64,000 bases of DNA, taken from NCBI RefSeq assembly GCF_025822765.1, contig NZ_JACKUK010000023.1:701535-765534 (forward strand), written 5' to 3'. A program made the translations under genes and the position numbers. Below are positions 1-64,000 of the stretch, in pieces. The stretch comes from Mycobacterium barrassiae. Lineage in GTDB: Bacteria; Actinomycetota; Actinomycetes; Mycobacteriales; Mycobacteriaceae. Every line of letters begins with the position of its first letter. Position 1 is the first letter of the stretch. A model generated the notes under the pieces. That model worked only from the letters and a program-made list of their open reading frames with translations, was not told where the DNA came from and did not search any database.

Positions 1-170
1 CGGGCCGGTACCGCTTCATGTCGCCGGCGGAGTTGATCGCCGACGTGAAGGAGAACCCCGGCGACCACATCGTTCTGCACCCGCTCGTCGGCGCCATGCC
101 GATCGACGAGGCTTGGAAATCGGTCCACCTGCTGACCGACGAGGTGCTGCCCGCCCTGGGAAGGCGCTAG
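1..170 (+). CDS. LLM class flavin/F420-dependent oxidoreductase, C-terminal end (partial)
   Basis: The window opens inside a gene. Reading from base 3 gives 55 residues up to a TAG stop at 168-170. The tail contains HPLVGAMPIDEAWKSVHLL, which resembles the C-terminal end of bacterial luciferase-like (LLM) flavin/F420 oxidoreductases, where a conserved 'P..GG.P...AW.SL' segment precedes the last helix. The active site lies outside the window, so cofactor and substrate cannot be judged. It is followed after 21 bases by the membrane-protein gene on the same strand, so the two may be co-transcribed. Confidence 0.6.
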   Translation, partial: GRYRFMSPAELIADVKENPGDHIVLHPLVGAMPIDEAWKSVHLLTDEVLPALGRR

Positions 171-191
171 CCGGGCACAATCGCAGGCGAC

Positions 192-893
192 ATGTCCGAA
201 ATCGACGAGCCCCCACCCGCGCCGCGCTGGCCTCATGTCGTGCGGCTCGCGGTGGTCGTCGCGTTCCTGCTCGGCCTGTTCTACCTCGTCGCGGTGGCCA
301 GGGTCATCGACGTCGAGGCGGTGCGTGGCGCCGTCGCCGCCACCGGGCCCGTCGCACCCGTCGCCTACATCGTGGTGTCCGCACTGCTCGGCGCCGTGTT
401 CGTGCCGGGGCCGATCCTGGCAGCGGGCAGCGGCGTGCTGTTCGGACCCGTGCTGGGGTTGTTCGTGACGCTGGGCGCGACGGTCGGCACGGCCGTGGTC
501 GCCAGCTTGATCGGCCGGCGCGCGGGACGCGGCAGCGCACGAGGACTGCTGGGTACCGATCGGGCCGATCGGCTGGACGCGCTGATCGAGCGATGGGGGC
601 TGTGGGCGGTCGTCGGGCAGCGGTTCATCCCCGGTGTCTCAGACGCGCTTGCCTCCTATGCGTTCGGTGCGTTCGGGGTTCCGGTATGGCAGATGGCCGT
701 CGGCGCGTTCATCGGATCGGTGCCGCGGGCGTTCGTCTACACCGCGCTGGGTGCGTCGATCGGCGACCTGTCGTCACCGCTGGCCTACGTCGCCGTCGCC
801 GTCTGGTGCATCACCGCCGTCATCGGCGCGTTCGCCACTCATCACGGCTATCGGAAATGGCGCGCGCACGCTCGAAGCACACAAGCCGAATAG
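192..893 (+). CDS. TVP38/TMEM64 (DedA-like) family membrane protein
   Basis: This 233-residue integral membrane protein begins MSEIDEPPPAPRWPH, then has about five hydrophobic segments (roughly residues 16-37, 55-75, 85-105, 155-180, 195-220). The central stretch GAVFVPGPILAAGSGVLFGP followed by a GTAVVASLIGRRAGR segment is the hallmark SNARE-associated/TVP38 core: a re-entrant loop with conserved Pro and Gly, then a positively charged tail. A second family feature is the QRFIPGVSDALASYAFG motif near residue 140. The family includes bacterial DedA proteins and is linked to lipid scrambling or proton-dependent membrane transport. The particular substrate here is unknown. Confidence 0.85.
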   Translation: MSEIDEPPPAPRWPHVVRLAVVVAFLLGLFYLVAVARVIDVEAVRGAVAATGPVAPVAYIVVSALLGAVFVPGPILAAGSGVLFGPVLGLFVTLGATVGTAVVASLIGRRAGRGSARGLLGTDRADRLDALIERWGLWAVVGQRFIPGVSDALASYAFGAFGVPVWQMAVGAFIGSVPRAFVYTALGASIGDLSSPLAYVAVAVWCITAVIGAFATHHGYRKWRAHARSTQAE

Positions 894-1001
894 GTCTTAC
901 GCATTTCCTTCCGTCAGTTCTCAGAAGGGGTTCGTCGCGGACCGCAGCGCGGATGGGATGGGCACATCGCCGCTGGTCAAGCGCCTGTCGCGAATAGCTC
1001 C

Positions 1002-1046
1002 CAACCACTTGGTTGACTGTGACCGCAGTCACACTAGAGTCGTGCC
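1002..1046 (+). promoter_or_regulatory. SigA-type promoter with nested palindromes, leaderless start for the R2lox gene
   Basis: A -35 box TTGACT (1013-1018) and a -10 box TAGAGT (1035-1040) are 16 bases apart. The -10 ends six bases before the ATG at 1047, so transcription should begin at or beside the A of the start codon, giving a leaderless mRNA. No Shine-Dalgarno is visible. Two inverted repeats overlap it: CAACC-ACTT-GGTTG (1002-1015), and TGACTG-N6-CAGTCA (1014-1031), which sits between the boxes. That placement suits a repressor operator. Identity of the regulator is unknown. Confidence 0.65.
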
Positions 1047-1985
1047 ATGACCAGGAACCACTCTGATTCACTCGCCGCCGGGGGGCTCAACTGGGACAGC
1101 TTGCCGCTGAAGCTGTTCGCCGGGGGAAACGCCAAGTTCTGGGATCCCGCCGATATCGACTTCTCGCGTGACCGCGAGGACTGGGAGGGGTTGTCGGAGC
1201 TTGAACGGGACTGGGCCACTCGACTGTGCGCCCAGTTCATCGCCGGTGAGGAAGCGGTCACCCAGGACATCCAGCCCTTCATGGCGGCCATGCGCGCCGA
1301 AGGCCGTCTCGGCGACGAGATGTATCTGACGCAGTTCGCGTTCGAAGAGGCCAAACACACGCAGGTGTTCCGCATGTGGCTCGACGCCGTCGGGATGACC
1401 GACGACCTGCAGCACTATCTGGACGGCCTGCCCGCATACCGCCAGATGTTCTACGAAGAGCTGCCGAAGTCACTGAACGCGTTGGCGTCCGACCCCTCGC
1501 CCGCGGCTCAAGTTCGGGCGTCGGCGACCTACAACCACATCATCGAAGGCATGATGGCGTTGACGGGATACTATGCGTGGCACCGCATTTGCGTGGACAA
1601 CAACATTCTGCCGGGGATGCAGGAGCTGGTGCGACGCATCGGGGATGACGAACGCCGTCACATGGCCTGGGGCACGTTCACGTGCCGGCGCCACGTCGCC
1701 GCAGATGACGCCAACTGGACGGTGTTCGAGAACCAGATGAATGAACTCATCCCGTTGGCACTGAAGAACAACGACGACGCCTTCGCTCTTTACGACGAGA
1801 TTCCGTTCAACCTGACCATGGACGAGTTCGCGGCGTATGCGTCTGACAAGGGAATGCGTCGCCTGGGAACGATCAGCAGCGCGCGCGGGCGGGACCTGGC
1901 CGAGATCGACGTCGACTACTCGCCGGTGCAGTTGGAGGACACGTTCGCCGACGAGGACAGGAAGTCGTTGGCCGCCTCGGCCTGA
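1047..1985 (+). CDS. R2-like ligand-binding oxidase (R2lox), Mn/Fe cofactor
   Basis: This 312-residue protein is an R2lox, the ferritin-like oxidase related to ribonucleotide reductase R2 (M. tuberculosis Rv0233 type). All six metal ligands are present at the same numbering known for that protein: E68, E101, H104, E167, E202 and H205. V71 and Y162, which form the Val-Tyr ether cross-link, are also present. The motifs are [29 protein letters not shown] and DDERRHMAW. Known members assemble a Mn(III)/Fe(III) site and bind a long-chain fatty acid; the physiological substrate is not established. It is not a class I RNR radical subunit, because the long C-terminal tail and radical-transfer Tyr are absent. 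The promoter predicts a leaderless transcript. Confidence 0.93.
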
Positions 1986-2051
1986 CAGACGTCGACAGCA
2001 GTGGCGCCGGCGGTGCCTGCTGGGGCAATATGCCGTGCTGCCAGCCTCCGC

Positions 2052-2106
2052 GCGACATTGTCGCTCACCTACTACGGCCCGGGCCTAACTTCAGCGACAA
2101 TGTCGC
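2052..2106. repeat. Long inverted repeat between convergent genes (possible bidirectional terminator)
   Basis: Two perfect 14-base arms (2052-2065 and 2093-2106) face each other across a 27-base loop. Each arm also contains a near self-palindrome: GCGACATTGTCGC on the left, GCGACAATGTCGC on the right. The structure could therefore form one long stem or two small hairpins. It sits in the 143-base gap between the 3' ends of the R2lox gene and the DUF35 gene, where it could end transcription from both sides. No T-run follows. Confidence 0.7.
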
Positions 2107-2128
2107 TACGGGGCTGCCCATCGACTAG

Positions 2129-2557
2129 TCAGTCCGCAGGCGCGAACACCGGCACGTACACGCTTTCGTCGCCGACGTTCTGCCGTTCGAAGCGCACCTC
2201 GACGGGAAGTCCGATGCGAACCGAGTCAGGTTCGCAGTCAACGATGTTCGCCGCGATGCGCAGATCGGCCTGCTCGTCCAGTTCGACGATCGCGATCACG
2301 TACGGCACGGGAACGGCCGGGTTGAACTGCTGATGGTTGACCGTATAGGTGAACACCGTGCCGCGGCCGGACACCGGACGCGCTTCGAGCGCGCCATTGC
2401 AGTCCGGGCATTCAGCGGCCAGTGGACTCACCCACACGTTGCATCCGGTGCAGAAGGGAATTCTGAGCGCGCCGTCGGCTCCCCCCGTCCAGAACGCCCG
2501 GTTGTCGTCGTCGAGCGCGGGCAGCATCCGCGTTGAGGGTGGGGCGCCGTTGGGCAT
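2129..2557 (-). CDS. Zn-ribbon/OB-fold (DUF35) acyl-CoA-associated protein
   Basis: This 142-residue protein has the DUF35 layout: an N-terminal helix (FWTGGADGALRIPFC), a rubredoxin-like zinc ribbon with two CxxC knuckles (CTGC and CPDC), then an OB-fold ending in VEVRFERQ. DUF35 proteins partner with thiolase-like or MaoC-like enzymes in CoA-dependent degradation, for instance the DUF35 domain of ChsH2 with the retro-aldolase Ltp2. The neighbour diverging at 2609 is such a thiolase-like protein, supporting a two-subunit enzyme. The start is set at the ATG at 2557: a -10-like TACTTT (2565-2570) lies seven bases upstream, suggesting a leaderless mRNA. A TTG at 2566 is an alternative. Confidence 0.85.
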   Translation of the reverse strand: MPNGAPPSTRMLPALDDDNRAFWTGGADGALRIPFCTGCNVWVSPLAAECPDCNGALEARPVSGRGTVFTYTVNHQQFNPAVPVPYVIAIVELDEQADLRIAANIVDCEPDSVRIGLPVEVRFERQNVGDESVYVPVFAPAD

Positions 2558-2608
2558 AGGGAGCAAAGTACATTCCTATCGGCTGTCATTACAAAGATAG
2601 ATTGATGG

Positions 2609-3808
2609 GTGCCGATGAGTTACTTCGAGAAGGACACGATCGTCAGTGGCCTCGGCATTTCACGGATCGGCCGAAAGACTGGGATCCCCGGCCTGGAACT
2701 GACCATGGAGGCGGTGCGGGCCGCGATCGACGACGCCGGCCTGACTGCCGACGACATCGACGGATTTGCAACCTTCGGTGACACCTTGCCTTCTGAAGTC
2801 GTTGCGGGCCTTGGTAATCAAGCCACTGACGTCGGGGGCGGCTTCGGCACCGGCGGCGTGTTGACTCCGTTCATGTCGGCACTGGTCGCCGTCGCGGAGA
2901 AACGGGCGCGACATGTGCTGGTTTATCGGACGGTACAGATGCTGGGTGGCGCGATGACCGATGGGCCCGCCTCGCCGTTGCTCGGCCCACTGGCCAACCC
3001 GCCCGTTGAACCGCAACTACCCGGTACGCGACGCAAGCTCAAGCCGTTCGAGGACATCGGCGTGCTGCTCGCAGCCCATGCGTACTCGGCGGCGAACTGG
3101 GTCGCCATGCACTGCCAGCGTCACATGGCGCTGTACGGCACGACGCGGGAGCAGTTGGGCTGGCTGGCCATCAACAGCAGGCGCAATGCCGGCCTCAACC
3201 CTCGTGCGGCGTTCCGCGAGCCGATGACGATGGACGATTACCTGACCTCACGCCCGATTTCGACGCCGCTGGGCCTCTTCGACTGCGATGTGCCGATCGA
3301 CGGAGCCATCGCGCTGATCGTCTCGCACGCCGACTACGCGGCGGACTGCCCCAATCCCGCGGTCAAGGTCGAAGCGGTCGGCGGTGCGTACGGCTCGGAC
3401 GGCTGGTTCCATCGGCCCGACTTCCCGAAGATGGCGTCGAGTGAGGCCGCAGCTGAGATGTGGTCGCGGACGGATCTGACACCGTCCGATGTGCAGGTGG
3501 CCGAAATCTACGACGGCTTCACGTTCCTCACGTTCGCGTGGCTGGAGGCGCTGGGTTTCTGCGACGACGGCGAAGCCGGGCCATTCGTCGAAGGGGCCAC
3601 ACGGATCGCGCTCGACGGGGAGCTGCCGCTGAACACCTACGGCGGGCAACTGTCCGCGGGACGCATGCACGGTTACTGGCTGTTGCACGAGGCATGCCTG
3701 CAGCTGCGCGGACAGGCAGGCGACCGCCAGCTCGCCAAGCGACCCGAGGTGGCTGTCGCCGCCGCAGGTGGCGGTCCGATCGCGGGCTGCATGGTGCTGA
3801 CCTGCTGA
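2609..3808 (+). CDS. Thiolase-like protein (lipid-transfer/retro-aldolase type)
   Basis: This 399-residue protein has a thiolase fold, with an N-terminal ISRIGRKTGIPGLELTMEAVRAAIDDAGL segment and the C-terminal NTYGGQLSAGRMHGYWLLHEA block typical of the SCP2-thiolase/Ltp group. The nucleophilic Cys of true thiolases is not seen: the corresponding region reads GGGFGTGGV. Ltp2-type members lack it too and catalyse retro-aldol cleavage of a CoA thioester, with a DUF35 partner. Here a DUF35 gene is divergent 51 bases away, so a similar side-chain cleavage is a reasonable inference; the substrate is unknown. The GTG at 2609 follows a TAGATT -10-like box (2598-2603) by five bases; an ATG at 2615 is the alternative start. 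Confidence 0.82.
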   Translation: MPMSYFEKDTIVSGLGISRIGRKTGIPGLELTMEAVRAAIDDAGLTADDIDGFATFGDTLPSEVVAGLGNQATDVGGGFGTGGVLTPFMSALVAVAEKRARHVLVYRTVQMLGGAMTDGPASPLLGPLANPPVEPQLPGTRRKLKPFEDIGVLLAAHAYSAANWVAMHCQRHMALYGTTREQLGWLAINSRRNAGLNPRAAFREPMTMDDYLTSRPISTPLGLFDCDVPIDGAIALIVSHADYAADCPNPAVKVEAVGGAYGSDGWFHRPDFPKMASSEAAAEMWSRTDLTPSDVQVAEIYDGFTFLTFAWLEALGFCDDGEAGPFVEGATRIALDGELPLNTYGGQLSAGRMHGYWLLHEACLQLRGQAGDRQLAKRPEVAVAAAGGGPIAGCMVLTC

Positions 3809-3818
3809 CAGCTGCGAA

Positions 3819-4352
3819 TTAGCCGACGACTTCTTCGAGGAAGTCGATCGCGCGTGCGGCCTCGTCGGTTACGAAAACCAGGTCGTCGAGGGGCACCGGC
3901 AGGAAGCCCTCCTCCTCCATCCGGTGAAGCTGAAGCACGAGCCCGTCGTAGAAGCCGGCCGTGTTCAGCAGCACCACCGGCTTGTCATGCAGGCCGTGCT
4001 TGCGGAGCTCGAGGATCTCGGTTGCCTCGTCGAGCGTCCCCAGTCCGCCTACCATGACCACGACGGCGTCGGAATGGCTCAGCAACAACGCTTTTCGCTG
4101 GGCGAGATCCGAGGCGAACACCATCTCGTCGGCGTTCGTTCTCGCCTTATCCCGCAGAAGCTCCACCGATATCCCGACGAGCCGTCCACCGGTCTCCTGC
4201 ACTCCGTCAGCGACGACCTTCATCAGCCCCGTATCGGATCCACCCCACACCAACGTGTGGCCGGCCCGTCCGAGGCCTTCGGCGAAGTCGCGCGCCGGCC
4301 GCGTGTATCGCTGGTCGAGATCGGCCGCCGACAGAAAGATGCAAACGTTCAT
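3819..4352 (-). CDS. LOG-family (TIGR00730) Rossmann-fold protein
   Basis: This 177-residue cytosolic protein is of the LOG/lysine-decarboxylase-like family, whose characterised members are nucleoside 5'-monophosphate phosphoribohydrolases (cytokinin-activating type). It shows the nucleotide-binding WGGSDTGLMKVVADG segment and the family signature near residue 100, here VGGLGTLDEATEI, followed by ELRKHGLHDKPVVLLN. The usual signature is PGGxGTxxE, so the leading Pro is Val here, while the catalytic-region Glu and the GG-GT core are kept. Length is normal. It starts three bases after the stop of the upstream SDR gene, so the pair is one operon. Confidence 0.85.
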   Translation of the reverse strand: MNVCIFLSAADLDQRYTRPARDFAEGLGRAGHTLVWGGSDTGLMKVVADGVQETGGRLVGISVELLRDKARTNADEMVFASDLAQRKALLLSHSDAVVVMVGGLGTLDEATEILELRKHGLHDKPVVLLNTAGFYDGLVLQLHRMEEEGFLPVPLDDLVFVTDEAARAIDFLEEVVG

Positions 4353-4355
4353 GGA

Positions 4356-4943
4356 TCAGTCGACGACGGTCAGGCTTCCCGACGGCGCGCCGAGAGCTTC
4401 GACGGTCCGAGCGGCGGCGGTGTCGATGTGCACCCTTGGTGCTGAAGGGAGTTCATCTTCGTAGTACGTACCCGGACCATAGAACGCACCGTAACGGAGC
4501 ACGACACCGTTCACCCCGAGCACAGCCTCTTCGAGGTAGGTCACCGCATCGGCACCCGGGCCGGGATCCGTTGTCCACGCGATGCTTTGCGCGACGATGC
4601 GCGCATGGCTCAAACCGTCCATCGCGTCGATGAGGTTGCGTGTGCCCTCCACGCGGATCCGGGCGTTGAGCAGCTGAGCCTTCGGGATGTCCTCGAATGC
4701 ATCAGGCAGATCAGTCAGCTCATGCAGAACCACGTCGGGTGAGAATGACTTCAATGCGTCAGCGAGGCCTGCGCGATCGAAGACGTCGCAGATGATGGGT
4801 TCAGCGCCGAGCGATGACAGCCATTCCGCCTTATCGGGCGTTCTCGTCATCGCGCCGACGGTGTGGCCTGCGGCGACCAACAGCGGGACGAGGCGGCTGC
4901 CGATGACGCCGGTGGCGCCTGCCAGATAGATGCGTTCGGTCAT
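4356..4943 (-). CDS. NAD(P)-binding SDR/epimerase-like protein, short
   Basis: This 195-residue protein begins MTERIYLAGATGVIGSRLVPLL, a clear GxxGxxG Rossmann signature of extended SDRs. It then reads CDVFDRAGLADALKSFSPDVVLHELTD, as in NAD-dependent epimerases. It stops at a TVVD, where extended SDRs normally continue with some 80-100 further residues, and no YxxxK pair is obvious. It may be a naturally short or truncated member. The ATG at 4943 is chosen because AGGAGG stands eight bases upstream; an in-frame start at 4964 has none. The LOG gene follows with a three-base gap. Confidence 0.75.
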   Translation of the reverse strand: MTERIYLAGATGVIGSRLVPLLVAAGHTVGAMTRTPDKAEWLSSLGAEPIICDVFDRAGLADALKSFSPDVVLHELTDLPDAFEDIPKAQLLNARIRVEGTRNLIDAMDGLSHARIVAQSIAWTTDPGPGADAVTYLEEAVLGVNGVVLRYGAFYGPGTYYEDELPSAPRVHIDTAAARTVEALGAPSGSLTVVD

Positions 4944-4965
4944 CTCGCCGCCTCCTGTGTCCAAA

Positions 4966-4980
4966 CTGGATCAAATCCAG
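4966..4980. promoter_or_regulatory. Palindrome upstream of the SDR-LOG operon
   Basis: CTGGAT-CAA-ATCCAG is a perfect 6-base inverted repeat with a 3-base spacer, 23 bases upstream of the SDR start codon at 4943. Its form and position suit the operator of a dimeric repressor. No regulator gene is adjacent. Confidence 0.4.
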
Positions 4981-5157
4981 CTGCACCATCGACGCTACCC
5001 ATCGATTGGCCTGGGTGCGCGGGCCATTTCCGCCGTGTGTTGGTGGGCCATTAGTAGCGGCCGCAGATCAGCTAGGTATATCTGACTAAACTCAGGAATA
5101 CGTCCGGACGCGGTTCGCTTGCACCTGACAAGAACGAACATCGGAAAGGTGAAGGCC

Positions 5158-6114
5158 ATGACCGTCGTCAAAGCCGCTGCGGTACAACTCAGTCCCGTTC
5201 TGTACAGCCGGGAGGGCACCGTCGAGAAGGTCGTCGCCAAGATCGCCGAACTCGGTGACCAGGGCGTGCAGTTCGCAACCTTTCCGGAGGCGATCGTGCC
5301 CTATTACCCGTACTTCACCTACCTGCAGGCTCCGTTCGAACTCGCGCCTCAACACCTACGCCTGCTCGACCAGGCCGTGACCATCCCGTCTGTGTCGACG
5401 GACGCGATCGCCGATGCCGCCAGATCGGCCGGTGTCGTGGTGTCGATCGGGGTCAACGAGCGTGACGGCGGCACGCTGTACAACACGCAACTGTTGTTCG
5501 ATGCCGACGGCACACTGCTTCAACGGCGCCGCAAACTCACACCCACCTACCACGAAAAAATTCTCTGGGGCCAAGGCGACGCCTCCGGCCTGCGCGCGGT
5601 CGACAGTGCAGTCGGACGAATCGGGCAATTGGCGTGCTGGGAGCACTATCACCCCCTGTTCCGGTACGCGCTGATCGCCGACGGCGAGCAGATTCACTCA
5701 TCGATGTTCCCCGGATCGTTCGGCGGGCCGATCTTCGCCGATCAGACCGAGATCGCTGTGCGCAACCACGCGCTGGAGTCGGGAAGCTTCGTCGTCAACG
5801 CCACCGGCTGGCTCGACGCCGACCAGCGGGCTCAGATCGTCGCGGATACGGGCGGACCCATCGGTCCGATCTCGGCGGGCTCGTTCACCGCGATCGTGTC
5901 GCCGCTGGGTGAATTACTCACGGAACCATTGGTTTCCGGAGAAGGTGAAGTGATTGCCGATCTCGACTTTGCGTTGATCGACCAACGGAAATCGAAGATG
6001 GACGCCCGCGGGCACTATGGCCGCCCGGAGCTGCTGAGCCTGATGATCAACCGCAGCCCCGCACCTTACACACACGACGTCACCATCGAGGAGGCCGACC
6101 ATGTCCGCATCTGA
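5158..6114 (+). CDS. Nitrilase (carbon-nitrogen hydrolase family)
   Basis: This 318-residue enzyme is expected to hydrolyse a nitrile to a carboxylic acid and ammonia. The catalytic triad of the superfamily is visible: E44 ([13 protein letters not shown]), K126 (RRKLTPT) and C160 ([11 protein letters not shown]). The [11 protein letters not shown] stretch after the Cys is typical of branch-1 nitrilases rather than amidases. The ATG at 5158 is preceded by GGAAAGGTGAAGG; an in-frame ATG at 5119 would add 13 residues with no family match. Its last codons overlap the next gene by 14 bases, so translation is coupled to a DUF302 protein. The nitrile substrate cannot be told from sequence. Confidence 0.9.
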
Positions 6115-6607
6115 GCCGCATGTAGTCCCGTTCGACGGGGTCCGCGTACGCTTCGACAGCACCAAGAGTTACGACGACCTCGTCGAGGCCCTACTCGCCG
6201 ATGTCGGCCACGAACCAGTGCCGATCGACGACATCGGGCAGCGCTTCGCAAGCTGGGACTCCTACGAGCAGCAGGTGCAATCCCACGTCGGCCCAGGTGG
6301 TTTCATGTTGTTCGGTTCGCTGAACCACGGCGGGTGGATCACCAAGACCGGTATCCACCGAAAGGTGCTGCGTCTCATCATCGGAAATCCGCTGATCGCG
6401 ATCACCATGCTGCGTCACGACGTGACCGCGGGACTCTTCGCTCCGGTCGAACTACTGCTGACCGACGAGGACAACAACACCAGCGCGCTGACCTACGTCG
6501 TACCGTCGTCGCTCATGGTCGTCGAACCCAATCCGCCGCTACTGGCAGCGGCCCAGGAGCTCGACGCCAAGCTGGCCGCACTGGCCGCAAAGGTCACCGC
6601 CGCTTAA
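6101..6607 (+). CDS. DUF302 domain protein, partner of the nitrilase
   Basis: This 168-residue protein has the DUF302 core: [23 protein letters not shown], then [16 protein letters not shown] and [20 protein letters not shown]. The last block corresponds to the family's central strand. There is no signal peptide, so it should be cytosolic. DUF302 has no settled function; solved members have a ferredoxin-like fold that may bind small ligands. The gene starts inside the nitrilase gene (14-base overlap), so the two are co-expressed. Its TAA overlaps the TAA of the convergent LLM gene in the shared TTAA at 6604-6607. Confidence 0.85.
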
Positions 6608-7434
6608 GCCAGCTTCGCGATGTCCGCCGCCAATTGGTCCAGCCGTCGAAGTGTCTCGTCCCGCGGCTCGGTCGGCAGCTCCACCACAACCCGGTCGACG
6701 CCGAGAGATGCGTAGCCGGCGAAGGAATCCACCGATTGCGCGCCGAGCTGACTGACCGTCACCGGCACGTCGTTGCCGGCGACGGCGTGCAGCTCCTCGA
6801 GTTGCCCGGCGAGCACGTCCGGCGACGGGGCGATCGCCATCCAACCGGCGTGCAGCCGGGCGATCCGTCGATAAACCGCAGGTCCCCCACCACCGATGTA
6901 CAGGGGCGGATACGGCTTCGTCACCGGCTTGGGCCAACAGAAGATCGGGTCGAAATCGACGAATTCACCGTGGTATTCGGCCTCGTCCTGCGTCCAGATC
7001 GCGGCCATCGCATCGAGTCGCTCGTCGGCCACCCGCCCGCGTACACCTGGATCGACACCGTGATTCGCGACTTCCTGACGGTTCCAGCCCACCCCCACGC
7101 CGAAGATGAATCGGCCCGCCGACACCAGATCGAGCGATGCCACCTCCTTGGCGGTGATGATCGGATCACGCTGCGGAATCAGGGCGATGCACGTACCGAG
7201 CAACAGCGTCTCGGTCGCACCCGCGGCCGCCGTCAACGCGATGAACGGATCGAGCGTGCGGTAATACTTCGGCGGTATCGGGCCGCCCGCCGGATACGGA
7301 CTCGCGTTCCTGACGGGGATATGCGTGTGCTCAGCCAGGAACAGCGACTCGATGCCGCGCTCCTCCACAGCGGCGCCGAGTTCGGCGGGGCCGATTCCCT
7401 CGTCGGTCACGAACGTCAAGACCCCTACCCGCAT
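6604..7434 (-). CDS. LLM class F420-dependent oxidoreductase (TIGR03619-like)
   Basis: This 276-residue TIM-barrel protein of the luciferase-like family begins MRVGVLTFVTDEGIGPAELGAAVEERGIESLFLAEHTHIP, where EHTHIP is the F420-binding strand typical of mycobacterial F420-dependent members. It continues with the VASLDLVSAGRFIFGVGVGWNRQE motif and a KPYPPLYIGGGG strand. Such enzymes use F420 or FMN for oxidation or mono-oxygenation. It is the last gene of the minus-strand operon that begins at the Rieske oxygenase, 36 bases after the CMD-family gene. Substrate is unknown. Confidence 0.88.
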   Translation of the reverse strand: MRVGVLTFVTDEGIGPAELGAAVEERGIESLFLAEHTHIPVRNASPYPAGGPIPPKYYRTLDPFIALTAAAGATETLLLGTCIALIPQRDPIITAKEVASLDLVSAGRFIFGVGVGWNRQEVANHGVDPGVRGRVADERLDAMAAIWTQDEAEYHGEFVDFDPIFCWPKPVTKPYPPLYIGGGGPAVYRRIARLHAGWMAIAPSPDVLAGQLEELHAVAGNDVPVTVSQLGAQSVDSFAGYASLGVDRVVVELPTEPRDETLRRLDQLAADIAKLA

Positions 7435-7470
7435 GTCGGCTCCCGTCGTCTGCCGCAGAACGACGTCAGT

Positions 7471-8070
7471 CTAGGGCGACGTCTGATGCGGATTGGGAAG
7501 TTTGGCGCTACCCGGCGGTGGCGTGAGAGCCCAGGTGTCGCAGGCCATCGCCAACATCGCGTAGGTGCCGACGACGAAGATGAGTTCCATCGCCTGGTGT
7601 GTGCCGAACTCGTCGACGAGGCGTTCCCAGGTCTGTGGTGCGGCACGTCCGTCGGCGAGCAGTTCGTCAGTTGCCTCGAGCACCAGCCGGTCTGGGCCGT
7701 CGAATCCGTCGTTGCCTTGGGTGAGACGCGTGATGTCCGCTTCGGACAGACCACCGGCGGTCGCGACTCTGACATGCTCGCCCCAGAAGAACGCCGATCG
7801 TCGAGTCTGGGCCAGCCGAAGGATCGCCAGCTCACGCAGGCGCAGCGGCAACTCGCCGCGCTGCAGCAGAAAGGCGTTGTAAGCCAGAAACTCCCGGGCC
7901 ATCGCAGGGTGGCGGGCCAGCACACCCAGGATGTCGAACTTGACCGGGTCACGGGCGCTTCCGGAACCGGCCCGCGGCACGTCGTCACCCGGTATGCCGA
8001 ACAACGCACCAACCGCGGCGTATTCGTCGTCACCCCACTCCTCGGCGGCCAGCGGGCGCAGCAGCGTCAT
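7471..8070 (-). CDS. Carboxymuconolactone decarboxylase (CMD/AhpD-like) family protein
   Basis: This 199-residue all-helical protein has the CMD signature: LPLRLRELAILRLAQTRRSAFFWGEHVRVATAGGLSEADI. The redox CxxC of AhpD-type members is absent (FFWGEH), so it resembles the non-thiol group that includes decarboxylases and lactonases. In ring-cleavage pathways such proteins act on muconolactone-like intermediates, but many family members have no known substrate. Its ATG overlaps the stop of the upstream LLM gene (ATGA), so it belongs to the six-gene operon. Confidence 0.85.
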   Translation of the reverse strand: MTLLRPLAAEEWGDDEYAAVGALFGIPGDDVPRAGSGSARDPVKFDILGVLARHPAMAREFLAYNAFLLQRGELPLRLRELAILRLAQTRRSAFFWGEHVRVATAGGLSEADITRLTQGNDGFDGPDRLVLEATDELLADGRAAPQTWERLVDEFGTHQAMELIFVVGTYAMLAMACDTWALTPPPGSAKLPNPHQTSP

Positions 8071-8930
8071 ATCGCTCCGTTCAGTCCGTGCAACTCGGCC
8101 AACGCATGAATCTGTTCGAGGAAGTGGTCACACGAGCGGTGCACGAAATGGGCGAAGACAGTCGTGGTGCCGGCCGCGGCCATCTTCTCCAACGTCTCCT
8201 GCGCCGCTGCGGGATTTCCCACCGGGTCCAACGGCTTCTCCGGAGGTAGGACCAGCTCGAAGCCCGGCGGAACGTCGCGGTCCTTCAGCCACTCGGCGGC
8301 GGTGTCGGCCGATACGGCGAACGGGCACCACCCATCCGCGAGTGTGAGCGCCCGCCGCAGTGACCGTTTCGTGCGGCCGCCGACCCAGATCGGCATATGT
8401 GGCTGCAGCGCACAGGGATCGATGGTGAGACCGCTGAAGGAGTAGAACTCACCGTCGTATACCGGTTCGTTGGTCGGCAGCGCGGCGCGCAGCGCCCGCA
8501 GGGCATCGTCACCGCGCGCCCCGCGGTCCTCGAACGGCGCGCCGAGCAGATCGAACTCCTCGCGCAGCGATCCGACGCCGACGCCGAGGATCACTCGGCC
8601 CTTGCTGACATGATCCAGTGTGCCGTAACGCTTTACGATCGCGAGCGGATGGTGGTAGCCGAGCACCAGGGTCATGGTCGCCAGCCTGATCCGCTCGGTG
8701 CGCGCCGCGATGTAGCCCAACGTGGCCAACGGATCCCAGTAACGTGCGCCGCGCCTGCCGGCCTCGGACGAGGGTATGCCGATGTGCTCGCTGCATGTCA
8801 GGTGGTAGTAACCCAGCCGATCCGCTGCCTCGGCGATCCGCCCGATGTCCTCGATGGTGGCGTCGCGTTCCCACGTCAGTGCGGCGCCGCCGACGTTGGT
8901 GACCACCGGCGTCGCGATGCCGATCTTCAC
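8067..8930 (-). CDS. LLM class F420-dependent oxidoreductase
   Basis: This 287-residue enzyme opens KIGIATPVVTNVGG and contains YYHLTCSEHIGIP, the F420-contacting strand, and the KRYGTLDHVSKGRVILGVGVGSLREEFDLLG motif typical of LLM proteins. The start is set at the GTG at 8930 because it overlaps the TauD stop codon as GTGA and matches where homologous sequence begins. The longer in-frame extension to 9053 reads through TauD coding sequence and looks non-native (rich in Arg/His). It is the second LLM of this operon, suggesting two successive flavin/F420 steps. Confidence 0.88.
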   Translation of the reverse strand: MKIGIATPVVTNVGGAALTWERDATIEDIGRIAEAADRLGYYHLTCSEHIGIPSSEAGRRGARYWDPLATLGYIAARTERIRLATMTLVLGYHHPLAIVKRYGTLDHVSKGRVILGVGVGSLREEFDLLGAPFEDRGARGDDALRALRAALPTNEPVYDGEFYSFSGLTIDPCALQPHMPIWVGGRTKRSLRRALTLADGWCPFAVSADTAAEWLKDRDVPPGFELVLPPEKPLDPVGNPAAAQETLEKMAAAGTTTVFAHFVHRSCDHFLEQIHALAELHGLNGAI

Positions 8931-9757
8931 TGCAAAGGCTCTTCGCCCGCGAGGATCGTGCGGTGCATGAGACGCCCGCTGTCGACGGGATACTCCAGCA
9001 CCCGGTGCATCGTGCCGGTGTTGTCCCACATCAGCAGGTCCCCGGGTTCCCACTCGTGGTGGTAGACGTACTGCGGCTGGGTCGCCCAGTCACGCAGACG
9101 GGCAAGCAGCGCGCGGCTTTCCTCCACCGGCATGCCGATCACGTAATCGGCTGTCGCGCCGAGTAGAAGGGACTTGCGACCGGAACGATGTGTCCACACG
9201 ATGGGACACGACTTCGTCGGCGACTTCTGCCAGAACGTGATCTCCTCGTAGCTCATCTCGGGGCGGACGTAGTACTGCGACCGCTCGGCGCTGTGGACCA
9301 CGCGAAGATCGGCGATGAGTTCTTTGTCCGATTCCGGGAGATCGTCGTACGCCGCATAGGTATTGCAGAATTCGGTGTCGCCGCCCGTCTCGGACAGCTT
9401 GACCGCCCGCAGCAGCGTCGCAAGATTCGGGTAAGGCTGCAGCGAACCGTCGAAGTGCCAGAACATCGAGCCCTTGAGGTACTCGGCGCGCTGATTGACG
9501 TCCTTGTCGAGCGAGATTTTGTAGATGCCGCTCTCCCCCTCGTTCGCGGGAATGTCGCCGAGCGTTCTGGCGATCGCGACCTGTTGTTCGTCGGCGATGT
9601 CGAGTCCGCGGAAGAAGACGACACCGCGCTGCTCGAGGATCGCGCGGATGTTGGCCGCCTCGGCGCCGCTGAGCAATGTGTCGAGGTCGGTTCTGATCTC
9701 GCTGCCGATCCGCGGGGTGAGGTCGACGACGTCGAGTTGTGCAGAGGTGATTCCCAT
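8927..9757 (-). CDS. TauD/TfdA family Fe(II)/2-oxoglutarate dioxygenase
   Basis: This 276-residue enzyme should couple 2-oxoglutarate decarboxylation to hydroxylation of a substrate, as in taurine or 2,4-D degradation. The facial triad is clear: H101 and D103 in FWHFDGS, and H251 in TGTMHRV. R262 and R266 in the following strand (SGRLMHRTI) are placed to bind 2-oxoglutarate carboxylate. The N-terminus ILEQRGVVFFRGLDI is also family-typical. It starts six bases after the small upstream gene and overlaps the downstream LLM start. The substrate may be the ether, sulfonate or aryl-oxy group removed before or after Rieske attack; this is inference. Confidence 0.92.
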   Translation of the reverse strand: MGITSAQLDVVDLTPRIGSEIRTDLDTLLSGAEAANIRAILEQRGVVFFRGLDIADEQQVAIARTLGDIPANEGESGIYKISLDKDVNQRAEYLKGSMFWHFDGSLQPYPNLATLLRAVKLSETGGDTEFCNTYAAYDDLPESDKELIADLRVVHSAERSQYYVRPEMSYEEITFWQKSPTKSCPIVWTHRSGRKSLLLGATADYVIGMPVEESRALLARLRDWATQPQYVYHHEWEPGDLLMWDNTGTMHRVLEYPVDSGRLMHRTILAGEEPLQ

Positions 9758-9763
9758 GACGAG

Positions 9764-10087
9764 TCAGCTCACTCTCGTCAGGATGGTATTGGCCGAATGC
9801 TTCACGCGCGGTTGCTTCCACAGTTCCACCGCCAGTGACACGGTGATGAGCGAGTAGAGCAGGTTACGCAGGTTCGCGACATCCTCGGGCAGCGGCTCGG
9901 AGTAGTCGAACTTGTCGATGTACGCGACCGCTTCCTCGGCGAACGGGAAGACCTCGTCGTAGAACGCCTGGATCTGCTCCATCGAGGAGTTCACCCGCTT
10001 GACGTAGCGCTGGTGACCGTCCTCGATGGCCCATTCGTCGACCAGGTGCTCGAGTTTGGAGAACTCCGGTGGCAGAAGCGAACTCAT
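9764..10087 (-). CDS. Small conserved protein next to Rieske oxygenase, unknown function
   Basis: This 107-residue mostly helical, soluble protein (MSSLLPPEFSKLEHLVDEWAIEDGHQRYVKRVNSSMEQ...) has no signal peptide and no motif I recognise. It overlaps the Rieske gene as ATGA and precedes TauD by six bases, so it is translated with them. The amphipathic helices and the YVKRVNSSMEQIQAFYDEVFPFAEEAVAYI stretch suggest a helical bundle, perhaps an accessory or small subunit to the oxygenase. It does not look like a classical Rieske beta subunit, which is larger and of NTF2 fold. Confidence 0.7.
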   Translation of the reverse strand: MSSLLPPEFSKLEHLVDEWAIEDGHQRYVKRVNSSMEQIQAFYDEVFPFAEEAVAYIDKFDYSEPLPEDVANLRNLLYSLITVSLAVELWKQPRVKHSANTILTRVS

Positions 10088-11367
10088 GATCCGGCCTTCT
10101 CCTTCTCCCCGGCTTCTACGTAGTCGCCGACGACCTTGTGCAGATGGCGCAGCAGGATCTCCTCGTCATTCATGGTGAAGTGGGTGAGAACGCCGCTGTT
10201 CAGCATTGCCTGCAGGCCTTCGGACGGGCTGGCGTCCTCGAGGATGATGTCGTTGAGGAAGGTCACGGTCAGTTCCTGGCCCAACCGTTCGCGATGCGTC
10301 GTCGGCGGCTGGTAGTACGCCTCGGTCTCGAAGATGTGCGAATGCGGACCGGTGGGCCAGTGCGTGTGCACCGTGTACCCCGACGCGCCGAAGATCAGCA
10401 CGAAGTTCGGGAAGAACTGATACGAGTCGAAACCGTACTTCTCCGATCGTGTCGGATTGATTCCCGGCGGCATCGGCCCCCGGTCGATCCGCTTGTTCCA
10501 CGGGCCCGCCGCACTGGCCTCGAAGACGCATTCGATCGGTTTGGAGTACGGCGTCTTGCGCGACGGCTCGCCGGCGAAGGAGAACATCCGGTGGGGACCC
10601 TTGAGTTGATAGGCGAGCGCATCGGTGAACGGGTTCGGTTGGTCGAACGCTTCCCTGGCCTCCGCGGTGACCGCCCCGAACGAGGAGGCGTGCAGATATG
10701 GGCCGTGGTAGCTCTCGGCGAAGCTGTCGACGAAAATCTTCCAGTTGCACTGCAATTCGGCCTTGAACCGATAGAGCTGGTGCGGCCCCTCGAACAAGTA
10801 CCCCTCGAGATCGTGCGCGAGCTCGCCGAGATATGACCGCAGCGGCTCGGTGTTGTGCGGGTTGAGGTTGACGAAGATGAACCCCTCCCATACCTCACAC
10901 TGCACCGCGGGCACCCGGCAACTGTCGGCGTCGAAGTCGAGCAGCAGGTCCTTGCGGGTGGCCGAGTGCAACGAGCCGTCGAGCTTGTAGCGCCAGCCGT
11001 GGAACCGGCAGTACAGCAGCGGCGCGCGGCCCTCGATCTCCTGGAACGGATCGTCCTCCCACAGCATCTTGTTGCCGCGGTGCGGGCAGATGTTGTGCAT
11101 GGCGCGGATCACGCCGTCCTTGCCGCGCACGATGATGAGCGAGGTGTTGAGGAACGTCAGCTCACGGGTGAAGTAGCTGCCCGACTTCGGCACCCGCTCG
11201 ACCCGCCCGACATACAGCCAGGTCTTGCGGAAGACGTGCTCGCGTTCCTTCTCGTAGAACTCCTCGGAGACGCAGTCCTCAAGTGACACCGGGCCGCGGC
11301 CGAGTTCGGGATAGGCATCGGTCCAATGTCCGCTTTCGGGTTTCGTCACCAGGCTGTCGTGACTCAT
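10084..11367 (-). CDS. Rieske [2Fe-2S] aromatic-ring-hydroxylating oxygenase, alpha subunit
   Basis: This 427-residue oxygenase has a Rieske domain with C94-x-H96 (CPHRG) and C120-xx-H123 (CRFHGW). The catalytic domain supplies the mononuclear iron site D214, H221, H226 in VDSFAESYHGPYLH. The two Rieske half-motifs are 23 residues apart instead of the more usual 15-17, so there is a loop insertion (WEDDPFQEIEGRAP). The ATG at 11367 follows GAGGAG; the open frame extends to 11652 but that part lies in the LysR promoter and coding region. It heads the six-gene operon. No ferredoxin or reductase gene is nearby, so electrons must come from elsewhere. Confidence 0.92.
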   Translation of the reverse strand: MSHDSLVTKPESGHWTDAYPELGRGPVSLEDCVSEEFYEKEREHVFRKTWLYVGRVERVPKSGSYFTRELTFLNTSLIIVRGKDGVIRAMHNICPHRGNKMLWEDDPFQEIEGRAPLLYCRFHGWRYKLDGSLHSATRKDLLLDFDADSCRVPAVQCEVWEGFIFVNLNPHNTEPLRSYLGELAHDLEGYLFEGPHQLYRFKAELQCNWKIFVDSFAESYHGPYLHASSFGAVTAEAREAFDQPNPFTDALAYQLKGPHRMFSFAGEPSRKTPYSKPIECVFEASAAGPWNKRIDRGPMPPGINPTRSEKYGFDSYQFFPNFVLIFGASGYTVHTHWPTGPHSHIFETEAYYQPPTTHRERLGQELTVTFLNDIILEDASPSEGLQAMLNSGVLTHFTMNDEEILLRHLHKVVGDYVEAGEKEKAGS

Positions 11368-11448
11368 GAGGCACTCCTCAGACTCGACCCCGATTACAGA
11401 TGGGCCGACGCTAACAGCTGCGGAAATGGCGAAAACAGATGCAGAACC

Positions 11449-11463
11449 GCAACACCCTGTTGC
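11449..11463. promoter_or_regulatory. Palindrome in the LysR/Rieske divergent promoter
   Basis: GCAACA-CCC-TGTTGC is a perfect inverted repeat in the 112-base region between the Rieske start (11367) and the preferred LysR start (11480). LysR regulators bind dyads around a T-N11-A core in exactly such divergent promoters, so this is a candidate operator. It would be coding if the LysR gene began at the upstream ATG at 11426. Confidence 0.5.
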
Positions 11464-11479
11464 ATATTTGGAACACCTG

Positions 11480-12397
11480 ATGGAACAGAACCTGCCCTTT
11501 GATCTCGACGCCCTGCTGGTATTCGGCAAGGTCGTCGAAAACCGCAGCCTGTCGAAGGCGGCCGCGCTGCTCGGCATGCCCAAGTCCACGGTGAGCCGCA
11601 AACTGACCAAGCTCGAAGCCGATCTCGGCATCAAGCTGCTGCGCAAGAACACGCATCAGCTCACCGTCACCGACCTCGGCGAGAAGGTCTACAGCCACGC
11701 CGTGAACATCCTGGCGGAGGCCAACGACGTCCGCGCCCTGGTCGAGGGCAGCAGGGCGGAGCCGCAGGGCGAGCTGAGGGTCGCGATTCCGATCTTCCTC
11801 GGTATCGACTACGCGTCCCGCGTCGGCGCGGCATTCCTTCAGCACTACCCCCAGTCGCGGCTGGACATCAGGTTGGTGGACAACCTCGTCGACCCGGTCA
11901 AGGACGGGTTCGACGTGGTGTTCGGCACCGGGCCGCTTCAGGATTCGACGTTGATCGCGCGGAAGGTGTTCAGTCTCGAGCTCTTCCTGTGCGCCTCACC
12001 GGACTTCGTCGCCCGGCTGCCCGGACCGATCACCGATCCCGCACAGCTGGACACCGTCCCGTTCGTCGACTTCGGCTTCGGCGGGCCACGCAAGATGAGC
12101 GTGGCAAGACTCAAGCGCCGCTACGAGCTGTCGCCGCAGGTGCGGGCGCGCGCCAACAACTTTCAGGTGTGCAAACAGTACATTCTGGAGGGGCTCGGGA
12201 TCGGCGTCATGCCCACGCAGATCATCTGCACCACCGAACTGCGGGAGGGCAGCATCGTCCCCGTCCTTCCGGAGTGGAAGCTCGACGCGATGGATGTCCA
12301 CATGATCTATCCGTTCGAGCTCTCGTTCTCCACGCTCATCACCGCGTTCTACGAGACCGCCTGCCAGATCATCGTCGAGAACTCCGCACGAACCTGA
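11480..12397 (+). CDS. LysR family transcriptional regulator
   Basis: This 305-residue regulator has an N-terminal winged helix-turn-helix (FDLDALLVFGKVVENRSLSKAAALLGMPKSTVSRKLTKLEADLGIKLLRKNTHQLTVTDLGE). A LysR effector-binding domain (LRVAIPIFLGIDYASRVGAAFLQHYPQSRLDIRL...) fills the rest. It is divergent from the Rieske-TauD-LLM operon, the classical arrangement for a LysR activator of a catabolic operon, and the effector is probably a pathway intermediate. The ATG at 11480 gives a family-typical N-terminus; an in-frame ATG at 11426 would add 18 residues. The EthD gene follows after ten bases. Confidence 0.88.
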   Translation: MEQNLPFDLDALLVFGKVVENRSLSKAAALLGMPKSTVSRKLTKLEADLGIKLLRKNTHQLTVTDLGEKVYSHAVNILAEANDVRALVEGSRAEPQGELRVAIPIFLGIDYASRVGAAFLQHYPQSRLDIRLVDNLVDPVKDGFDVVFGTGPLQDSTLIARKVFSLELFLCASPDFVARLPGPITDPAQLDTVPFVDFGFGGPRKMSVARLKRRYELSPQVRARANNFQVCKQYILEGLGIGVMPTQIICTTELREGSIVPVLPEWKLDAMDVHMIYPFELSFSTLITAFYETACQIIVENSART

Positions 12398-12407
12398 GGT
12401 GAGGTGA

Positions 12408-12821
12408 ATGTTCAAGCAAGTCTGTTTCTTTCGCAAGCGTCCGGACATGACGATGGACGAGTTCATCGACTATTACGAGAACCAGCACTCCCGGCTGTCG
12501 GAGCGGATGGGGCGGTCGCCGTCGATACCCAACGCGGTGCGATACGTGCGGCGCTACCTGACACCCGAGCGCAATCCGGTGACGGGCGAGGTGATCGATC
12601 CGGGCTACCACTGCATCATGGAGATCTGGTGGAACAGCCGCGAAGACTTCGAGAACTCACAACGCATCATCGCCGACGCCGAACGGCTGCCCGACATCAT
12701 GGCGGATGAGGCGAAACTCTTCGCCACCCACAGCAACCCGATGTGCTCGGTAGTCGAATACGACTCACCGATGGGGCCGCAGGGGCAGCTGCCGCGCGTC
12801 GAACTAGTCTACGAGGATTGA
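12408..12821 (+). CDS. EthD domain protein
   Basis: This 137-residue dimeric alpha-beta barrel protein has the EthD signature at its start: FKQVCFFRKRPDMTMDEFIDYYENQHSRL, with the conserved YxxxH pair. The family includes EthD of ether (ETBE) degradation and several small enzymes of polyketide or xenobiotic pathways. It begins ten bases after the LysR stop, so it is likely co-transcribed with the regulator and part of the same pathway as the divergent oxygenase operon. Whether it is catalytic or an accessory cannot be told. Confidence 0.85.
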   Translation: MFKQVCFFRKRPDMTMDEFIDYYENQHSRLSERMGRSPSIPNAVRYVRRYLTPERNPVTGEVIDPGYHCIMEIWWNSREDFENSQRIIADAERLPDIMADEAKLFATHSNPMCSVVEYDSPMGPQGQLPRVELVYED

Positions 12822-12847
12822 AGATCGGGCTTTCATCGCTTTCGACG

Positions 12848-12882
12848 AAATGCAGCGAAAGTTCGAGTGAACGTCTGCATTT
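12848..12882. repeat. Nested stem-loop between convergent genes (possible terminator)
   Basis: AAATGCAG (12848-12855) and CTGCATTT (12875-12882) pair perfectly. Inside the loop GTTC-GAGT-GAAC makes a second small stem. It lies between the 3' ends of the EthD gene and the deazaflavin-dependent gene on the opposite strand, a usual place for a bidirectional terminator, and the TTTTG after the stem fits this for the plus strand. Confidence 0.5.
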
Positions 12883-12910
12883 TGTTGATACCGATGCGCC
12901 GCGGGTGGAT

Positions 12911-13402
12911 CTAGGCCTCGGTGAACACGTCGATGTTCTCCACGGGAGTCAGCATCACCACCGGGATGTGTCGCGTCGTCGCCTTCTGATAGTTGAGGTA
13001 CGGCGGAAACACCCGCGCCATGTAGTCCCAGATCCTATGCCGCTCTTCACCTTCGGGTTCCCGCCATGTCGCCCGGAACGCTTGGGTGGCGACCTGTACG
13101 TCGACGTGATCGCCGGCGCGGATGTTGAGATACCACTCGGGGTGTTGGTCCGCGCCACCCTTGGACGCGACGATGACGATCTCGCCGCCGATGTTGCCGT
13201 AGATCAGCGGAACGATCTGCGTCCTGCCCGACTTGCGGCCCTTGACCCTGATCAAGCAATGGGTCGTGAAGCGATGTCCGCCGACATCGCTGATGTCTAC
13301 GACATGGCCCGCCGCGCCGCCCGATCGCAGGTACATGTCCCGGTGCTGGGCGGCCCATTCGCGGCGTTTCTGCCGGATGGCGGCTGCCGATTCGTCGCTC
13401 AT
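12911..13402 (-). CDS. Deazaflavin (F420)-dependent nitroreductase-family protein
   Basis: This 163-residue split-barrel protein belongs to the Ddn-like family. It carries VKGRKSGRTQIVPLIYGNIGGEIVIVASKGGADQHPEWYLNIRAGDHVDVQV, the diagnostic strand and GGA-x-HP-x-WY motif that shapes the F420 pocket. Members reduce quinones or activate nitroimidazoles. The ATG at 13402 is preferred because MSDESAAAIRQKRREW resembles the family N-terminus; the extension to 13447 does not. It stands alone, convergent with the EthD gene. Confidence 0.85.
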   Translation of the reverse strand: MSDESAAAIRQKRREWAAQHRDMYLRSGGAAGHVVDISDVGGHRFTTHCLIRVKGRKSGRTQIVPLIYGNIGGEIVIVASKGGADQHPEWYLNIRAGDHVDVQVATQAFRATWREPEGEERHRIWDYMARVFPPYLNYQKATTRHIPVVMLTPVENIDVFTEA

Positions 13403-13446
13403 TGCGCCTCTTCCTGATGGCCTTCCCGATACATACCATGGCCCCA

Positions 13447-13605
13447 ATGACCGATTTGCTCAATGGCATCCCGAGGGTCGACCCCACGGCCGAACCGTCG
13501 TGGATGCTGCGGGCGGTCGGCACGATCCTCGCGTCGTACGCGGTGAAAACCGATGGGGTCCGCACCATCAACGTCTTCCGGTTGTCCCCCGACGGCGGGG
13601 TTTAG
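13447..13605 (+). CDS. Possible small protein, unknown
   Basis: A 52-residue open frame (MTDLLNGIPRVDPTAEPSWML...) starts 45 bases from the divergent nitroreductase-family gene. Codon third positions are GC-rich as in neighbours, and the peptide is not low-complexity. There is no recognisable domain, no clear ribosome site (CATGGCCCCA upstream) and no signal peptide. It could be a leaderless small gene or a chance frame. Confidence 0.3.
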   Translation: MTDLLNGIPRVDPTAEPSWMLRAVGTILASYAVKTDGVRTINVFRLSPDGGV

Positions 13606-13634
13606 CCACTGGGCGGGCGGGCGAACCTCGACGC

Positions 13635-13790
13635 ATGGAGCCTACGAACGATCCGCCGTCGACGCCCAAGGACGCCACCAAGGCGACCGACGAGCAGCGC
13701 GAGATGCAGGACAAGCTCGACCATCAGAACGACGATCCCGAAGCCCCTGGCGGGCATCAGACGAAGGATCAGGTCGCCGACGAAACCTAG
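13635..13790 (+). CDS. Small hydrophilic, probably disordered protein
   Basis: This 51-residue frame (MEPTNDPPSTPKDATKATDE...) is strongly charged and rich in Asp, Glu, Lys, Pro and Thr, with no hydrophobic core. Composition of this kind is typical of small stress-related hydrophilic proteins, and is not what a random frame in a GC-rich genome gives (those tend to be Arg/Ala/Pro-rich). Its stop at 13790 abuts the stop of the convergent esterase gene at 13791. Function unknown. Confidence 0.5.
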   Translation: MEPTNDPPSTPKDATKATDEQREMQDKLDHQNDDPEAPGGHQTKDQVADET

Positions 13791-14642
13791 TCACCTACCG
13801 TGCGTGGCGAAGAATTGGGCGCTGGCGTTCGAGGCGTCCAGCCAGGTGTGCCCGCCGCCGTCGATCTGGATGAGCGAGACCTCGGTGCCGTTGGCGCAGC
13901 CGGCGGCCGTGAACCGGGTGACGCCGGGCATCGGGGAATCCTCGACGGGCGCCGGGCAGCCGTCGATATCGCGCCACCGCTGGGCCATCGCCGGAGCTGC
14001 CACGATGTCGCTCGCCCCGCCTCGGCCCACCATCGCTCCACCGTTGAACGGCACGACGGGGTCCGCCGTCCCGTGGATCATCAGGACGGATACCGGTTGC
14101 GACGGGTTGCACGGCAGCGAGGAGCCCAGCGTCGCCGCCACCGAGGCGACGGCGGCGAAGACGTCGGCGCGATCACAGGCCAACCGGTTGGCCATGAATC
14201 CGCCCGCCGAGATTCCGGTGGCGAAGACCCGGCCGGGGGCGATGCCGAAGTCGCGCGTGAGCCGTTCGGCGACCGCGACGAGGAAGCCCACGTCGTCGAC
14301 CCCCTGACGGTCGGGTATCGAAGCGCCGCGCCCATCGGCCCAGCTGAGGTCGATGCCTTCGGGATAGGCGACGACAAATCCGTGCGCATCGGCAACGGCG
14401 TTGTAGTTCGTCGCCGCGGCCTGTGCGCCCCCGGTCATCCCGGAGCCGTGCAGGTTGATCACGAGCCCGTTCGGGTGTTCGAGACCCGGCGGTACGTGGA
14501 CCAGGTAGGTGCGCTGCACGCCGCCGAACGTCAGAGCGTCGGGAAAGTCGCCGCCAGGGACCGCCGAAGCCGGCACCGCGCTATAGGCGACGAAGCCCAC
14601 GAGAAGGGCGATCAGCGCCGTCGCGCGCCCGAAAATCCGCAA
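13791..14642 (-). CDS. Secreted PHB-depolymerase-like esterase
   Basis: This 283-residue alpha/beta hydrolase begins with a Sec signal peptide (MRIFGRATALIALLVGFVAYSAVPASA, likely cut after ASA). It has the esterase PHB-depolymerase layout: LVINLHGSGMTGGAQ forms the oxyanion region, GISAGG holds the nucleophilic Ser, HGTADPVVPFNGG the acid region and GGGHTW the catalytic His. Related actinobacterial proteins are feruloyl or acetyl-xylan esterases and polyester hydrolases. No lipobox Cys follows the signal, so it should be released or cell-wall associated. Confidence 0.85.
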   Translation of the reverse strand: MRIFGRATALIALLVGFVAYSAVPASAVPGGDFPDALTFGGVQRTYLVHVPPGLEHPNGLVINLHGSGMTGGAQAAATNYNAVADAHGFVVAYPEGIDLSWADGRGASIPDRQGVDDVGFLVAVAERLTRDFGIAPGRVFATGISAGGFMANRLACDRADVFAAVASVAATLGSSLPCNPSQPVSVLMIHGTADPVVPFNGGAMVGRGGASDIVAAPAMAQRWRDIDGCPAPVEDSPMPGVTRFTAAGCANGTEVSLIQIDGGGHTWLDASNASAQFFATHGR

Positions 14643-14748
14643 AGCTGGCTCCCCCGGTTGTGGACCGACAGTCGTACGGATCGCATTGTTGCCGCGCAGC
14701 CCGATTCAAAACCGCGTTACGGCAAAATGTGCTGCTCGACCGCCCGGA

Positions 14749-15198
14749 TCATCCGACCGCGAAAAGCTCCAGCTGGATGTTGTCGGGGTCGCGGAACACC
14801 ACCGTCGCGAAGGGGAACGGCTGATCCCCCGCCCTGATGCCGGAATGCTCGATGCCGAGTTCATCGAGCCGGGCCGTCCACGCCTCGAGATCGGCGCGCG
14901 TGGCGACGTTCAGCGCGAGGTGGTCCAGCCCTGTACGCGCCTCGTCGAACGGCTGCCCGTCGTTGCCGGTGTTGGTGTGCAGGCCGATCACGACGCCCGA
15001 GCGCGGTTCGACGAGCAGTTCGCCGTAGCCGGTGTCCTCACATCCGTAATGCGGGAATTTCATCGGAACCCGGTCGGCGCCGAGCAGGCGCTCATACCAG
15101 GCCAGGCTGGTCTCCAGGTCGGTGACGGTGATGGAGACGTGGTGGATTCCGGTGATTCCTACCGGTCCGCTTTGATCTGGCTGCATAACGTCGGTCAT
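14749..15198 (-). CDS. VOC (glyoxalase/bleomycin resistance) family protein
   Basis: This 149-residue protein has two beta-alpha-beta-beta-beta modules. It begins GIHHVSITVTDLETSLAWYERLLG (metal-ligand His in the first strand) and ends with a second module containing GLDHLALNV and FRDPDNIQLELF (metal-ligand Glu). It is a probable metal-dependent isomerase, lyase or dioxygenase of unknown substrate. The ATG at 15198 is chosen; the frame extends to 15327 but overlaps the SigF promoter. It diverges from the sigma factor gene. Confidence 0.85.
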   Translation of the reverse strand: MTDVMQPDQSGPVGITGIHHVSITVTDLETSLAWYERLLGADRVPMKFPHYGCEDTGYGELLVEPRSGVVIGLHTNTGNDGQPFDEARTGLDHLALNVATRADLEAWTARLDELGIEHSGIRAGDQPFPFATVVFRDPDNIQLELFAVG

Positions 15199-15261
15199 AT
15201 CAGAAACTGCCACCCGCCCCGCGTCATTGGGCGGATTCTGCGTCTCACGCCGTGTACGGTG

Positions 15262-15288
15262 GGTTTCAGGACGTCGTCCGGGGGGTAT
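15262..15288 (+). promoter_or_regulatory. SigF-type promoter upstream of the sigma factor gene
   Basis: GGTTT (15262-15266) and GGGTAT (15283-15288) are separated by 16 bases. This is the mycobacterial SigF consensus (GGTTT, N15-17, GGGTA) without mismatch. It is 67 bases upstream of the sigma factor start at 15356, so the sigma factor gene is predicted to be under SigF-type, perhaps auto-, control. Confidence 0.75.
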
Positions 15289-15355
15289 AGCCCGGACCAC
15301 GAGAGGTTCAGATCCGAGCCGCGTCATGCACTACGCAGTACCGGATAGGGGCTTC

Positions 15356-16156
15356 ATGTCTGAACCGACTTCTGAGTACGCCGACCTCACCGAGATGTTC
15401 CGCCATTTGGCGACCCTCGATGAAGGTTCCCCGGCGTACCGGCGTCAACGCGACGCCATCATCGAGCGAGGTCTTCCGCTCGCCAATCACATCGCACGGC
15501 GCTTCCGAAACCGTGGCGAGCCGGTCGACGATCTCATCCAGGCGGCCCGCGTGGGCCTGGTCAACGCCGTCAACCGCTTCGACCCCGAGAACGGCTCCGA
15601 TTTCCTGGCGTTCGCTGTGCCGACGATGATGGGCGAGGTGCGCCGCCATTTCCGTGACTACGGCTGGGCGGTGAAGGTGCCGCGCCGGCTGAAAGATCTT
15701 CAGAGCCAGATGGTCAGGGCCCGCGGCGAACTGTCACAAGAGCTCGGCCGCGCGCCGACGCCCTCCGAGATCGCGAAACACCTTGGCATCGAACGGGAAT
15801 CGGTGATCGAAGCGACGATTGCGAGCAGCAACTACACCACGCTGTCGACCGACGTGCAGGCCGGGCCGGACGCCGAGTATCGGGCCATCGGCGACACGAT
15901 CGGCGATGTCGACCCCAACCTGGACAAGGTCGTCGACCTCGAGACGGTGCGTCCGCTGATCGCCGCCCTGCCGGATCGCGAGCAGACCGTGTTGACGCTG
16001 CGGTTCTTCGAGAACCTGACCCAGACGCAGATCGCCGAGCGGATGGGCTACTCACAGATGCACGTGTCGCGGCTCATCGCCAAGGCCCTCAACACCCTGC
16101 GGGAGCAGGTCCGCGAACCGGAGCGAGCCGACGCCCGCGAACTGGTGTCCGCCTGA
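15356..16156 (+). CDS. SigB/SigF/SigG-family alternative sigma factor
   Basis: This 266-residue sigma-70 family protein is of the SigF (general stress/sporulation) group. Region 2 is LANHIARRFRNRGEPVDDLIQAARVGLVNAVNRFDPENGSDFLAFAVPTMMGEVRRHFRDYGW, region 3 reads RAPTPSEIAKHLGI, and region 4 reads LPDREQTVLTLRFFENLTQTQIAERMGYSQMHVSRLIAKAL. In the core sigF locus an anti-sigma factor (RsbW/UsfX) gene lies upstream; here there is none, so this is probably a paralogue controlled elsewhere. A perfect SigF-type promoter precedes it. The MMPL-FHA gene follows after 85 bases on the same strand. ATG at 15326 is an alternative start. Confidence 0.92.
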   Translation: MSEPTSEYADLTEMFRHLATLDEGSPAYRRQRDAIIERGLPLANHIARRFRNRGEPVDDLIQAARVGLVNAVNRFDPENGSDFLAFAVPTMMGEVRRHFRDYGWAVKVPRRLKDLQSQMVRARGELSQELGRAPTPSEIAKHLGIERESVIEATIASSNYTTLSTDVQAGPDAEYRAIGDTIGDVDPNLDKVVDLETVRPLIAALPDREQTVLTLRFFENLTQTQIAERMGYSQMHVSRLIAKALNTLREQVREPERADARELVSA

Positions 16157-16241
16157 TCTCCTAAACCCCGCCCGACCAGCCTCGACGCGGGGCCGCGCCG
16201 GCCTTTAGAAAGTGCCAAGGTCCGCACCGCACCCTTCTTGC

Positions 16242-19200
16242 ATGTCTTTTGTCGGGTTGCTGGTGAAGCTGATGCGTAGCGGCATCTTGACGCGCTTGGC
16301 CGCATTCACCGTGCGGTCCCCCAAGCTGGTGCTCGGCGCTGTGGTGGTTCTGCTCGGCGTCAGCATCGTCATCGGCGGCGGGGTCTCCGACAAGCTCGCC
16401 GTGGGCGGCTACAACGCCCCGTCATCGGAGTCGACGCACGCGGCCGAGGTCATGGACCAGAACTTCGGCACGACCGCGAACCTGGTCATCCAACTGCTGC
16501 CGCGGGAAGGCACCATCGACGACCCCCAGTCGCTCGATGTCGCCGGTCAGGTGACGGACCAGATCAAGGCGGAGCCGGACGCGAAGGTGACGCGTTCGTT
16601 CACCGACAAGTCGGCCACCGACCTGCGCAGCCGCGACGGTCGCTCCGGTCTGATCCTCGTTCACGTCAGCGGCACCGCGGATGAGGCCGCCGACACCGCG
16701 AAGGAGTTGATCGCCGGACTGCCCGACAACCCGAATGTCGAGGTGCGCGCCGGCGGCACCCTCGGCGTCCAGCAGGAGATCCGCGCCAAGGTCAAGAACG
16801 ACATCAAGATCAGCGAAAGCATCGCATTGCCGGTCTCGTTGGCAGTGCTGGTCATCGTTTTCGGCGGGCTCATCGCCGCATTTCTGCCGATCGCCGTCGG
16901 TATCACCTCGATCGTCACCACGCTGCTCGTACTCGTGCTGATGACCACGGTCACCGAGGTGTCGACGCATGCGCTGACGGTCGCCACGGCCTTCGGTCTC
17001 GGCTTGTCCATCGACTTCGGCCTGCTGATGGTGTCGCGGTTCCGGGAGGAGCGCGCCAGCGGCAAGGATCACCAGGCGGCGATCATCGCGACGGTCGCCA
17101 CCGCCGGCCGCACGATCATCTTCAGCGCCGCGACGGTCACCCTGGCCATGATGTCGCTGCTGGTGTTTCCCACGTACTTCCTACGGTCGGTGGGCATCGC
17201 CGCGAGCGCGACCGTCGTTTTGTCTGCATTGAGCGCCATCGTCGTGCTGCCCGCGATGCTCGCCATGCTGGGGACGCGCATCGACTCGCTGGCCATCATC
17301 AAGCGCAAGACTCCGCCGTCGGCCGATTCCATGTTCTGGCGGCGGTTCGCGGAAAAGGTCATCCAGAAACCGCTCACGTATGCCCTGCCGGTCGTCGTGG
17401 TGCTCATCGCCCTCGGAGTCCCGTTCCTGAAGGTGCAATTCACCAACCCCGATGAGCGCGCGCTGCCCACCGACTCCAACGCGCGCCAGGTGGCCGAGTC
17501 GCTGCAGCGCGACTACCCCCTCGACCCGTCGCAGGCGATCACGTTGGTGACGCAGAACGACGCAGCCTCGCTGGATGCCCTCGCCGCCGAAGTGTCCGGT
17601 ATGGACGACGTGGTTCTGGTGGACGGTTCGATCGGACGGTTCGAACGAGGCGCACGTGTCGCCCCCGCGCCGCCGGGCGAGGCCAACGGCGCCGCCTACG
17701 CGCTGGCTTACCTTGCGGTGGATGCGGATTCGGAAATCGCTGAACACCTCGTGCACGACATCCGCGCGAAGATCACCGACAAGCGGGTCGAGGTGGGCGG
17801 ACCGACCGCCACGCTCCTCGACAGCAGGCACGCCATCGCCGAGCGGCTGCCGTGGGCGATCGGATTGATCGCGGTCTTCACCTTCATCCTGCTGTTTCTG
17901 TTCACCGGCAGCGTCGTCGTGCCCATGAAGGCGCTGCTGCTGAACCTGCTGGTGCTGTCCGGCGTCCTCGGCGTCATGGTGTGGATCTTCCAGGACGGGC
18001 ACCTGTCATCGCTGCTGGGATTCACCCCGGCGCCGCTGAACCTGTCGATGGTAGTTCTGCTCTGCGCCATCGCATTCAGCCTTTCCGTCGACTATGAGAT
18101 CTTCCTGCTGAGCCGGATAAAGGAAGCCCGCGACTCGGGGATGTCGAACAACGAAGCGATCGTCGTCGGACTCGGTCGGGTCGGCCGGATCGTCACCAGC
18201 GCAGCGCTTCTGCTGACAATCACGCTGGTGTCGTTCGCCAACGGCATGTCGTTCATGAAGATGTTCGGCATCGGCACGGCGCTGGCCGTCGTAATCGACG
18301 CGACCATCATTCGCGGAGTCGTCGTGCCGGCATTCCTGCGCGTCGCAGGCGAACTCAACTGGTGGGCGCCGAAACCATTGCGGTGGCTGCACTCCCGTAT
18401 CGGTATCAGCGAAGCGCTGTCGTTCGCCGTCGATGAGGTGACGTCGGAGGTGCCGCACCGCACCGCGGACGCGCTGCCCGCAGAGCTGCTCCGCACCCTG
18501 GCCGTCAAGCGCGCCGAGCTGGCGGGGCGGGTCCAGGTGGTGTCCGGACAGCACCTGGTGGCGAACGTGAACGGCACCGTGATCGTGGTCGCCAACCGCA
18601 GTTCGTTGTCCCAGCAGGCCATGGCCGCGCAGCAGATGTCGCATCTCGTCGAGATCGTGCGGCGGACCGAGCCCGAGATGTTGGCGTATGCGTTCTCGCA
18701 GCTCACCCGCAGCACCACGTGGAGCCGAGATCTGGCAGAGGTCGGCGTCGTGATTCCGACGGCCAAAGGCCTGGAGATCTTCCTGTGCGGCGGGGTGACC
18801 GTGACGCTCGACAACGGCACAAGCGTCACCCAGATCGAAGGACGCAACCGCTGCCTGCACCGTTCCGTTCAGGTCCCCGGCGTCGCGGCGGTGGTCAGCG
18901 TCGACGAGCTCGGTAAGCGGCCCGCCGTGGCGCCGCCGCATCGCAACGACGCCTACGCGCTCGCCGATGGCGTCGTGCACGGCCGGGGTGCGGTGGTGTG
19001 GTCGACGGACGCCGCGCCTGCCCCTGCGCCCGCGGGGCCGGCACCGGTCGCGACTCCCTTCTCGGGTCCCTCCTCGAGTCCCCTCTCGACCAAGCCGACG
19101 CAGGAGTTCTCGGTGCCCACCCAGTGGGTGGTCCTCGATGACAATTCCCGGCTGCGGATCGACCGTGACTGCGTCATCGGCCGGGACCCACACGGTTCGA

Positions 19201-19502
19201 GTGCCGCGCGCGAAGGTCTTCGGCCGCTGCGCATCGACGACAGCTCGGGCCTGATGTCTCGCGCCCACATGGAGATTCGCATCGTCGACGGCGAACTGGT
19301 GGTCCTCGACCGCAACTCGACCAACGGCGTGCTGATGCGCGAACCGGGTCAGCAGATCTGGACGCGCCTTGTGCCGTGGCAGCCGGTGGTCTTCCGGGCC
19401 GGCGCGTCGGTGCGCGTCGGTGGGCGGACCCTTCATGTCGAGTCGGCCGACGAGCGTACGCGCCGGCTGACACCCGTGTACGCCCCCGCGATATCGGCCT
19501 AG
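16242..19502 (+). CDS. MMPL/RND transporter fused to a C-terminal FHA domain
   Basis: This is a 1086-residue inner-membrane protein. Two RND/MMPL halves (TM1 near residue 30, clusters near 200-350 and 540-690) carry the proton-relay positions LSIDFGLLMVSRFREE (Asp-Phe, not Asp-Tyr) and LSVDYEIFLLSRIKE (Asp-Tyr). After the last helix comes a cytoplasmic region of about 200 residues, a Pro/Ala/Ser linker (about 923-953) and an FHA domain. The FHA domain has all its hallmark residues: IGRDPHG (about 976), SRAHMEI (about 1005) and NSTNG (about 1024). FHA domains bind phosphothreonine, so transport may be gated by Ser/Thr kinases. Substrate unknown; no MmpS partner. Alternative starts are 16212 (GTG) and 16272 (ATG). 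Confidence 0.93.
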   Translation: MSFVGLLVKLMRSGILTRLAAFTVRSPKLVLGAVVVLLGVSIVIGGGVSDKLAVGGYNAPSSESTHAAEVMDQNFGTTANLVIQLLPREGTIDDPQSLDVAGQVTDQIKAEPDAKVTRSFTDKSATDLRSRDGRSGLILVHVSGTADEAADTAKELIAGLPDNPNVEVRAGGTLGVQQEIRAKVKNDIKISESIALPVSLAVLVIVFGGLIAAFLPIAVGITSIVTTLLVLVLMTTVTEVSTHALTVATAFGLGLSIDFGLLMVSRFREERASGKDHQAAIIATVATAGRTIIFSAATVTLAMMSLLVFPTYFLRSVGIAASATVVLSALSAIVVLPAMLAMLGTRIDSLAIIKRKTPPSADSMFWRRFAEKVIQKPLTYALPVVVVLIALGVPFLKVQFTNPDERALPTDSNARQVAESLQRDYPLDPSQAITLVTQNDAASLDALAAEVSGMDDVVLVDGSIGRFERGARVAPAPPGEANGAAYALAYLAVDADSEIAEHLVHDIRAKITDKRVEVGGPTATLLDSRHAIAERLPWAIGLIAVFTFILLFLFTGSVVVPMKALLLNLLVLSGVLGVMVWIFQDGHLSSLLGFTPAPLNLSMVVLLCAIAFSLSVDYEIFLLSRIKEARDSGMSNNEAIVVGLGRVGRIVTSAALLLTITLVSFANGMSFMKMFGIGTALAVVIDATIIRGVVVPAFLRVAGELNWWAPKPLRWLHSRIGISEALSFAVDEVTSEVPHRTADALPAELLRTLAVKRAELAGRVQVVSGQHLVANVNGTVIVVANRSSLSQQAMAAQQMSHLVEIVRRTEPEMLAYAFSQLTRSTTWSRDLAEVGVVIPTAKGLEIFLCGGVTVTLDNGTSVTQIEGRNRCLHRSVQVPGVAAVVSVDELGKRPAVAPPHRNDAYALADGVVHGRGAVVWSTDAAPAPAPAGPAPVATPFSGPSSSPLSTKPTQEFSVPTQWVVLDDNSRLRIDRDCVIGRDPHGSSAAREGLRPLRIDDSSGLMSRAHMEIRIVDGELVVLDRNSTNGVLMREPGQQIWTRLVPWQPVVFRAGASVRVGGRTLHVESADERTRRLTPVYAPAISA

Positions 19503-19522
19503 CACCCAACGGCTCCTACCCG

Positions 19523-19579
19523 CGAGAGTGCACTCACGGTTGTTGTCGCCGCCTCACAACAGCCATGAGTGCACTCTCG
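19523..19579. repeat. Long imperfect inverted repeat (24-base arms)
   Basis: Arms 19523-19546 and 19556-19579 pair with two mismatches over 24 bases around a 9-base loop. Each arm contains the self-palindrome GAGTGCACTC. It lies 20 bases after the MMPL-FHA stop and 70 bases before the next gene on the same strand. It may act as a terminator or RNA-processing signal, or be a copy of a dispersed palindromic element. The sequence does not recur elsewhere in this window. Confidence 0.75.
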
Positions 19580-19649
19580 ACGATGAGTTTCGCCGCCGCG
19601 GCTGGTCTCTATCTCCGACACACCATCAACCGCACTTCAGGGGAGCCTC

Positions 19650-20249
19650 ATGACCGCCACGTACACCTTCGACGTCTTCTCCAGCCTGGACGGGTTCGGC
19701 GGCGTCAACGGCGGGGACTGGGGCGGCTACTGGGGCAAGCAGGGCCCCGAACTGCTCGACCATCGTCTCTCGCTGTACGACCAGGATCAACGAATGGTGT
19801 TCGGTGCCAATACGTATCGGTTGTTCGCGCAGATGGTGGCCGAGAGCACCGAGGAGTCAGACGTACGCGATCCCTGGGTCACCCGGATGCGGCACCTACC
19901 GACCATCGTGGTGTCGTCGACCTTGGAGGCGCCCCTCGACTGGCCCCACGCGACGGTCGTGAGCGGTGATGCCGTCGACGTCGTCGCCCGACTCAAGGAA
20001 GAGTCGCAGGTCCCGTTGCGGTCACACGGCAGCCTGTCGATGAACCGTGCGCTGATGGCTGCCGGCCTGGTCGACCGCCTTCAGGTCACGGTCTTCCCGG
20101 TGATCACCGGTCAGACCGGTGATGATCCGATCCTTGCCGGCGCCGCCGACTTCGACCTCGAGCTGATCGAAAGCCGAACGCTCGACGGCGACATCCAGGA
20201 ACTCGTCTACCGGCCCACCCTGCACACAGCGCACAGCGGCCGGGGCTGA
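19650..20249 (+). CDS. Dihydrofolate reductase / RibD C-terminal family protein
   Basis: This 199-residue protein begins YTFDVFSSLDGFGG, the N-terminal strand of RibD_C/DHFR-like reductases, followed by RMVFGANTYRLFAQM, TIVVSSTLEAPL, LRSHGSLSMNRALMAAGLVDRLQVTVFPVITG. The last block is the most diagnostic part of the family. Members are NADPH-dependent reductases of uncertain substrate and seldom true DHFRs. The ATG is preceded by AGGGGAGCCTC. A strong hairpin starts inside its last codons. Confidence 0.85.
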   Translation: MTATYTFDVFSSLDGFGGVNGGDWGGYWGKQGPELLDHRLSLYDQDQRMVFGANTYRLFAQMVAESTEESDVRDPWVTRMRHLPTIVVSSTLEAPLDWPHATVVSGDAVDVVARLKEESQVPLRSHGSLSMNRALMAAGLVDRLQVTVFPVITGQTGDDPILAGAADFDLELIESRTLDGDIQELVYRPTLHTAHSGRG

Positions 20250-20268
20250 GGCTGCCCGGCCGCTGTGC
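20231..20268. terminator. Bidirectional terminator hairpin
   Basis: GCACAGCGGCCGGG (20231-20244) and its perfect complement (20255-20268) form a 14-bp GC-rich stem with a 10-base loop. The stem covers the stop codon of the DHFR-like gene and ends 12 bases before the stop of the convergent hydrolase gene. No T-tract is present, as usual for mycobacterial intrinsic terminators. Confidence 0.8.
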
Positions 20269-20280
20269 ATAGGGGGTGTG

Positions 20281-22047
20281 TCAGTAGTCGGCGGCCGCCT
20301 TCTGAACGACGACGTCGAGTTCTTCGGCGAGCAGAAACCGCTCGGCAACAAGCGATTCGGCCGCACGTCGCGCTGCGGCGACGTAGTCCTCACGGGACGG
20401 ATACCGGTCGGTGACCGACGGACGTCCCGGCGGGAATGCCACCTTGCTGCCGACCCGCTCATAGAGGACATCGGGCAACTCGTCGATGTGGCGGCGCGGG
20501 TTCCACCCCGTGTATGCGGCCAACGGCGCGGCGACCGAGGGCAGCCGGATGCCGGCCACCTCGTTACCGTCTTCGTCGACCGCCGACACCAGGTCGACGT
20601 ACGGCGCGCCCAGTTTGATCGGCCAGCGGCCGATTCCACGATCGGCATCGGGGCCCAGGTCGATGTCCCGCGTGTACGGAAGCGCCGACGGATCGGGGGC
20701 CGCGATGTGGCTGAACAGCGACAGGACTTCCTTGCGGGCCACCGCCGTGCCGTCGCTGGTCCGCGGCACCTTGCTCGGCGGAGGCTCGACACCTTCGCAG
20801 ACCCAGTCCTCGAGCGCCGCGAACAGGGCCCGGTTCACGGGCGTGACGTCGAGGCGGTGCACCGGGTTGGCCGTCGGGAACGCCTCCTTGAGCTTGCTGC
20901 TCCCGAAGTGGTCGGTGCTGGCCAACAGGTACGTGCGGACATCGGGATCCTCGGGCAAGTCCGCACCCGTGACCGGGTCGACGTGCAGCAGTGCGCCGCC
21001 GCTCTGCCAGTACTCTGTCGCACTGTTGGTGAAGATCGTCTTCGGCACACCGCCCAATTGACGTTGCCGCGCAAGCAGTTCGGCGGCCGCGAAAGGCGCC
21101 ACATTTCCGAAACCGTTGACCTGAGCCACCGAGGGCTGCGCATACCGGTGGTTGAACTCACCGGTGGCCGCACTGGCGGACTCGCTGAAGACGCCGTCGA
21201 AGACGGCCATGCCGGTCTCATCGATGTTGAGTCCGTCGGCGAGGAACTGGCGCAGGAGCCGTCCGGCCTGTGAGACTCCATAGGCGAAGGCGTGCTCGAT
21301 GCCGTCACTTCGAAGATGCGCCACGATGTCGCGGATGGCCAGCATGCCGCAGCCGACGACGGGGGTCCGCGCCGTCCGGTACACCAGCTCGTACCAGTGG
21401 AAGGGCCTGAAGCCGCCGTCGAGTTCCAGATGCGTCTCGTCGGTGAATCGCCAACGGTCCCTTGGGATGACGGTGGGCTCGGCGTCCGGCGAGGTGCGCA
21501 CGCTCAGCACGGCGTCGGGGTCGTCGACGTCAACGGTCGGGTAGTCGGTGAAGGTGAACAACGCCTCGGCGCCGGCGGGCAGTGCGTCGATCTCGGGCAC
21601 CGTGAAGCTGAGCGGGTGGTCCGCGCTGGCGCTGTCCGATCGCCATTCCAGGCGCATGAATCCCGGCGGCACGTCGGCGTGAGGGACGGACATGCCAAGG
21701 ATTGCCGGCCCGCGCTGCACATCCCACTGCCAACCACACGACGCGATGGTGTAGCCGCGGTTGAGCAGGAAGTCGTTCTTCAGCCACGGCGCAAGGGTCG
21801 GTACGCCGCGATTCGGTACGACGAAGAGCAGCTTGCCGTTGCCCCCGTCGACCGGACGAAGAAGTTTCAGGTCGGCGTCGAACCGCACCAGGCTGTCGTC
21901 GTCGCGAGGTGCGAGCTCGAGGTCGACGATGCGCTCGTTGGCAAGCAACTCGGGATCGACGGCGAAATCGACCGTCGCCTCTACCCACTCGTAACGGTTG
22001 TCAGAGTGGGGATAAACCGTTTTGACGTGAACTGACTCGACGGTCAT
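20281..22047 (-). CDS. Alpha/beta hydrolase-domain protein (ABhydrolase_10-like), 588 aa
   Basis: This large hydrolase has an N-terminal beta-rich half (FAVDPELLANERIVDLELAPRDDDSLVRFDADLKLLRPVDG) and a C-terminal catalytic half with GVSQAGRLLRQFLADGLN, where the Ser of GxSxAGR is the likely nucleophile. The length and layout fit the PF20091-type group of actinobacterial and proteobacterial hydrolases, whose substrates are mostly unknown. The ATG at 22047 follows GAAGGAG; a GTG at 22053 is also in frame. It shares an 18-bp upstream motif with the next hydrolase gene, so the two may be co-regulated. Confidence 0.8.
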   Translation of the reverse strand: MTVESVHVKTVYPHSDNRYEWVEATVDFAVDPELLANERIVDLELAPRDDDSLVRFDADLKLLRPVDGGNGKLLFVVPNRGVPTLAPWLKNDFLLNRGYTIASCGWQWDVQRGPAILGMSVPHADVPPGFMRLEWRSDSASADHPLSFTVPEIDALPAGAEALFTFTDYPTVDVDDPDAVLSVRTSPDAEPTVIPRDRWRFTDETHLELDGGFRPFHWYELVYRTARTPVVGCGMLAIRDIVAHLRSDGIEHAFAYGVSQAGRLLRQFLADGLNIDETGMAVFDGVFSESASAATGEFNHRYAQPSVAQVNGFGNVAPFAAAELLARQRQLGGVPKTIFTNSATEYWQSGGALLHVDPVTGADLPEDPDVRTYLLASTDHFGSSKLKEAFPTANPVHRLDVTPVNRALFAALEDWVCEGVEPPPSKVPRTSDGTAVARKEVLSLFSHIAAPDPSALPYTRDIDLGPDADRGIGRWPIKLGAPYVDLVSAVDEDGNEVAGIRLPSVAAPLAAYTGWNPRRHIDELPDVLYERVGSKVAFPPGRPSVTDRYPSREDYVAAARRAAESLVAERFLLAEELDVVVQKAAADY

Positions 22048-22097
22048 TTCCACTCCTTCGGTTCGATGGTTGTTGGGTAGGAATTTGCGGGTAGGGG

Positions 22098-22115
22098 CTT
22101 GGAAGTTTCTTAACG
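22098..22115 (-). promoter_or_regulatory. Shared upstream motif, copy 1
   Basis: On the minus strand this reads CGTTAAGAAACTTCCAAG, 51-68 bases upstream of the 588-aa hydrolase start. The same 18 bases occur with one change at 23066-23083 upstream of the second hydrolase gene. Repetition at similar distances points to a common promoter or regulator site. Confidence 0.55.
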
Positions 22116-22128
22116 ACGGAATTCGGTG

Positions 22129-23022
22129 TCAGGCGACTGCGTGGAATCGGCGTGTGCCGGTGGTGGAGTCGATGAACTCGTCCAGGGCGGCGATCACGGT
22201 GTCGGGGCATTCCACCTGAGGCTGATGACCCGCACCTGGAATGACGTGGAGCATGCTGCCGGGAATTGCCTGGTGCGCCGAATGTGCGTGGGCGGCAGGG
22301 ATACAACGGTCTTGGTCGCCGAAGATGATCAGCGTCGGGAGGTCGGTCGGCAGTCGGTCCATCGCGCTGACCGCTTGGCCACGGTGGTCGACGACCGATC
22401 GAAGCGTCCGCAGGAACGCGGCCCTGCCCTGCCTGTCGGACAACGAAACCTGAGCGCGCAATGTCTCGCTGTAGCGGGTGGCCTCGCGACCCGAGGACAG
22501 TGCACGCTTGCGAAGCGCGGCACCGACTTTGACCGCCGGCCGGGAGCCGATCAGCGGAAGCACGAGTTCGGCACCGGGCAGCGACAACATCCGCAGCAGC
22601 AGCCCCAGGTCGGGACCGAGTCCGCCGCTGCTGACCAGGACCAGCCGTCGGCAGTATTCCTTGTGCTGATGGGCGAACTGCAGGGCCACCCCACCGCCGA
22701 ACGAGTGGCCGACGACCGTGGCCTCGCGGACGTTGAGGGCGTCGAGGAAGTCACGCAGCCAGACCGCGAACGCACCCAGCGAGTAGTCGCTGCGCGGCTT
22801 GTCGGACTGTCCGTGGCCGAGGAGATCAACGGCGATGACGCGGTACCGCAACGCGAGTGTGTCCACGACGTTGCGCCAGCAGTGCGAACTTCCGCCGATG
22901 CCGTGGATCAGCAAAAGCACGTCGCCTTCGCCCTCGTCGAGGTACGCCACCCGGTTGCCGTGCAAGGTCAACTTGCGAAGGTTCATCGTCGGCTCGGTGG
23001 CCGAGTCACTCACTGCTCTCAT
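22129..23022 (-). CDS. Alpha/beta fold hydrolase, 297 aa
   Basis: This classical alpha/beta hydrolase has LLLIHGIGGSSHCW (oxyanion HG), VVGHSFGGGVALQFAHQ (nucleophile Ser in GHSFGG), IIFGDQDRCIP (acid Asp) and PGAGHQPQVECPD (catalytic His). The pattern resembles meta-cleavage-product hydrolases and haloperoxidase-like esterases. The ATG at 23022 has AGGAGGAGACCA directly upstream. It lies upstream of the 588-aa hydrolase on the same strand, with 81 bases between and its own copy of the shared motif, so the two are separate but perhaps co-regulated units. Confidence 0.88.
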   Translation of the reverse strand: MRAVSDSATEPTMNLRKLTLHGNRVAYLDEGEGDVLLLIHGIGGSSHCWRNVVDTLALRYRVIAVDLLGHGQSDKPRSDYSLGAFAVWLRDFLDALNVREATVVGHSFGGGVALQFAHQHKEYCRRLVLVSSGGLGPDLGLLLRMLSLPGAELVLPLIGSRPAVKVGAALRKRALSSGREATRYSETLRAQVSLSDRQGRAAFLRTLRSVVDHRGQAVSAMDRLPTDLPTLIIFGDQDRCIPAAHAHSAHQAIPGSMLHVIPGAGHQPQVECPDTVIAALDEFIDSTTGTRRFHAVA

Positions 23023-23065
23023 TGGTCTCCTCCTTCCTGGTATGGAGGGAGGGTGCGGAGCCCTA

Positions 23066-23083
23066 CTTGGAAATTTCTTAACG
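23066..23083 (-). promoter_or_regulatory. Shared upstream motif, copy 2
   Basis: On the minus strand this reads CGTTAAGAAATTTCCAAG, 44-61 bases upstream of the 297-aa hydrolase start. It differs from copy 1 (22098-22115) at a single base, while the surrounding sequences are unrelated. Confidence 0.55.
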
Positions 23084-23144
23084 CACCCGTCAGACCTGCG
23101 GAAACTCCGCCTTTGGTCTGGTGCGGGTGTGCGACGCTACGACG

Positions 23145-24119
23145 ATGGCGGTGACGCACCTGCAAGGGAAAAGAGGCCGGATCAGGCGGGTAGGCGTGGT
23201 GCTCGCTGCCGCCGCCACGGTGCTCGCGCTGTGGTCCGCAGCCCCGGCCGCCGGCCAGGATTGCGACACACAGACGACGGCGTTCTCAGCTGCGTTCGAG
23301 GGGCTGCCCAACGACTTGAACGTCGTTCCCATCTGCCCCGCGGACATGGGAGCCGGATTCGACGACGTCGACGCGCAGTCCTCGACGCCGACCGCAGGCC
23401 GGGTCACCGACACCGGCATGTCCCCGGACATGGTCATCCTCGATGTGCTCGTGGCGACGCTCGAAGACGGCGAAGGTTACGTGGACGGGCTGTTCTCGCG
23501 TCTCGGGCCAGACGCCCGCGGCGGCGACGTCACCCTTGACGGCAAGCCGGTGCAGTACATCAACGTGCCGGGCGGTCCCACGGGTTACGCCTACGGCGCG
23601 GGCCAGACGGTCGTCGTCGGCTACGTCAAGGCGCCGCCGGGGCCACCATCGAGCAACTACGGTGCGCTGGCCGCACGGGACGCCTACACCCGCATTCTCG
23701 CCATCGCCACCGGTTCGCCGCTGCCCGACATCCCGCCGCCGGCCAACGGTCTCGACCAGTGGCCGCTGGCCCGCGGACACTTCACCACGCCGACCGATCC
23801 CGGGTGGGTCTACTTCCGGACCCCGACGGAAAAGGCCGGCGTCGACTCCTACTCCTGTGGGATCGCGCCGGGTGGCGGCCTGGCCGGCTGCGACTTCGTG
23901 CCGGACAGTGCGCCCGAGGGAACCAACCAGACCATCGTCGACGCGAGCGGCGCCCGCTACGTCCACTCCGAGACCGCCACGTTCACGCGCGATGTCGACG
24001 CACTGCCCGCCGGTGAACGCCTGGAGAACGGGCCCGCGGCATGCGGTTCGACCTATCAGGGCGCCGTGACCTGTCGGATCGGTGACCACAAGTTCGTCAC
24101 CAACGGCTTCCTCGAGTGA
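23145..24119 (+). CDS. Exported conserved mycobacterial protein, unknown function
   Basis: This 324-residue protein begins with a positively charged region and a hydrophobic signal (GKRGRIRRVGVVLAAAATVLALWSAAPAAGQ), with likely cleavage after AAG or APAAG. The mature part holds several Cys (DCDTQ, PICPAD, YSCGIAPGGGLAGC, AACGSTY, TCRIGDH), suggesting disulfides outside the membrane. I do not recognise a catalytic motif. The final segment (PAACGSTYQGAVTCRIGDHKFVTNGFLE) resembles C-termini of other secreted mycobacterial proteins of unknown role. The ATG at 23145 is chosen over 23121. Confidence 0.75.
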   Translation: MAVTHLQGKRGRIRRVGVVLAAAATVLALWSAAPAAGQDCDTQTTAFSAAFEGLPNDLNVVPICPADMGAGFDDVDAQSSTPTAGRVTDTGMSPDMVILDVLVATLEDGEGYVDGLFSRLGPDARGGDVTLDGKPVQYINVPGGPTGYAYGAGQTVVVGYVKAPPGPPSSNYGALAARDAYTRILAIATGSPLPDIPPPANGLDQWPLARGHFTTPTDPGWVYFRTPTEKAGVDSYSCGIAPGGGLAGCDFVPDSAPEGTNQTIVDASGARYVHSETATFTRDVDALPAGERLENGPAACGSTYQGAVTCRIGDHKFVTNGFLE

Positions 24120-24179
24120 CGGGAAGGGACGGAATTCCCCAATGTCGGCCCGGATTGAATGCATCCGAGCTAAGAAAAC

Positions 24180-25058
24180 ATGGTGACGATGGCACCTGAG
24201 GCGTTCACCACTCGCGGCCAGGGCGGCGTTCAGATCGTCGGCGACCGGATCGGCGACCCTGCCGCGCCTGCGGTGGTGTTCCTGCACGGGGGCGGCCAGA
24301 CCCGCAGGTCATGGGGCCGCGCCGCCGCCGCCGTGGCCGCGCGCGGCTGGCAGGCGATCACCCTCGACTTCCGTGGCCACGGCGAGTCCGACTGGTCCGC
24401 CGACGGGGACTATCGCGTCACTTCCTTCGCCCGCGATGTGCTCGAGGTGCTGCGTGAGCTTCCGCCGAAGCCGGTGTTGGTCGGCGCCTCGCTCGGCGGC
24501 TTCACCTCGATGCTGCTCGAGGGCGAACTCGTGCCGGGGACGGCGCGCGCAGTGGTACTCGTCGACATCGTTCCCGACATTGATGAGTCGGGCGCGTCGC
24601 GGATACACAACTTCATGTACGACCGGATGAAGTCGGGTTTCGATTCCCTGGACGAAGTCGCCGACATGATTCAGGAGTACAACCCTCACCGTCCGCGGCC
24701 CTCCGATCTGGACGGTCTTCGCGCGAACCTGCGTCACCGGGACGGTCGCTGGTACTGGCACTGGGACCCGAAGTTCATCGACGGCACGTCGGCGCTGCCG
24801 CCGATCGAGGTGACCGAGGTCGATCGCATGCACAAAGCCGTCCAGGCGATCCTCGACTCGGGCATTCCGATGCTGCTGGTGCGCGGCCAGATGAGCGACC
24901 TCGTCACTCAGGAACGAGCCGACGAGTTCCTCGCCAGATTCCCCGCCGTCGAATTCGTCGACGTGGGCGGCGCCGGCCACATGGTCGCCGGCGACCGCAA
25001 CGACCACTTCGCCGGAGCCGTCATGCAGTTCCTCGACCGGCACGCCGAGACTGCGTAG
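24180..25058 (+). CDS. Alpha/beta fold hydrolase, 292 aa
   Basis: This cytosolic hydrolase shows VVFLHGGGQTRRSW (oxyanion hole), TLDFRGHGESDWS, PVLVGASLGGFTSMLLEGE (Ser nucleophile in GASLGG), LLVRGQMSDLVTQE (acid region) and VGGAGHMVAGDRND (catalytic His). The RGHGxSD strand resembles epoxide-hydrolase and peroxidase-like members. It is convergent with the MmpL gene and separate from the two minus-strand hydrolases. ATG at 24189 is an alternative start. Confidence 0.87.
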   Translation: MVTMAPEAFTTRGQGGVQIVGDRIGDPAAPAVVFLHGGGQTRRSWGRAAAAVAARGWQAITLDFRGHGESDWSADGDYRVTSFARDVLEVLRELPPKPVLVGASLGGFTSMLLEGELVPGTARAVVLVDIVPDIDESGASRIHNFMYDRMKSGFDSLDEVADMIQEYNPHRPRPSDLDGLRANLRHRDGRWYWHWDPKFIDGTSALPPIEVTEVDRMHKAVQAILDSGIPMLLVRGQMSDLVTQERADEFLARFPAVEFVDVGGAGHMVAGDRNDHFAGAVMQFLDRHAETA

Positions 25059-25107
25059 AGCTCGCGAAAATCGCGGCGATCTCTAAGCAGTTTCGGCGAA
25101 AAGTAAG

Positions 25108-27963
25108 TTAGGCCGGCTGGTGCTCGTCGCGGTCGCCGAAGACCTTCTGCATCCGACGTCTGGACGCGGGCGTCTGCACCCGCTGCGGCCACCAGAACCA
25201 CCGGCCCATCAGCGCCGCGATCGAAGGCGTCATGAACGACCGCACGATCAACGTGTCGAAGAGGAGACCCAGTGCGATGGTGCTGCCGACTTGCGCGATG
25301 CTGAGCAGATCGCCGAACACGAACGACGCCATCGTCGCGGCGAAGACCAGGCCCGCCGACGTCACCACGGATCCGGATCCCGCCATCGCGCGGATGATGG
25401 CCGTCTTGAGCCCGTGATGAAGTTCTTCCTTGAACCGGGACACGAGCAGCAGGTTGTAGTCGGAACCGACTGCCAGCAACAGGATCACGGACATCACCAG
25501 CACGATCCAGTGCAGACGAATGCCGAGAATGTGTTGCCAGACGAGCACCGAAAGCCCGAAGGAGGTGCCCAGCGACAGCAGCACCGTGCCGACGATGACC
25601 GCTGCCGCCACGACGCTTCGCGTAATGAGCAGCATGATGATGAAAATCAGTGTGGCAGCGGACATCCCGGCGATGATCAGGTCGAAGTTGGACCCGTCGT
25701 GCATGTCCTTGTAGGTCGCTGCGGTACCACCCAGATAGATGGTGGATCCTTCGAGTGGCGTGCCCTTGATGGCTTCTTTGGCCGCCTGCTTGATCGCGTT
25801 GATCCGGGCAATACCTTCTGGGCTCGCCGGATCGCCCTCGTGCTCGATGATGAAGCGCACCGACTTGCCGTCGGGTGAGATGAAGTTCTTGATGCCGCGT
25901 TTGAAGTCCTCGTTCTCGAACACTTCCGGCGGCAGATAGAACGAGTCGTCGTTCATCGATTCGTCGAAGGCGTCGCCCATCGCGGACGAGTTCTCCTGCT
26001 GCGCCGCCATCTGATCCTGCATGCCCTTCTGCGAGGCATACATCGTCAGCATCATCGTCTTCATGGTCTTCATGGTCTGGATCTGCGCGGGCATCAGCGC
26101 GACCAGTTGCGGCATCAGCGAATCGAGATGTTCGAGATCGGGCAGCAGGGCCTCGATGTCGGCGGTCATGATGTCGACGCCGTCGAGGGTGTCGAAGATC
26201 GACCGGATCGAATAGCAGACCGGGATGTTGAAGCAGTGCGGTTCCCAGTAGAGGTAATTCCGCATCGGCCGGAAGAAGTCATCGAAGTTAGAAATATTGT
26301 CACGCAGCGCCGCGACGTCGACGGTCATCGCCTTGGTCTTGGCGACCATGCTGTGCGTGATGTCCGCCATCTGCTGCGTCAGCTCCGACATCCGCGTGAG
26401 CGTTTCGATGTTCTTCTGCATGGCGTCGGCCTGAACCAGCATGTCGGCCATCCGGTCCTGGTTGTACTTCTGGTTCAGCTGGTTCGTCGTGCCCTGCATG
26501 CTCAGCAGGAACGGAATGGTCGTGTGGTCGATGGGCTTGCCGTCGGGACGGGTGATCGTCTGTACCCGCGCGATGCCTGGCACTCGGAAGATCGCCTTGG
26601 CGATCTTGTTGATCACCAGGAAGTCCGCCGAGTTCCGCAGGTCGTGGTCGCTTTCGACCATCATCAGCTCGGGATTCATTCGGGCGCTGTCGAAATGCCG
26701 GTCGGCGGCGGCGTAGCCGATGTTCGCCGGAGTGTCATCCGGCATGAAGTGGCGTCCGTCGTAATCGGTCTTGTAGCCCGGCAGCGCGAGTAACCCGACC
26801 AACGCAAGAGCGCACGTGGCCACCAGAATCGGGCCTGGCCACCGCACGACGACCACACCGATCCGACGCCAACCCCGGGAGGCGATCGCGCGTTTGGGGT
26901 CGAACAGACCGAACCGGCCGCCGATGACGACCACCGCGGGGCCGAGCGTCAGTGCGGCCATGACCGCGACAAAGATGCCCACCGCGCACGGGATCGCCAT
27001 GGTCTGGAACCACGGCAGGCGGGTGAACTTGAGACACAGCAGCGCACCGGCGATGGTCAGGCCCGAGCCCAGCACCACGTGCGCAGTGCCGTGGAACATC
27101 GTGTAGTAGGCGGTTTCCCGGTCTTCGCCGGCGCCGCGGGCCTCCTGGTACCGGCCGATGAGAAAGATCGCGTAGTCGGTGCCCGCCGCGATCGCGATGA
27201 GCGTCAGCAGGCTGGTGGCGAACGTGGACAGCCCCATGACGCCGATGTCTCCGAGGAACGCGACGATGCCGCGGGACGACCCGAGCTCGATGAACACCAT
27301 CAGCAGGATCAAGATCGTCGTGGCGATCGAGCGGTAGACGATCAGCAGCATGATGAAAATGACGACGAGCGTCGCGAGGGTGGCCTTGGCCGCGCCCTTG
27401 TCGCCGGCGACCCGCTGGTCGGCGTTCATCGCCGCGCCGCCGGTCACGAACGCCTTCACGCCTGGCGGAGGAGGGTTCTTCTCGATGATCTCCCGCACAA
27501 CGGCGATGGACTCATTGGCCAGCGTCTCGCCCATGTTCCCGCGAAGGTAGAGCTGGACATAGGCGGCTTTGCCATCGTTGCTCTGGGCGCCCGCCGCGGT
27601 CAGCGGATCGCTCCAGAAGTCCGCGACGTGCTCGATGTGCTCGGGATCGTCCCGGAAGGCCTTGATCAAGTTGTCGTAATAGCGATGGGCCTCGTCGCCG
27701 AGGGGCTGCTCGCCCTCGAGGATGACCATGGCATTGCTGTCGGAGTCGAACTCCTCGAAGTTCTTACCGATGCGCTGCATGGCGATGAAGGCCGGTGCGT
27801 CGTGAGCGTTCATCGACACGCTGTTGGCCTCGCCCACCGCTTCCAGGGACGGCACGAAGAGGTTCGTCACGACGGTCAACGCCACCCAGCCGAGCACGAT
27901 CGGCACGGCGAGCACTCGGATGGCGTGAGCGATCTTAGATCGCTCGGTGGTGACAGAACTCAT
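25108..27963 (-). CDS. MmpL-family RND lipid/siderophore transporter
   Basis: This 951-residue transporter has the MmpL4/MmpL5-type architecture: TM1 near residue 20, a periplasmic loop, five helices, a long periplasmic/coiled-coil domain (about 420-720) and five more helices. The two proton-relay pairs are [15 protein letters not shown] (about 262) and [17 protein letters not shown] (about 834). The central [25 protein letters not shown] and the Met-rich coiled coil are typical of MmpLs that assemble with MmpS. No mmpS gene is adjacent, unlike the paralogue at 54733-57630. An AT-rich palindrome lies upstream at 28039-28048. Confidence 0.93.
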
Positions 27964-28031
27964 CGTCGGACTATCGGCCCCTCACTGGCCCACAAGAAGC
28001 CGCGGCGTCACACGACTCGCACAACGCGACG

Positions 28032-28048
28032 TATATCGACATATATGT
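28032..28048. promoter_or_regulatory. AT-rich palindromes upstream of the solitary mmpL
   Basis: TATAT-CGAC-ATATA (28032-28045) and the perfect 10-bp palindrome ACATATATGT (28039-28048) overlap, about 70-85 bases before the MmpL start. Such AT-rich sequence is exceptional in this GC-rich region and is a candidate promoter/operator of the transporter. The gap 27964-28242 holds nothing else that I can identify. Confidence 0.45.
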
Positions 28049-28242
28049 AGCCCGTCAAACTGTCGCCTGTCAATTGCTACCGCAGCCGCCTGACGTGGCC
28101 GGCACAGCATCTTTCCAGGTAGCCGCAGCGGCGCTGCACGCCGGCAGGCAGTTGTTGGGATCGGTAGCCACCTCGGGTCGCTGTACTTGCCCCAGTGACG
28201 ACGCCAACCCGGCGGCGCCAGAGAAGCGAAAGGAACCCAAGA

Positions 28243-28506
28243 ATGAACATCGTGCCCACCCGCATCCAGGACCAGGTCAGCCACGTCGACCGCACGCTCA
28301 GCCTGGTCTACGGAATCCTGGCCGGCGTGACCGCGCTGTGGTCCATCTACCGCGTGTTCTGGCTCTTCTACTCGGCCGCGGTGTACTCGAGCTTCGGCTG
28401 GTTGGCCACCACCTTGATCTTCCCCCTCATCTGGTGGGGCATCGTCGCGGTCGGATCGGGTTGGGTGTCCGCCGTCTTCCTGCTCCGCTATGCCAAGCAA
28501 CCCTGA
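28243..28506 (+). CDS. Small two-helix membrane protein, unknown
   Basis: This 87-residue protein (MNIVPTRIQDQVSHVDRTLSLVYGILAG...) has two hydrophobic segments (about 22-45 and 53-78) separated by a short loop. It ends with a basic cytoplasmic tail (LLRYAKQP). The ATG is preceded by GCGAAAGGAACCCAAG, a clear ribosome site. No domain is recognised. It is divergent from the MmpL gene and ends just before a strong terminator. Confidence 0.7.
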   Translation: MNIVPTRIQDQVSHVDRTLSLVYGILAGVTALWSIYRVFWLFYSAAVYSSFGWLATTLIFPLIWWGIVAVGSGWVSAVFLLRYAKQP

Positions 28507-28524
28507 ATAGGTGGGTAACCGGGT

Positions 28525-28548
28525 GGGGCCGCAGTCACCTGCGGCCCC
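28525..28548. terminator. Intrinsic terminator hairpin
   Basis: GGGGCCGCAG-TCAC-CTGCGGCCCC is a perfect 10-bp stem with a 4-base loop, followed by TCTTCGGTGTGT. It lies between the stop of the small membrane protein (28506) and that of the convergent SDR (28564), so it can serve both strands. Confidence 0.85.
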
Positions 28549-28563
28549 TCTTCGGTGTGTGCG

Positions 28564-29577
28564 TCACCTGGACGCGGCGTCGACCTGTGGCTTATGACGG
28601 TCGCGGAAGAATCGGGCGGCCTCGACGATCGCCTCTGGAGTCGGCGAGGGATTCCAGCCGAGTTCGCGGACAGCCTTGGAGTGATCGAGCGGCGTCATGA
28701 TGTGCATGAGCCGGATGTTCAGCGGTGTCAACTGGCTGTCGCGTCGGCGGAGTCGGGCCAGCCAACTGTTGGGATAACTCACAGCCGACATCAGGCGTAT
28801 CGGTATGCGCCGCCGCGGCGATGGGACGCCGACGGCCCGGCAGCCGATCTCGTGGATCTCGCGGGTGCTCATGAACCGTTCGGAGACGATGTAGCGCTCG
28901 CCGGGCCGTCCCCGCTCCCCCGCGAGGATCATCGCGTCGGCGGCGTCCTTGATCCCGACCACCTCGGCTTCGTAGCCGTCGATGTAGAACGGCATCTTCC
29001 CGCGCACAGCCGCCGACAGCAGACCGCCGTGCGGGGTCGGCAGCCAGTCACCCGGGCCGTAGGTGTTCGAGACGCACATCGCGACGGCGGGCAAGCCCTT
29101 CTCGGCGTGGTAGCGCAGCACCATCTCCTCTGCGACGACTCGGCTGCGGATGTAGTCGCCTCCGAGGTCGAGCCAGTTGTGTGCGGTGCCCTCGTCGGCG
29201 AGGCCGTCCGTGGAGCGGCCGATGGTCCCGATGGAACTGGTGAAGACGAAGCGGTCGAGGTCGGCGTGCACGGCTACGTCGAGGACCGCGCGCAATCCGT
29301 CAACGTTGGTGCGCCACATCGGGGTTGGGTCGAGTAACCACGGCCGCGCGTCGACGACGCAGTAGTACACCACGTCGCAGCCGTGCATCGCCGCTCGCAC
29401 ACTCGACTCGTCGAAGATGTCGCCGCGGTGGATCTCGACGGCCAATCCGTCGATACCTCGCGTCGAACTGGTGTCGCGGATGAGCACCCGTACGTCCTCG
29501 CCACGCGAGACGAGTTGTTTCGTGACGTGTGACCCCAGGAATCCGCTGGCGCCGATGACGAGTTTCTTCGATGCCAT
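28564..29577 (-). CDS. NAD-dependent epimerase/dehydratase (extended SDR) with YxxxR
   Basis: This 337-residue extended SDR begins KKLVIGASGFLGSHVTKQLVSRGEDVRVLIRDTSST, with a clear GxxGxxG, and resembles dihydroflavonol-4-reductase/3-beta-HSD-like members. FTSSIGTIG supplies the Ser. The catalytic YxxxK is altered: the aligned segment is DYIRSRVVAEEM, so the Lys that lowers the Tyr pKa is Arg. This may change or weaken activity. No signal peptide. Its stop faces the terminator at 28525-28548; phoU is divergent 100 bases away. Confidence 0.87.
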   Translation of the reverse strand: MASKKLVIGASGFLGSHVTKQLVSRGEDVRVLIRDTSSTRGIDGLAVEIHRGDIFDESSVRAAMHGCDVVYYCVVDARPWLLDPTPMWRTNVDGLRAVLDVAVHADLDRFVFTSSIGTIGRSTDGLADEGTAHNWLDLGGDYIRSRVVAEEMVLRYHAEKGLPAVAMCVSNTYGPGDWLPTPHGGLLSAAVRGKMPFYIDGYEAEVVGIKDAADAMILAGERGRPGERYIVSERFMSTREIHEIGCRAVGVPSPRRRIPIRLMSAVSYPNSWLARLRRRDSQLTPLNIRLMHIMTPLDHSKAVRELGWNPSPTPEAIVEAARFFRDRHKPQVDAASR

Positions 29578-29665
29578 TGTCCGCCTGTCTCAGATGGTCG
29601 TCCGCTCCGACGCAGTGATGCTAGCGAGCGCGAGTCGGGGGTGTTCTTGGCGACCAGCCGCCACC

Positions 29666-29671
29666 TAAGCT
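29666..29671 (+). promoter_or_regulatory. -10 box giving a leaderless phoU transcript
   Basis: TAAGCT (29666-29671) matches the TANNNT -10 pattern and ends exactly six bases before the GTG start of phoU, the same spacing as at the R2lox gene. No Shine-Dalgarno is visible, so a leaderless mRNA is predicted. The -35 is weak. Confidence 0.4.
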
Positions 29672-29677
29672 CTATCC

Positions 29678-30319
29678 GTGCGTAACGCATTCCATCAGCA
29701 GCTCGACGACCTGATCGCCGGCATCGCCGAAATGTGCGGTGCCGCCGGTGAGGCGATGGAATCCGCGACCCAGGCGCTGCTTCAGGCCGATCTGGTGCTG
29801 GCCGAGCAGGTGATCACCAACCACGACCTCATCGTGCAGAAAGCCCGCAAGACCGAGGAGCAGGCGCTCACAGTACTCGCTCTGCAGGCTCCGGTCGCTG
29901 GGGATTTACGCGCCGTGGTCAGCGCTTTGAAGAACATCGCCGACGTCGACCGGATGGCTGCGCTGGCGCTGCACGTCGCCAAGCTCACCCGTAGACGTCA
30001 CCCGGAACACGTGCTCCCCGAGGAAGTCAACGGCTACTTCACCGAAATGGGCCGTATCGCAGTCGATATGGGAAGCAACGTCAAACAGGTGGTGCTGTCC
30101 AAGGATGCCCACCGGGCAGAGCAACTCGCCGACGACGACGACGATATGGACAACCTGCACCGCCACCTGTTCTCGGTACTGATGAACCGGGAGTGGCGGC
30201 ACGGCGTTGCCGCGGCCGTGGATGTCACCCTTTTAGGCCGCTATTACGAGCGGTTCGCTGATCACGCCGTCGAGATCGGTCGCCGGGTCATCTTCTCGGC
30301 CACCGGCGAATCGGTCTGA
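29678..30319 (+). CDS. phoU: PhoU, phosphate transport system regulator
   Basis: This 213-residue helical protein has the two PhoU three-helix repeats. Repeat 1 ends [35 protein letters not shown], and repeat 2 ends [22 protein letters not shown]. Both carry the ExxxD/DxxD-type metal-binding positions of the family. PhoU links the Pst transporter to the PhoR kinase and shuts off the Pho response when phosphate is plentiful. Here no pst or phoR gene is adjacent, so it acts in trans; mycobacteria usually have two PhoU paralogues. GTG start, likely leaderless. Confidence 0.93.
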
Positions 30320-30336
30320 GCGCTGCGCTCAGACCG
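30312..30336. terminator. Bidirectional terminator hairpin at phoU 3' end
   Basis: CGGTCTGAGCG-CTG-CGCTCAGACCG is an 11-bp perfect stem with a 3-base loop. It contains the phoU stop codon (30317-30319) and the stop of the convergent YwaF-type gene (30329-30331), so it ends both transcripts. Confidence 0.8.
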
Positions 30337-31063
30337 TCGCTGGGCGTTCCTGCGCCCGCCGCCGTATCCGTTCCCACGGCCACGTGATCAAAGCCCAGAC
30401 GATGAGCACGATGGCCACCTCGACGAGCAGGTACACCGGCCACGGCCCCAGGAAGTCCAGCACTGATGCGGTGGGCGGTTTGCCGTTGAGATAGCCGTAG
30501 TTGGTGCCGACGATCGCGTTGAACGTGAACGTGAAGGCGCCCCACACCAACGTGGCGATGACCGCGAAGCGGTAGTCGCGCCAGCTTGGGCGCATCCCGC
30601 GTCCCCACGTCAGGTAGATGGCCGCCCACACGACGAGCACGTGCAGCGCGAAGAAGGTGACGAAGAGGTGGTGCGGGAAGTCCGGTGAGCCTTCTTCCGG
30701 TGTGCCGACGTCCGGTGTGATCAATGCCTGCGAGCTGAGCACCAGGCACCAGTAGTAGGTCAGCACAAACGCCCAATGTCGTTGGGTCCAAAGCGCGTAG
30801 ACCGCAACGAGTTCGGCGACATCACACAGCTGCAACGGAATCGATGTCTCGGCGGCCGGTTTGATCAGTTTGTAGGTCAACGCCACCAGGAACATCGCCA
30901 GGATGACAATCGCAAAGGCCCGGCTGAAGATTCGGGCCTGCGATTCGGTCTGCCGTCGTCCGCCCCAGATCAGCAGCGCCGCGCCGATCGCGAACACGGT
31001 GAGGACCACCAGATGCGACGGCCCGTAGGCCGTGAATTCCCGCTGTGCTGCCATCAGCTCCAT
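30329..31063 (-). CDS. TIGR02206/YwaF-type integral membrane protein
   Basis: This 244-residue protein has about six or seven membrane helices. The start FTAYGPSHLVVLTVFAIGAALLIW and the middle IPLQLCDVAELVAVYALWTQRHW, SSQALITPDVG and FPHHLFVTFFALHVLVVW follow the YwaF/TIGR02206 pattern, in which buried charged and polar residues in the second and third helices are conserved. The function of the family is unknown. The CDS may begin at 31063 or at the ATG at 31054. Confidence 0.8.
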   Translation of the reverse strand: MELMAAQREFTAYGPSHLVVLTVFAIGAALLIWGGRRQTESQARIFSRAFAIVILAMFLVALTYKLIKPAAETSIPLQLCDVAELVAVYALWTQRHWAFVLTYYWCLVLSSQALITPDVGTPEEGSPDFPHHLFVTFFALHVLVVWAAIYLTWGRGMRPSWRDYRFAVIATLVWGAFTFTFNAIVGTNYGYLNGKPPTASVLDFLGPWPVYLLVEVAIVLIVWALITWPWERIRRRAQERPATV

Positions 31064-31214
31064 GGGGCCCCCTGTTTTGTAGAAACCCTATTGCCTCAGG
31101 CGCGTCACGGCTCGACTTGGCGCAGATCGCTTCCGCAGGTTTGCAGCTAGCCGGTACCTCGACCGCCCGACAGCCTGGATGACTCCGACGCCGGGATCGA
31201 CGAGGTTCATTGGC

Positions 31215-32099
31215 ATGGACTTCATCGGATCACGCCGCTGGGTGATGCGCCTTTGCGCGCTCGTCGGTGTGGGCGCCGCCATCGCCATGGTGGCCGTCGC
31301 GTGCGCCGCCCCACAACCGCACACACCGGCGTCGGGGACGTCTGCCCTCAGCGCGCCGACGGCGCCGGCGCCGGACGCGGTGAAACCCACGGTCGTGTTG
31401 GTTCACGGCGCGTGGGCCGATGCGTCCAGCTGGGACGGTGAAGTCACGGCGTTGCAGATTAAGGGCCACGACGTCCGGGCGATCGCCAATCCGCTGGAGA
31501 ATCTCACCACCGACGCCGAATACGTCTCGAACTTCCTGAAGTCGATCAGCGGGCCCATCGTGTTGGTCGGCCATTCCTATGGCGGGTCGGTGATCACCAA
31601 TGCGGCAGCAGGTATCCCGAACGTCAAGGCGCTCGTCTACGTCGATGCCGCCGCGCCCGATGTGGGCGAGACCAACGGCTCGCTGAGTGGCTCGGACTCG
31701 GTGCTCAAGCACACGCCCGAAAGCGAACTATTCGACAAGCTCCCCTACCCCGGCGCGCCCACCGGAGCCGTCGACCTCTACCTCAAGAAGGACATCTTCC
31801 TGCACAACTTCGCCAACGATCTGCCGACCGATGAAGCGACCCGCCTGTGGGCGACCCAGCGCGCGGCATCGAGTGCTGCATTCGAAACACCGTCGAAGGC
31901 GGCGGCGTGGAAGACGATCCCCTCCTGGTACTTCATCAGCAGCGGCGACCAGATCATCACCCCGACTTCGGAGAAGGCCATGGCCGAACGGGCGCACTCG
32001 CACGTCACGGTCTTCGACGGCGGCTCACACCTCACGCTGATCTCCCACCCCGACGCGGTGACAGACGTCATCGAGGAGGCCATCGCCTCCGTGCACTGA
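31215..32099 (+). CDS. Exported, possibly lipidated alpha/beta hydrolase
   Basis: This 294-residue hydrolase starts with a signal (RRWVMRLCALVGVGAAIAMVAVACAAP). The AVAC could serve as a lipobox although Ala stands at -3 where Leu is usual. The enzyme domain has VVLVHGAWADASSW, PIVLVGHSYGGSVITNAA (Ser nucleophile), YFISSGDQIITP (acid) and FDGGSHLTLISHPD (His). This is the salicylate-esterase/HNL-like branch that includes pyrethroid-type esterases. ATG at 31215 follows CGAGG. It ends 17 bases before the convergent TetR gene. Confidence 0.85.
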   Translation: MDFIGSRRWVMRLCALVGVGAAIAMVAVACAAPQPHTPASGTSALSAPTAPAPDAVKPTVVLVHGAWADASSWDGEVTALQIKGHDVRAIANPLENLTTDAEYVSNFLKSISGPIVLVGHSYGGSVITNAAAGIPNVKALVYVDAAAPDVGETNGSLSGSDSVLKHTPESELFDKLPYPGAPTGAVDLYLKKDIFLHNFANDLPTDEATRLWATQRAASSAAFETPSKAAAWKTIPSWYFISSGDQIITPTSEKAMAERAHSHVTVFDGGSHLTLISHPDAVTDVIEEAIASVH

Positions 32100-32116
32100 C
32101 CTCCTCGCCGGACGGT

Positions 32117-32695
32117 CTATGTCAGCGGCGCGGTTGCGGCGTCAAGCAGCGTTCGCGCCAACCATTCGACTCGGTCGACAGCCTCATCAATCGTCAACGA
32201 CCCGGTCAGCACCGCCGCCAGCGCGCTCGACAGCGCCGCATTCACTCCGAAGCTCACGTTCGGGACACGTTCTGGCTCAATGCCTTCGAGCAAACGATCG
32301 AACAGCTCGGCGTTGGTTCGGGCCATGTGGTCGATGCCCGTCCTGATCTCGGGATCCTTGGAGGTCATCGCCTGCAACATCAACGCGGTCATGTTCGGAT
32401 GACGGTGGAAGGCGCGCTGCGCGCGCTGCAGGTAGTCAAGTGTCGCCGGTAGTGGCCCACTACCTTTGGCACCGCTCGCCGCCACGACCCGACGCGTCAA
32501 CCGCTTCTGCCAATCCTCCAGCGCCGCGGCCAGCAGGTGTTCCTTCGAGTTGAAGTACCGGTACACGGTGCCCAGCGCCACCCCGGACCGCTGAGCCACG
32601 TCGCGCATCTGAACAGCATCGGCGCCGACCTCGTTGATCAGGGCGATGACCGCCTCGACGATCTTCGCCCGGCGCGCCAACTGCGCGCTGGTCAT
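32117..32695 (-). CDS. TetR family regulator, KstR-like
   Basis: This 192-residue repressor has the N-terminal helix-turn-helix AKIVEAVIALINEVGADAVQMRDVAQRSGVALGTVYRYFNSKEHLLAAAL. The segment AVQMRDVA..VALGTVYRYF is very close to KstR, the cholesterol-catabolism repressor, suggesting a CoA-thioester ligand. It is divergent from the amidohydrolase-FadE operon, which it probably controls. Palindromes lie in the shared 247-base promoter region (32787-32826 and 32872-32886). Confidence 0.88.
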   Translation of the reverse strand: MTSAQLARRAKIVEAVIALINEVGADAVQMRDVAQRSGVALGTVYRYFNSKEHLLAAALEDWQKRLTRRVVAASGAKGSGPLPATLDYLQRAQRAFHRHPNMTALMLQAMTSKDPEIRTGIDHMARTNAELFDRLLEGIEPERVPNVSFGVNAALSSALAAVLTGSLTIDEAVDRVEWLARTLLDAATAPLT

Positions 32696-32786
32696 ATCGG
32701 CTGTCGACAGGACATCGCCCTCAACGCGCTCCGCGATCCTGGCTATGACGATGCGCCTTTCACTCGCTGCATTTCATAACGTCGTT

Positions 32787-32826
32787 CTAGCTGCTCGCCG
32801 CGATCATATCCCATATCAGCAGCTAG
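32787..32826. promoter_or_regulatory. Widely spaced inverted repeat in the TetR/amidohydrolase promoter region
   Basis: CTAGCTGCT (32787-32795) and AGCAGCTAG (32818-32826) are perfect 9-base arms with a 22-base spacer holding AT-rich ATCATATCCCATATCA. It lies about 92-131 bases upstream of the TetR start and may overlap that gene's promoter. It could be an operator or a cruciform. Confidence 0.4.
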
Positions 32827-32871
32827 CGGCCCCCCATTTCGTGAAGCGCGCTCCGTCTGCTTGACTCTAAA

Positions 32872-32886
32872 TAGAACCTTGTTTCA
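32872..32886 (+). promoter_or_regulatory. KstR-box-like half-sites before the amidohydrolase operon
   Basis: TAGAAC-CTT-GTTTCA resembles the KstR operator (TNNAACNNGTTNNA) but has a three-base instead of a two-base spacer and an imperfect right arm. It is 57 bases upstream of the amidohydrolase start. Since the divergent regulator is KstR-like, this is the best candidate for its operator. Confidence 0.45.
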
Positions 32887-32942
32887 AAATGGAAGCGAGA
32901 GCCGTGGCACTTTCGCCGCGGTTGAGCCGATCGGAGGAATCA

Positions 32943-33809
32943 ATGCCAGGACCCGTCGGTCTCCCCGTGATCGACACGATGATCGGCTTTCCGCACGAGG
33001 GGTCAGCCCAGTACGACTTCATTCGACGGCAGACCAAGGACCGTGAGTCCAAGGAGGGCTTCGACTTCCCCGTCGAGTACATCTTCAAAGACGTTCCGAA
33101 GGGACTGCCCACCGATGATCCGGTGTCGCTGGTGTTGCAACAGATGGATCGGTTCGGCATCGAGAAGGCCATGATCGGTGTTTCCGAGGAGTGTGCGGCC
33201 AAGGCACTCAAGACGTTCCCGGACCGTTTCGTTCCTTCGGGCGCGATCTTCGACCCCAACGACGTGATGGGCTCGGTGAACGGGATCCGCCGAGACTACG
33301 AGCAGTACGGGATACGGGCCACGTCGGTGTTTCCGGCGGGCACATTCCCGCAAGTGGCGATCGACGATCCGAAGATGTACCCGATCTACGCCACCTGCGT
33401 CGAGCTGGGTCTGCCGATCTTCGTGTGCGCCGGAATCCCCGGTCCGCGGGTGCCCTTTGCCCCGCAAGAGGTCTCGCGCATCGATGTCGTGATGTTCGAC
33501 TTCCCCGATCTGGTGTTCGTCACGCGCCACGGCTGCGAGCCGTGGGAGGACCTCGCGGTGAAGCTGATGTTGAAGTGGCCCAACCTGTACTACTCCACCT
33601 CCGCTTTCGCCCCGAAGTACTACCCGAAGGCCATCATCGACTACGCCAACTCGCGCGGTGTCGACAAGGTGCTGTATGCGGGCTACTTCCCTATGGGCCT
33701 GTCGCTCGAGCGGATCTTCAGCGAGCTGCCGAACGTGCCGTTCAAGGACGAGGTGTGGCCGAAGTTCCTGTACGGCAACGCCGCCCGCATCCTCGGCCTG
33801 ACGGACTGA
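32943..33809 (+). CDS. Amidohydrolase-2-like protein lacking metal ligands (possible pseudoenzyme)
   Basis: This 288-residue TIM-barrel protein of the amidohydrolase-2 family (PF04909) is recognisable from VFVTRHGCEPWEDLAVKLMLKWPNLYYSTSAFAPKYYPKAIIDYA. Expected metal and catalytic residues are missing: the first strand reads VIDTMIGFPH where the family has DxHxH, and the family's GSDFP Asp block near the end reads AGYFPMG. It may be a binding or structural partner of the second amidohydrolase (36062-37255), which keeps those residues. ATG at 32943 follows a perfect GGAGG. First gene of the operon; FadE starts three bases after its stop. Confidence 0.82.
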   Translation: MPGPVGLPVIDTMIGFPHEGSAQYDFIRRQTKDRESKEGFDFPVEYIFKDVPKGLPTDDPVSLVLQQMDRFGIEKAMIGVSEECAAKALKTFPDRFVPSGAIFDPNDVMGSVNGIRRDYEQYGIRATSVFPAGTFPQVAIDDPKMYPIYATCVELGLPIFVCAGIPGPRVPFAPQEVSRIDVVMFDFPDLVFVTRHGCEPWEDLAVKLMLKWPNLYYSTSAFAPKYYPKAIIDYANSRGVDKVLYAGYFPMGLSLERIFSELPNVPFKDEVWPKFLYGNAARILGLTD

Positions 33810-33812
33810 TCG

Positions 33813-36026
33813 ATGGCCCTCGCGATCACCACTGAGCAGGAACAGTTGGCGGCAGCTGTCACCGACTTCGCCGCGCGGCACGCGCCGATCGACAAGACGA
33901 GAGCGTCGTTCGACTCGATCGCAGCAGGCGAGACGCCCCCGTGGTGGGAAGAGCTCACCGCGTACGGATTTCACGCGGTCCACCTCTCCCAAGCTGCCGG
34001 GGGCCAGGGCGGCACGATGACCGACCTGGGTTGCGTCATCGAGGCCGCCGCTGCGGCGTTACTGCCGGGGCCCCTGCTCAGCACCACGATCGCCAGTGCC
34101 GTCGCCGATCTGGCCGACGATTCCAAGACGGTCCTGATCGCCGAACTCGCCGCCGGAGCGACCGCCGCCGTCGTGCTCCCGGAGCACTCCGAGGTCCGCG
34201 CTGTCCCCGACGGCGACGGCTGGCGCCTTGACGGAACTTGTGCGCCGACGCTCGGAATAGCCGCCGCGCAACGAATCCTGGTCGCCGCGCATACCGACGA
34301 CGGAACGGTGCGCTGGTTCGCCCTCGCGGCCGACGGGCTGCCGATCGCGCGGCCACGCGGCACCGACCTGAGCACGGACGTCGGCACCCTGACGCTGACC
34401 GCCCACGCCGTGTCCGCGAGCACTGAAATCACCGGTATCTCCGTCGAGCGCGCCCGCTGCACCGCTGTCGCCCTCACCGCGTGCGCGTCCGCGGGCACCG
34501 TGCGCAGATGCGCCGAGGCCGCGACGGACTACATCCGCACCCGTGAGCAGTTCGGCCAGCCCGTCGGCGCCTTCCAAGCCCTGCAGCACAAGGCCGCCGT
34601 GCTGTTCGTCCACTCGGAACTGGCGTCCGCCGCAGCCTGGGACGCCGTCCGGGCGTGCGGGGATTCCATTGAGCAACAACGGCTCGCCGCCGGAGCAGCC
34701 GCGGTGATGGCCGTCGCCACGGGCCCCGATCTCGTCCTCGACGCCCTGCTGATGTTCGGCGCCATCGGATACACGTGGGAGCACGACACTCACCTGTACT
34801 GGCGTCGCGCGACCGCTCTCGCAGCATCCATCGGATCCATCACCCAGTGGGCCCGCCAATCGGGTGAACTCTTGCTCACGGAGAAGCGTTCGACCGCACT
34901 GAATCTCGGCGAGGTCGAGTCGGAGTTCCGCGCATCCATCGCCGCGATACTCGACCAGGCGCGCGAACTGCACAACGCGCATGCGTCTGATGACGACAGG
35001 GCGCCGGGACTCGCCTGGGGAGATCAGCGCGATCTGCTGGCCGAGCACGGCCTCGTCGCGCCGCACCTGCCAACGCCGTGGGGCATCGGCGCGTCCTCGT
35101 TGCAGCAGGTCATCATCACAGAAGAGTTCGACAAGCGTCCCGATGTGCAACGACCCTCGCTCGGCATCGCGGAGTGGATCCTGCCGACGATCCTCAGCCA
35201 CGGAACCGACACGCAGCGGCAACGATTCGCCGAGCCAATGCTGCGCGGCACCGAACGTTGGTGCCAGCTGTTCAGCGAACCGGGCGCGGGCTCCGACCTC
35301 GCATCGCTGAGCACCCGCGCCCGAAAAGTCGACGGCGGCTGGCTGATCAACGGCCACAAGATCTGGACGTCACTGGCCGACCGAGCGCAGTACGGGGCAA
35401 TGCTCGCCCGCACCGATCCCGACGCCCCCAAGCACCGGGGCATCAGCTACTTCCTCATCGACATGACCTCGCCGGGCATCACGGTCGAACCGATCAGACA
35501 GGCCAGCGGGCATCAGGACTTCAACGAGGTCTTCTTCACCGACGTCTTCGTTCCCGACGACATGCTCGTCGGAAAACCCGGCGACGGTTGGAATCTCGCG
35601 GTCGCCACCATGGCCGTGGAACGCACCGCGATCGGCAACTACGCCAACATCGACCGATCGGCCGCGCTGCGCCGCGTGGCCCGCAACGACGGTCCGGATC
35701 GAGATGCCGCCCTGCAGGCGCTCGGTGAGGTCGAGGCATTCACCGCCGCGATCAAGGCCATGGTGTTGCGCGAGACGCTTCGGTTGGCGCAGGGGCAGGC
35801 TGCCGGTCCGACCTCCAGCGTCGCCAAGTACGCGATGGTGATGCTGCTACGCCGCGCGTCGACCGCGACCCTACGCCTGACCGGCGCCGCCGCCCTCCTC
35901 GAAGAGTCGGATCCGGCCGTCATCGGTCCCTACTTCGAAATGCCGTCGGAACTCATCGGCGGCGGGACAGCCGAAATACAGCTGACCGTGATCGCTTCGA
36001 TGATCCTCGGTTTACCGCGCAAGTAA
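33813..36026 (+). CDS. Fused acyl-CoA dehydrogenase (two ACAD domains, FadE34-like)
   Basis: This 737-residue protein joins two acyl-CoA dehydrogenase domains (about 1-360 and 380-737), a layout known in mycobacterial FadE34-type enzymes that mimic the alpha2beta2 FadE heterotetramers of steroid side-chain beta-oxidation. The N-terminal half keeps the FAD-contacting helix TREQFGQPVGAFQALQHKAA but not the FSEPGAGSD loop. The C-terminal half keeps LFSEPGAGSDLASL and INGHKIWTS. One FAD site built from both halves is therefore likely. Lying between two amidohydrolases, it probably oxidises a CoA ester produced or consumed by them. Confidence 0.92.
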   Translation: MALAITTEQEQLAAAVTDFAARHAPIDKTRASFDSIAAGETPPWWEELTAYGFHAVHLSQAAGGQGGTMTDLGCVIEAAAAALLPGPLLSTTIASAVADLADDSKTVLIAELAAGATAAVVLPEHSEVRAVPDGDGWRLDGTCAPTLGIAAAQRILVAAHTDDGTVRWFALAADGLPIARPRGTDLSTDVGTLTLTAHAVSASTEITGISVERARCTAVALTACASAGTVRRCAEAATDYIRTREQFGQPVGAFQALQHKAAVLFVHSELASAAAWDAVRACGDSIEQQRLAAGAAAVMAVATGPDLVLDALLMFGAIGYTWEHDTHLYWRRATALAASIGSITQWARQSGELLLTEKRSTALNLGEVESEFRASIAAILDQARELHNAHASDDDRAPGLAWGDQRDLLAEHGLVAPHLPTPWGIGASSLQQVIITEEFDKRPDVQRPSLGIAEWILPTILSHGTDTQRQRFAEPMLRGTERWCQLFSEPGAGSDLASLSTRARKVDGGWLINGHKIWTSLADRAQYGAMLARTDPDAPKHRGISYFLIDMTSPGITVEPIRQASGHQDFNEVFFTDVFVPDDMLVGKPGDGWNLAVATMAVERTAIGNYANIDRSAALRRVARNDGPDRDAALQALGEVEAFTAAIKAMVLRETLRLAQGQAAGPTSSVAKYAMVMLLRRASTATLRLTGAAALLEESDPAVIGPYFEMPSELIGGGTAEIQLTVIASMILGLPRK

Positions 36027-36061
36027 CGCGATCAACAGCCCCAGCGGAAGGAACGCCAGAC

Positions 36062-37255
36062 GTGAAAGCGGAATTGGATTTCACATTCTTCGACTGCGAC
36101 AACCACTATTACGAGGCCCTTGACGCGTTCACCCGGCACATCGAACCGGAATACCGCAAACGCGGGATTCAGTGGGCCCAGATCGATGGCAAGCAGCGGC
36201 TGATGGTCGCCGGTCGGGTCAACAGGTTCATTCCGAATCCCACCTTCGATCCTGTCGGCAAGCCGGGTGCGCTAGATGAGTACTTTCGCGGCCGGAATCC
36301 CAAAGGCGCCGACATGAATTCGCTTTTCGGCGAGTTGGAGCCTATCCCCGCTGCCTACCGCGACCGCGATGCGCGACTGGCGTTGATGGACGAGCAGGGC
36401 ATGCAGGGCTGCATCATGCTGCCCACCCTTGGGGTCGGCATGGAGCAAGCGCTTCTGTCCGATCTGGATGCTCTGGTCGCGACGTTCCGTGCGTTCAATC
36501 GGTGGATGGACGAGGATTGGGGATTCGCTTATCAGGAGCGCATTTTCGCCGCGCCCTACATCACGCTCTGCAAACCCGCAGCGGCAGTGCGCGAACTGGA
36601 ATGGGCGCTGGAACGCGATGCCCGCTTCATCGTCATGGTTCCCGGACCGATCTCCACGGATGTCGGCATGCGCGCACCGGGCGACCCGATGTTCGACGAC
36701 TTCTGGCGGCTGGCCAACGATTCGGGCATCACCGTCTGTTATCACTCCGGCGAAACGTACTACTCGAAGTTCATGCCGGCCTGGGGTGAACCGGACTACA
36801 TGATGTCCTTCCAGGCGCTGCTGGGGTTCCGATCGCTGTTCTCCGGCGACGCACTGCAGGACACCTTCGCCAACCACCTCCACAACGGCCTGTTCCTCCG
36901 GTTCCCGAATCTGCGAATGGCGTCCATCGAAAGTGGCTCGGCGTGGGTGTTCCACCTCTTCGAGAAGTTGACGAAGTCGTACGGCCAGATTCCCTTCATC
37001 TATCAGGAGGACCCGCGCGAGACGTTCAAGCGCCACGTCTGGGTGTCGCCGTTCTACGAGGACGAACTCGCCAGCCTGCTGAAACTGCTGGGCCCGGAAC
37101 GCATCATCATGGGTTCGGACTTCCCGCATGTGGAGGGTCTCGCCGAGCCGGCGTCCTACATCAAGGATCTCGAGAACTTCGATTACACGCCTGAGCAGTG
37201 CCGGACCGTCATGCGCGACAACGGGCTCAGTCTGGCGACCCGCCGCCCGGTCTGA
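36062..37255 (+). CDS. Amidohydrolase-2 family metal-dependent hydrolase
   Basis: This 397-residue protein carries the expected features: FFDCDNHYYEALDAFTRHI at the N-terminus (DxDxH variant of DxHxH), GITVCYHSGE (metal-binding His) and IIMGSDFPHVEG (catalytic Asp, His). It resembles the family's decarboxylase/hydratase-like members common in mycobacterial catabolic clusters, such as ACMSD-related proteins. GTG at 36062, 35 bases after FadE, with GGAAGG upstream. It is the third gene of the operon and is paired with the ligand-less paralogue at 32943. Confidence 0.88.
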   Translation: MKAELDFTFFDCDNHYYEALDAFTRHIEPEYRKRGIQWAQIDGKQRLMVAGRVNRFIPNPTFDPVGKPGALDEYFRGRNPKGADMNSLFGELEPIPAAYRDRDARLALMDEQGMQGCIMLPTLGVGMEQALLSDLDALVATFRAFNRWMDEDWGFAYQERIFAAPYITLCKPAAAVRELEWALERDARFIVMVPGPISTDVGMRAPGDPMFDDFWRLANDSGITVCYHSGETYYSKFMPAWGEPDYMMSFQALLGFRSLFSGDALQDTFANHLHNGLFLRFPNLRMASIESGSAWVFHLFEKLTKSYGQIPFIYQEDPRETFKRHVWVSPFYEDELASLLKLLGPERIIMGSDFPHVEGLAEPASYIKDLENFDYTPEQCRTVMRDNGLSLATRRPV

Positions 37256-37265
37256 CGGGAGCTCT

Positions 37266-37553
37266 GTGGAAGTCGAGAAGGCCAGCCTGGTCGCGATGCT
37301 CCTGGAAGTCGGTGAGGAGAACGCGGCCGTCCTCGTGGCCCGCTCAGAGCTGGGCGAGACGATCGACACCGATCATGACCTCGACACGCTCGAGAAGTTC
37401 GGGCTGGAGCGCGATCAGGTCGACGAGATCGCGCGGCTGGCCATTGGCGCGATCCAACCCGACGACGTGAACACCCGGCGCCGACAGGGCGATATGGCGA
37501 AGGCGATCTCACGGCGCTGGGCCGACCTCGTCGACGACTGGACGTCGAAATGA
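37266..37553 (+). CDS. Small acidic protein ending the amidohydrolase-FadE operon
   Basis: This 95-residue protein (from the GTG at 37266: VEVEKASLVAMLLEVGEENAAVLVARSELG...) is acidic and helical, with an ELGETIDTDHDLDTLEKFGLERDQVDEIARL core and a basic C-terminal helix. I recognise no domain. It starts 11 bases after the amidohydrolase stop behind GGGAGC, so it belongs to the same operon, perhaps as a small accessory subunit. Confidence 0.65.
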   Translation: MEVEKASLVAMLLEVGEENAAVLVARSELGETIDTDHDLDTLEKFGLERDQVDEIARLAIGAIQPDDVNTRRRQGDMAKAISRRWADLVDDWTSK

Positions 37554-37677
37554 GCGGACCTTTTCACAACTAACCCTTCTCGCTTTGGTCACGATTGATG
37601 ACCGAGAATCCGCGTCCGGCCACCACGGTGATTGGATCGGCTGAGCGGCCGATCGCCAACGACGGCCCGGAGGTCAT

Positions 37678-38061
37678 ATGGGATCGCTGGCTCCAACGCA
37701 GTTCATCGCGCTGCTGGTGGCTGTCGCAGCCGTCGCGGCGGCGTGTGGCTTCGTCGCGTCCACCATTGCGCGGCGCAATAAACGCCACGCTCGACGCTTC
37801 TTCCTCGCGGGCTTCTTCTGTGGGTTGGCCGCCAGCGCGCTCGTGCGCCACTTTCCCTGGGCGAGCAGACGCAAAACTCCGCGACACGCCGCAGTTTTGG
37901 GCCCCTTTGTGTCTGCTCGCGGGATAACTAGACCGACAGCAGCCGTTGGAAGAAGTCTCGATATCGCGTCAGCGCGACTCGCAGGTCCTCAGTGGAGGCG
38001 GCGTCGTCGCGTGCCCACTGCGCTCCGAGGCGTGATCGCGCGTCGTCGACGCGTGACATGA
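37678..38061 (+). CDS. Small membrane protein whose C-terminus runs into a repeat
   Basis: From the ATG at 37678 (behind GGAGGTCAT) the frame encodes GSLAPTQFIALLVAVAAVAAACGF, a membrane segment, a basic loop (RRNKRHARRF) and a second hydrophobic stretch FFLAGFFCGLAASALV. After residue 61 the frame enters the inverted repeat at 37861-37920 and continues as Arg-rich sequence antisense to the next gene (134-base overlap). The first 61 residues look genuine; the remainder is probably an artefact of repeat insertion that removed the native stop. Function unknown. Confidence 0.5.
   Translation: MGSLAPTQFIALLVAVAAVAAACGFVASTIARRNKRHARRFFLAGFFCGLAASALVRHFPWASRRKTPRHAAVLGPFVSARGITRPTAAVGRSLDIASARLAGPQWRRRRRVPTALRGVIARRRRVT
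37861..37920. repeat. 60-bp inverted repeat element
   Basis: The ends are near-identical 15-base inverted arms (GCGAGCAGACGCAAA at 37861-37875 against the complement of 37906-37920, one mismatch). Inside is a second pair, CAAAACT/AGTTTTG. The whole can fold as a cruciform. It lies at the 3' end between two convergent genes and overlaps the 3' part of the small membrane gene. It could be a terminator or a copy of a dispersed palindromic repeat. Confidence 0.75.
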
Positions 38062-38392
38062 GCTGCTCGATGGCCTCCTCGATGAGTCTGTCGGCCTTCT
38101 CGACGGATCCGGCGGGGTCATCGACGAAGGCCGCTTCGATGTCGCTCCACCGTGACTGCAGATCGGAAGCGTCAGCAGGCGAGAGCAATTCGTCCTCTGA
38201 CGATGCGTCTTCGGCGACTTCCATTGTGGCGCTTGTTGTTTCACTGTCCGAAGTTTCTACGGGATCCGCCGCGTCGTCGTCCTCCAACCGTCGCACCTTC
38301 GCGCGTTTGATCACCGACATGACGAAGCCGATGGCCACCGTCAGCGCGATCAGGACGCCGGCGGCGATGAAGAACCAACCCCAGACGGGCAT
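37928..38392 (-). CDS. Conserved actinobacterial protein with one TM helix and a helical domain
   Basis: This 154-residue protein starts with one membrane helix (VWGWFFIAAGVLIALTVAIGFVMSVI), a basic stop-transfer (KRAKVRR), an acidic linker (about 37-70), then a helical domain: LQSRWSDIEAAFVDDPAGSVEKADRLIEEAIEQLMSR...RDFFQRLLSV. That domain (FVDxP..AV..AD.L, and ...YR.FF.RLL at the end) recurs in actinobacterial proteins of unknown function, often stress-linked. A SigF-like promoter stands 25 bases before its start, in agreement with a stress role. Confidence 0.78.
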   Translation of the reverse strand: MPVWGWFFIAAGVLIALTVAIGFVMSVIKRAKVRRLEDDDAADPVETSDSETTSATMEVAEDASSEDELLSPADASDLQSRWSDIEAAFVDDPAGSVEKADRLIEEAIEQLMSRVDDARSRLGAQWARDDAASTEDLRVALTRYRDFFQRLLSV

Positions 38393-38416
38393 CTCCGCTC
38401 ACCTCCTGTACAGCGG

Positions 38417-38442
38417 ATACCCGACCATCGCCTACGGAAACG
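38417..38442 (-). promoter_or_regulatory. SigF-like promoter of the TM-helical protein
   Basis: On the minus strand CGTTT (38442-38438), 15 bases, then GGGTAT (38422-38417) match the SigF consensus GGTTT-N15-17-GGGTAT with one change in the -35. The -10 is 24 bases from the ATG at 38392. This is the second SigF-type promoter of the window. Confidence 0.6.
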
Positions 38443-38489
38443 TCAATTCATAACCGCAGGTCAGCGCGTCGCCACCACCCGTCGAGGAC

Positions 38490-38951
38490 TCACCGCAGCG
38501 TCGTGGTGATGTGGACCTCCGACGTGAGGGTCTGATGCACGGGGCAGCGCCCGGCGATCAGCAGTAACCGTTGCCGCTGTTCCTCATCGAGGTCGCCGAT
38601 GAACTCGAGGTCGAGATCGATGTGGTTGACCAGTCCGACACGGGTTTCGCAGTCAGCACAGTCCTCGGTGTGAATGCGTGAGTGCTGCAACGTCACTCGG
38701 ACCTGATCGAGCGGCCACTCCTTGCGCTTGGCGTACATCCGTACCGTCATCGAGGTGCAGGAGCCGAGTGCTGCGAGCAGCAGATCGTATGGCGTCGGTC
38801 CCATATCGTCGCCGACTGGCCGCGGTTCGTCAGCGACCAGTTCGTGGTTCCCGGCGGTGATCCGCTGGGTATAGGTCCCCGCGCCCGATTCGGCCACGAT
38901 GACGATGCCTTCCGGCGACGAAGCGTCGCGGGCAGTCTCAGGTGTGGTCAC
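38490..38951 (-). CDS. OsmC-family peroxiredoxin-like protein
   Basis: This 153-residue protein has the OsmC/Ohr fold with both redox Cys in their motifs: [21 protein letters not shown] and [15 protein letters not shown]. It reduces organic hydroperoxides or related electrophiles in the cytosol. Two additional Cys (EDCADCET) lie between. The GTG at 38951 has GAGGAGG just upstream; the longer frame to 39248 overlaps the divergent LLM gene and is not native. The gene is divergent from that LLM oxidoreductase. Confidence 0.9.
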
Positions 38952-39044
38952 TGCGGCCTCCTCGGCTCCGAGCGCGGGCAGGGGCTTCGCCGCGCCGCAG
39001 CGGAAGTTAACCGACAAACGCGACGCACGGTCCAGAATGGGCGG

Positions 39045-40205
39045 ATGCGATTCGGAAACTTCATGGCGCCCTTCCACCCGGTCGGACAAAATCCGACGCT
39101 CGCTCTCGAGCGAGACCTCAAGCTGATCGCCGCGATGGACGAACTCGGATTCCACGAGGCGTGGGTCGGCGAGCATCATTCCGCCGGGTTCGAGATCATC
39201 GCGTCGCCGGAGGTCTTCATCGCAGTCGCCGCCGAGCGGACCAAGCACATCAAGCTGGGCACCGGCGTGAGCTCACTGCCGTACCACAATCCCCTGATGC
39301 TCGCCGATCGCATGGTGCTGCTCGACCACCTCACCCGCGGCCGGGTGATGCTGGGCTGCGGACCCGGCCAGCTCACGTCGGATGCACACATGCTGGGTAT
39401 CCCGGCCGACGAGCAGCGTCCACGCATGGAGCAGTGTCTCGACGCGATCATGCGGCTACTGCGCGGGGAGACCGTCACCATGGAGACCGACGGATTCACT
39501 CTCAAAGACGCACGCTTGCAACTGAAGCCCTACAGCGAACCGTGCTTCGATGTCGCCGTCGCGGCGTCGTTCTCCCCTACCGGTCCGCGCGGCGCGGGCA
39601 AGCACGGCATCGGCATGCTGTCGATCGCGGCGACCGCCAAGCAGGGCATGGATCTACTGGCCCACCACTGGGCGACGTGGCAGGAGGTGGCCGAAGAGCA
39701 CGGCCACGTGGCCGACCGGTCGAAGTGGCGCCTCGTCGGCCCGATGCATCTTGCGGAGACCCGCGAGCAGGCTGAGCGTGACGTCGAATACGGCATCGCC
39801 GAGTTTTCGCGCTATTTCAAACACATCCTGCCCGCGGGCCCCGTCCAGGGGGATTCAGCGACGGAGATCATCGCGAACAACCGTGAGTCCGGTTTCGCGG
39901 TGATCGGAACGCCCGACGACGCGGTGGCCAAGATCGAGGAGTTGGTCGAGGCGAGCAACGGTGGCTTCGGCGCATTCCTGTTGTTCGACCACGACTGGGC
40001 ACCTCCCGCCGCGAAGCTGAAGAGCTATGAACTCTTCGCGCAGTACGTGATTCCCCACTTCACCGGTCAACTCGAGGGACCCGCCGCCTCGGCCGACTGG
40101 GTGATCGGAAGCGGGACGGAGTTCGTCGATCGTGCCTCACACGCGATCGGTAAAGCGATCGAGGACCACGAGGCCGAGCGAAAGGCGCGCGCGGCCGCGA
40201 CCTAA
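39045..40205 (+). CDS. LLM class flavin monooxygenase, LimB-like
   Basis: This 386-residue protein begins RFGNFMAPFHPVGQNPTLALERDLKLIAAMDELGFHEAWVGEHHSAGFEIIASPEVFIAVAAERT. It closely follows limonene 1,2-monooxygenase (LimB)-type flavin monooxygenases, including RGRVMLGCGPGQLTSDAHMLGIP and the matching total length. The EHH strand differs from the F420-type EHTHIP, so FMN is the likely cofactor; a separate reductase would be needed. The real substrate could be a terpenoid or another cyclic alkene. ATG at 39045; the open frame upstream overlaps OsmC. Confidence 0.88.
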   Translation: MRFGNFMAPFHPVGQNPTLALERDLKLIAAMDELGFHEAWVGEHHSAGFEIIASPEVFIAVAAERTKHIKLGTGVSSLPYHNPLMLADRMVLLDHLTRGRVMLGCGPGQLTSDAHMLGIPADEQRPRMEQCLDAIMRLLRGETVTMETDGFTLKDARLQLKPYSEPCFDVAVAASFSPTGPRGAGKHGIGMLSIAATAKQGMDLLAHHWATWQEVAEEHGHVADRSKWRLVGPMHLAETREQAERDVEYGIAEFSRYFKHILPAGPVQGDSATEIIANNRESGFAVIGTPDDAVAKIEELVEASNGGFGAFLLFDHDWAPPAAKLKSYELFAQYVIPHFTGQLEGPAASADWVIGSGTEFVDRASHAIGKAIEDHEAERKARAAAT

Positions 40206-40215
40206 ACGCCGAAAC

Positions 40216-40620
40216 CTACTCCGTTGCGTTGCGACGTGCCCGCTGTTTGGGTTCGGGTGTCGCAGGTGACGGTGACGATTGCTGCGCGCGCAGAGCGTCG
40301 TTGTCGCCCTCCAGGGTGATGTTGCGTTCGTCGAGGGCGGCGTTGCGGTCCTCCAGCGAGAGAATGCGTGCGATGCCGGCGAGGTTGACCCCGGCGGCGG
40401 CGAGCTCGCTGATGCGCTGAATGCGAACCAGGTCATCGGCGCTGTAGCGGCGGGTCCCGCCGGGGCTACGCGCGGGCGTGAGAAGGCCATGACGTTCGTA
40501 CAGCCGCAATGACTGTTCGCTGACAAACGACAACTCGGACGCCACCGAGATCCCGTAGACCCCGCGATCAGAGGCCGGAGGGCCTGGCTTGACCTCTTGT
40601 TTCGGGTCCTCGGCAGTCAT
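40216..40620 (-). CDS. MerR-family regulator, HspR-like
   Basis: This 134-residue protein has a MerR DNA-binding domain (YGISVASELSFVSEQSLRLYERHGLLTPARSPGGTRRYSADDLVRIQRISELAAAGVNLAGIARILSLEDRNAAL). The N-terminal 'ISVA.EL....Q.LR.YER.GLL' and the AGVNLAGI helix are typical of HspR, the heat-shock repressor; the C-terminal tail lacks Cys for metal sensing. No dnaK or clpB is close. It diverges from the PAS-ANTAR gene across a region with a perfect 16-bp palindrome. Confidence 0.87.
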   Translation of the reverse strand: MTAEDPKQEVKPGPPASDRGVYGISVASELSFVSEQSLRLYERHGLLTPARSPGGTRRYSADDLVRIQRISELAAAGVNLAGIARILSLEDRNAALDERNITLEGDNDALRAQQSSPSPATPEPKQRARRNATE

Positions 40621-40668
40621 CGTGTGAACTCGATCTGTTGGGTGACAGGAAATGTGTGCCAGTCAAAG

Positions 40669-40684
40669 GCCAACATATGTTGGC
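40669..40684. promoter_or_regulatory. Perfect 16-bp palindrome between MerR and PAS-ANTAR genes
   Basis: GCCAACATATGTTGGC is fully self-complementary, 49 bases upstream of the MerR start and 76 bases before the ANTAR gene start. It is the best candidate operator in this divergent region, possibly for the MerR protein itself. Confidence 0.6.
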
Positions 40685-40719
40685 GTCGTTGCACCAGCGC
40701 TCGCGCCGGTGTTATAAAA

Positions 40720-40743
40720 AATCTATACCTGCAGCCATAGATT
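40720..40743 (+). promoter_or_regulatory. Second inverted repeat and AT-rich promoter of the PAS-ANTAR gene
   Basis: AATCTAT (40720-40726) and ATAGATT (40737-40743) are perfect arms across 10 bases, directly after the AT-rich TTATAAAAA. The site is just upstream of the ANTAR gene start, so it may contain the -10 and an operator. Confidence 0.4.
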
Positions 40744-40759
40744 ATTGCCGCCGTTGACG

Positions 40760-41488
40760 ATGGGAATGCCCCTGAGACCCACGATCATGTTGCTGAACCC
40801 GCACGATGGTGCCCCCGACGTCGATGGACACAGGGCTCGGTCTGCGCCCGAAGGCGCCTCGGACTCGATCGATGATGTGCAGGAAGTCGACTCGCCCATC
40901 AGCACCGGAGAGCCGGAGAGTATCGGGCGATTCCGTTTCTACATTGACGGCCAGCGGTGGGAATGGTCCAGAAACGTCGCAAGGCTGCACGGCTATGAAC
41001 CCGGCAGCGTGACACCGACCACCGAACTGGTGCTCAGTCACAAACACCCCGACGATCGAGAGAAGGTCGCGGCCATCCTCGACAAAGTGGTGCACGGCGA
41101 ACCATTCAGCAGTCGCCATCGCATGGTCGACACGAACGGGCGCACGCACTGGGTGATCGTCATCGGTGACCGCATGCTCGGCGAGGCGGGCGAGGTGATC
41201 GGCACATCCGGTTTCTACGTCGACTACACCGACACCATGCAAACCGACGTCTCGACGGCCGTTTCGAAGGTGGCCGAGGCCCGCGCGGAGATCGAACAGG
41301 CCAAAGGGCTGCTGATGGCCGCCTACGGCATCAGCGCGGACCGTGCCTTCGACATCCTTGTCTGGCGGTCACAGGAGACGAACATCAAGGTTCGTGAACT
41401 CGCCCGCCGTTTCCTCGCTGAGATGGCGGGCACCTTCCCGTCAGGCACCAGGACCCAAGTCGATCACGCTCTGCTGAACATCTCCTGA
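40760..41488 (+). CDS. PAS-ANTAR domain RNA-binding regulator
   Basis: This protein of about 242 residues has a PAS domain (about 50-150: RFRFYIDGQRWEWSRNVARLHGYEPGSVTPTTELVLSHKHPDDREKV, the PAS-fold-3 pattern) and a C-terminal ANTAR domain (VSKVAEARAEIEQAKGLLMAAYGISADRAFDILVWRSQETNIKVRELARRFL). ANTAR binds paired-hexaloop RNA and causes transcription antitermination; PAS supplies a signal. It is widespread in mycobacteria, and targets are not visible here. Start uncertain: ATGs at 40760, 40766 and 40787 and a TTG at 40745 are in frame. Confidence 0.88.
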   Translation: MGMPLRPTIMLLNPHDGAPDVDGHRARSAPEGASDSIDDVQEVDSPISTGEPESIGRFRFYIDGQRWEWSRNVARLHGYEPGSVTPTTELVLSHKHPDDREKVAAILDKVVHGEPFSSRHRMVDTNGRTHWVIVIGDRMLGEAGEVIGTSGFYVDYTDTMQTDVSTAVSKVAEARAEIEQAKGLLMAAYGISADRAFDILVWRSQETNIKVRELARRFLAEMAGTFPSGTRTQVDHALLNIS

Positions 41489-41528
41489 CCTCGAGCCGGC
41501 AAGGCCCGACACGTCCACACGCGATCAC

Positions 41529-42326
41529 GTGATTGACTCTGCAGCTGTGACGCTGCACATTGACCTCACCGGCCGTCGAGTCCTGATCACAGGTGCGGGA
41601 CAAGGAGTGGGCCGCGGGTTGTCGCACTCATTCGCCACCGCGGGCGCCCAAGTGCTCGTCAACGATATAGATTCCGGCCGCGCCGACGCGGTCGTCGACG
41701 AGTTGCGCGCGACCGGGACTCAGGCGAATCCAGCGGCGTTCGACGTCACCGACTTCGACGCGGTCACGAAAGCCGTTGCGGCAGCCGGCGATATCGACAT
41801 CCTGGTCAACAACGCGGGGAACGCCGGCGCCGAAGGATTCGGCGGACGCGGCCCGTTCGCCGAATCCGACCCCTCCGACTGGGAGCCGTACCTGCGGGTG
41901 AATCTCTACGGCGCCATGTACTGCACGCGCGCGGTGCTTCCGGCGATGGTCAGTCGAAAATGGGGTCGCGTCATCACCATCGTGTCGGATGCCGGCCGCA
42001 CGGGTGACGCCAACGGGGCCGCCTACGCCGCATCCAAGGCAGGCGCTGCCGGGTTGACACGTTCGATCGCAGCCGAGAACGGGCGTCACGGGGTGACGGC
42101 CAACAACATCGCGCTGGGCACCATGCGGACTCCGATGACCGAGCAGTTCTGGGCCGAGCATGCCGACTCACCACAAGCCAAGGCGATTCTGCAGAACTAC
42201 GCGATTCGCCGGCCCGGCAACCCGGACGACGCCGCCGGCATCGCCGTACTGCTGGCCAGCGATCACGGATCGTGGATCACCGGACAGACGATTCCGGTGA
42301 ACGGCGGTTTTTCGTTCGCACTGTGA
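41529..42326 (+). CDS. Classical SDR oxidoreductase
   Basis: This 265-residue classical SDR has VLITGAGQGVGRGLSH (TGxxxGxG cofactor site), ILVNNAGNAG (NNAG), IVSDAG (Ser) and AAYAASKAGAAGL (YxxxK catalytic pair), and ends GQTIPVNGGFSFAL as usual. It resembles beta-ketoacyl reductases/3-hydroxyacyl dehydrogenases. The GTG at 41529 is listed; the GTG at 41547 (MTLHIDLTGRR...) is an equally good start with a more family-like N-terminus. No clear ribosome site. Confidence 0.9.
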   Translation: MIDSAAVTLHIDLTGRRVLITGAGQGVGRGLSHSFATAGAQVLVNDIDSGRADAVVDELRATGTQANPAAFDVTDFDAVTKAVAAAGDIDILVNNAGNAGAEGFGGRGPFAESDPSDWEPYLRVNLYGAMYCTRAVLPAMVSRKWGRVITIVSDAGRTGDANGAAYAASKAGAAGLTRSIAAENGRHGVTANNIALGTMRTPMTEQFWAEHADSPQAKAILQNYAIRRPGNPDDAAGIAVLLASDHGSWITGQTIPVNGGFSFAL

Positions 42327-42352
42327 CGACGCGCGCCCCGTCACTGCAATAA

Positions 42353-42538
42353 CGGCGCACAATCACCCCCTTCATCGACGCGACGGCGGATCTGGGCAAT
42401 CTCGTCACCGGCATCGTCCAGGACACACACTGGCAGCACGCCGCATCGCCATGGTTGTTCGACATGGTCATGTTGGGACTGCTGGCGGCGCTGTTCGCCG
42501 GTGTTGCGCGGTGGCGGCTGCGGCTGATGACTCCCTGA
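42353..42538 (+). pseudogene. Possible remnant of a small membrane protein
   Basis: After an in-frame TAA at 42350, an open frame without ATG, GTG or TTG near its 5' end reads ITPFIDATADLGNLVTGIVQ, then a hydrophobic helix (PWLFDMVMLGLLAALFAGVARW) and a basic end at a TGA (42536-42538). The peptide looks protein-like, with a plausible membrane helix, but the only early codons available are unusual. It may be a 5'-truncated gene, or use a rare ATC start at 42362. Confidence 0.35.
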
Positions 42539-42542
42539 ACGG

Positions 42543-43736
42543 TCACCAGATGCGACGAAGTTGCGCCCCGGTCCGCCGGTGCCGCAGCTGCTCTGCGCGC
42601 CCCTGAGGTGTGAGCACCGGTGTGCCGGACGGTAGGTGCTCGAGCACTGAGGCGACGGGCACCTTGGTCACGGTCGCCTCGGGGTATTCGTCGGCACGGT
42701 AGAAGCGGGCCTGCAGGATGCCCCACGGCCAGTCGGCCTTGTCGAGCCAATTGTGAACGCCCGGATCTTGTTTCGATACCACGCCGCGGAACCAGCCGTC
42801 GGGGTCGATGCGGGCCTGTACGTCGTTGAGGCTCGACTGGCGGTTCACCCAATCGACTGTCGAGAACCGGTCGTCGGCGACCAGGATCTGCCAGTAGTGG
42901 CAGTTGGCCGGGACCGGGAACTCGACGATGAGCGCCTCGTCGTCGGCGATCTCGTGGATGCCGTCGTAATAGGCCTGCTTGGTGGCGAGGCCGCCGCCCT
43001 GCTGGATCCACTGTGAGCGCAGCAGCACGTTGATGCCGTGGTGCTCGCGGTAGTACCGGACGAGCTCCATGTCGAAATCGATCATGCCCCTGATCCAGTC
43101 GCCCAGCTCCGAGAAGCGGCGCGCGATCTCGGCGGGCGTCATGTCCTCGCCGCCGTCGTCGAGCCGGTTGATCGCGACCTGCGCGTCGATCTCGGTGTTC
43201 CAGTCGCAGGCGCACTTTCGCATCAGCAGTTTGCCGGCCTCGGGGTTGAGTGGCCACCAGTCGCCGTCGTAGCCCTCCGGACGCTCCGCGCTGAGGATCA
43301 CCCGGAACGAGCCGTCCTCGGCGATGGTCAGGTCGTCGAGATCATGGGTGATGGCGTCGAATTTCATCTGCCGCTCGACACCCTTGAGGCTCTTCATCAT
43401 TCCCGGAGCGGACTGGGTGATCTCGACGAAGCGCACCGTCCCCCGTCTGCCAGTGAGTTCATAGACACCTGATCCGTCGACCTCGGCGTTGAGGTACACG
43501 TAATCGGGGTTGGGGCCGCCTTGATTGCAGGCGTAGTTCCACAGCGGCATGAACACCGGTCTGCGCGCGTCGGTGTAGACGTGGCACAGATAGCCGCACG
43601 CCAGGATCGACAGCGCGAGCTTGTTCATGTCCTGCACCTCGGCCTCGGAGGCGTCGGGGCGCCACGTCGCGAGCAGGTGGTCGGCCACGCCCTTGAGCGC
43701 CTCCATCTGGTCGTCCCAGGTCGGAAGTCCGGTCAC
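42543..43736 (-). CDS. DUF1214 domain protein
   Basis: This 397-residue soluble protein ends with the DUF1214 domain: YWQILVADDRFSTVDWVNRQSSLNDVQARIDPDGWFRGVVSKQDPGVHNWLDKADWPWGILQARFY. Its N-terminal half holds RRPVFMPLWNYACNQGGPNPDYVYLNAEVDGSGVYELTGRRGTVRFVEI. The family is common in mycobacteria and proteobacteria but has no assigned activity. The GTG at 43736 with GGAGG upstream is used; the frame beyond it is sulfotransferase antisense. It follows the sulfotransferase by four bases, as third gene of the operon. Confidence 0.85.
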   Translation of the reverse strand: MTGLPTWDDQMEALKGVADHLLATWRPDASEAEVQDMNKLALSILACGYLCHVYTDARRPVFMPLWNYACNQGGPNPDYVYLNAEVDGSGVYELTGRRGTVRFVEITQSAPGMMKSLKGVERQMKFDAITHDLDDLTIAEDGSFRVILSAERPEGYDGDWWPLNPEAGKLLMRKCACDWNTEIDAQVAINRLDDGGEDMTPAEIARRFSELGDWIRGMIDFDMELVRYYREHHGINVLLRSQWIQQGGGLATKQAYYDGIHEIADDEALIVEFPVPANCHYWQILVADDRFSTVDWVNRQSSLNDVQARIDPDGWFRGVVSKQDPGVHNWLDKADWPWGILQARFYRADEYPEATVTKVPVASVLEHLPSGTPVLTPQGRAEQLRHRRTGAQLRRIW

Positions 43737-43740
43737 GGTG

Positions 43741-44889
43741 TCATCCCTCCACCGCCACGTCGAAGTGGCGGATGTAGAAGTCGTAGTCGGAGCGAATCTG
43801 TCCGACGCTGAGGCCGAACTGTTCGGCGGTGTATCGATGAGTGCCCTTGGCGCCCATGGCGTTTTCCTCCTGCCAGTGCAGAATTGTCTGCTCCACATCA
43901 GGCGTGAGTTCGAGATCGAGCCAGTCGTATACGCGTCGTATCGTGCCCTTCGGATCCGCGACCAGCTCGCGGTGGTGGACGTCGAGAAAGCGGTCTTCCC
44001 CGATGCGCGCCCGTTCTTCGATGGCGTGCTGCATGCCCTCACGTAGATGCTCGCTGACCTCGCGACCGAGGGCGTGTAGATCCCTCTGGTCGGCGGCGGG
44101 CGGGAAGATCGTCGACACCAGGCTGGTGTAGGACGGCACCACCTTGGCCGGATCGCGGTGCGTCATCACGAATCGGATGTCGGGATACGCCCGAGCCAGT
44201 GCCTCCAGATGAAATTTGTGGTGCGGCGCCTTGAACAACCACAGGTCAGGCGGCCGCGTCGATCCGAGCAGCTTGACCACTCGCCGGTGGTACTCGTAGG
44301 TCTGGGTCAAATCTGCACTGCGCCACCACTTTCGGTAACCGGGGACCGGCAGTGTCATCTGCTGGCCATGGAAGGCCATTCCGAGGATCTCGGTGTCCTC
44401 CATGGTCGCGTCGACCTCGAAGATGTGCATGACGGCGCTCTTCGCCGACCGCTGTTCGTGCATGCGGACGAACTCCACGCGTCGCGGATCCACGGCTTCG
44501 TGCTCGGCTACGGGCGGCGGCACCGGTTTGGTCTGTTCCCAGCCGCGCAGACACCGGAATTGCGGGTCGAGCGAGAGCATGTCGGCCAGCGCGGTGGTGC
44601 CGGTCCGGGGCAGTCCGTTGATGTCGATGGGACCCCGGATCGGCACGTCGTGCACCTCCGGGTGCTCGGCATACCAGGTTTCGACCTCCAGCCGGTTCAC
44701 GAGGCGGCGCCGCAGATCACCGATCACCGCGGCGTCGGTGTCCGGGTGCAGATCGCCGTCGCGTTCCAGGCTGTCCAACAGCACCGCCAGGCCTTCACGG
44801 AAATCACCGGGGCCGAAGTCGGCGTGACCACCCTCGGCGATGGCCTCCGACAACAGCTGGTCCGGCGACGGGTACCGCATACCGCTCAT
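43741..44889 (-). CDS. Sulfotransferase family protein
   Basis: This 382-residue protein carries the PAPS-binding 5'-PSB loop DINGLPRTGTTALADMLSLDP and a 3'-PB strand (RFVMTHRDPAKVVPSYTSLVST), which together define cytosolic sulfotransferases of the mycobacterial Stf type. It probably sulfates a lipid or sterol alcohol, or carries a related nucleotide-dependent role. It overlaps the upstream SDR gene by ATGA and is followed by the DUF1214 gene after four bases. The acceptor is unknown. Confidence 0.88.
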   Translation of the reverse strand: MSGMRYPSPDQLLSEAIAEGGHADFGPGDFREGLAVLLDSLERDGDLHPDTDAAVIGDLRRRLVNRLEVETWYAEHPEVHDVPIRGPIDINGLPRTGTTALADMLSLDPQFRCLRGWEQTKPVPPPVAEHEAVDPRRVEFVRMHEQRSAKSAVMHIFEVDATMEDTEILGMAFHGQQMTLPVPGYRKWWRSADLTQTYEYHRRVVKLLGSTRPPDLWLFKAPHHKFHLEALARAYPDIRFVMTHRDPAKVVPSYTSLVSTIFPPAADQRDLHALGREVSEHLREGMQHAIEERARIGEDRFLDVHHRELVADPKGTIRRVYDWLDLELTPDVEQTILHWQEENAMGAKGTHRYTAEQFGLSVGQIRSDYDFYIRHFDVAVEG

Positions 44890-45812
44890 CGCTCCTTCAC
44901 GAGATCGGGATAGTGGTGCGCCGCCATCGCGCGGAATCCGTCACGCCAGTCCACCGTGCACGGCCCAGTGATCGACGTTCGCTTGGTGTGATCGCCGACC
45001 GATCCGATCGATGCGCCGGGAACGACTTCGACACGAAGGTCGAGTTCGACCCCGAGGAGGTCGGCGAAGTAGCGCGACCATTCCTGCACCGTGACAGGAA
45101 CGTCGCCCGCCCAGTTCACGATCGTCGCGGGCACCGTTGCCGCCCCGAGCAGCGCCGCCACCTGTGCGTTGATGTCGTCGTAGTGAATGGGGCTGTAGGG
45201 CAACGGGTCCCATCGCGCCACGACGGGATTGCCCTCGGCGATCGCGTTGAGATGCCACAGCGGCAGACCGCCGCGGTCACCATAGGCGCTGCCCATTCGG
45301 GCGATGGTGATCGGCAGATCGAACTCGCGCGCGCAGTACCGTGCGACAGCCTCCTCGGCGATCTTCACGATGGAGTAGGGCTGCGGGGTGGGCAGTCCGG
45401 CATCACCGATCGGATCGCCTTCGGCGAAGGTGTGCCACGGATCTGGATGCGGCTTGTACACCGTGATCGTCGACATCACGAGCGCGGCCTTGGCGTTGCG
45501 GCAGTGCGACAGCAGCAGGCCGGTGCCCTCCGCGTTGACCCGCAACCCCTGCTCGTAATCCTCTCCGAAGTCGGCGGCGATGTGCAGCAGGTAGGTGAAA
45601 TCGTCGGGAAGGGAACTGAAGTCGGGGTCGCCGAGGTCGACGGATCGCGTGGTGACGCCCAATGCCTCGACCTCGTCGCGAACCGTCGGGTCGGTGAACC
45701 GGGCGATGCCCCACACCTCATTGTGCGGGGACAGGGTTTTGGCGATGCCGTAAGCGATTCGTCCTCCCGGCCCGGTGATGAGGATCTTTTCGCCGTTCAA
45801 CGTGTGCCACAC
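44886..45812 (-). CDS. NAD-dependent epimerase/dehydratase (extended SDR)
   Basis: This protein of about 308 residues starts EKILITGPGGRIAYGIAKTLSPHNEVWGIARF (GxxGxxA Rossmann variant). It has MSTITVYKPHPDP followed by PYSIVKIAEEAVARY with the YxxxK pair. The C-terminal part (IHYDDINAQVAALLGAATVPATIVNWAGDVPVTVQEWSRYFADLLG) is that of UDP-sugar-epimerase-like SDRs. It heads an operon with sulfotransferase and DUF1214. The start is uncertain: GTG at 45812 (used, behind AGGGGA) or TTG at 45800. It diverges from the VOC gene with 44 bases between. Confidence 0.87.
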   Translation of the reverse strand: MWHTLNGEKILITGPGGRIAYGIAKTLSPHNEVWGIARFTDPTVRDEVEALGVTTRSVDLGDPDFSSLPDDFTYLLHIAADFGEDYEQGLRVNAEGTGLLLSHCRNAKAALVMSTITVYKPHPDPWHTFAEGDPIGDAGLPTPQPYSIVKIAEEAVARYCAREFDLPITIARMGSAYGDRGGLPLWHLNAIAEGNPVVARWDPLPYSPIHYDDINAQVAALLGAATVPATIVNWAGDVPVTVQEWSRYFADLLGVELDLRVEVVPGASIGSVGDHTKRTSITGPCTVDWRDGFRAMAAHHYPDLVKER

Positions 45813-45856
45813 TCCCCTCTCATCCGAGTGTGCGTGATGCGTGATGACCCCATGCC

Positions 45857-46447
45857 ATGATCGTCCGCATGACGCCACCGGCACATCCGCTGTTCGAGGA
45901 GTCCTGGCCCGCCGACGAGTACCGGTTCTTCCAGTTGGGGCACGTGGTCGACGACGTCGTCGCCGCCGCGGGTCGCTGGGCACGGGCCTTCGGCATCGGG
46001 CCGTTTCACGTGCTTCCCCTCGTCGGACAACAAGCCGACTACGGCGGCGAGGTCCGCACCGTTCAGATCCAGGTCGCCGTCGCGCAGGCGGGACCCATCC
46101 AGATCGAGTTGATTCAGCAACATTGCGAGACGCCCAGCATTTTTCGTGAATGGAGCCGGAACGGTACGTCCGCCTTCCACCAGATAGCCACGCTGACAGC
46201 CGATTACGAGGGGAAGATCGCACATTTCGAGGCGCTCGGCTATTCGATCGCTGCGGAGAGCCTCGGCGGCGGCTTTCGGGTGGCCTACATCGACACCGCG
46301 ACGGAGTTCGGCTTCTATACCGAGGTCGTCGACGCCCCGTCCAGCTTCCTCGAGCAGGTGCGCGTCATATCCGATACCTGCGCCAACTGGGACGGACGTG
46401 ACCCGGTGCGCATCATGACCCGAGGCGGGTACCGGGTGCCCGACTGA
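45857..46447 (+). CDS. VOC (glyoxalase-like) family protein
   Basis: This 196-residue protein contains one full VOC module: YRFFQLGHVVDDVVAAAGRWARAFGIGPFHV, then IQIQVAVAQAGPIQIELIQQH, and a second half FHQIATLTADYEGKIAHFEALGYSIA. The positions H (GHV), E (IELIQQ) and H (FHQIA) fit metal ligands. This pattern is that of the 'glyoxalase_4' type common in mycobacterial catabolic clusters. It is divergent from the SDR-sulfotransferase operon. ATG at 45869 is an alternative start. Confidence 0.82.
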   Translation: MIVRMTPPAHPLFEESWPADEYRFFQLGHVVDDVVAAAGRWARAFGIGPFHVLPLVGQQADYGGEVRTVQIQVAVAQAGPIQIELIQQHCETPSIFREWSRNGTSAFHQIATLTADYEGKIAHFEALGYSIAAESLGGGFRVAYIDTATEFGFYTEVVDAPSSFLEQVRVISDTCANWDGRDPVRIMTRGGYRVPD

Positions 46448-46578
46448 TCGAGTCGGCGATGGTTCGGACATCAGCGACAAAGCCACCCCTACCTCGATGT
46501 AGTGAGCTAATCTAATGAACTTTAGGGTTTCAGAGCAGAGATTTGCAACCACTCACCCGACAGAGCAGGAGGACGCAG

Positions 46579-47517
46579 GTGGGCGATGACGAGTCCACTT
46601 CGTCCGACGATCTGACGGGGCCGCTGCGGGGTACGTCACTCGAGGCATCGGTCCTTGGTGCGCTGGACACTCTCGAGCGAGCCTTGCAGTTGGAGCCTCT
46701 GGGCGACAACAGGTTTCAGGCGACCAACGAAGCCGATCGGTTTGGACGCATCTTTGGCGGCCAGCTGCTCGCACAAGCGCTGTACGCGGCGGCAACGACC
46801 GTCGAGGCGCACCCGCCTCATTCCCTGCACGCCTACTTCCTCCAGACCGGCGATTCGCGACGACCTGTGGAGATCGTCGTGCATCCTGTTCGCGACGGGC
46901 GGTCCATGGCAGCGCGGCAGGTGAGCGTGGCGCAGGGCGATCGGATTCTGCTCACGGCGTTGGCGTCATTCCACAGCAACCCGGCCGAACCCGAATTGGC
47001 CCACCAACAGCCGCGCGTGCCCGGGCCGGAAGAAATGCCGCTGCTGCAGCACTGGGTGCATCAGGTGCCGCCGCCGATGTTCGGAAACGCGCAGACGTGG
47101 ATCGACGTCCCACCCGCGGTGGAAATGCGCATCGCCGAACCGACGACGTTCCTGGGGGGTCGGCAGACGTCCGGACCGCGTTCCCATTGGATGCGCCTGC
47201 CACGCGGCATCGGCGACAGACCCGCGCTACACAACGCGATACTCGCTTACGCGAGCGACTACCTCATGCTCGACATGGCCCTTCGTAACCATCCTCAACC
47301 CGCGGACTACACCTCGGTGGCCGCGGTCAGCCTGGACCACGCCATCTGGTTGTACCGTCCCGTCCGCTTCGACGAATGGCATCTCTACACGCAGGAGATC
47401 GCTGCCATCGCGGGACACCGGGCGCTGGTTCACGGAGTCATTCGCGACGCGGCGGGACACGTCGTCGCCAACACCGCCCAGGAAGTGCTCGTCCGACCCA
47501 CCTCACGCACGACGTGA
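46579..47517 (+). CDS. tesB: Acyl-CoA thioesterase II (TesB family)
   Basis: This 312-residue double-hotdog thioesterase hydrolyses acyl-CoAs to free acids. Hotdog 1 has DRFGRIFGGQLLAQALYAAATTVEAHPPHSLHAYFLQTGDSRRP; hotdog 2 has LHNAILAYASDYLMLDMALRNH and AVSLDHAIWLYRPVRFDEWHLYTQE. These include the Asp (AYASD), Thr/Gln and His positions used by E. coli TesB. The GTG at 46579 is chosen because AGGAGG precedes it by seven bases; the in-frame ATG at 46543 has no such site. The region before it is AT-rich and probably its promoter. Confidence 0.92.
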   Translation: MGDDESTSSDDLTGPLRGTSLEASVLGALDTLERALQLEPLGDNRFQATNEADRFGRIFGGQLLAQALYAAATTVEAHPPHSLHAYFLQTGDSRRPVEIVVHPVRDGRSMAARQVSVAQGDRILLTALASFHSNPAEPELAHQQPRVPGPEEMPLLQHWVHQVPPPMFGNAQTWIDVPPAVEMRIAEPTTFLGGRQTSGPRSHWMRLPRGIGDRPALHNAILAYASDYLMLDMALRNHPQPADYTSVAAVSLDHAIWLYRPVRFDEWHLYTQEIAAIAGHRALVHGVIRDAAGHVVANTAQEVLVRPTSRTT

Positions 47518-47592
47518 CGTCCTCATCGTTGACTTCATTGCTGTCACAGCGGAATGTGTAGAGGCCAAGCAACGAGAGGTGACCGAGAGGCG

Positions 47593-48441
47593 ATGATGCC
47601 GAACACAGTTGGCCGGGTTGCCGGCAAGGTCGCATTCATCACGGGTGCGGCGCGCGGTCAGGGCCGCGAACACGCCATCCGACTGGCAGAGGAAGGCGCT
47701 GACATCATCGCCGTCGACGTGTGCGGTGAGATCGACGGCGTCCCCTACCCCGGGGCGACTGAAGCCGACCTCGACGAAACCGCCGCGCTGGTCGAGAAGT
47801 TGGACCGTCGCATCGTCACCGCGAAGGCGGACGTCAGGGACGTCGAGGAGCTCGGGAAGGCGTTGCAGCAAGGCATCGACGAACTGGGTCGACCGGACAT
47901 CGTGGTCGCCAATGCCGGCATCAGCGGAAGTCCCGCCCCCGCCGCGATGATCGAGGAAGCCGCGTGGCGGACGATGCTCGACATCAACATCACCGGCGTG
48001 TGGCACACGGTCAAAGTGGCGGTCCCCCACATGTCGGACGGGCGGGGCGGATCGATCATCCTCGTCAGTTCGATGCTGGGTCTGCGCGGCGGCGGCTACA
48101 TGGCCCACTACGCGTCCGCCAAGCACGCCGTTGTCGGCCTGATGAACTCGCTCGCCAATGAGCTGGCTCCGCAATGGATTCGGGTGAATTCGATTCACCC
48201 GGGGAACATTCTGACGCCGATGATCGACAACGATCAGTTCCGGCACACCCTGCGCCCTGACCTCCCCGAGCCGACCATGGCCGATGCGGGCGAAATCATC
48301 GGGCACTTCCACCTGCTGCCGGTGCCCTACTTCGAGGCGCGGGCGGTCAGCAACGCCGTGCTGTTCCTGGCATCCGATGAGGCCAAGTACATCACCGGCG
48401 CCGCACTCCCGATCGATGCGGGAGCGACCGCGAAGTTCTGA
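47593..48441 (+). CDS. Mycofactocin-coupled SDR family oxidoreductase
   Basis: This 282-residue SDR starts GRVAGKVAFITGAARGQGREHAIRLAEEGADIIAVDVC, the signature of the mycofactocin-coupled SDR group (TIGR03971), whose NAD stays bound and is recycled by mycofactocin. VANAGISG, LVSSMLG and HYASAKHAVVGLM (YxxxK) follow, and the C-terminus ends FLASDEAKYITGAALPIDAGATAKF. An insertion after the first strand (CGEIDGVPYPGATEADLDE) is a family feature. It should oxidise an alcohol in a lipid or terpene pathway. It converges with the deacylase gene (3-base gap). Confidence 0.92.
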   Translation: MMPNTVGRVAGKVAFITGAARGQGREHAIRLAEEGADIIAVDVCGEIDGVPYPGATEADLDETAALVEKLDRRIVTAKADVRDVEELGKALQQGIDELGRPDIVVANAGISGSPAPAAMIEEAAWRTMLDINITGVWHTVKVAVPHMSDGRGGSIILVSSMLGLRGGGYMAHYASAKHAVVGLMNSLANELAPQWIRVNSIHPGNILTPMIDNDQFRHTLRPDLPEPTMADAGEIIGHFHLLPVPYFEARAVSNAVLFLASDEAKYITGAALPIDAGATAKF

Positions 48442-48444
48442 CGC

Positions 48445-50205
48445 TCAGCGCGCGCCGCGCACCAGACGGCCTGGGCGTGCGCCGGTGTCTGCGCTGTCGC
48501 GACGGGTGACCACGCCACTGACGATCGTGGCGGTGTAGCCGCTGGCACCCTGCACGAGACGCTGACCACCGGCGGGTAGGTCGTAAGCCATCTTCGCCGG
48601 GTGCAGCGTCACCGCGTCCATGTCGATGACGTTGATGTCGGCCTTCTTACCGATTTCGATGACGCCACGGTCGCTGAGGCCGAACAGCTGTGCGGTGTCG
48701 TGAGATTGCTTGCGCACCAGATACTCCAGCGGCAGCTTCTCGCCGCGGCGACGGTCGCGCGCCCAGTGCGTCAACAGGAACGTCGGGTACGACGCGTCAC
48801 AGATCATGCCGCAGTGTGCCCCACCGTCGGAAAGCCCGACGACGCCGGCCGGATGCAACAGCATCTCGCGGATGGCGTCGTGGTTGCCGTAGAAGTAGTT
48901 GTAGAACGGCAGCATCAGCATGGCCGTCGCATCGTCTTCGAGCATCAGGTCGTACAGCGTGGACAGCGGATCGTCGCCACGGTCGCTGGCGATCTTCTCG
49001 ACGGTGCGCTCGACGGTCGGTTCGTAGTCCGGCGGATCACCGAGGGCATAGATGCGGCCGAGTGAGTACTGAACGAGCGCAAACATGTTGTCGAACAGCT
49101 TCGTTGGGTCCGGCGGCAGGTCGTCTTCCGACAGGATCGCGGCCTTGACCGCGGGGTCGGCGAGCCGTGTCGCCAATTCCTGTCGATCACACTCGGCCTT
49201 GAGTCGGCGGAAGGTCGGCCGATGGGTGAACGCATGATGGCCGGGGAAACCGAAGAGCATGCCGAACGGCCGCGCAGCGATCTGCGGGTAGAGCTCGCTG
49301 CCGGCCTCATGAGCGGCCGCCGAGATGTCGAGTTGTTCGCGCCAGAGGTCCGGCGCCGCATCGACCTGGATCATGCCGAACGAGATGGGCCGGTCGATCT
49401 CGGCACCGAGGCGCTGCATCCACTCCAGCTCCTTCTTGGGCGCGATGATGTCCTCGCCGGCGACCCCCTGCGGGGCCAACTCGAAGACCGCGCGCCCGCC
49501 GGCCGCCATGGCCCGCCCGAGTCCGAACAACTCGTCCTCAGCAGCGTAGGTTCCGGGCACGGGCTCACCGTCGATCGCGCGGTGCCCCAGGGTGCGTGAT
49601 GTCGAAAAGCCAAGCGCCCCCGCCTCGATGCCCTCCTGCACGATGCGTGCCATCGCGGCGATGTCATCCGGCGTGGCGGGGTCGTTGCGGGCTCCGCGCT
49701 CCCCCATCGCGTAGGCGCGCACCGATCCGTGGGCGATCTGGCTGCCCACATCGACGGCGAACTCGTGCTTTTCGATCACGTCGAGATACTCGGGATACGT
49801 CTCCCAACCCCACGAGATGCCCTCGGTAAGCGCGGTGCCTGGGATGTCCTCGACACCCTCCATCAACCCGATCAGCCAGTCTTCGCGGCCCGGTCGCACG
49901 GGCGCGAACCCGACACCGCAGTTGCCCATGACGACGGTCGTCACACCGTGCGCGCTCGACGGCTCCAACGAGCTGTCCCAGCTCACTTGGCCGTCGTAGT
50001 GGGTGTGGATGTCGACGAAGCCGGGTGCGACGATCTTGCCCGACGCGTCGATCGTTTCCGCCGCGTCGCCTTCCAACGGAGCGTCACCGGGCCCGCGACG
50101 ACGGATCTCGACGATCCGCCCGTCCTTGACGGCGACATCGGCCTGGAACCGGTCCGCGCCGGTGCCGTCCACCACGGTTCCGCCAGTGATTTTCAGGTCG
50201 AACAC
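48445..50205 (-). CDS. N-acyl-D-amino-acid deacylase-type amidohydrolase
   Basis: This 586-residue amidohydrolase has the D-aminoacylase layout. A short beta-sandwich N-terminus (FDLKITGGTVVDGTGADRFQADVAVKDGRI) precedes GFVDIHTHYDGQVSW (HxH metal site), TTVVMGNCGVGFAP (the bridging Cys of D-aminoacylases), and VVGLSDGGAHCGM near the C-terminus (catalytic Asp). It should hydrolyse an N-acyl, or another cyclic or linear amide, substrate. GTG at 50205 with GGGAGAG upstream. It is divergent from the second Rieske oxygenase and shares its promoter region, so the two may work on one substrate. Confidence 0.88.
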   Translation of the reverse strand: MFDLKITGGTVVDGTGADRFQADVAVKDGRIVEIRRRGPGDAPLEGDAAETIDASGKIVAPGFVDIHTHYDGQVSWDSSLEPSSAHGVTTVVMGNCGVGFAPVRPGREDWLIGLMEGVEDIPGTALTEGISWGWETYPEYLDVIEKHEFAVDVGSQIAHGSVRAYAMGERGARNDPATPDDIAAMARIVQEGIEAGALGFSTSRTLGHRAIDGEPVPGTYAAEDELFGLGRAMAAGGRAVFELAPQGVAGEDIIAPKKELEWMQRLGAEIDRPISFGMIQVDAAPDLWREQLDISAAAHEAGSELYPQIAARPFGMLFGFPGHHAFTHRPTFRRLKAECDRQELATRLADPAVKAAILSEDDLPPDPTKLFDNMFALVQYSLGRIYALGDPPDYEPTVERTVEKIASDRGDDPLSTLYDLMLEDDATAMLMLPFYNYFYGNHDAIREMLLHPAGVVGLSDGGAHCGMICDASYPTFLLTHWARDRRRGEKLPLEYLVRKQSHDTAQLFGLSDRGVIEIGKKADINVIDMDAVTLHPAKMAYDLPAGGQRLVQGASGYTATIVSGVVTRRDSADTGARPGRLVRGAR

Positions 50206-50247
50206 AATTCTCTCCCTCGACGCCCGGGCAGCCGTTATCGTGTCGAA

Positions 50248-50262
50248 TGTAACACCGTTACA
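50248..50262. promoter_or_regulatory. TetR-type operator in the deacylase/Rieske divergent promoter
   Basis: TGTAAC-ACC-GTTACA is a perfect 6-base inverted repeat with a 3-base spacer, centred in the 88-base region between the deacylase (50205) and Rieske (50294) starts. TetR regulators bind such palindromes, and a TetR gene follows the Rieske gene, so it is the probable operator of this cluster. Confidence 0.7.
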
Positions 50263-50293
50263 GGCGGCGGCAGCCGGATTTCGGAGGCGAATC

Positions 50294-51652
50294 GTGACGC
50301 GAACGGCACCGGTCAACGAGAACCTCGGCGACCCGGCCCACACCCGGCGCGAAGACGCGATCGGGACGCCACCGCAACGGCCCACGCTGGTACCGGCGCA
50401 GCGCTACTACTCGCCGGAGTTCGCCCGGCTCGAGGTCGAACACATGTGGCCCAGGGTCTGGCAGTTCGCCTGCACGGTCGACCACGTGGCCGAACCCGGC
50501 GACTACTTCGAGTACCGGTGCGGCGTCCACTCCGTACTGGTGGTGCGCGGCGACGACGGCGAATTGCGCGCCTTCCAGAACGTGTGCCGCCATCGCGGCA
50601 ATTCGCTGTGCGCGGGGTCTGGCGAGGGGCTGCGCGAACTGCGGTGCGGCTATCACGGCTGGACCTGGGATCTGGGCGGCGCACTGCGGCGCGTGCCCCA
50701 CAGGAAAGGCTTCGGCGCACTCCGGCTGACCGACTATCCCCTGCTGCCGGTGCGCGTCGAAACCTGGGAACGTCTCGTGTTCGTCAATCTCGACGCCGAC
50801 GCGATCCCGTTGCGGGAGTACCTGGAGGCGATGCCCGACGACATCGCCTGGAATCGGCTCGGCGAATTCCGCTGCTACGCCACCATGACCATCGAGGCCG
50901 AGGCGAACTGGAAGACGATCGCCGACGGGTTCAGCGAGACCTACCACATCCAGACGCTGCATCCCGAGCTACACAGATGCATGGACGACGTCTATGCCCC
51001 GCAAGTCATCTGGGGTCATACCGGCAAGTCCGAGCAGTACTACGGGGTGCCGAGCCCGAGCATCAAGGAGGGGCTGACCGACAGCGAGGTCTGGGACGCC
51101 TACGTTGCGACGCAGGGTGCGCTGATGGGGGTCGCGGAGGACACGCCGTTCCCCGCCGATCAGAGTGGGCGCTCGGCGGCCGACGTGATCGCCGCGCGGA
51201 CAAAGGAGTTCGCCGCTGAGCGTGGTGTCGACCTGAGCTGGGCGAGTACCGATCAGGTGATGCGCCTTCACCAGTACAACGTGTTCCCGAACATGTCGCT
51301 GTTGACCAACGCCGACCACTTGACGGTACTCACCGCCCGTCCCGGGCCCGATCCCGATCACGGTGAGCTGGTGATGATCGTCTGGATGCGGATGCCGCCG
51401 GACGCACCCCGTGTCAAGCCGACCGATGTGCGGATGACTGTGGCCGATGCCCACCCCGGTCTGGTTCTCACGCAGGACATCACGGTGTTGGCAGGTCTAC
51501 AGCGCGGCCTTCATCAGCCCGGCTTCACCCATGTGGTGCTGTCCAACGAGGAGCGTCGCGTGATCAACATGCACCGTAATCTGGAACGCTATCTGGACCT
51601 GCCCGAGTCGGAACGAATCACCGGAGGTGAGCCACTTGGTGCAGCCACGTAG
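50294..51652 (+). CDS. Rieske [2Fe-2S] ring-hydroxylating oxygenase, alpha subunit
   Basis: This 452-residue oxygenase has a Rieske centre C98-x-H100 (CRHRGNSLC) and C118-xx-H121 (CGYHGW) with normal 17-residue spacing. The mononuclear site is D211, H218, H223 in IADGFSETYHIQTLH. The C-terminal half has typical SRPBCC-like substrate-domain residues. GTG at 50294 with CGGAGG upstream; the open frame to 50003 is antisense to the deacylase. No reductase or ferredoxin gene is adjacent. It overlaps the TetR gene start by 14 bases, so regulator and oxygenase are co-translated. Confidence 0.92.
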   Translation: MTRTAPVNENLGDPAHTRREDAIGTPPQRPTLVPAQRYYSPEFARLEVEHMWPRVWQFACTVDHVAEPGDYFEYRCGVHSVLVVRGDDGELRAFQNVCRHRGNSLCAGSGEGLRELRCGYHGWTWDLGGALRRVPHRKGFGALRLTDYPLLPVRVETWERLVFVNLDADAIPLREYLEAMPDDIAWNRLGEFRCYATMTIEAEANWKTIADGFSETYHIQTLHPELHRCMDDVYAPQVIWGHTGKSEQYYGVPSPSIKEGLTDSEVWDAYVATQGALMGVAEDTPFPADQSGRSAADVIAARTKEFAAERGVDLSWASTDQVMRLHQYNVFPNMSLLTNADHLTVLTARPGPDPDHGELVMIVWMRMPPDAPRVKPTDVRMTVADAHPGLVLTQDITVLAGLQRGLHQPGFTHVVLSNEERRVINMHRNLERYLDLPESERITGGEPLGAAT

Positions 51653-52265
51653 CCGAAGCGGTGATCCCGTCACTGCGGACCAGATCCTGGCGACCGCGGC
51701 CCGGATGATCGACGTCGACGGGGTCGAGGCGTTCACCATGCGCCGACTCGCCGAGCAGTTGGGCGTCGCCGTCACTTCCATCTATTGGCATGTCGGCGGC
51801 AGAGACAAACTCTTCGACAGCCTGGTCGAACAACTGCTGCGACAGATGGCGCACCTGCCGAGCGACGGCGGAAGCCCCGTCGAGCGCATCGCATCGCTCG
51901 CACGGTCGCAACGTCGGATGCTCATCGAGAAGCAACATCTCCTGGCGATCGCCCATGAACGCGACCGGACACCACAGTTGTTCCTGCCGATTCAGCAGCG
52001 GTTGGCGGCAGAGCTTTCCGAGCTGAGGGTCACCGGCAGCGAGGCCGCCCTGGTGCTGCGGGCGATCCAGGTTCACGTCATTTCCTCTGCGGTCATGCAG
52101 TTCTCGGCGGTCCGCGGGGCCAAGCACGATGAAGAGGATCCGTCGCTGTGGGCGGATGCCTGGCCCGACCGCGCGCTGGTCGAGGCGCTGCAATCCCCTA
52201 CCGACTACGACGCGGTGTTCGAGTACGGGCTGAGGGCACTGTTGGCACGGCTAAGCGATGGGTGA
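51639..52265 (+). CDS. TetR family transcriptional regulator
   Basis: This TetR of about 208 residues has the DNA-binding domain TADQILATAARMIDVDGVEAFTMRRLAEQLGVAVTSIYWHVGGRDKLFDSLVEQLL. The IYWHVG recognition helix is typical of the TetR_C_1 group near drug- and xenobiotic-responsive genes. It likely binds the palindrome at 50248-50262. The start lies inside the Rieske 3' end: GTG at 51639 is used, with TTG 51636 and GTG 51627 also possible (GGAGG at 51623-51627 favours the first two). The NTF2-like gene follows after 19 bases. Confidence 0.87.
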   Translation: MQPRSRSGDPVTADQILATAARMIDVDGVEAFTMRRLAEQLGVAVTSIYWHVGGRDKLFDSLVEQLLRQMAHLPSDGGSPVERIASLARSQRRMLIEKQHLLAIAHERDRTPQLFLPIQQRLAAELSELRVTGSEAALVLRAIQVHVISSAVMQFSAVRGAKHDEEDPSLWADAWPDRALVEALQSPTDYDAVFEYGLRALLARLSDG

Positions 52266-52284
52266 CGCAAGCTCGGAGGCGACG

Positions 52285-52830
52285 ATGGCAACGACTGACG
52301 CCGCGCTGCAGGAGATGCTCGATGAGTTTGCGCTGCGAAAGCTGGTCCACGCCTACTGCCGTGCCGTGGACCGTGGAGACATGGCCACGCTGCGGGACCT
52401 CTATCACCCTGACGCCGTCGATGCCCATGGCGCATTCTCGACGGGCTCAGTTGAGAAATTCTTCGAACAGCTTGTCGCCTCCCGGCCCTTCATCCGGATG
52501 ATGGCGCACAACATCACGACGGCGAACTTCGCGATCGAAGGAAACACGGCGGAAGGCGAGATCTACAACATCGCGGTCCACACGCTCGCAGGCAAGGAAC
52601 GAGACGTCGACCTCATCATCGGAGGGCGTTACCTCGACAAGTACGAGAAGCGTGCTGACGCATGGAAATTGATCGAACGGGCCATCGTCACCGACTGGGC
52701 CCGGTTGGACGACCCCTCGTCGATGGATGTGAGCCACCCGATCACCAAGGACACTCTCAAAGGCGCTCTCGACGAGACCGATCCGTCGTTTCAGTTCTTC
52801 GCACTGTTGGCCGACCCGTCGCCGGAATAA
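52285..52830 (+). CDS. SnoaL/NTF2-like protein, possible oxygenase partner
   Basis: This 181-residue protein has the NTF2/SnoaL-like cone: LHEFALRKLVHAYCRAVDRGD-type first helices (here EFALRKLVHAYCRAVDRGDMATLRDLYHPDAVDAHGAF), HNITTANFAIEGNTAEGEIYNIAVHT and RYLDKYEKRADAWKLIERAIVTDW. These are typical of small isomerase/dehydratase-like subunits and of the fold of Rieske beta subunits. In this operon (Rieske, TetR, NTF2) it could serve as beta subunit or as a separate hydratase. ATG at 52285 behind GGAGGCGACG; GTG/ATG at 52258 would overlap TetR. Confidence 0.82.
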   Translation: MATTDAALQEMLDEFALRKLVHAYCRAVDRGDMATLRDLYHPDAVDAHGAFSTGSVEKFFEQLVASRPFIRMMAHNITTANFAIEGNTAEGEIYNIAVHTLAGKERDVDLIIGGRYLDKYEKRADAWKLIERAIVTDWARLDDPSSMDVSHPITKDTLKGALDETDPSFQFFALLADPSPE

Positions 52831-52939
52831 GCACGATCCCACGACCAACATCGGCAAAGTCGACACAGCGACACAAAGAGCGATTACGCTCCGGTTTATC
52901 CGCGAAGTCCAGACCCGGGCTACGCACACAGGAGTGAGA

Positions 52940-54232
52940 GTGCGATGCGCGATGGCTGGCTCTGAGCGGCCTCCGACTCGGGCCCAGGCGATAGTCGTCT
53001 GGGGCCTCGGCACGCTTTTCCTGGGCTTGGGCCTGCTCACCGCTGTGATGATCGGCATCGTGGCTGAGCAGGTCCGAGACCGCCTCGAGGTGTCCGAACA
53101 CGCGATCGGCATGCTGAGCGCCGTCTTCTACGTCGCATACTCGATTGCGCAATTCATCGGCGGCATCATGCTCGACCGCCTCAGCCCGCGCCTGATTCTC
53201 GGAATCTCCTCGCTGATCGCTGCGGTCGGATGTGTACTTCTTGCCAACGCAACGAGCATGGGCGTCACCGTCGCAGGCAGGGTCATACTCGGAATCGGGC
53301 TCTCGACCAGCTTCCTCGGCGCGATTTACCTCGCCCGAATCTGGTTCCCTCCGCAACGATTCGCGGTGATGTCCTCCGTTTCTCAGCTGGCGACCAACGT
53401 GATTCTGGCCCTTATGCTCATCGGTCTTTCTGTCACAGAGACCATCCCGCCACTGCACGCCGCGATGATTGGCATGGCCGTCGGCTACGTGGTACTCGGG
53501 ATTGCAATCCTGCTGCTGGTGTCCAGACCAGCCACAGCAACTGCCACCGCTGCGCCAGGTGACAGTGGCATTCTCAGCCAGTTACGCGAGGTGGTGCGAG
53601 TACCGCAATTCTGGTTGGGTACAGCATTTTTCGCGAGTGTATTCGGTGTCCTAATCGCCTGGAACGACCTGTGGGGCATCATGAACCAGCGGGCCTATGG
53701 ACGCACCCTGGAGATGGCTACGGCGTTGACATCGACCGGCGCCATCGCCGCCGGTGTCGGCGGCCTGCTGCTGGGTTGGATCTCGGATCGGCTCGGGAAG
53801 CGGTCGCGGGTCACGCAGATCACCATTTGGCTACTGACCTTCACGATGGCCCTGGTGTTGTTCCTCCCGCGCCTCCCGACCGCCGGCGTGTTCGTTCTCC
53901 TGTTCGTCTTCGGTTTCCTGTTGGGTAGCAACATCCTTGGGTTCGCGCAGATCGGGCAGCACATTCCCGACAACGCTCAGGCCACCGCGTTCGGGTTGAT
54001 GACGAGCGTCGGCTTCCTCACCGGCGCCGGACTGGACTATGTGATCGGCGTCCTTGTGGGTGAGGCTCCACCAGTCGGTACGGACATCGCGATCAGCCAC
54101 TACCGCGGAGCCTTGATTCCGTTGCTCATCGTGCTGTCCGTCGGTGCACTGTGCTCGGTTGCGCTCAAGGATCGAGCGCAACCACCGTCGTCCACGACCG
54201 TGGATCCGCTGCCAATCCCCACCGCAAAGTAA
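52940..54232 (+). CDS. MFS transporter, 12 TM, OFA/oxalate-formate-like type
   Basis: This 430-residue transporter has twelve hydrophobic helices in two halves. After TM2 comes GIMLDRLSPRLILGI, the MFS loop-2/3 signature (GxxxDRxxxR), repeated in the second half as LLGWISDRLGKRSRVTQI. The central loop RPATATATAAPGDSGILSQLREV separates the halves. It is co-directional with the nucleoside deaminase 12 bases downstream, so a nucleobase or related amine compound is the best guess for substrate. Start GTG at 52940 behind AGGAG; ATG at 52952 is an alternative. Confidence 0.87.
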   Translation: MRCAMAGSERPPTRAQAIVVWGLGTLFLGLGLLTAVMIGIVAEQVRDRLEVSEHAIGMLSAVFYVAYSIAQFIGGIMLDRLSPRLILGISSLIAAVGCVLLANATSMGVTVAGRVILGIGLSTSFLGAIYLARIWFPPQRFAVMSSVSQLATNVILALMLIGLSVTETIPPLHAAMIGMAVGYVVLGIAILLLVSRPATATATAAPGDSGILSQLREVVRVPQFWLGTAFFASVFGVLIAWNDLWGIMNQRAYGRTLEMATALTSTGAIAAGVGGLLLGWISDRLGKRSRVTQITIWLLTFTMALVLFLPRLPTAGVFVLLFVFGFLLGSNILGFAQIGQHIPDNAQATAFGLMTSVGFLTGAGLDYVIGVLVGEAPPVGTDIAISHYRGALIPLLIVLSVGALCSVALKDRAQPPSSTTVDPLPIPTAK

Positions 54233-54244
54233 AGGAGTCCATTG

Positions 54245-54727
54245 ATGGACGACCTGAAGTATCTCCTGCATGCCGTTGACGTGTCCAAACGATCTGTCCG
54301 CGAGGGTAATCATCCATTCGGGTCCGTCCTCGTTGACAGCGAGGGCAACGTCCTACTGGAGCAGACCAACATCGAAGTGACCGAATCCGACTGCACCGGT
54401 CACGCGGAAACCGCGTTGATGCGGCAGGCGTCGAAGAAATTCGACAAGGAATTTCTTGCCACATGCACGCTCTACACCACGGCGGAGCCCTGCTCGATGT
54501 GCGCGGGGGCGATGTACTGGGCCAATGTCAGACGTCTTGTCTACGGCATCACGGAAAAGCAACTGCTCGCCGAAACCGGCGACGATCCCAGGAATCCCAC
54601 ACTGAGCCTTGATTGCCGAAAGGTTTTCGGCGCCGGACAGAAGCAGATCGAGGTGATTGGGCCGATCCCGGAGGTCGCCGATGCCGTGCTCGAGCCACAT
54701 AAGAACTACTGGACTCAGCAGAGCTGA
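54245..54727 (+). CDS. Nucleoside/base deaminase (CDA family)
   Basis: This 160-residue zinc deaminase has the cytidine/deoxycytidylate deaminase motifs CTGHAETALMRQASK (HxE: Zn ligand His and catalytic Glu) and YTTAEPCSMCAGAMYWANV (PCxxC: two Zn Cys). The size and the FDKEFLATCTLYTTAEPC segment suit guanine deaminase-like or tRNA-adenosine-deaminase-like proteins, and the substrate is probably a free base. ATG at 54245 has AAAGGAG upstream. It follows the MFS gene closely, forming a transport-plus-deamination pair, and converges with the MmpL gene after five bases. Confidence 0.9.
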   Translation: MDDLKYLLHAVDVSKRSVREGNHPFGSVLVDSEGNVLLEQTNIEVTESDCTGHAETALMRQASKKFDKEFLATCTLYTTAEPCSMCAGAMYWANVRRLVYGITEKQLLAETGDDPRNPTLSLDCRKVFGAGQKQIEVIGPIPEVADAVLEPHKNYWTQQS

Positions 54728-54732
54728 CGCAC

Positions 54733-57630
54733 CTAGACGCGCCCGAGTTCGTCGTCCTCCCATAGGAGCAGCTGCCGCACCGCCGGGCGGGGTCCGTAGG
54801 GCCGCAGCATCGTGCTCGACGGGCGGGGCCGGACGCGCAGCGGCCACCAGAACCAGCGCCCGAGCAACACGGCGATCGACGGTGTCATGAAAGCGCGCAC
54901 GACGAGGGTGTCGAAGAGCAGACCGAGGGCGATCGTCGTGCCGATCTGGCCGAGCACGATCAAATCGCTGTAGACGAACGATGCCATGGTGAAGGCGAAC
55001 ACCAACCCTGCCGCGGTGACGACCCCACCGGTGCCGGCCATCGCCCGGATGATGCCGGTGTTCAAGCCGGCGCCGATCTCCTCTTTGAAGCGGGATATCA
55101 GCAGCAGATTGTAGTCCGAACCCACTGCGAGCAGCAGGATGATGGCGAGCGGGATGATCACCCAATACAACTGGATGCCCAGAAGGTGCTGCCACACCAG
55201 GATCGACAGCCCCAGCGAGGCACCGAGCGACAGCACCACGGTGCCGACGATGACGACCGCGGCAACCATGCTGCGGGTGATGAACATCATGATGAGCAGG
55301 ATCAGGCTGAGCGCGGCGATGACGACGATGATCAGGTCGTACTTGGCGCCCTCCTGGATGTCCTTGTACGTCGCCGCCGTGCCGCCGATATAGATGTGGG
55401 ATCCCGCCAACGGCGTCCCCTTGACGGCCTCCTCCGCCGAGTGGCGGATCGCGTCGATATGCGAAATACCCTGCGGGGTAGCGGGATCGACGTCGTGGGT
55501 GATGATCATCCGCGCGGCTTTGCCGTCAGGAGACAGGAACAGCTTCAAGCCGCGCTGGAACTCGGCGTTGTCGAACACCTCCGGCGGGACATAGAACGAG
55601 TCGTCGGTCTTGGACGCGTCGAACGCTGCCCCCAGCGCGGTTGAGTTCTGTAGCGCCGCCGCGTTCTGACTGTAGATTCCCGACAGCGTCGCGTAGTTGG
55701 TCATGACCAGGTCGCGATTCGTCAGCTGACTGGCGATCTGGGGCGGGATCAGCTTGAGCAACTGCGGCTGAATCGCATCGAGCTTGTCCAGGCTCGTCGT
55801 GACGTTCGCCAGCTGGTCGGTCAGCGCATTGATCCCGTCCAGCGCGTCGAACAGCGATCGGAACGCCCAGCAGATCGGGATATCGAAACAGTGTGGCTCC
55901 CAATAGAAATAGTTGCGCAGGGGGCGGAACATGTCGTCGAAGTTGGCGATCTTGTCCCGTAAGTCTTGGGCGACGGCGACGGTTTGGTGAAACGCCTGGA
56001 CCTGTTCGTGCGTCGCATCGTTCGCCTGTGATTGCAAAGTGGCCTGCTGCCGCAGAATGCCGATCGTCTTGTCGATCTCGTTGACCTGCTTGAGCAGGTC
56101 GTTGGCCCGGTCCTGCTGATAACCGAGATTCTGTATCTGCCCGGCACTTTGGGCGCTGATTTGGAACGGGATGGACGTATGGTCCAACGGTGTACCCAAG
56201 GGGCGGGTGATCGATTGCACCTGGGCGATGCCGGACGTGTGGAAGACGGCCTTGGCCACGCGTTCCAACAGGATCATGTCGGTCGGATTGCGCAGGTCGT
56301 GGTCGGCCTCGATCATCAGGAGTTCGGGGTTGAGCCGGGCCTTGGAGAAGTGCCGCTCAGCAGCGGCATACCCGACAGTCGACGGGGCACGGTCGGGCAG
56401 GTAGTTCCCGACGTCGTAACTGGTCTTGTAGCCCGGCAACGCCAAAAGTCCCACCGCGGCCACCGCCAGTGTGGCCACCAGAATCGGCCCGGGCCACCGA
56501 ACGATCGCGGTGCCGATCCGGCGCCATCCCCTGGTGCGCGTTTTGCGTCTGGGATCCAGCAGGCCGAAACGGCCACCGATGATGATCACGGCGGGCGCCA
56601 GCGTGAGCGCCGCCAGTAGTGTCACCAGCACACCGATCGCGGCAGGAATCCCGAGGCTCTGGAAGTAGGGCAACCGGGTGAAACTCAGGCAGAACACCGC
56701 GCCCGCGACGGTCAGACCCGAGCCCAGGATCACATGTGAAGTACCGCTGTACATGTTGTAGTACGAGGTCTCACGATCGAGCCCGTTGTTGCGGTCCTCG
56801 TGGTAACGACCCAGCAAGAAGATTGCGTAGTCGGTGCCTGCCGCGATGACCAGCAGGGTGAGGATGTTCGTCGAATATGTCGAGAGACCGATGGCTCCGG
56901 AATTGCCCAGGAACGCCACAATGCCACGGGCGGCGGACATTTCGATGAGGACGGTGATGAGCACCAGGATCATCGTCACCACCGAGCGGTAGACGAACAG
57001 CAACATCACCGCGATCACCACGATGGTCAACACGGTGACTTTCGTGGTGCCTTCGTTGCCCACCTCGAATTGATCTGCGACCTGCGGTGCCGGACCTGCG
57101 ACGTAGGCTTTGACACCGGCGGGCGGAGGCGTGTTCTTCACGATGTCGCGCAATGCGTCAACGGATTCGATCGACCGTGCTGAGCCCTGATCCCCGATGA
57201 GGAAGACCTGGACGTACGCCGCCTTACCGTCCGCGCTCTGCGAACCAGCCGCCGTCAGCGGGTCACCCCAGAAGTCCTGGACATGCTGAACGTGCTTCTG
57301 ATCCTGTTCAATGCGCTGGACCAGCCTGTCGTAATACTGGTGCGCTTCCGCACCGAGAGGCTGGTCGCCTTCCAACACGATCATCGCCGCGCTGTCGGAG
57401 TCGAACTCCTGGAATACCTCGCCAATCTTCTTGAACGCCTTCAGCGACGGCGCGTCAGGTGAGCTCAACGCCACGTTCTGCGCTTCACCGACAACCTCCA
57501 GCTGCGGAACCAAGGAGTTGGTGAGTCCGGCGACAACCAACCAGAACAAGACGATCGGCACCGCAAGCCAACGAACCCGCTTCGCGACGCGGTGGGTCAG
57601 AGTCTCGCGGCTTTCCACCTGGTTGCTCAT
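54733..57630 (-). CDS. MmpL-family RND transporter
   Basis: This 965-residue MmpL is paralogous to the one at 25108-27963 (shared WEPHCFDIPICWAFRSLFDALDGIN and [21 protein letters not shown]). It has two transmembrane bundles and proton-relay pairs [12 protein letters not shown] (about 265) and [16 protein letters not shown] (about 838). The ATG at 57630 overlaps the mmpS stop by ATGA, so the pair is translationally coupled, as in mmpS4/L4 and mmpS5/L5, which export siderophores or drugs. The frame to 57795 is mmpS antisense in register and is not native. Confidence 0.93.
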   Translation of the reverse strand: MSNQVESRETLTHRVAKRVRWLAVPIVLFWLVVAGLTNSLVPQLEVVGEAQNVALSSPDAPSLKAFKKIGEVFQEFDSDSAAMIVLEGDQPLGAEAHQYYDRLVQRIEQDQKHVQHVQDFWGDPLTAAGSQSADGKAAYVQVFLIGDQGSARSIESVDALRDIVKNTPPPAGVKAYVAGPAPQVADQFEVGNEGTTKVTVLTIVVIAVMLLFVYRSVVTMILVLITVLIEMSAARGIVAFLGNSGAIGLSTYSTNILTLLVIAAGTDYAIFLLGRYHEDRNNGLDRETSYYNMYSGTSHVILGSGLTVAGAVFCLSFTRLPYFQSLGIPAAIGVLVTLLAALTLAPAVIIIGGRFGLLDPRRKTRTRGWRRIGTAIVRWPGPILVATLAVAAVGLLALPGYKTSYDVGNYLPDRAPSTVGYAAAERHFSKARLNPELLMIEADHDLRNPTDMILLERVAKAVFHTSGIAQVQSITRPLGTPLDHTSIPFQISAQSAGQIQNLGYQQDRANDLLKQVNEIDKTIGILRQQATLQSQANDATHEQVQAFHQTVAVAQDLRDKIANFDDMFRPLRNYFYWEPHCFDIPICWAFRSLFDALDGINALTDQLANVTTSLDKLDAIQPQLLKLIPPQIASQLTNRDLVMTNYATLSGIYSQNAAALQNSTALGAAFDASKTDDSFYVPPEVFDNAEFQRGLKLFLSPDGKAARMIITHDVDPATPQGISHIDAIRHSAEEAVKGTPLAGSHIYIGGTAATYKDIQEGAKYDLIIVVIAALSLILLIMMFITRSMVAAVVIVGTVVLSLGASLGLSILVWQHLLGIQLYWVIIPLAIILLLAVGSDYNLLLISRFKEEIGAGLNTGIIRAMAGTGGVVTAAGLVFAFTMASFVYSDLIVLGQIGTTIALGLLFDTLVVRAFMTPSIAVLLGRWFWWPLRVRPRPSSTMLRPYGPRPAVRQLLLWEDDELGRV

Positions 57631-58073
57631 CCCGACTTGTCCAGACAGAAGGTGTAGGCGTTCATGGTGTCGACCGTTCTCTCGTCCTTGACCACGTCGT
57701 CGATGGTGATCCGGCAGCCGAGGGAATTGCTGTTGCCCTGCGCCATGACGTTGACCAGCACCGCCGGCTGGGTCGTCGTGATGTCGTACCGCCACGGCAG
57801 CAGAACATCTTCGGCGCGTTGGGGTTGGGCGTTGACATCGAGGTAGTTCACCGTCGCCACGGTGCCCGGCGGGCCGAACACCTCGAGAACGACGTGCTTG
57901 GGATTGAAGGGCACGATCTCATCGGCAAGCGCGGCGGCCGTCGAGGTGTCGTGGTTCGAACCGAAGATTCCGTGCAGGCGGTACACCGCGAAACCCGCCA
58001 GAGCTATCACCACGACGGCGACAAGGAGCATCCAGTTTCGACCAAGAAGGCGACCCACTGAAAACCCCTGCAC
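57627..58073 (-). CDS. MmpS-family membrane accessory protein
   Basis: This 148-residue protein has one N-terminal membrane helix (LGRNWMLLVAVVVIALAGFAVYRL) and an extracytoplasmic beta-sandwich domain with the MmpS pattern VVLEVFGPPGTVATVNYLDVNAQPQRAEDVLLPWRYDITTTQPAVLVNVMAQGNSNSLGCRITIDDVV. Two Cys (GCRIT and YTFCLDK) probably form a disulfide. MmpS proteins assist MmpL in export. GTG start; it is 145 bases downstream of the TetR stop, and the gap contains two palindromes. Confidence 0.92.
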   Translation of the reverse strand: MQGFSVGRLLGRNWMLLVAVVVIALAGFAVYRLHGIFGSNHDTSTAAALADEIVPFNPKHVVLEVFGPPGTVATVNYLDVNAQPQRAEDVLLPWRYDITTTQPAVLVNVMAQGNSNSLGCRITIDDVVKDERTVDTMNAYTFCLDKSG

Positions 58074-58143
58074 CCGTCAGCCTTTCGATACCTACGACAC
58101 GAGGGTCAGACCGTGCACAACCCTATTTCAGTCAGGCGGTATG

Positions 58144-58174
58144 TCAACGTAGTTGAGAGTACGGTACGGTACCG
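58144..58174. promoter_or_regulatory. Two palindromes upstream of mmpS-mmpL
   Basis: TCAAC-GTA-GTTGA (58144-58156) and CGGTAC-G-GTACCG (58162-58174) lie in the 145-base gap between the TetR stop and the mmpS start. TetR regulators of MmpS/MmpL efflux operons typically bind such sites in the adjoining promoter. The site is 71-101 bases before mmpS, fitting repression of a promoter in between. Confidence 0.6.
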
Positions 58175-58218
58175 GACAGCACAAGGGAGTCTGGGCGCCC
58201 ATCCGCGCGCGCAAACAA

Positions 58219-58815
58219 CTAGCTGTTCAGACGGGTCAGGCTGGGAATAATCACGTCGTCGACAAGCGATTGGACCGTGCGTCGACTTGGCGGTCGCCCC
58301 GAAAAAATAGACCGGAAGATGAGATAGCCCGGCATCACATCCCAGAGTTCCTCGCTGACGGCCTCCGCGTCGATCTCGCCACGTTCGACGGCTTGCGCCA
58401 GGATGTGTTTGAACAGGGCCTTGCGTTGATTCAGGAATTCGTGCTGCATCACGTCGTTGAGTGCGGGGTTGCGTGCCACTTCGACCATGACCGCCCGCAT
58501 GGTGCTGGCGTGAGTGCGGGCCTGATCGCAGATCACCTCCCCCAACTGCAGGAGGTCGCCGCGCAGGCTGCCGGTCTCCGGGGCGACCGCGACGTGGCGC
58601 ACACCTTCGATGAACGCCGCCAACACCAGCTCGGCCTTCGTCGGCCAGCGCCGATACACCGTCGCTTTGCTGGCCCGCGCGGCGGCGGCGACAGCGTCCA
58701 CGGTCAGCCCGTCGTAGCCCGCTTCCTGCAGCAACCGCAACGTCACAGCAAGGAGTTCGGCCTCCCGCGGGGACCACGGCGAGGACTCCACACCGCGAGC
58801 GGCACTCCTGGTCAT
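58219..58815 (-). CDS. TetR/AcrR family regulator of the mmpS-mmpL operon
   Basis: This 198-residue protein has the helix-turn-helix ELLAVTLRLLQEAGYDGLTVDAVAAAARASKATVYRRWPTKAELVLAAFIEG, with the ATVYRRWPTKAEL recognition helix typical of the AcrR subgroup, and a helical ligand domain. It lies upstream of mmpS in the same direction, the layout of autoregulated efflux operons in mycobacteria. Its own start looks leaderless: TAGGGT (58827-58822 on the minus strand) ends six bases before the ATG at 58815. Confidence 0.88.
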   Translation of the reverse strand: MTRSAARGVESSPWSPREAELLAVTLRLLQEAGYDGLTVDAVAAAARASKATVYRRWPTKAELVLAAFIEGVRHVAVAPETGSLRGDLLQLGEVICDQARTHASTMRAVMVEVARNPALNDVMQHEFLNQRKALFKHILAQAVERGEIDAEAVSEELWDVMPGYLIFRSIFSGRPPSRRTVQSLVDDVIIPSLTRLNS

Positions 58816-58879
58816 CGCACCACCCTAAATCGGTGCAAGTCATATAGACCAACACCTGCCCCACTCCGGTCGTTGGCAC

Positions 58880-58900
58880 ACATATGAAATTCCTATGAGG
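58880..58900 (+). promoter_or_regulatory. Response-regulator-like direct repeat, copy 1
   Basis: ACATATGA-N5-CTATGAGG: the core (T/C)TATGA repeats with an 11-base period, as expected for two OmpR-type subunits on one DNA face. It is 39 bases upstream of the response regulator GTG (58939). The same arrangement is found at 61571-61590. Confidence 0.6.
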
Positions 58901-58938
58901 ATCCTGCCGGTGCGCTGTGAGGCGGCGAGAATGGTTAC

Positions 58939-59706
58939 GTGACGTCTGCGCCTGTCGGAAACCGCGGGCCCCGTCGCGCCGTCCTAGGGCAACTGCCGCG
59001 GAAGTATCGCGCCGACGGGTCCGCGATTCGTGTGCTGCTGGTCGACGACGAACGCGCACTGACGAACCTGGTGCGCATGGCGCTGCAGTACGAGGGGTGG
59101 GATATCGAGGTCGCCCACAACGCAGCCGAAGCCGTCGACAAGTACCGGGCAAACGCGCCCGACGTCATCGTCCTCGACATCATGCTGCCCGACATGGACG
59201 GGTTGGGCGTGCTGGCGCAAATCCGCGATTCCGACAACTACACGCCCATCCTGTTTCTGACCGCACGCGATTCGGTGGCCGATCGCGTCAACGGGTTGAC
59301 CGCCGGCGGTGACGACTACATGACGAAGCCGTTCTCGCTCGAAGAGCTGGTTGCGCGGCTGCGTGGACTCATACGCCGGTCCGCCTACCTCACGCCCGCC
59401 GATGACGAGTCGCTGACCGTCGGCGACCTCACGCTTGATGTCGCCAGCCGCGAAGTGACCCGCGGCGGGGTGCCGATCGCCTTGACCTCCACCGAGTTCG
59501 AGTTGTTGCGGTTCCTGATGCGAAATCAACGACGCGCCTTGAGCCGTGAAGAGATTCTGCAGCGGGTATGGAACTACGACTTTGGCGGGCGGTCGAGCAT
59601 CGTCGATCTCTACGTGTCGTATCTGCGCAAGAAGATCGACGCGACTCACGAACCGATGATCCACACCGTGCGCGGGGTGGGATACATGCTGCGGCAACCG
59701 GAATGA
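58939..59706 (+). CDS. OmpR-family two-component response regulator
   Basis: This 255-residue regulator has a receiver domain (RVLLVDDERAL with acidic pair D36/D37, phosphoacceptor D80 in VIVLDIMLPDMDG, T108 and K130 in TKPFS) and a C-terminal winged helix (LTVGDLTLDVASREVTRGGVPIALTSTEFELLRFLMRNQRRALSREEILQRVWNYDFGGRSSIVDLYVSYLRKKID). It has the typical TrcR/PhoP/MprA mycobacterial layout, with an N-terminal extension of about 30 residues. The sensor kinase starts in its stop codon (ATGA), so the pair is a two-component system. The start is a GTG. Confidence 0.93.
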   Translation: MTSAPVGNRGPRRAVLGQLPRKYRADGSAIRVLLVDDERALTNLVRMALQYEGWDIEVAHNAAEAVDKYRANAPDVIVLDIMLPDMDGLGVLAQIRDSDNYTPILFLTARDSVADRVNGLTAGGDDYMTKPFSLEELVARLRGLIRRSAYLTPADDESLTVGDLTLDVASREVTRGGVPIALTSTEFELLRFLMRNQRRALSREEILQRVWNYDFGGRSSIVDLYVSYLRKKIDATHEPMIHTVRGVGYMLRQPE

Positions 59707-61208
59707 AGCAGCCCTGGCGCCAGTGGACTCTGCTGCGGCAACTCGTCGTCGGCGTTTCGGCAGTGGTCATGGTCGCGTTGGTCGTCGTGGGAACAATGTC
59801 GGTGGTGACGCTGCGGTCCTCGGTGCTCGGCATCATCGACACCCAGTTAGCCGGTGCCGCAGACGGTTTCAGTCAGTCGGTGACGAAGTTCCGGATCACG
59901 CCACAGTCCAACGGTGAGCTCCCGCCGCCGGGAGACATGAAACCGCTCACGCAGCTCGTCGGGCAGGCCGAAGGCAATGTCGTCGCGTTGATCCAGGGCG
60001 GCAAGGTCGTCGATTCGGCCTACTTTGTCGACGGTGAGGCGCGGCCGGCACCACAGCAGGCCCTCGACGCGATCGCTGCCGCTGCTGACGAGGGCCCGGC
60101 GGCACAAACCATCGAGCTACCCGGGCTGGGGTGGTACCGGATGGTCAGCCAGCCCGGGGACGGCGACGAGGTGCTCGTGACGGGGGTTTCGCGGACCCCG
60201 GCGTGGAACGCGATGGTGCGCGAAACCGTGACCGTGTCCGTGATGACCGCGCTGGCGTTGTTGGTCACCGCGCTGAGCACGGTGGCCATCGTGCGGTTTG
60301 CCCTACGCCCGCTGCGTCGGGTGTCCGCGACGGCGGCCGAGGTCGCGACCCTTCCGCTGGACCGCGACAACTTCGCGATCACACCGCGGGTACCGGTGCA
60401 GGACACGGATCCGCGCACCGAGGTCGGACTCGTCGGCGACACGCTCAACCGCCTGCTCGATCACGTCGAACGTGCGCTGGCCGACGTCGCCGCCTCGGAT
60501 CGGCGGATGCGTCAGTTCATCACCGACGCCAGCCACGAACTACGCACACCGCTGGCGGCCATTCACGGCTACGCGGAACTGACCCGGCAGGACAGCGCGG
60601 TGTTGCCCGAGACCACCGAGTATTCGCTGGCGCGCATCGAGGCCGAAGCGCACCGGATGAGTTCGTTGGTCGCCGACCTGCTGCTGTTGGCACGACTGGA
60701 CGAGGGCCACGATCTCGAGATGACCCGTGTGAACCTCACCGACGTGGTGACCGATGCGGTCAACGATGCGAGGGTGGCGGCACCGTCGCATCGGTGGCAG
60801 ATCGACGTGCCCGACCGCGCGGTGTGGGTGAGCGGCGACCGGGCGCGGCTGCATCAGATGCTGGCGGTGTTCATGTCCAACGCGCGGGTGCATACCCCGG
60901 AAGGCACGACCGTGACGACAGCAGTGGCGACCGGTCGCTGCGATGACGCCTACGTCGAGGTGTCGGTGTCCGACGACGGCCCAGGAATCGAGGCGGAGCT
61001 GCTGCCCCACTTGTTCGAACGGTTCGTGCGTGCCGACAAGTCGAGATCACGTGAAGCGGGCAGTTTCGGACTGGGCCTATCGATTGCCGCGTCGATCGCG
61101 GAAGCGCACGGAGGAACGGTGCAGGCCCGATCCGGCTCTGGACATACCACTTTCAGTGTGCGCCTGCCAACCGCAGTCGCAATGGCTCAGCACGCCACAT
61201 CGACGTAA
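59703..61208 (+). CDS. Sensor histidine kinase of the two-component system
   Basis: This 501-residue kinase has TM1 (about 15-36), an extracytoplasmic sensor loop of about 140 residues, TM2 (about 178-200), a HAMP linker and a HisKA dimerisation domain with H278 in FITDASHELRTPLAAIHGYAE. The HATPase_c domain has N (MSNARVHTPEGT), G1 (DDGPGI), F (LFERFVR) and G2 (GLGLSIAAS) boxes. The length and form are those of TrcS-type mycobacterial kinases. The signal is unknown. The next gene on the opposite strand overlaps its 3' end by 22 bases. Confidence 0.93.
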   Translation: MKQPWRQWTLLRQLVVGVSAVVMVALVVVGTMSVVTLRSSVLGIIDTQLAGAADGFSQSVTKFRITPQSNGELPPPGDMKPLTQLVGQAEGNVVALIQGGKVVDSAYFVDGEARPAPQQALDAIAAAADEGPAAQTIELPGLGWYRMVSQPGDGDEVLVTGVSRTPAWNAMVRETVTVSVMTALALLVTALSTVAIVRFALRPLRRVSATAAEVATLPLDRDNFAITPRVPVQDTDPRTEVGLVGDTLNRLLDHVERALADVAASDRRMRQFITDASHELRTPLAAIHGYAELTRQDSAVLPETTEYSLARIEAEAHRMSSLVADLLLLARLDEGHDLEMTRVNLTDVVTDAVNDARVAAPSHRWQIDVPDRAVWVSGDRARLHQMLAVFMSNARVHTPEGTTVTTAVATGRCDDAYVEVSVSDDGPGIEAELLPHLFERFVRADKSRSREAGSFGLGLSIAASIAEAHGGTVQARSGSGHTTFSVRLPTAVAMAQHATST

Positions 61209-61483
61209 ACGGTGTCCGAGATGATCAGCGGTTTGATGTCGCTGCCTCGGGTGTCCATGATTTGGTGAGTAACCCCCGGACGTACTGCGGTGACAGAGCA
61301 ATTCGACAGCGGCCCGGCGCCGGTCCGGTTGACGATCACGGTGTAACCGCTCGCCTTCAGCGTCTGCACAGTGTCGTCGACCTCGGACGGGCCCGTCGGG
61401 GCTGCGGCGGCGGTGCCGACCAGCACGAGCGCTGACGTCGCCAGGGCGCTCGCGGCGATGCCCACCAACGTAACGTGGCTCAT
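61187..61483 (-). CDS. Small secreted protein, likely target of the two-component system
   Basis: This 98-residue protein begins with a Sec signal peptide (MSHVTLVGIAASALATSALVLVGTAAAA, cut near AAA). The mature part of about 70 residues (PTGPSEVDDTVQTLKASGYTVIVNRTGAGPLSNCSVTAVRPG) resembles small secreted mycobacterial proteins of unknown role, with Cys near the middle (SNC) and at the end (VDVAC) that could pair. ATG at 61483 has TTTGGAGGTTT upstream. A direct-repeat box like that before the response regulator lies 88-107 bases upstream, implying control by that system. Confidence 0.8.
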   Translation of the reverse strand: MSHVTLVGIAASALATSALVLVGTAAAAPTGPSEVDDTVQTLKASGYTVIVNRTGAGPLSNCSVTAVRPGVTHQIMDTRGSDIKPLIISDTVYVDVAC

Positions 61484-61570
61484 GGCGAAACCTCCAAAGA
61501 TGTTGATCTGCTTACACATCCAAAGGTAAGTGCGGCATATACCGATGCCAGATCTTCATAGCGAACACAA

Positions 61571-61590
61571 ACATATGAAGGTGCTATGAA
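61571..61590. promoter_or_regulatory. Response-regulator-like direct repeat, copy 2
   Basis: ACATATGA-N5-CTATGAA repeats the box at 58880-58900 with the same 5-base linker. TTCATAG (reverse complement of CTATGAA) occurs again just before it. It lies 88-107 bases upstream of the small secreted protein gene (minus strand) and beyond the 3' end of the SDR gene, so the secreted protein is the likely target. Confidence 0.6.
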
Positions 61591-61638
61591 AGTGTTGCGG
61601 CGCGACGAGGTTCATCGCCCCTCTTCACGCGCAGCGAT

Positions 61639-62493
61639 TCATTTCGAGCGACCGAACCTCATGAATCGCCACAGGTAGGCGGGCAGGCGCCGAGCGGGAA
61701 CGCTTTGCGGCCAGTCCTTCGCGCGGAAATAGGCGTCGGATCCGCCGTCAACGAATATCACACTGCCGCAAAGGAAGTCCGCTGAGTCCGACAGCATGAA
61801 CACCATCCAGTCGGCGAGATGGCCGGGATCACCGAACCCGCCGACGGGCACCGGGAAGGCATTGACGGCCTTGGCTTGACTTGGCGTCGCGAGTTGCTTC
61901 TCCAGCAGCGGCGTCATGATGGCGCCCGGCGCCAGTGCATTGAGGCGGATACCTTCCCCCGCCCACGGACGGGTGACGGCGGTGCTTCGCACCCAGTGGG
62001 ATACCGCGATCTTGGATGCCGCGTACGCAAGGGTAGGCGCCAAGGGACCGCGAAACCGCAACGAACGTACGGCCTTATCGGCATCGCCGGCCAGCAGCGC
62101 TCGTATCGTGCGCCGCGGCACCAACGGGCTTGTCGTCGTCGAATTGCTCCCGATCACCACCACTTTGGCGCGTCCAGTGGCGGCCAGCGCCGGTCGCCAT
62201 GCCTCCAACAACGTCACCACGCCGAAGTAGTTGACTGCAAAAATGCGGCGCAGACTGTCTGCTCCGGGCGTGGGTCCGATACCGGCCGCCAGGACGGCCC
62301 CATCGAGTCGGTGGTCCGCCGCCGTCAATACGGCGTCGGCCGCCGCCTGCCGACCGTCAGCTGTCGACAGGTCCGCCACGACGTCGGCTTCCTTGACGTC
62401 GACACCGATCACCGTGTGACCGGCAGCCCTGAGCTTCTCGGCCGCCTGACGTCCCATCCCCGACGGCGATCCGGTGACCGCGTACACGCCCAT
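61639..62493 (-). CDS. SDR oxidoreductase, 3-alpha-HSD/carbonyl-reductase-like
   Basis: This 284-residue SDR begins VYAVTGSPSGMGRQAAEKLRAAGHTVIGVDVKEADVVADLST, the short N-terminus and GMG motif of the 3-alpha-hydroxysteroid dehydrogenase/carbonyl reductase-like group. The Ser is in VIGSNSTT, and LAYAASKIAVSHW gives YxxxK. A long C-terminal extension (KDWPQSVPARRLPAYLWRFMRFGRSK) is basic and amphipathic and may associate with the membrane. The substrate is probably a steroid or other cyclic alcohol/ketone. Confidence 0.85.
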   Translation of the reverse strand: MGVYAVTGSPSGMGRQAAEKLRAAGHTVIGVDVKEADVVADLSTADGRQAAADAVLTAADHRLDGAVLAAGIGPTPGADSLRRIFAVNYFGVVTLLEAWRPALAATGRAKVVVIGSNSTTTSPLVPRRTIRALLAGDADKAVRSLRFRGPLAPTLAYAASKIAVSHWVRSTAVTRPWAGEGIRLNALAPGAIMTPLLEKQLATPSQAKAVNAFPVPVGGFGDPGHLADWMVFMLSDSADFLCGSVIFVDGGSDAYFRAKDWPQSVPARRLPAYLWRFMRFGRSK

Positions 62494-62582
62494 TCCACTT
62501 GTCCCCTAGCGTCGCCGTTTAGCCCGCTGCGCGCGTGCCAGCGTCGACCGGAAGCGTAGCGGCAGCGCTCGCTTCGCCGGCG

Positions 62583-64000
62583 TCACCCCTGGGCCTGCAC
62601 GCGCCCGCCGGTCGGCGACGTGACGGTGACGGGGACGTCGTCCTCCCAGGGCTGACGTACCACGAGATCGGCGACGTCGAAGGTACCGCGCTCGAACTCG
62701 CCGGTCGCGGCGTCGACGAGGCGGTACTGCTGGCGCTGCCGGTGGATCGGTTGGCCGTCGATGATGATGACGCGGACCTCGCCTGGCTCGAAGTGGCAGC
62801 GCTTCTGCAGTGCACGCACCAGGTTCTCGTTGTGCAGATGCCCGTCGCCGAAGCTCCAGCCGAGGGCGTAGGCGGCCACCATCTCACCCTCCACCACGGC
62901 GTAGTCGTCCTCGCGCCCGGGCGGCATGACGCGATTCAACAAGGTGATCACCGCGCGACCATGGGCGTACATCGCCCGGAAGGCCAGACCGCGGTGCATG
63001 CTGATGTCGGCGTTCTCCGGGCCGACGAGTCGTTCGAGCTGTTTGTGCTGCAGCATTCCCAAACCGATCCGTTGGGCATGGATCTTGTTCGTCGCCGATT
63101 CGGTCAGGCACCACGTCAAGATGTCCCAGTTTCCGGCGTAATACCGCATGCCCGGCAGGAACGACACCGCGGGCGGATGTAGGTTGCCCACCACGATCGC
63201 CGTCACGATCACAGCCATCAGCGCCACGACGAGCCACGGATGCTCGAGATCCCCAAGCCCGAGTCCGGCGTGGGCGACGAACAACGACCCGACGCCGAAG
63301 ATCATGAAGACGTTCCATTCCAGCGGCACTCCGAGCGGAATCGCCGTCAGGATCACCAGATGGAAGATCACCATCACGATCGCGGCGACCGCGGTCACGG
63401 TGCCGCCGTGGGAGAAGAACAACACCAGCGGTACGCCCATCTCGATGACGGTGCCGCCGTGGGCGAGCAGTCCCGGAATGATGCTCGGCTGAACATCGTC
63501 TGGATAGTGGCGATAGAGCGACTTGCGCAACCACCGAGAGCGAATCAGCGGGCTGTTACCCATCATGGTCGCCACCACGTAGGGAAAGTGTTTGTTCAGT
63601 TTCGACGTCGCGGCGCCGATCCAGATGGCGACCATGACCAGCTTCGCCGCGACGATCATGTCGACACCGGGGAACAGGAACGTCACCGTCAGCGCGCCGT
63701 AAACCTCGCCGCGGCAGGCCAGGAAGATGAGCTTGTCCCGCAGGCTCACGACCGCGAGCAGCATCAGGATGAGCGCGATGTTCCAGGTCGACAGCACCCC
63801 CACCGTCGTGTTCAGCGCCGGAATCGGCCCGTTCCCATCCGAACACAGCGCGTAGAGTGTCGCCGCCAGCAGGCCCCCGTACAGCAACACTTCGAACAGG
63901 GTGCGGCGATCACCGCCCGTGAACGGAATCCACCGGGACCATGGCGGCACCCGCAGGGTGCCGGCGCGGAGCCAATACAGCACCGACCCCATCGGTGGCT
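62583..64000 (-). CDS. DUF3556 multi-pass membrane protein (5' end beyond window)
   Basis: The frame is open to the window edge on the minus strand and reads PPMGSVLYWLRAGTLRVPPWSRWIPFTGGDRRTLFEVLLYGG, which matches the middle of mycobacterial DUF3556 proteins of about 580 residues rather than their N-terminus. The ATG at 63992 is therefore internal. It has several membrane helices (GVLSTWNIALILMLLAVVSL, AKLVMVAIWIGAATSKLNKHFPYVV, AVAAIVMVIFHLVILTAIPLG) and then a soluble C-terminal domain (MSFLPGMRYYAGNWDILTWCLTES..). The function is unknown; the family is restricted mainly to mycobacteria and relatives. Confidence 0.85.
   Translation of the reverse strand, partial: PPMGSVLYWLRAGTLRVPPWSRWIPFTGGDRRTLFEVLLYGGLLAATLYALCSDGNGPIPALNTTVGVLSTWNIALILMLLAVVSLRDKLIFLACRGEVYGALTVTFLFPGVDMIVAAKLVMVAIWIGAATSKLNKHFPYVVATMMGNSPLIRSRWLRKSLYRHYPDDVQPSIIPGLLAHGGTVIEMGVPLVLFFSHGGTVTAVAAIVMVIFHLVILTAIPLGVPLEWNVFMIFGVGSLFVAHAGLGLGDLEHPWLVVALMAVIVTAIVVGNLHPPAVSFLPGMRYYAGNWDILTWCLTESATNKIHAQRIGLGMLQHKQLERLVGPENADISMHRGLAFRAMYAHGRAVITLLNRVMPPGREDDYAVVEGEMVAAYALGWSFGDGHLHNENLVRALQKRCHFEPGEVRVIIIDGQPIHRQRQQYRLVDAATGEFERGTFDVADLVVRQPWEDDVPVTVTSPTGGRVQAQG

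Follow-up and report, generated by a model that had tools for sequence, protein, structure and literature searches.

An MMPL exporter with a phospho-signalling tail suggests protein kinase control of lipid export in mycobacteria

The mycobacterial envelope is built by MMPL exporters, and the control of lipid export by kinases is largely open. In the 64 kb stretch of Mycobacterium barrassiae DNA analyzed here (the window), one gene appears to continue from an MMPL exporter into a C-terminal FHA domain, raising the questions of what this tail consists of, where it came from, and whether it could place the pump under the command of Ser/Thr kinases. The gene and its parts are the following:

16242..19502, + strand: MMPL - PP2C-fold - FHA exporter gene, 1086 aa in a single frame
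16284..18407, + strand: MMPL/RND exporter core, residues 15-722 (PF03176 in two stretches)
18519..19013, + strand: predicted PP2C-fold domain, residues 760-924, a probable pseudophosphatase
19014..19121, + strand: variable Pro/Ala/Ser linker, residues 925-960 (low pLDDT, non-conserved, loosest dN/dS)
19122..19442, + strand: FHA domain, residues 961-1067 (PF00498 scanned alone, Foldseek, signature residues)

The exporter core

A check of the open reading frame found its bounds to be right, from the ATG at 16242 to the stop at 19502. An alternative GTG start is also present upstream of this ATG, at 16212. Pfam identified two copies of PF03176 with 242.4 bits (cut-off 20.5), which places the protein in the MMPL/RND family and agrees with the first-pass annotation of a complete MMPL transporter. 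Judged by its sequence, the product is a proton-driven MMPL exporter whose core is complete.

The closest solved structures to the membrane part are those of MmpL3, with which, as with other MMPL exporters, the protein shares the MMPL core. However, it scored 403.5 bits with the NCBIfam equivalog for MmpL3 (NF052608), far from the cut-off of 1400, and it differs from MmpL3 also in its FHA and PP2C-fold tail and in its first proton-relay motif. Asp-Tyr pairs serve as proton relay in both MMPL repeats, as in MmpL3, while the window exporter has Asp258-Phe259 in the first repeat and Asp617-Tyr618 in the second. The Asp-Phe pair had already been pointed out as a feature of this gene; it is real, but it is not peculiar to it. 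All 28 aligned members of the exporter family carry Asp-Phe at this position, whereas 20 of 21 other MMPLs carry Asp-Tyr (the remaining one had no match to the motif), so that Asp-Phe is a trait of the family. The Asp residues are kept, and the change from Tyr to Phe does not exclude membership in MMPL/RND.

The FHA domain

Pfam did not report an FHA domain on the whole 1086-aa protein at E≤1, and for this reason we scanned the tail separately. PF00498 then passed its cut-off of 20.7 bits, with a score of 22.5 for the tail (390 aa) and of 24.8 for the 112 C-terminal residues alone. We note that these scores lie barely above the cut-off. A scan of the exporter's own genome for FHA domains (E≤0.001) listed ten other places, and the window exporter was not among them.

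FHA domains are marked by the signature residues GR, SxxH and NG. The first-pass annotation had read this signature in the tail, and it is present (R981, S1006, H1009, N1028-G1029); across related proteins, the complete set is kept in 25 of 26 FHA domains of the MMPL family, in 10 of 10 FHA domains fused to MFS transporters and in 29 of 40 free-standing proteins (both latter sets are described below). A fold search, also suggested in that annotation, recovered the domain as well. In the predicted structure of residues 722-1086, the FHA part is modelled with high confidence (82-95 when averaged over ten residues), and Foldseek matched the predicted tail to the FHA domains of ArnA (5a8i; 1.7e-6) and FhaA (5.3e-6), followed by OdhI and GarA. 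The best 50 of the 56 PDB rows at E≤0.001 were FHA chains or entries holding an FHA domain, judged by their titles. The model thus supports a genuine FHA domain with a beta-sandwich fold, which would be expected to bind phosphothreonine.

The PP2C-fold domain and the linker

The segment between the exporter core and the FHA domain was predicted to adopt a PP2C fold over residues 760-924. Pfam (E≤0.001) gave no match to this middle domain, no PP2C emerged when its profile was searched against solved structures, and hhalign against 25 PP2C sequences, chosen by a motif rule and some of them offset or short, returned a probability of 0.5%. Since a sequence-level link to PP2C was not found, the assignment rests on the predicted structure. 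PP2C enzymes require several invariant Asp residues. Among 52 relatives of the middle domain, however, no column reached 60% Asp (the highest had 56%, and the highest for Asp and Glu together 77%). That the domain works as a PP2C phosphatase and resets the ligand of the FHA domain, as the fold by itself would allow, is extremely improbable in the light of these columns; the domain is probably a pseudophosphatase, with a predicted PP2C fold and without the conserved catalytic Asp set. It differs from TAB1 and other pseudo-PP2C proteins, which are eukaryotic and have no transporter, and no sequence similarity to them was found.

The tail had been described as a cytoplasmic segment and a Pro/Ala/Ser linker leading to the FHA domain. 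The linker is indeed present (residues 925-960 or thereabouts, with pLDDT below 50 across much of its length), but it is not conserved, and the description was incomplete, as it missed the predicted PP2C fold of the segment and the homology of the whole tail to free-standing regulators.

The linker also bears on how the FHA domain may act. GarA and OdhI, which share the FHA fold, are soluble proteins that bind to themselves once an N-terminal motif is phosphorylated. The exporter might similarly carry an intramolecular latch, in which the FHA domain would fold back onto a Thr of the same tail once a kinase has phosphorylated it. The presence of Thr residues in the window linker, the FHA domains of GarA and OdhI among the best structural matches, and the Thr-rich stretches kept before the FHA domain in the MFS fusions all fit such a latch. 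However, neither the length of the linker nor its Thr residues are conserved among MMPL fusions, about nine residues being left in L127-L129, and inspection by eye of the linker alignment did not find a conserved Thr among them; the phosphorylated N-terminal motif of GarA and OdhI has no conserved counterpart in the window exporter either. We consider the latch improbable.

Distribution and selection of the fusion

The first-pass annotation had called for a survey of MMPL-FHA fusions and their neighbours. Among 396 genomes of the genus, this survey recovered at least 23 in which a single frame encodes the MMPL core, the middle domain and the FHA domain; the window genome is one of them. Variants in the genus were an MMPL-FHA protein without middle domain (G511) and MMPL proteins with middle domain and without FHA (G311 and G244). 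Beyond the genus, among 151 genomes of the family, we identified the fusion in G001 and, interrupted by a stop, in G032, and the exporter alone in G145. Genus and family counts are lower bounds, since only the best four or five candidates per genome were scored. FHA-bearing matches of the genus survey in G187, G415, G442, G453, G494 and G507 were left out of further analysis; the interrupted gene of G032 (L053) was left out of the exporter alignment and tree, and was included in the counts of neighbouring kinases and of signature and zinc-ribbon motifs. The full one-frame fusion was present in all six named loci (Mycolicibacterium tusciae DSM 44338, two Mycobacterium asiaticum, two Mycobacterium strains and a Mycobacteriaceae MAG), and it is kept across differing gene neighbourhoods. 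A plasmid search matched 63 records, none of them covering 80% of the query.

The 28 aligned members form one group (support 100/100), apart from the 21 other MMPLs. In the midpoint-rooted tree the branches leave in the order L054 (no tail), L052 (full fusion), L137 with L138 (no FHA domain) and L146 (no middle domain, and the FHA arginine lost), followed by 23 full fusions in which the window exporter belongs to a subclade of seven. Since L054, L137, L138 and L146 lack parts of the tail, not every family member needs it.

Such single-lineage losses, of FHA in L137 and L138 and of the middle domain and the FHA arginine in L146, would be expected if the tail were a vestige with no regulatory role. 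We regard this as very improbable, given the low dN/dS of both tail domains in 15 pairs, the signature kept in all but one of the FHA domains of the family, and a fusion kept in no fewer than 23 of the 396 genomes, across differing neighbourhoods. Over these pairs dN/dS ranged from 0.04 to 0.15 in MMPL, from 0.09 to 0.33 in the middle domain, from 0.00 to 0.26 in FHA and from 0.00 to 1.30 in the linker; both tail domains are under purifying selection.

Descent of the tail

The middle and FHA domains of the exporter are homologous to those of free-standing proteins of the order, of which we analyzed 40 (L166 and L199, with no called free-standing gene, were left out). Unlike the exporter, these PP2C-fold/FHA proteins are not fused to a transporter, often have a kinase gene nearby (see below), and in 30 cases out of the 40 have a zinc-ribbon-like motif, which was not found in any of the 26 MMPL fusions or the 10 MFS fusions. 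In L150-L152 the free-standing gene adjoins a large gene; in L151 the product of this large gene is an exporter of the Rv1747 type (FHA-FHA-ABC).

The FHA domain is also found on an unrelated class of exporter. Pfam names MFS_1 and FHA in L140, and nine other MFS-FHA proteins are 88-96% identical to it in the MFS part. Genes for an aminodeoxychorismate-synthase-like protein and for a chorismate mutase share a cluster with the MFS fusion. In a midpoint-rooted tree of 51 FHA domains (20 of the 26 from MMPL fusions, 8 of the 10 from MFS fusions and 23 of the 40 free-standing ones), those of the exporters all cluster together (99/97) and are separate from the free-standing FHA domains. The MFS-FHA domains fall within MMPL-FHA, with 93/80 at the fork that nests them, and none of 200 bootstrap trees sets the MMPL-FHA domains apart from the rest by a single branch. 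This topology fits a capture of the domain by an MMPL exporter and a later transfer to an MFS exporter, provisionally, given the rooting and the short domain.

It is tempting to see in this a transferable cassette for reading phosphorylation: an MMPL exporter would have captured a kinase-linked pseudophosphatase-FHA regulator, and the FHA domain of this regulator would later have passed to the MFS exporter, which is unrelated. Ser/Thr kinases would thereby command the export of specialised lipids and other metabolites in mycobacteria, and the pseudophosphatase would add a second, non-catalytic means of sensing phosphoproteins. We put this forward tentatively. The MFS fusion offers a second exporter in which to test the coupling of kinases to export.

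Kinase genes and the control of export

Using a kinase model built from one seed, which Pfam calls Pkinase, we found a kinase gene within 7 kb at 29 of the 40 free-standing loci, at 0 of 29 exporter-family loci and at 0 of 10 MFS-FHA loci; as these loci are related, the counts are not independent events. By chance, about three kinase genes are expected in the 529 kb around the free-standing genes and about two in the 393 kb of exporter-family flanks, and with only about two expected the zero near the exporters is not a depletion. The window genome (5.9 Mb) has about 27 kinase genes (30 matches, as some genes were matched in more than one piece). These results support the earlier proposal that a kinase, if any, acts on the exporter in trans.

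We lean, by a narrow preponderance, towards an exporter with a cytoplasmic phospho-signalling tail, made of a dead PP2C-fold domain and an FHA domain, whose export is switched by kinase-dependent docking on phosphothreonine. The tail module would derive from free-standing regulators often located beside Ser/Thr kinase genes. The substrate of a kinase encoded elsewhere would be either a partner protein or the exporter; the resulting phosphothreonine would be bound by the FHA domain, and the pseudophosphatase could take part in docking as a scaffold or as a second binding site. Docking of the FHA domain would then turn export up or down. Most likely, the FHA domain would recognise a partner that a kinase acting in trans has phosphorylated on threonine, and would in this way control or position export. 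Speaking against this reading are the FHA score barely above its cut-off, the absence of kinase genes found within 7 kb of the exporter-family and MFS-FHA loci, and the family members that lack parts of the tail. With the reader domain covalently attached to the pump, the coupling of kinase to export is directly testable through R981 or through residues 760-1086.

The tail could instead be a localisation device, in which the FHA and PP2C-fold domains dock the exporter to a phosphorylated scaffold, such as the polar growth machinery, with no gating. Many envelope proteins including MmpL3 were pulled down by FhaA, according to the available text of PMC11898655, and the persistence of members without FHA (L137, L138 and L054) is expected if the tail merely positions the pump; the PP2C-fold domain kept under selection speaks against it. 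We hold localisation without gating to be rather unlikely, and prefer phosphothreonine docking as a switch of export.

Several known systems join envelope export to phospho-signalling, as described in the available text of the cited papers. Rv1747 of M. tuberculosis likewise has an exporter and cytoplasmic FHA in one polypeptide and is regulated through Ser/Thr phosphorylation (PMC3908365, PMC5549992), its kinase being PknF (PMC3908365); its FHA is bound by Rv2623 (PMC5549992). In contrast to the window exporter, Rv1747 is an ABC exporter with two FHA domains at its N-terminus and a kinase gene in the same operon, and a PP2C-fold domain is not mentioned in that text; at the Pfam level the window exporter has MMPL and no ABC domains, and none of the 29 family loci has a kinase gene within 7 kb. 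MviN (Rv3910), whose pseudokinase recruits FhaA (PMC12599244, PMC11898655), is similar in combining a membrane transporter of envelope precursors, a dead phospho-signalling domain and FHA-based control; however, in those sources its dead domain is a pseudokinase instead of a pseudophosphatase fold, another protein supplies the FHA domain, and the transporter fold is different. With a pseudophosphatase attached to its transporter core, the window exporter would mirror MviN and its pseudokinase. MmpL7 is reported as a potential PknD substrate (PMC2877116, PMC3908365). We did not find literature on an MMPL-FHA protein among open-licence PMC papers. FHA-bearing exporters are thus already known; what is new here is that the exporter belongs to the MMPL class, that it carries a predicted PP2C-fold pseudophosphatase, and that its FHA domain has apparently been reused on an MFS exporter.

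Neighbouring genes and cargo

Among the 29 exporter-family loci, a TauD-type dioxygenase gene (cluster c1) lies directly upstream of the exporter in 13, and an Abhydrolase_10 gene (c3) at most two genes downstream in 12. In the window this recurrent neighbour is:

20281..22053, - strand: Abhydrolase_10 gene (PF20091)

A KS-AT-ACP-oxoamine-synthase gene (c29) is found beside or near the exporter in 7 of the 29 loci, six of these seven with FAAL and ACP genes (the domains of this operon were named from L052, L137 and L130). Of the 28 family genomes, nine contain a full-length c29 orthologue; in two of the nine it lies at a different locus. Since the four early branches carry c29, we infer that the oxoamine synthase was the ancestral source of cargo. 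The lipid exported in the ancestor was probably of the acyl/aminoketone type, and a fatty-acyl-AMP ligase, a carrier protein and the KS-AT-ACP-oxoamine synthase would have made it. The same operon was considered as a present source of cargo in the window genome and rejected, as no full-length match was found there; without that synthase, the present cargo of the window exporter may differ.

The sigma factor gene upstream

Three features precede the exporter gene:

15262..15288, + strand: SigF-like promoter (GGTTT-N-GGGTAT) before the sigma gene
15395..16156, + strand: SigF-type sigma factor gene, 253 aa (Sigma70 regions 2, 3 and 4)
16202..16220, + strand: CCTTTAGAAANNNCCAAGG-like non-coding block, conserved, immediately upstream of the exporter gene

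The first-pass annotation had placed a SigF-type gene 85 bases before the exporter. The gap is 85 nt, and the product scored 376.8 bits with the NCBIfam SigF subfamily NF005514 (cut-off 372); a paralogue 62% identical to it is located elsewhere in the window genome. The arrangement is shared by all seven loci of the window subclade, with gaps of 68-93 nt, and it is restricted to this subclade, since other branches have other neighbours. A scan of positions 14900-20400 did not find a sigma-70-type promoter or a terminator between the two genes; shuffled sequence would yield 2.5 terminator-like matches, and the single one observed, at 18585, falls within the coding frame. A pattern resembling the SigF promoter consensus precedes the sigma gene in all seven syntenic loci, with diverged spacers, and within the 64 kb window alone it is weak (2 matches against 0.39 expected; 5 of 100 shuffles gave at least 2). 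Expression of the exporter may be driven by SigF. The non-coding block just before the exporter gene could be aligned in all seven loci and shows few changes.

Genes adjoining the exporter and related FHA proteins

Just 5' of the exporter start we found a conserved block, kept in 7/7 loci, that bears no resemblance to the SigF consensus:

window 16202-16220, CCTTTAGAAANNNCCAAGG-like block

At seven loci, including the exporter-family loci L052 and L130, the exporter is adjoined by a FAAL + ACP + KS-AT-ACP-oxoamine synthase operon, of a type that would be expected to yield long-chain aminoketones; a literature search listed no paper connecting oxoamine synthase with mycobacteria.

L052:10784-16943, oxoamine-synthase operon
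L130:1124-7349, oxoamine-synthase operon

The exporter's FHA lineage also occurs fused to an MFS transporter, at ten loci (L139-L148 and L174). Nine of the ten share a conserved surrounding cluster (DAHP synthase, chorismate mutase, aminodeoxychorismate-synthase-like, prephenate-dehydrogenase-like, ATP-grasp and AMP-ligase genes), which looks like a p-aminophenylalanine-type pathway.

L140:7830-9602, MFS-FHA gene (example)

Forty free-standing PP2C-fold / zinc-ribbon / FHA proteins, lacking a fused transporter, form one family (loci L149-L154 and L165-L201), and Pfam gave no name to the N-terminal domain in the six proteins scanned. Ser/Thr kinase genes often adjoin theirs, and an FHA-FHA-ABC exporter gene is a neighbour at some of the loci.

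Other MMPL genes

Two more large MMPL genes lie in the window; after the second comes a gene of 134 aa, possibly MmpS-like. Elsewhere in the same genome (G000, contig C9), a small MMPL gene (754 aa) adjoins a divergent Ser/Thr kinase gene.

window 25108-27963, large MMPL gene, 951 aa
window 54733-57630, large MMPL gene, 965 aa
G000:C9:151866-152609 (-), Ser/Thr kinase gene
G000:C9:152835-155051 (+), small MMPL gene
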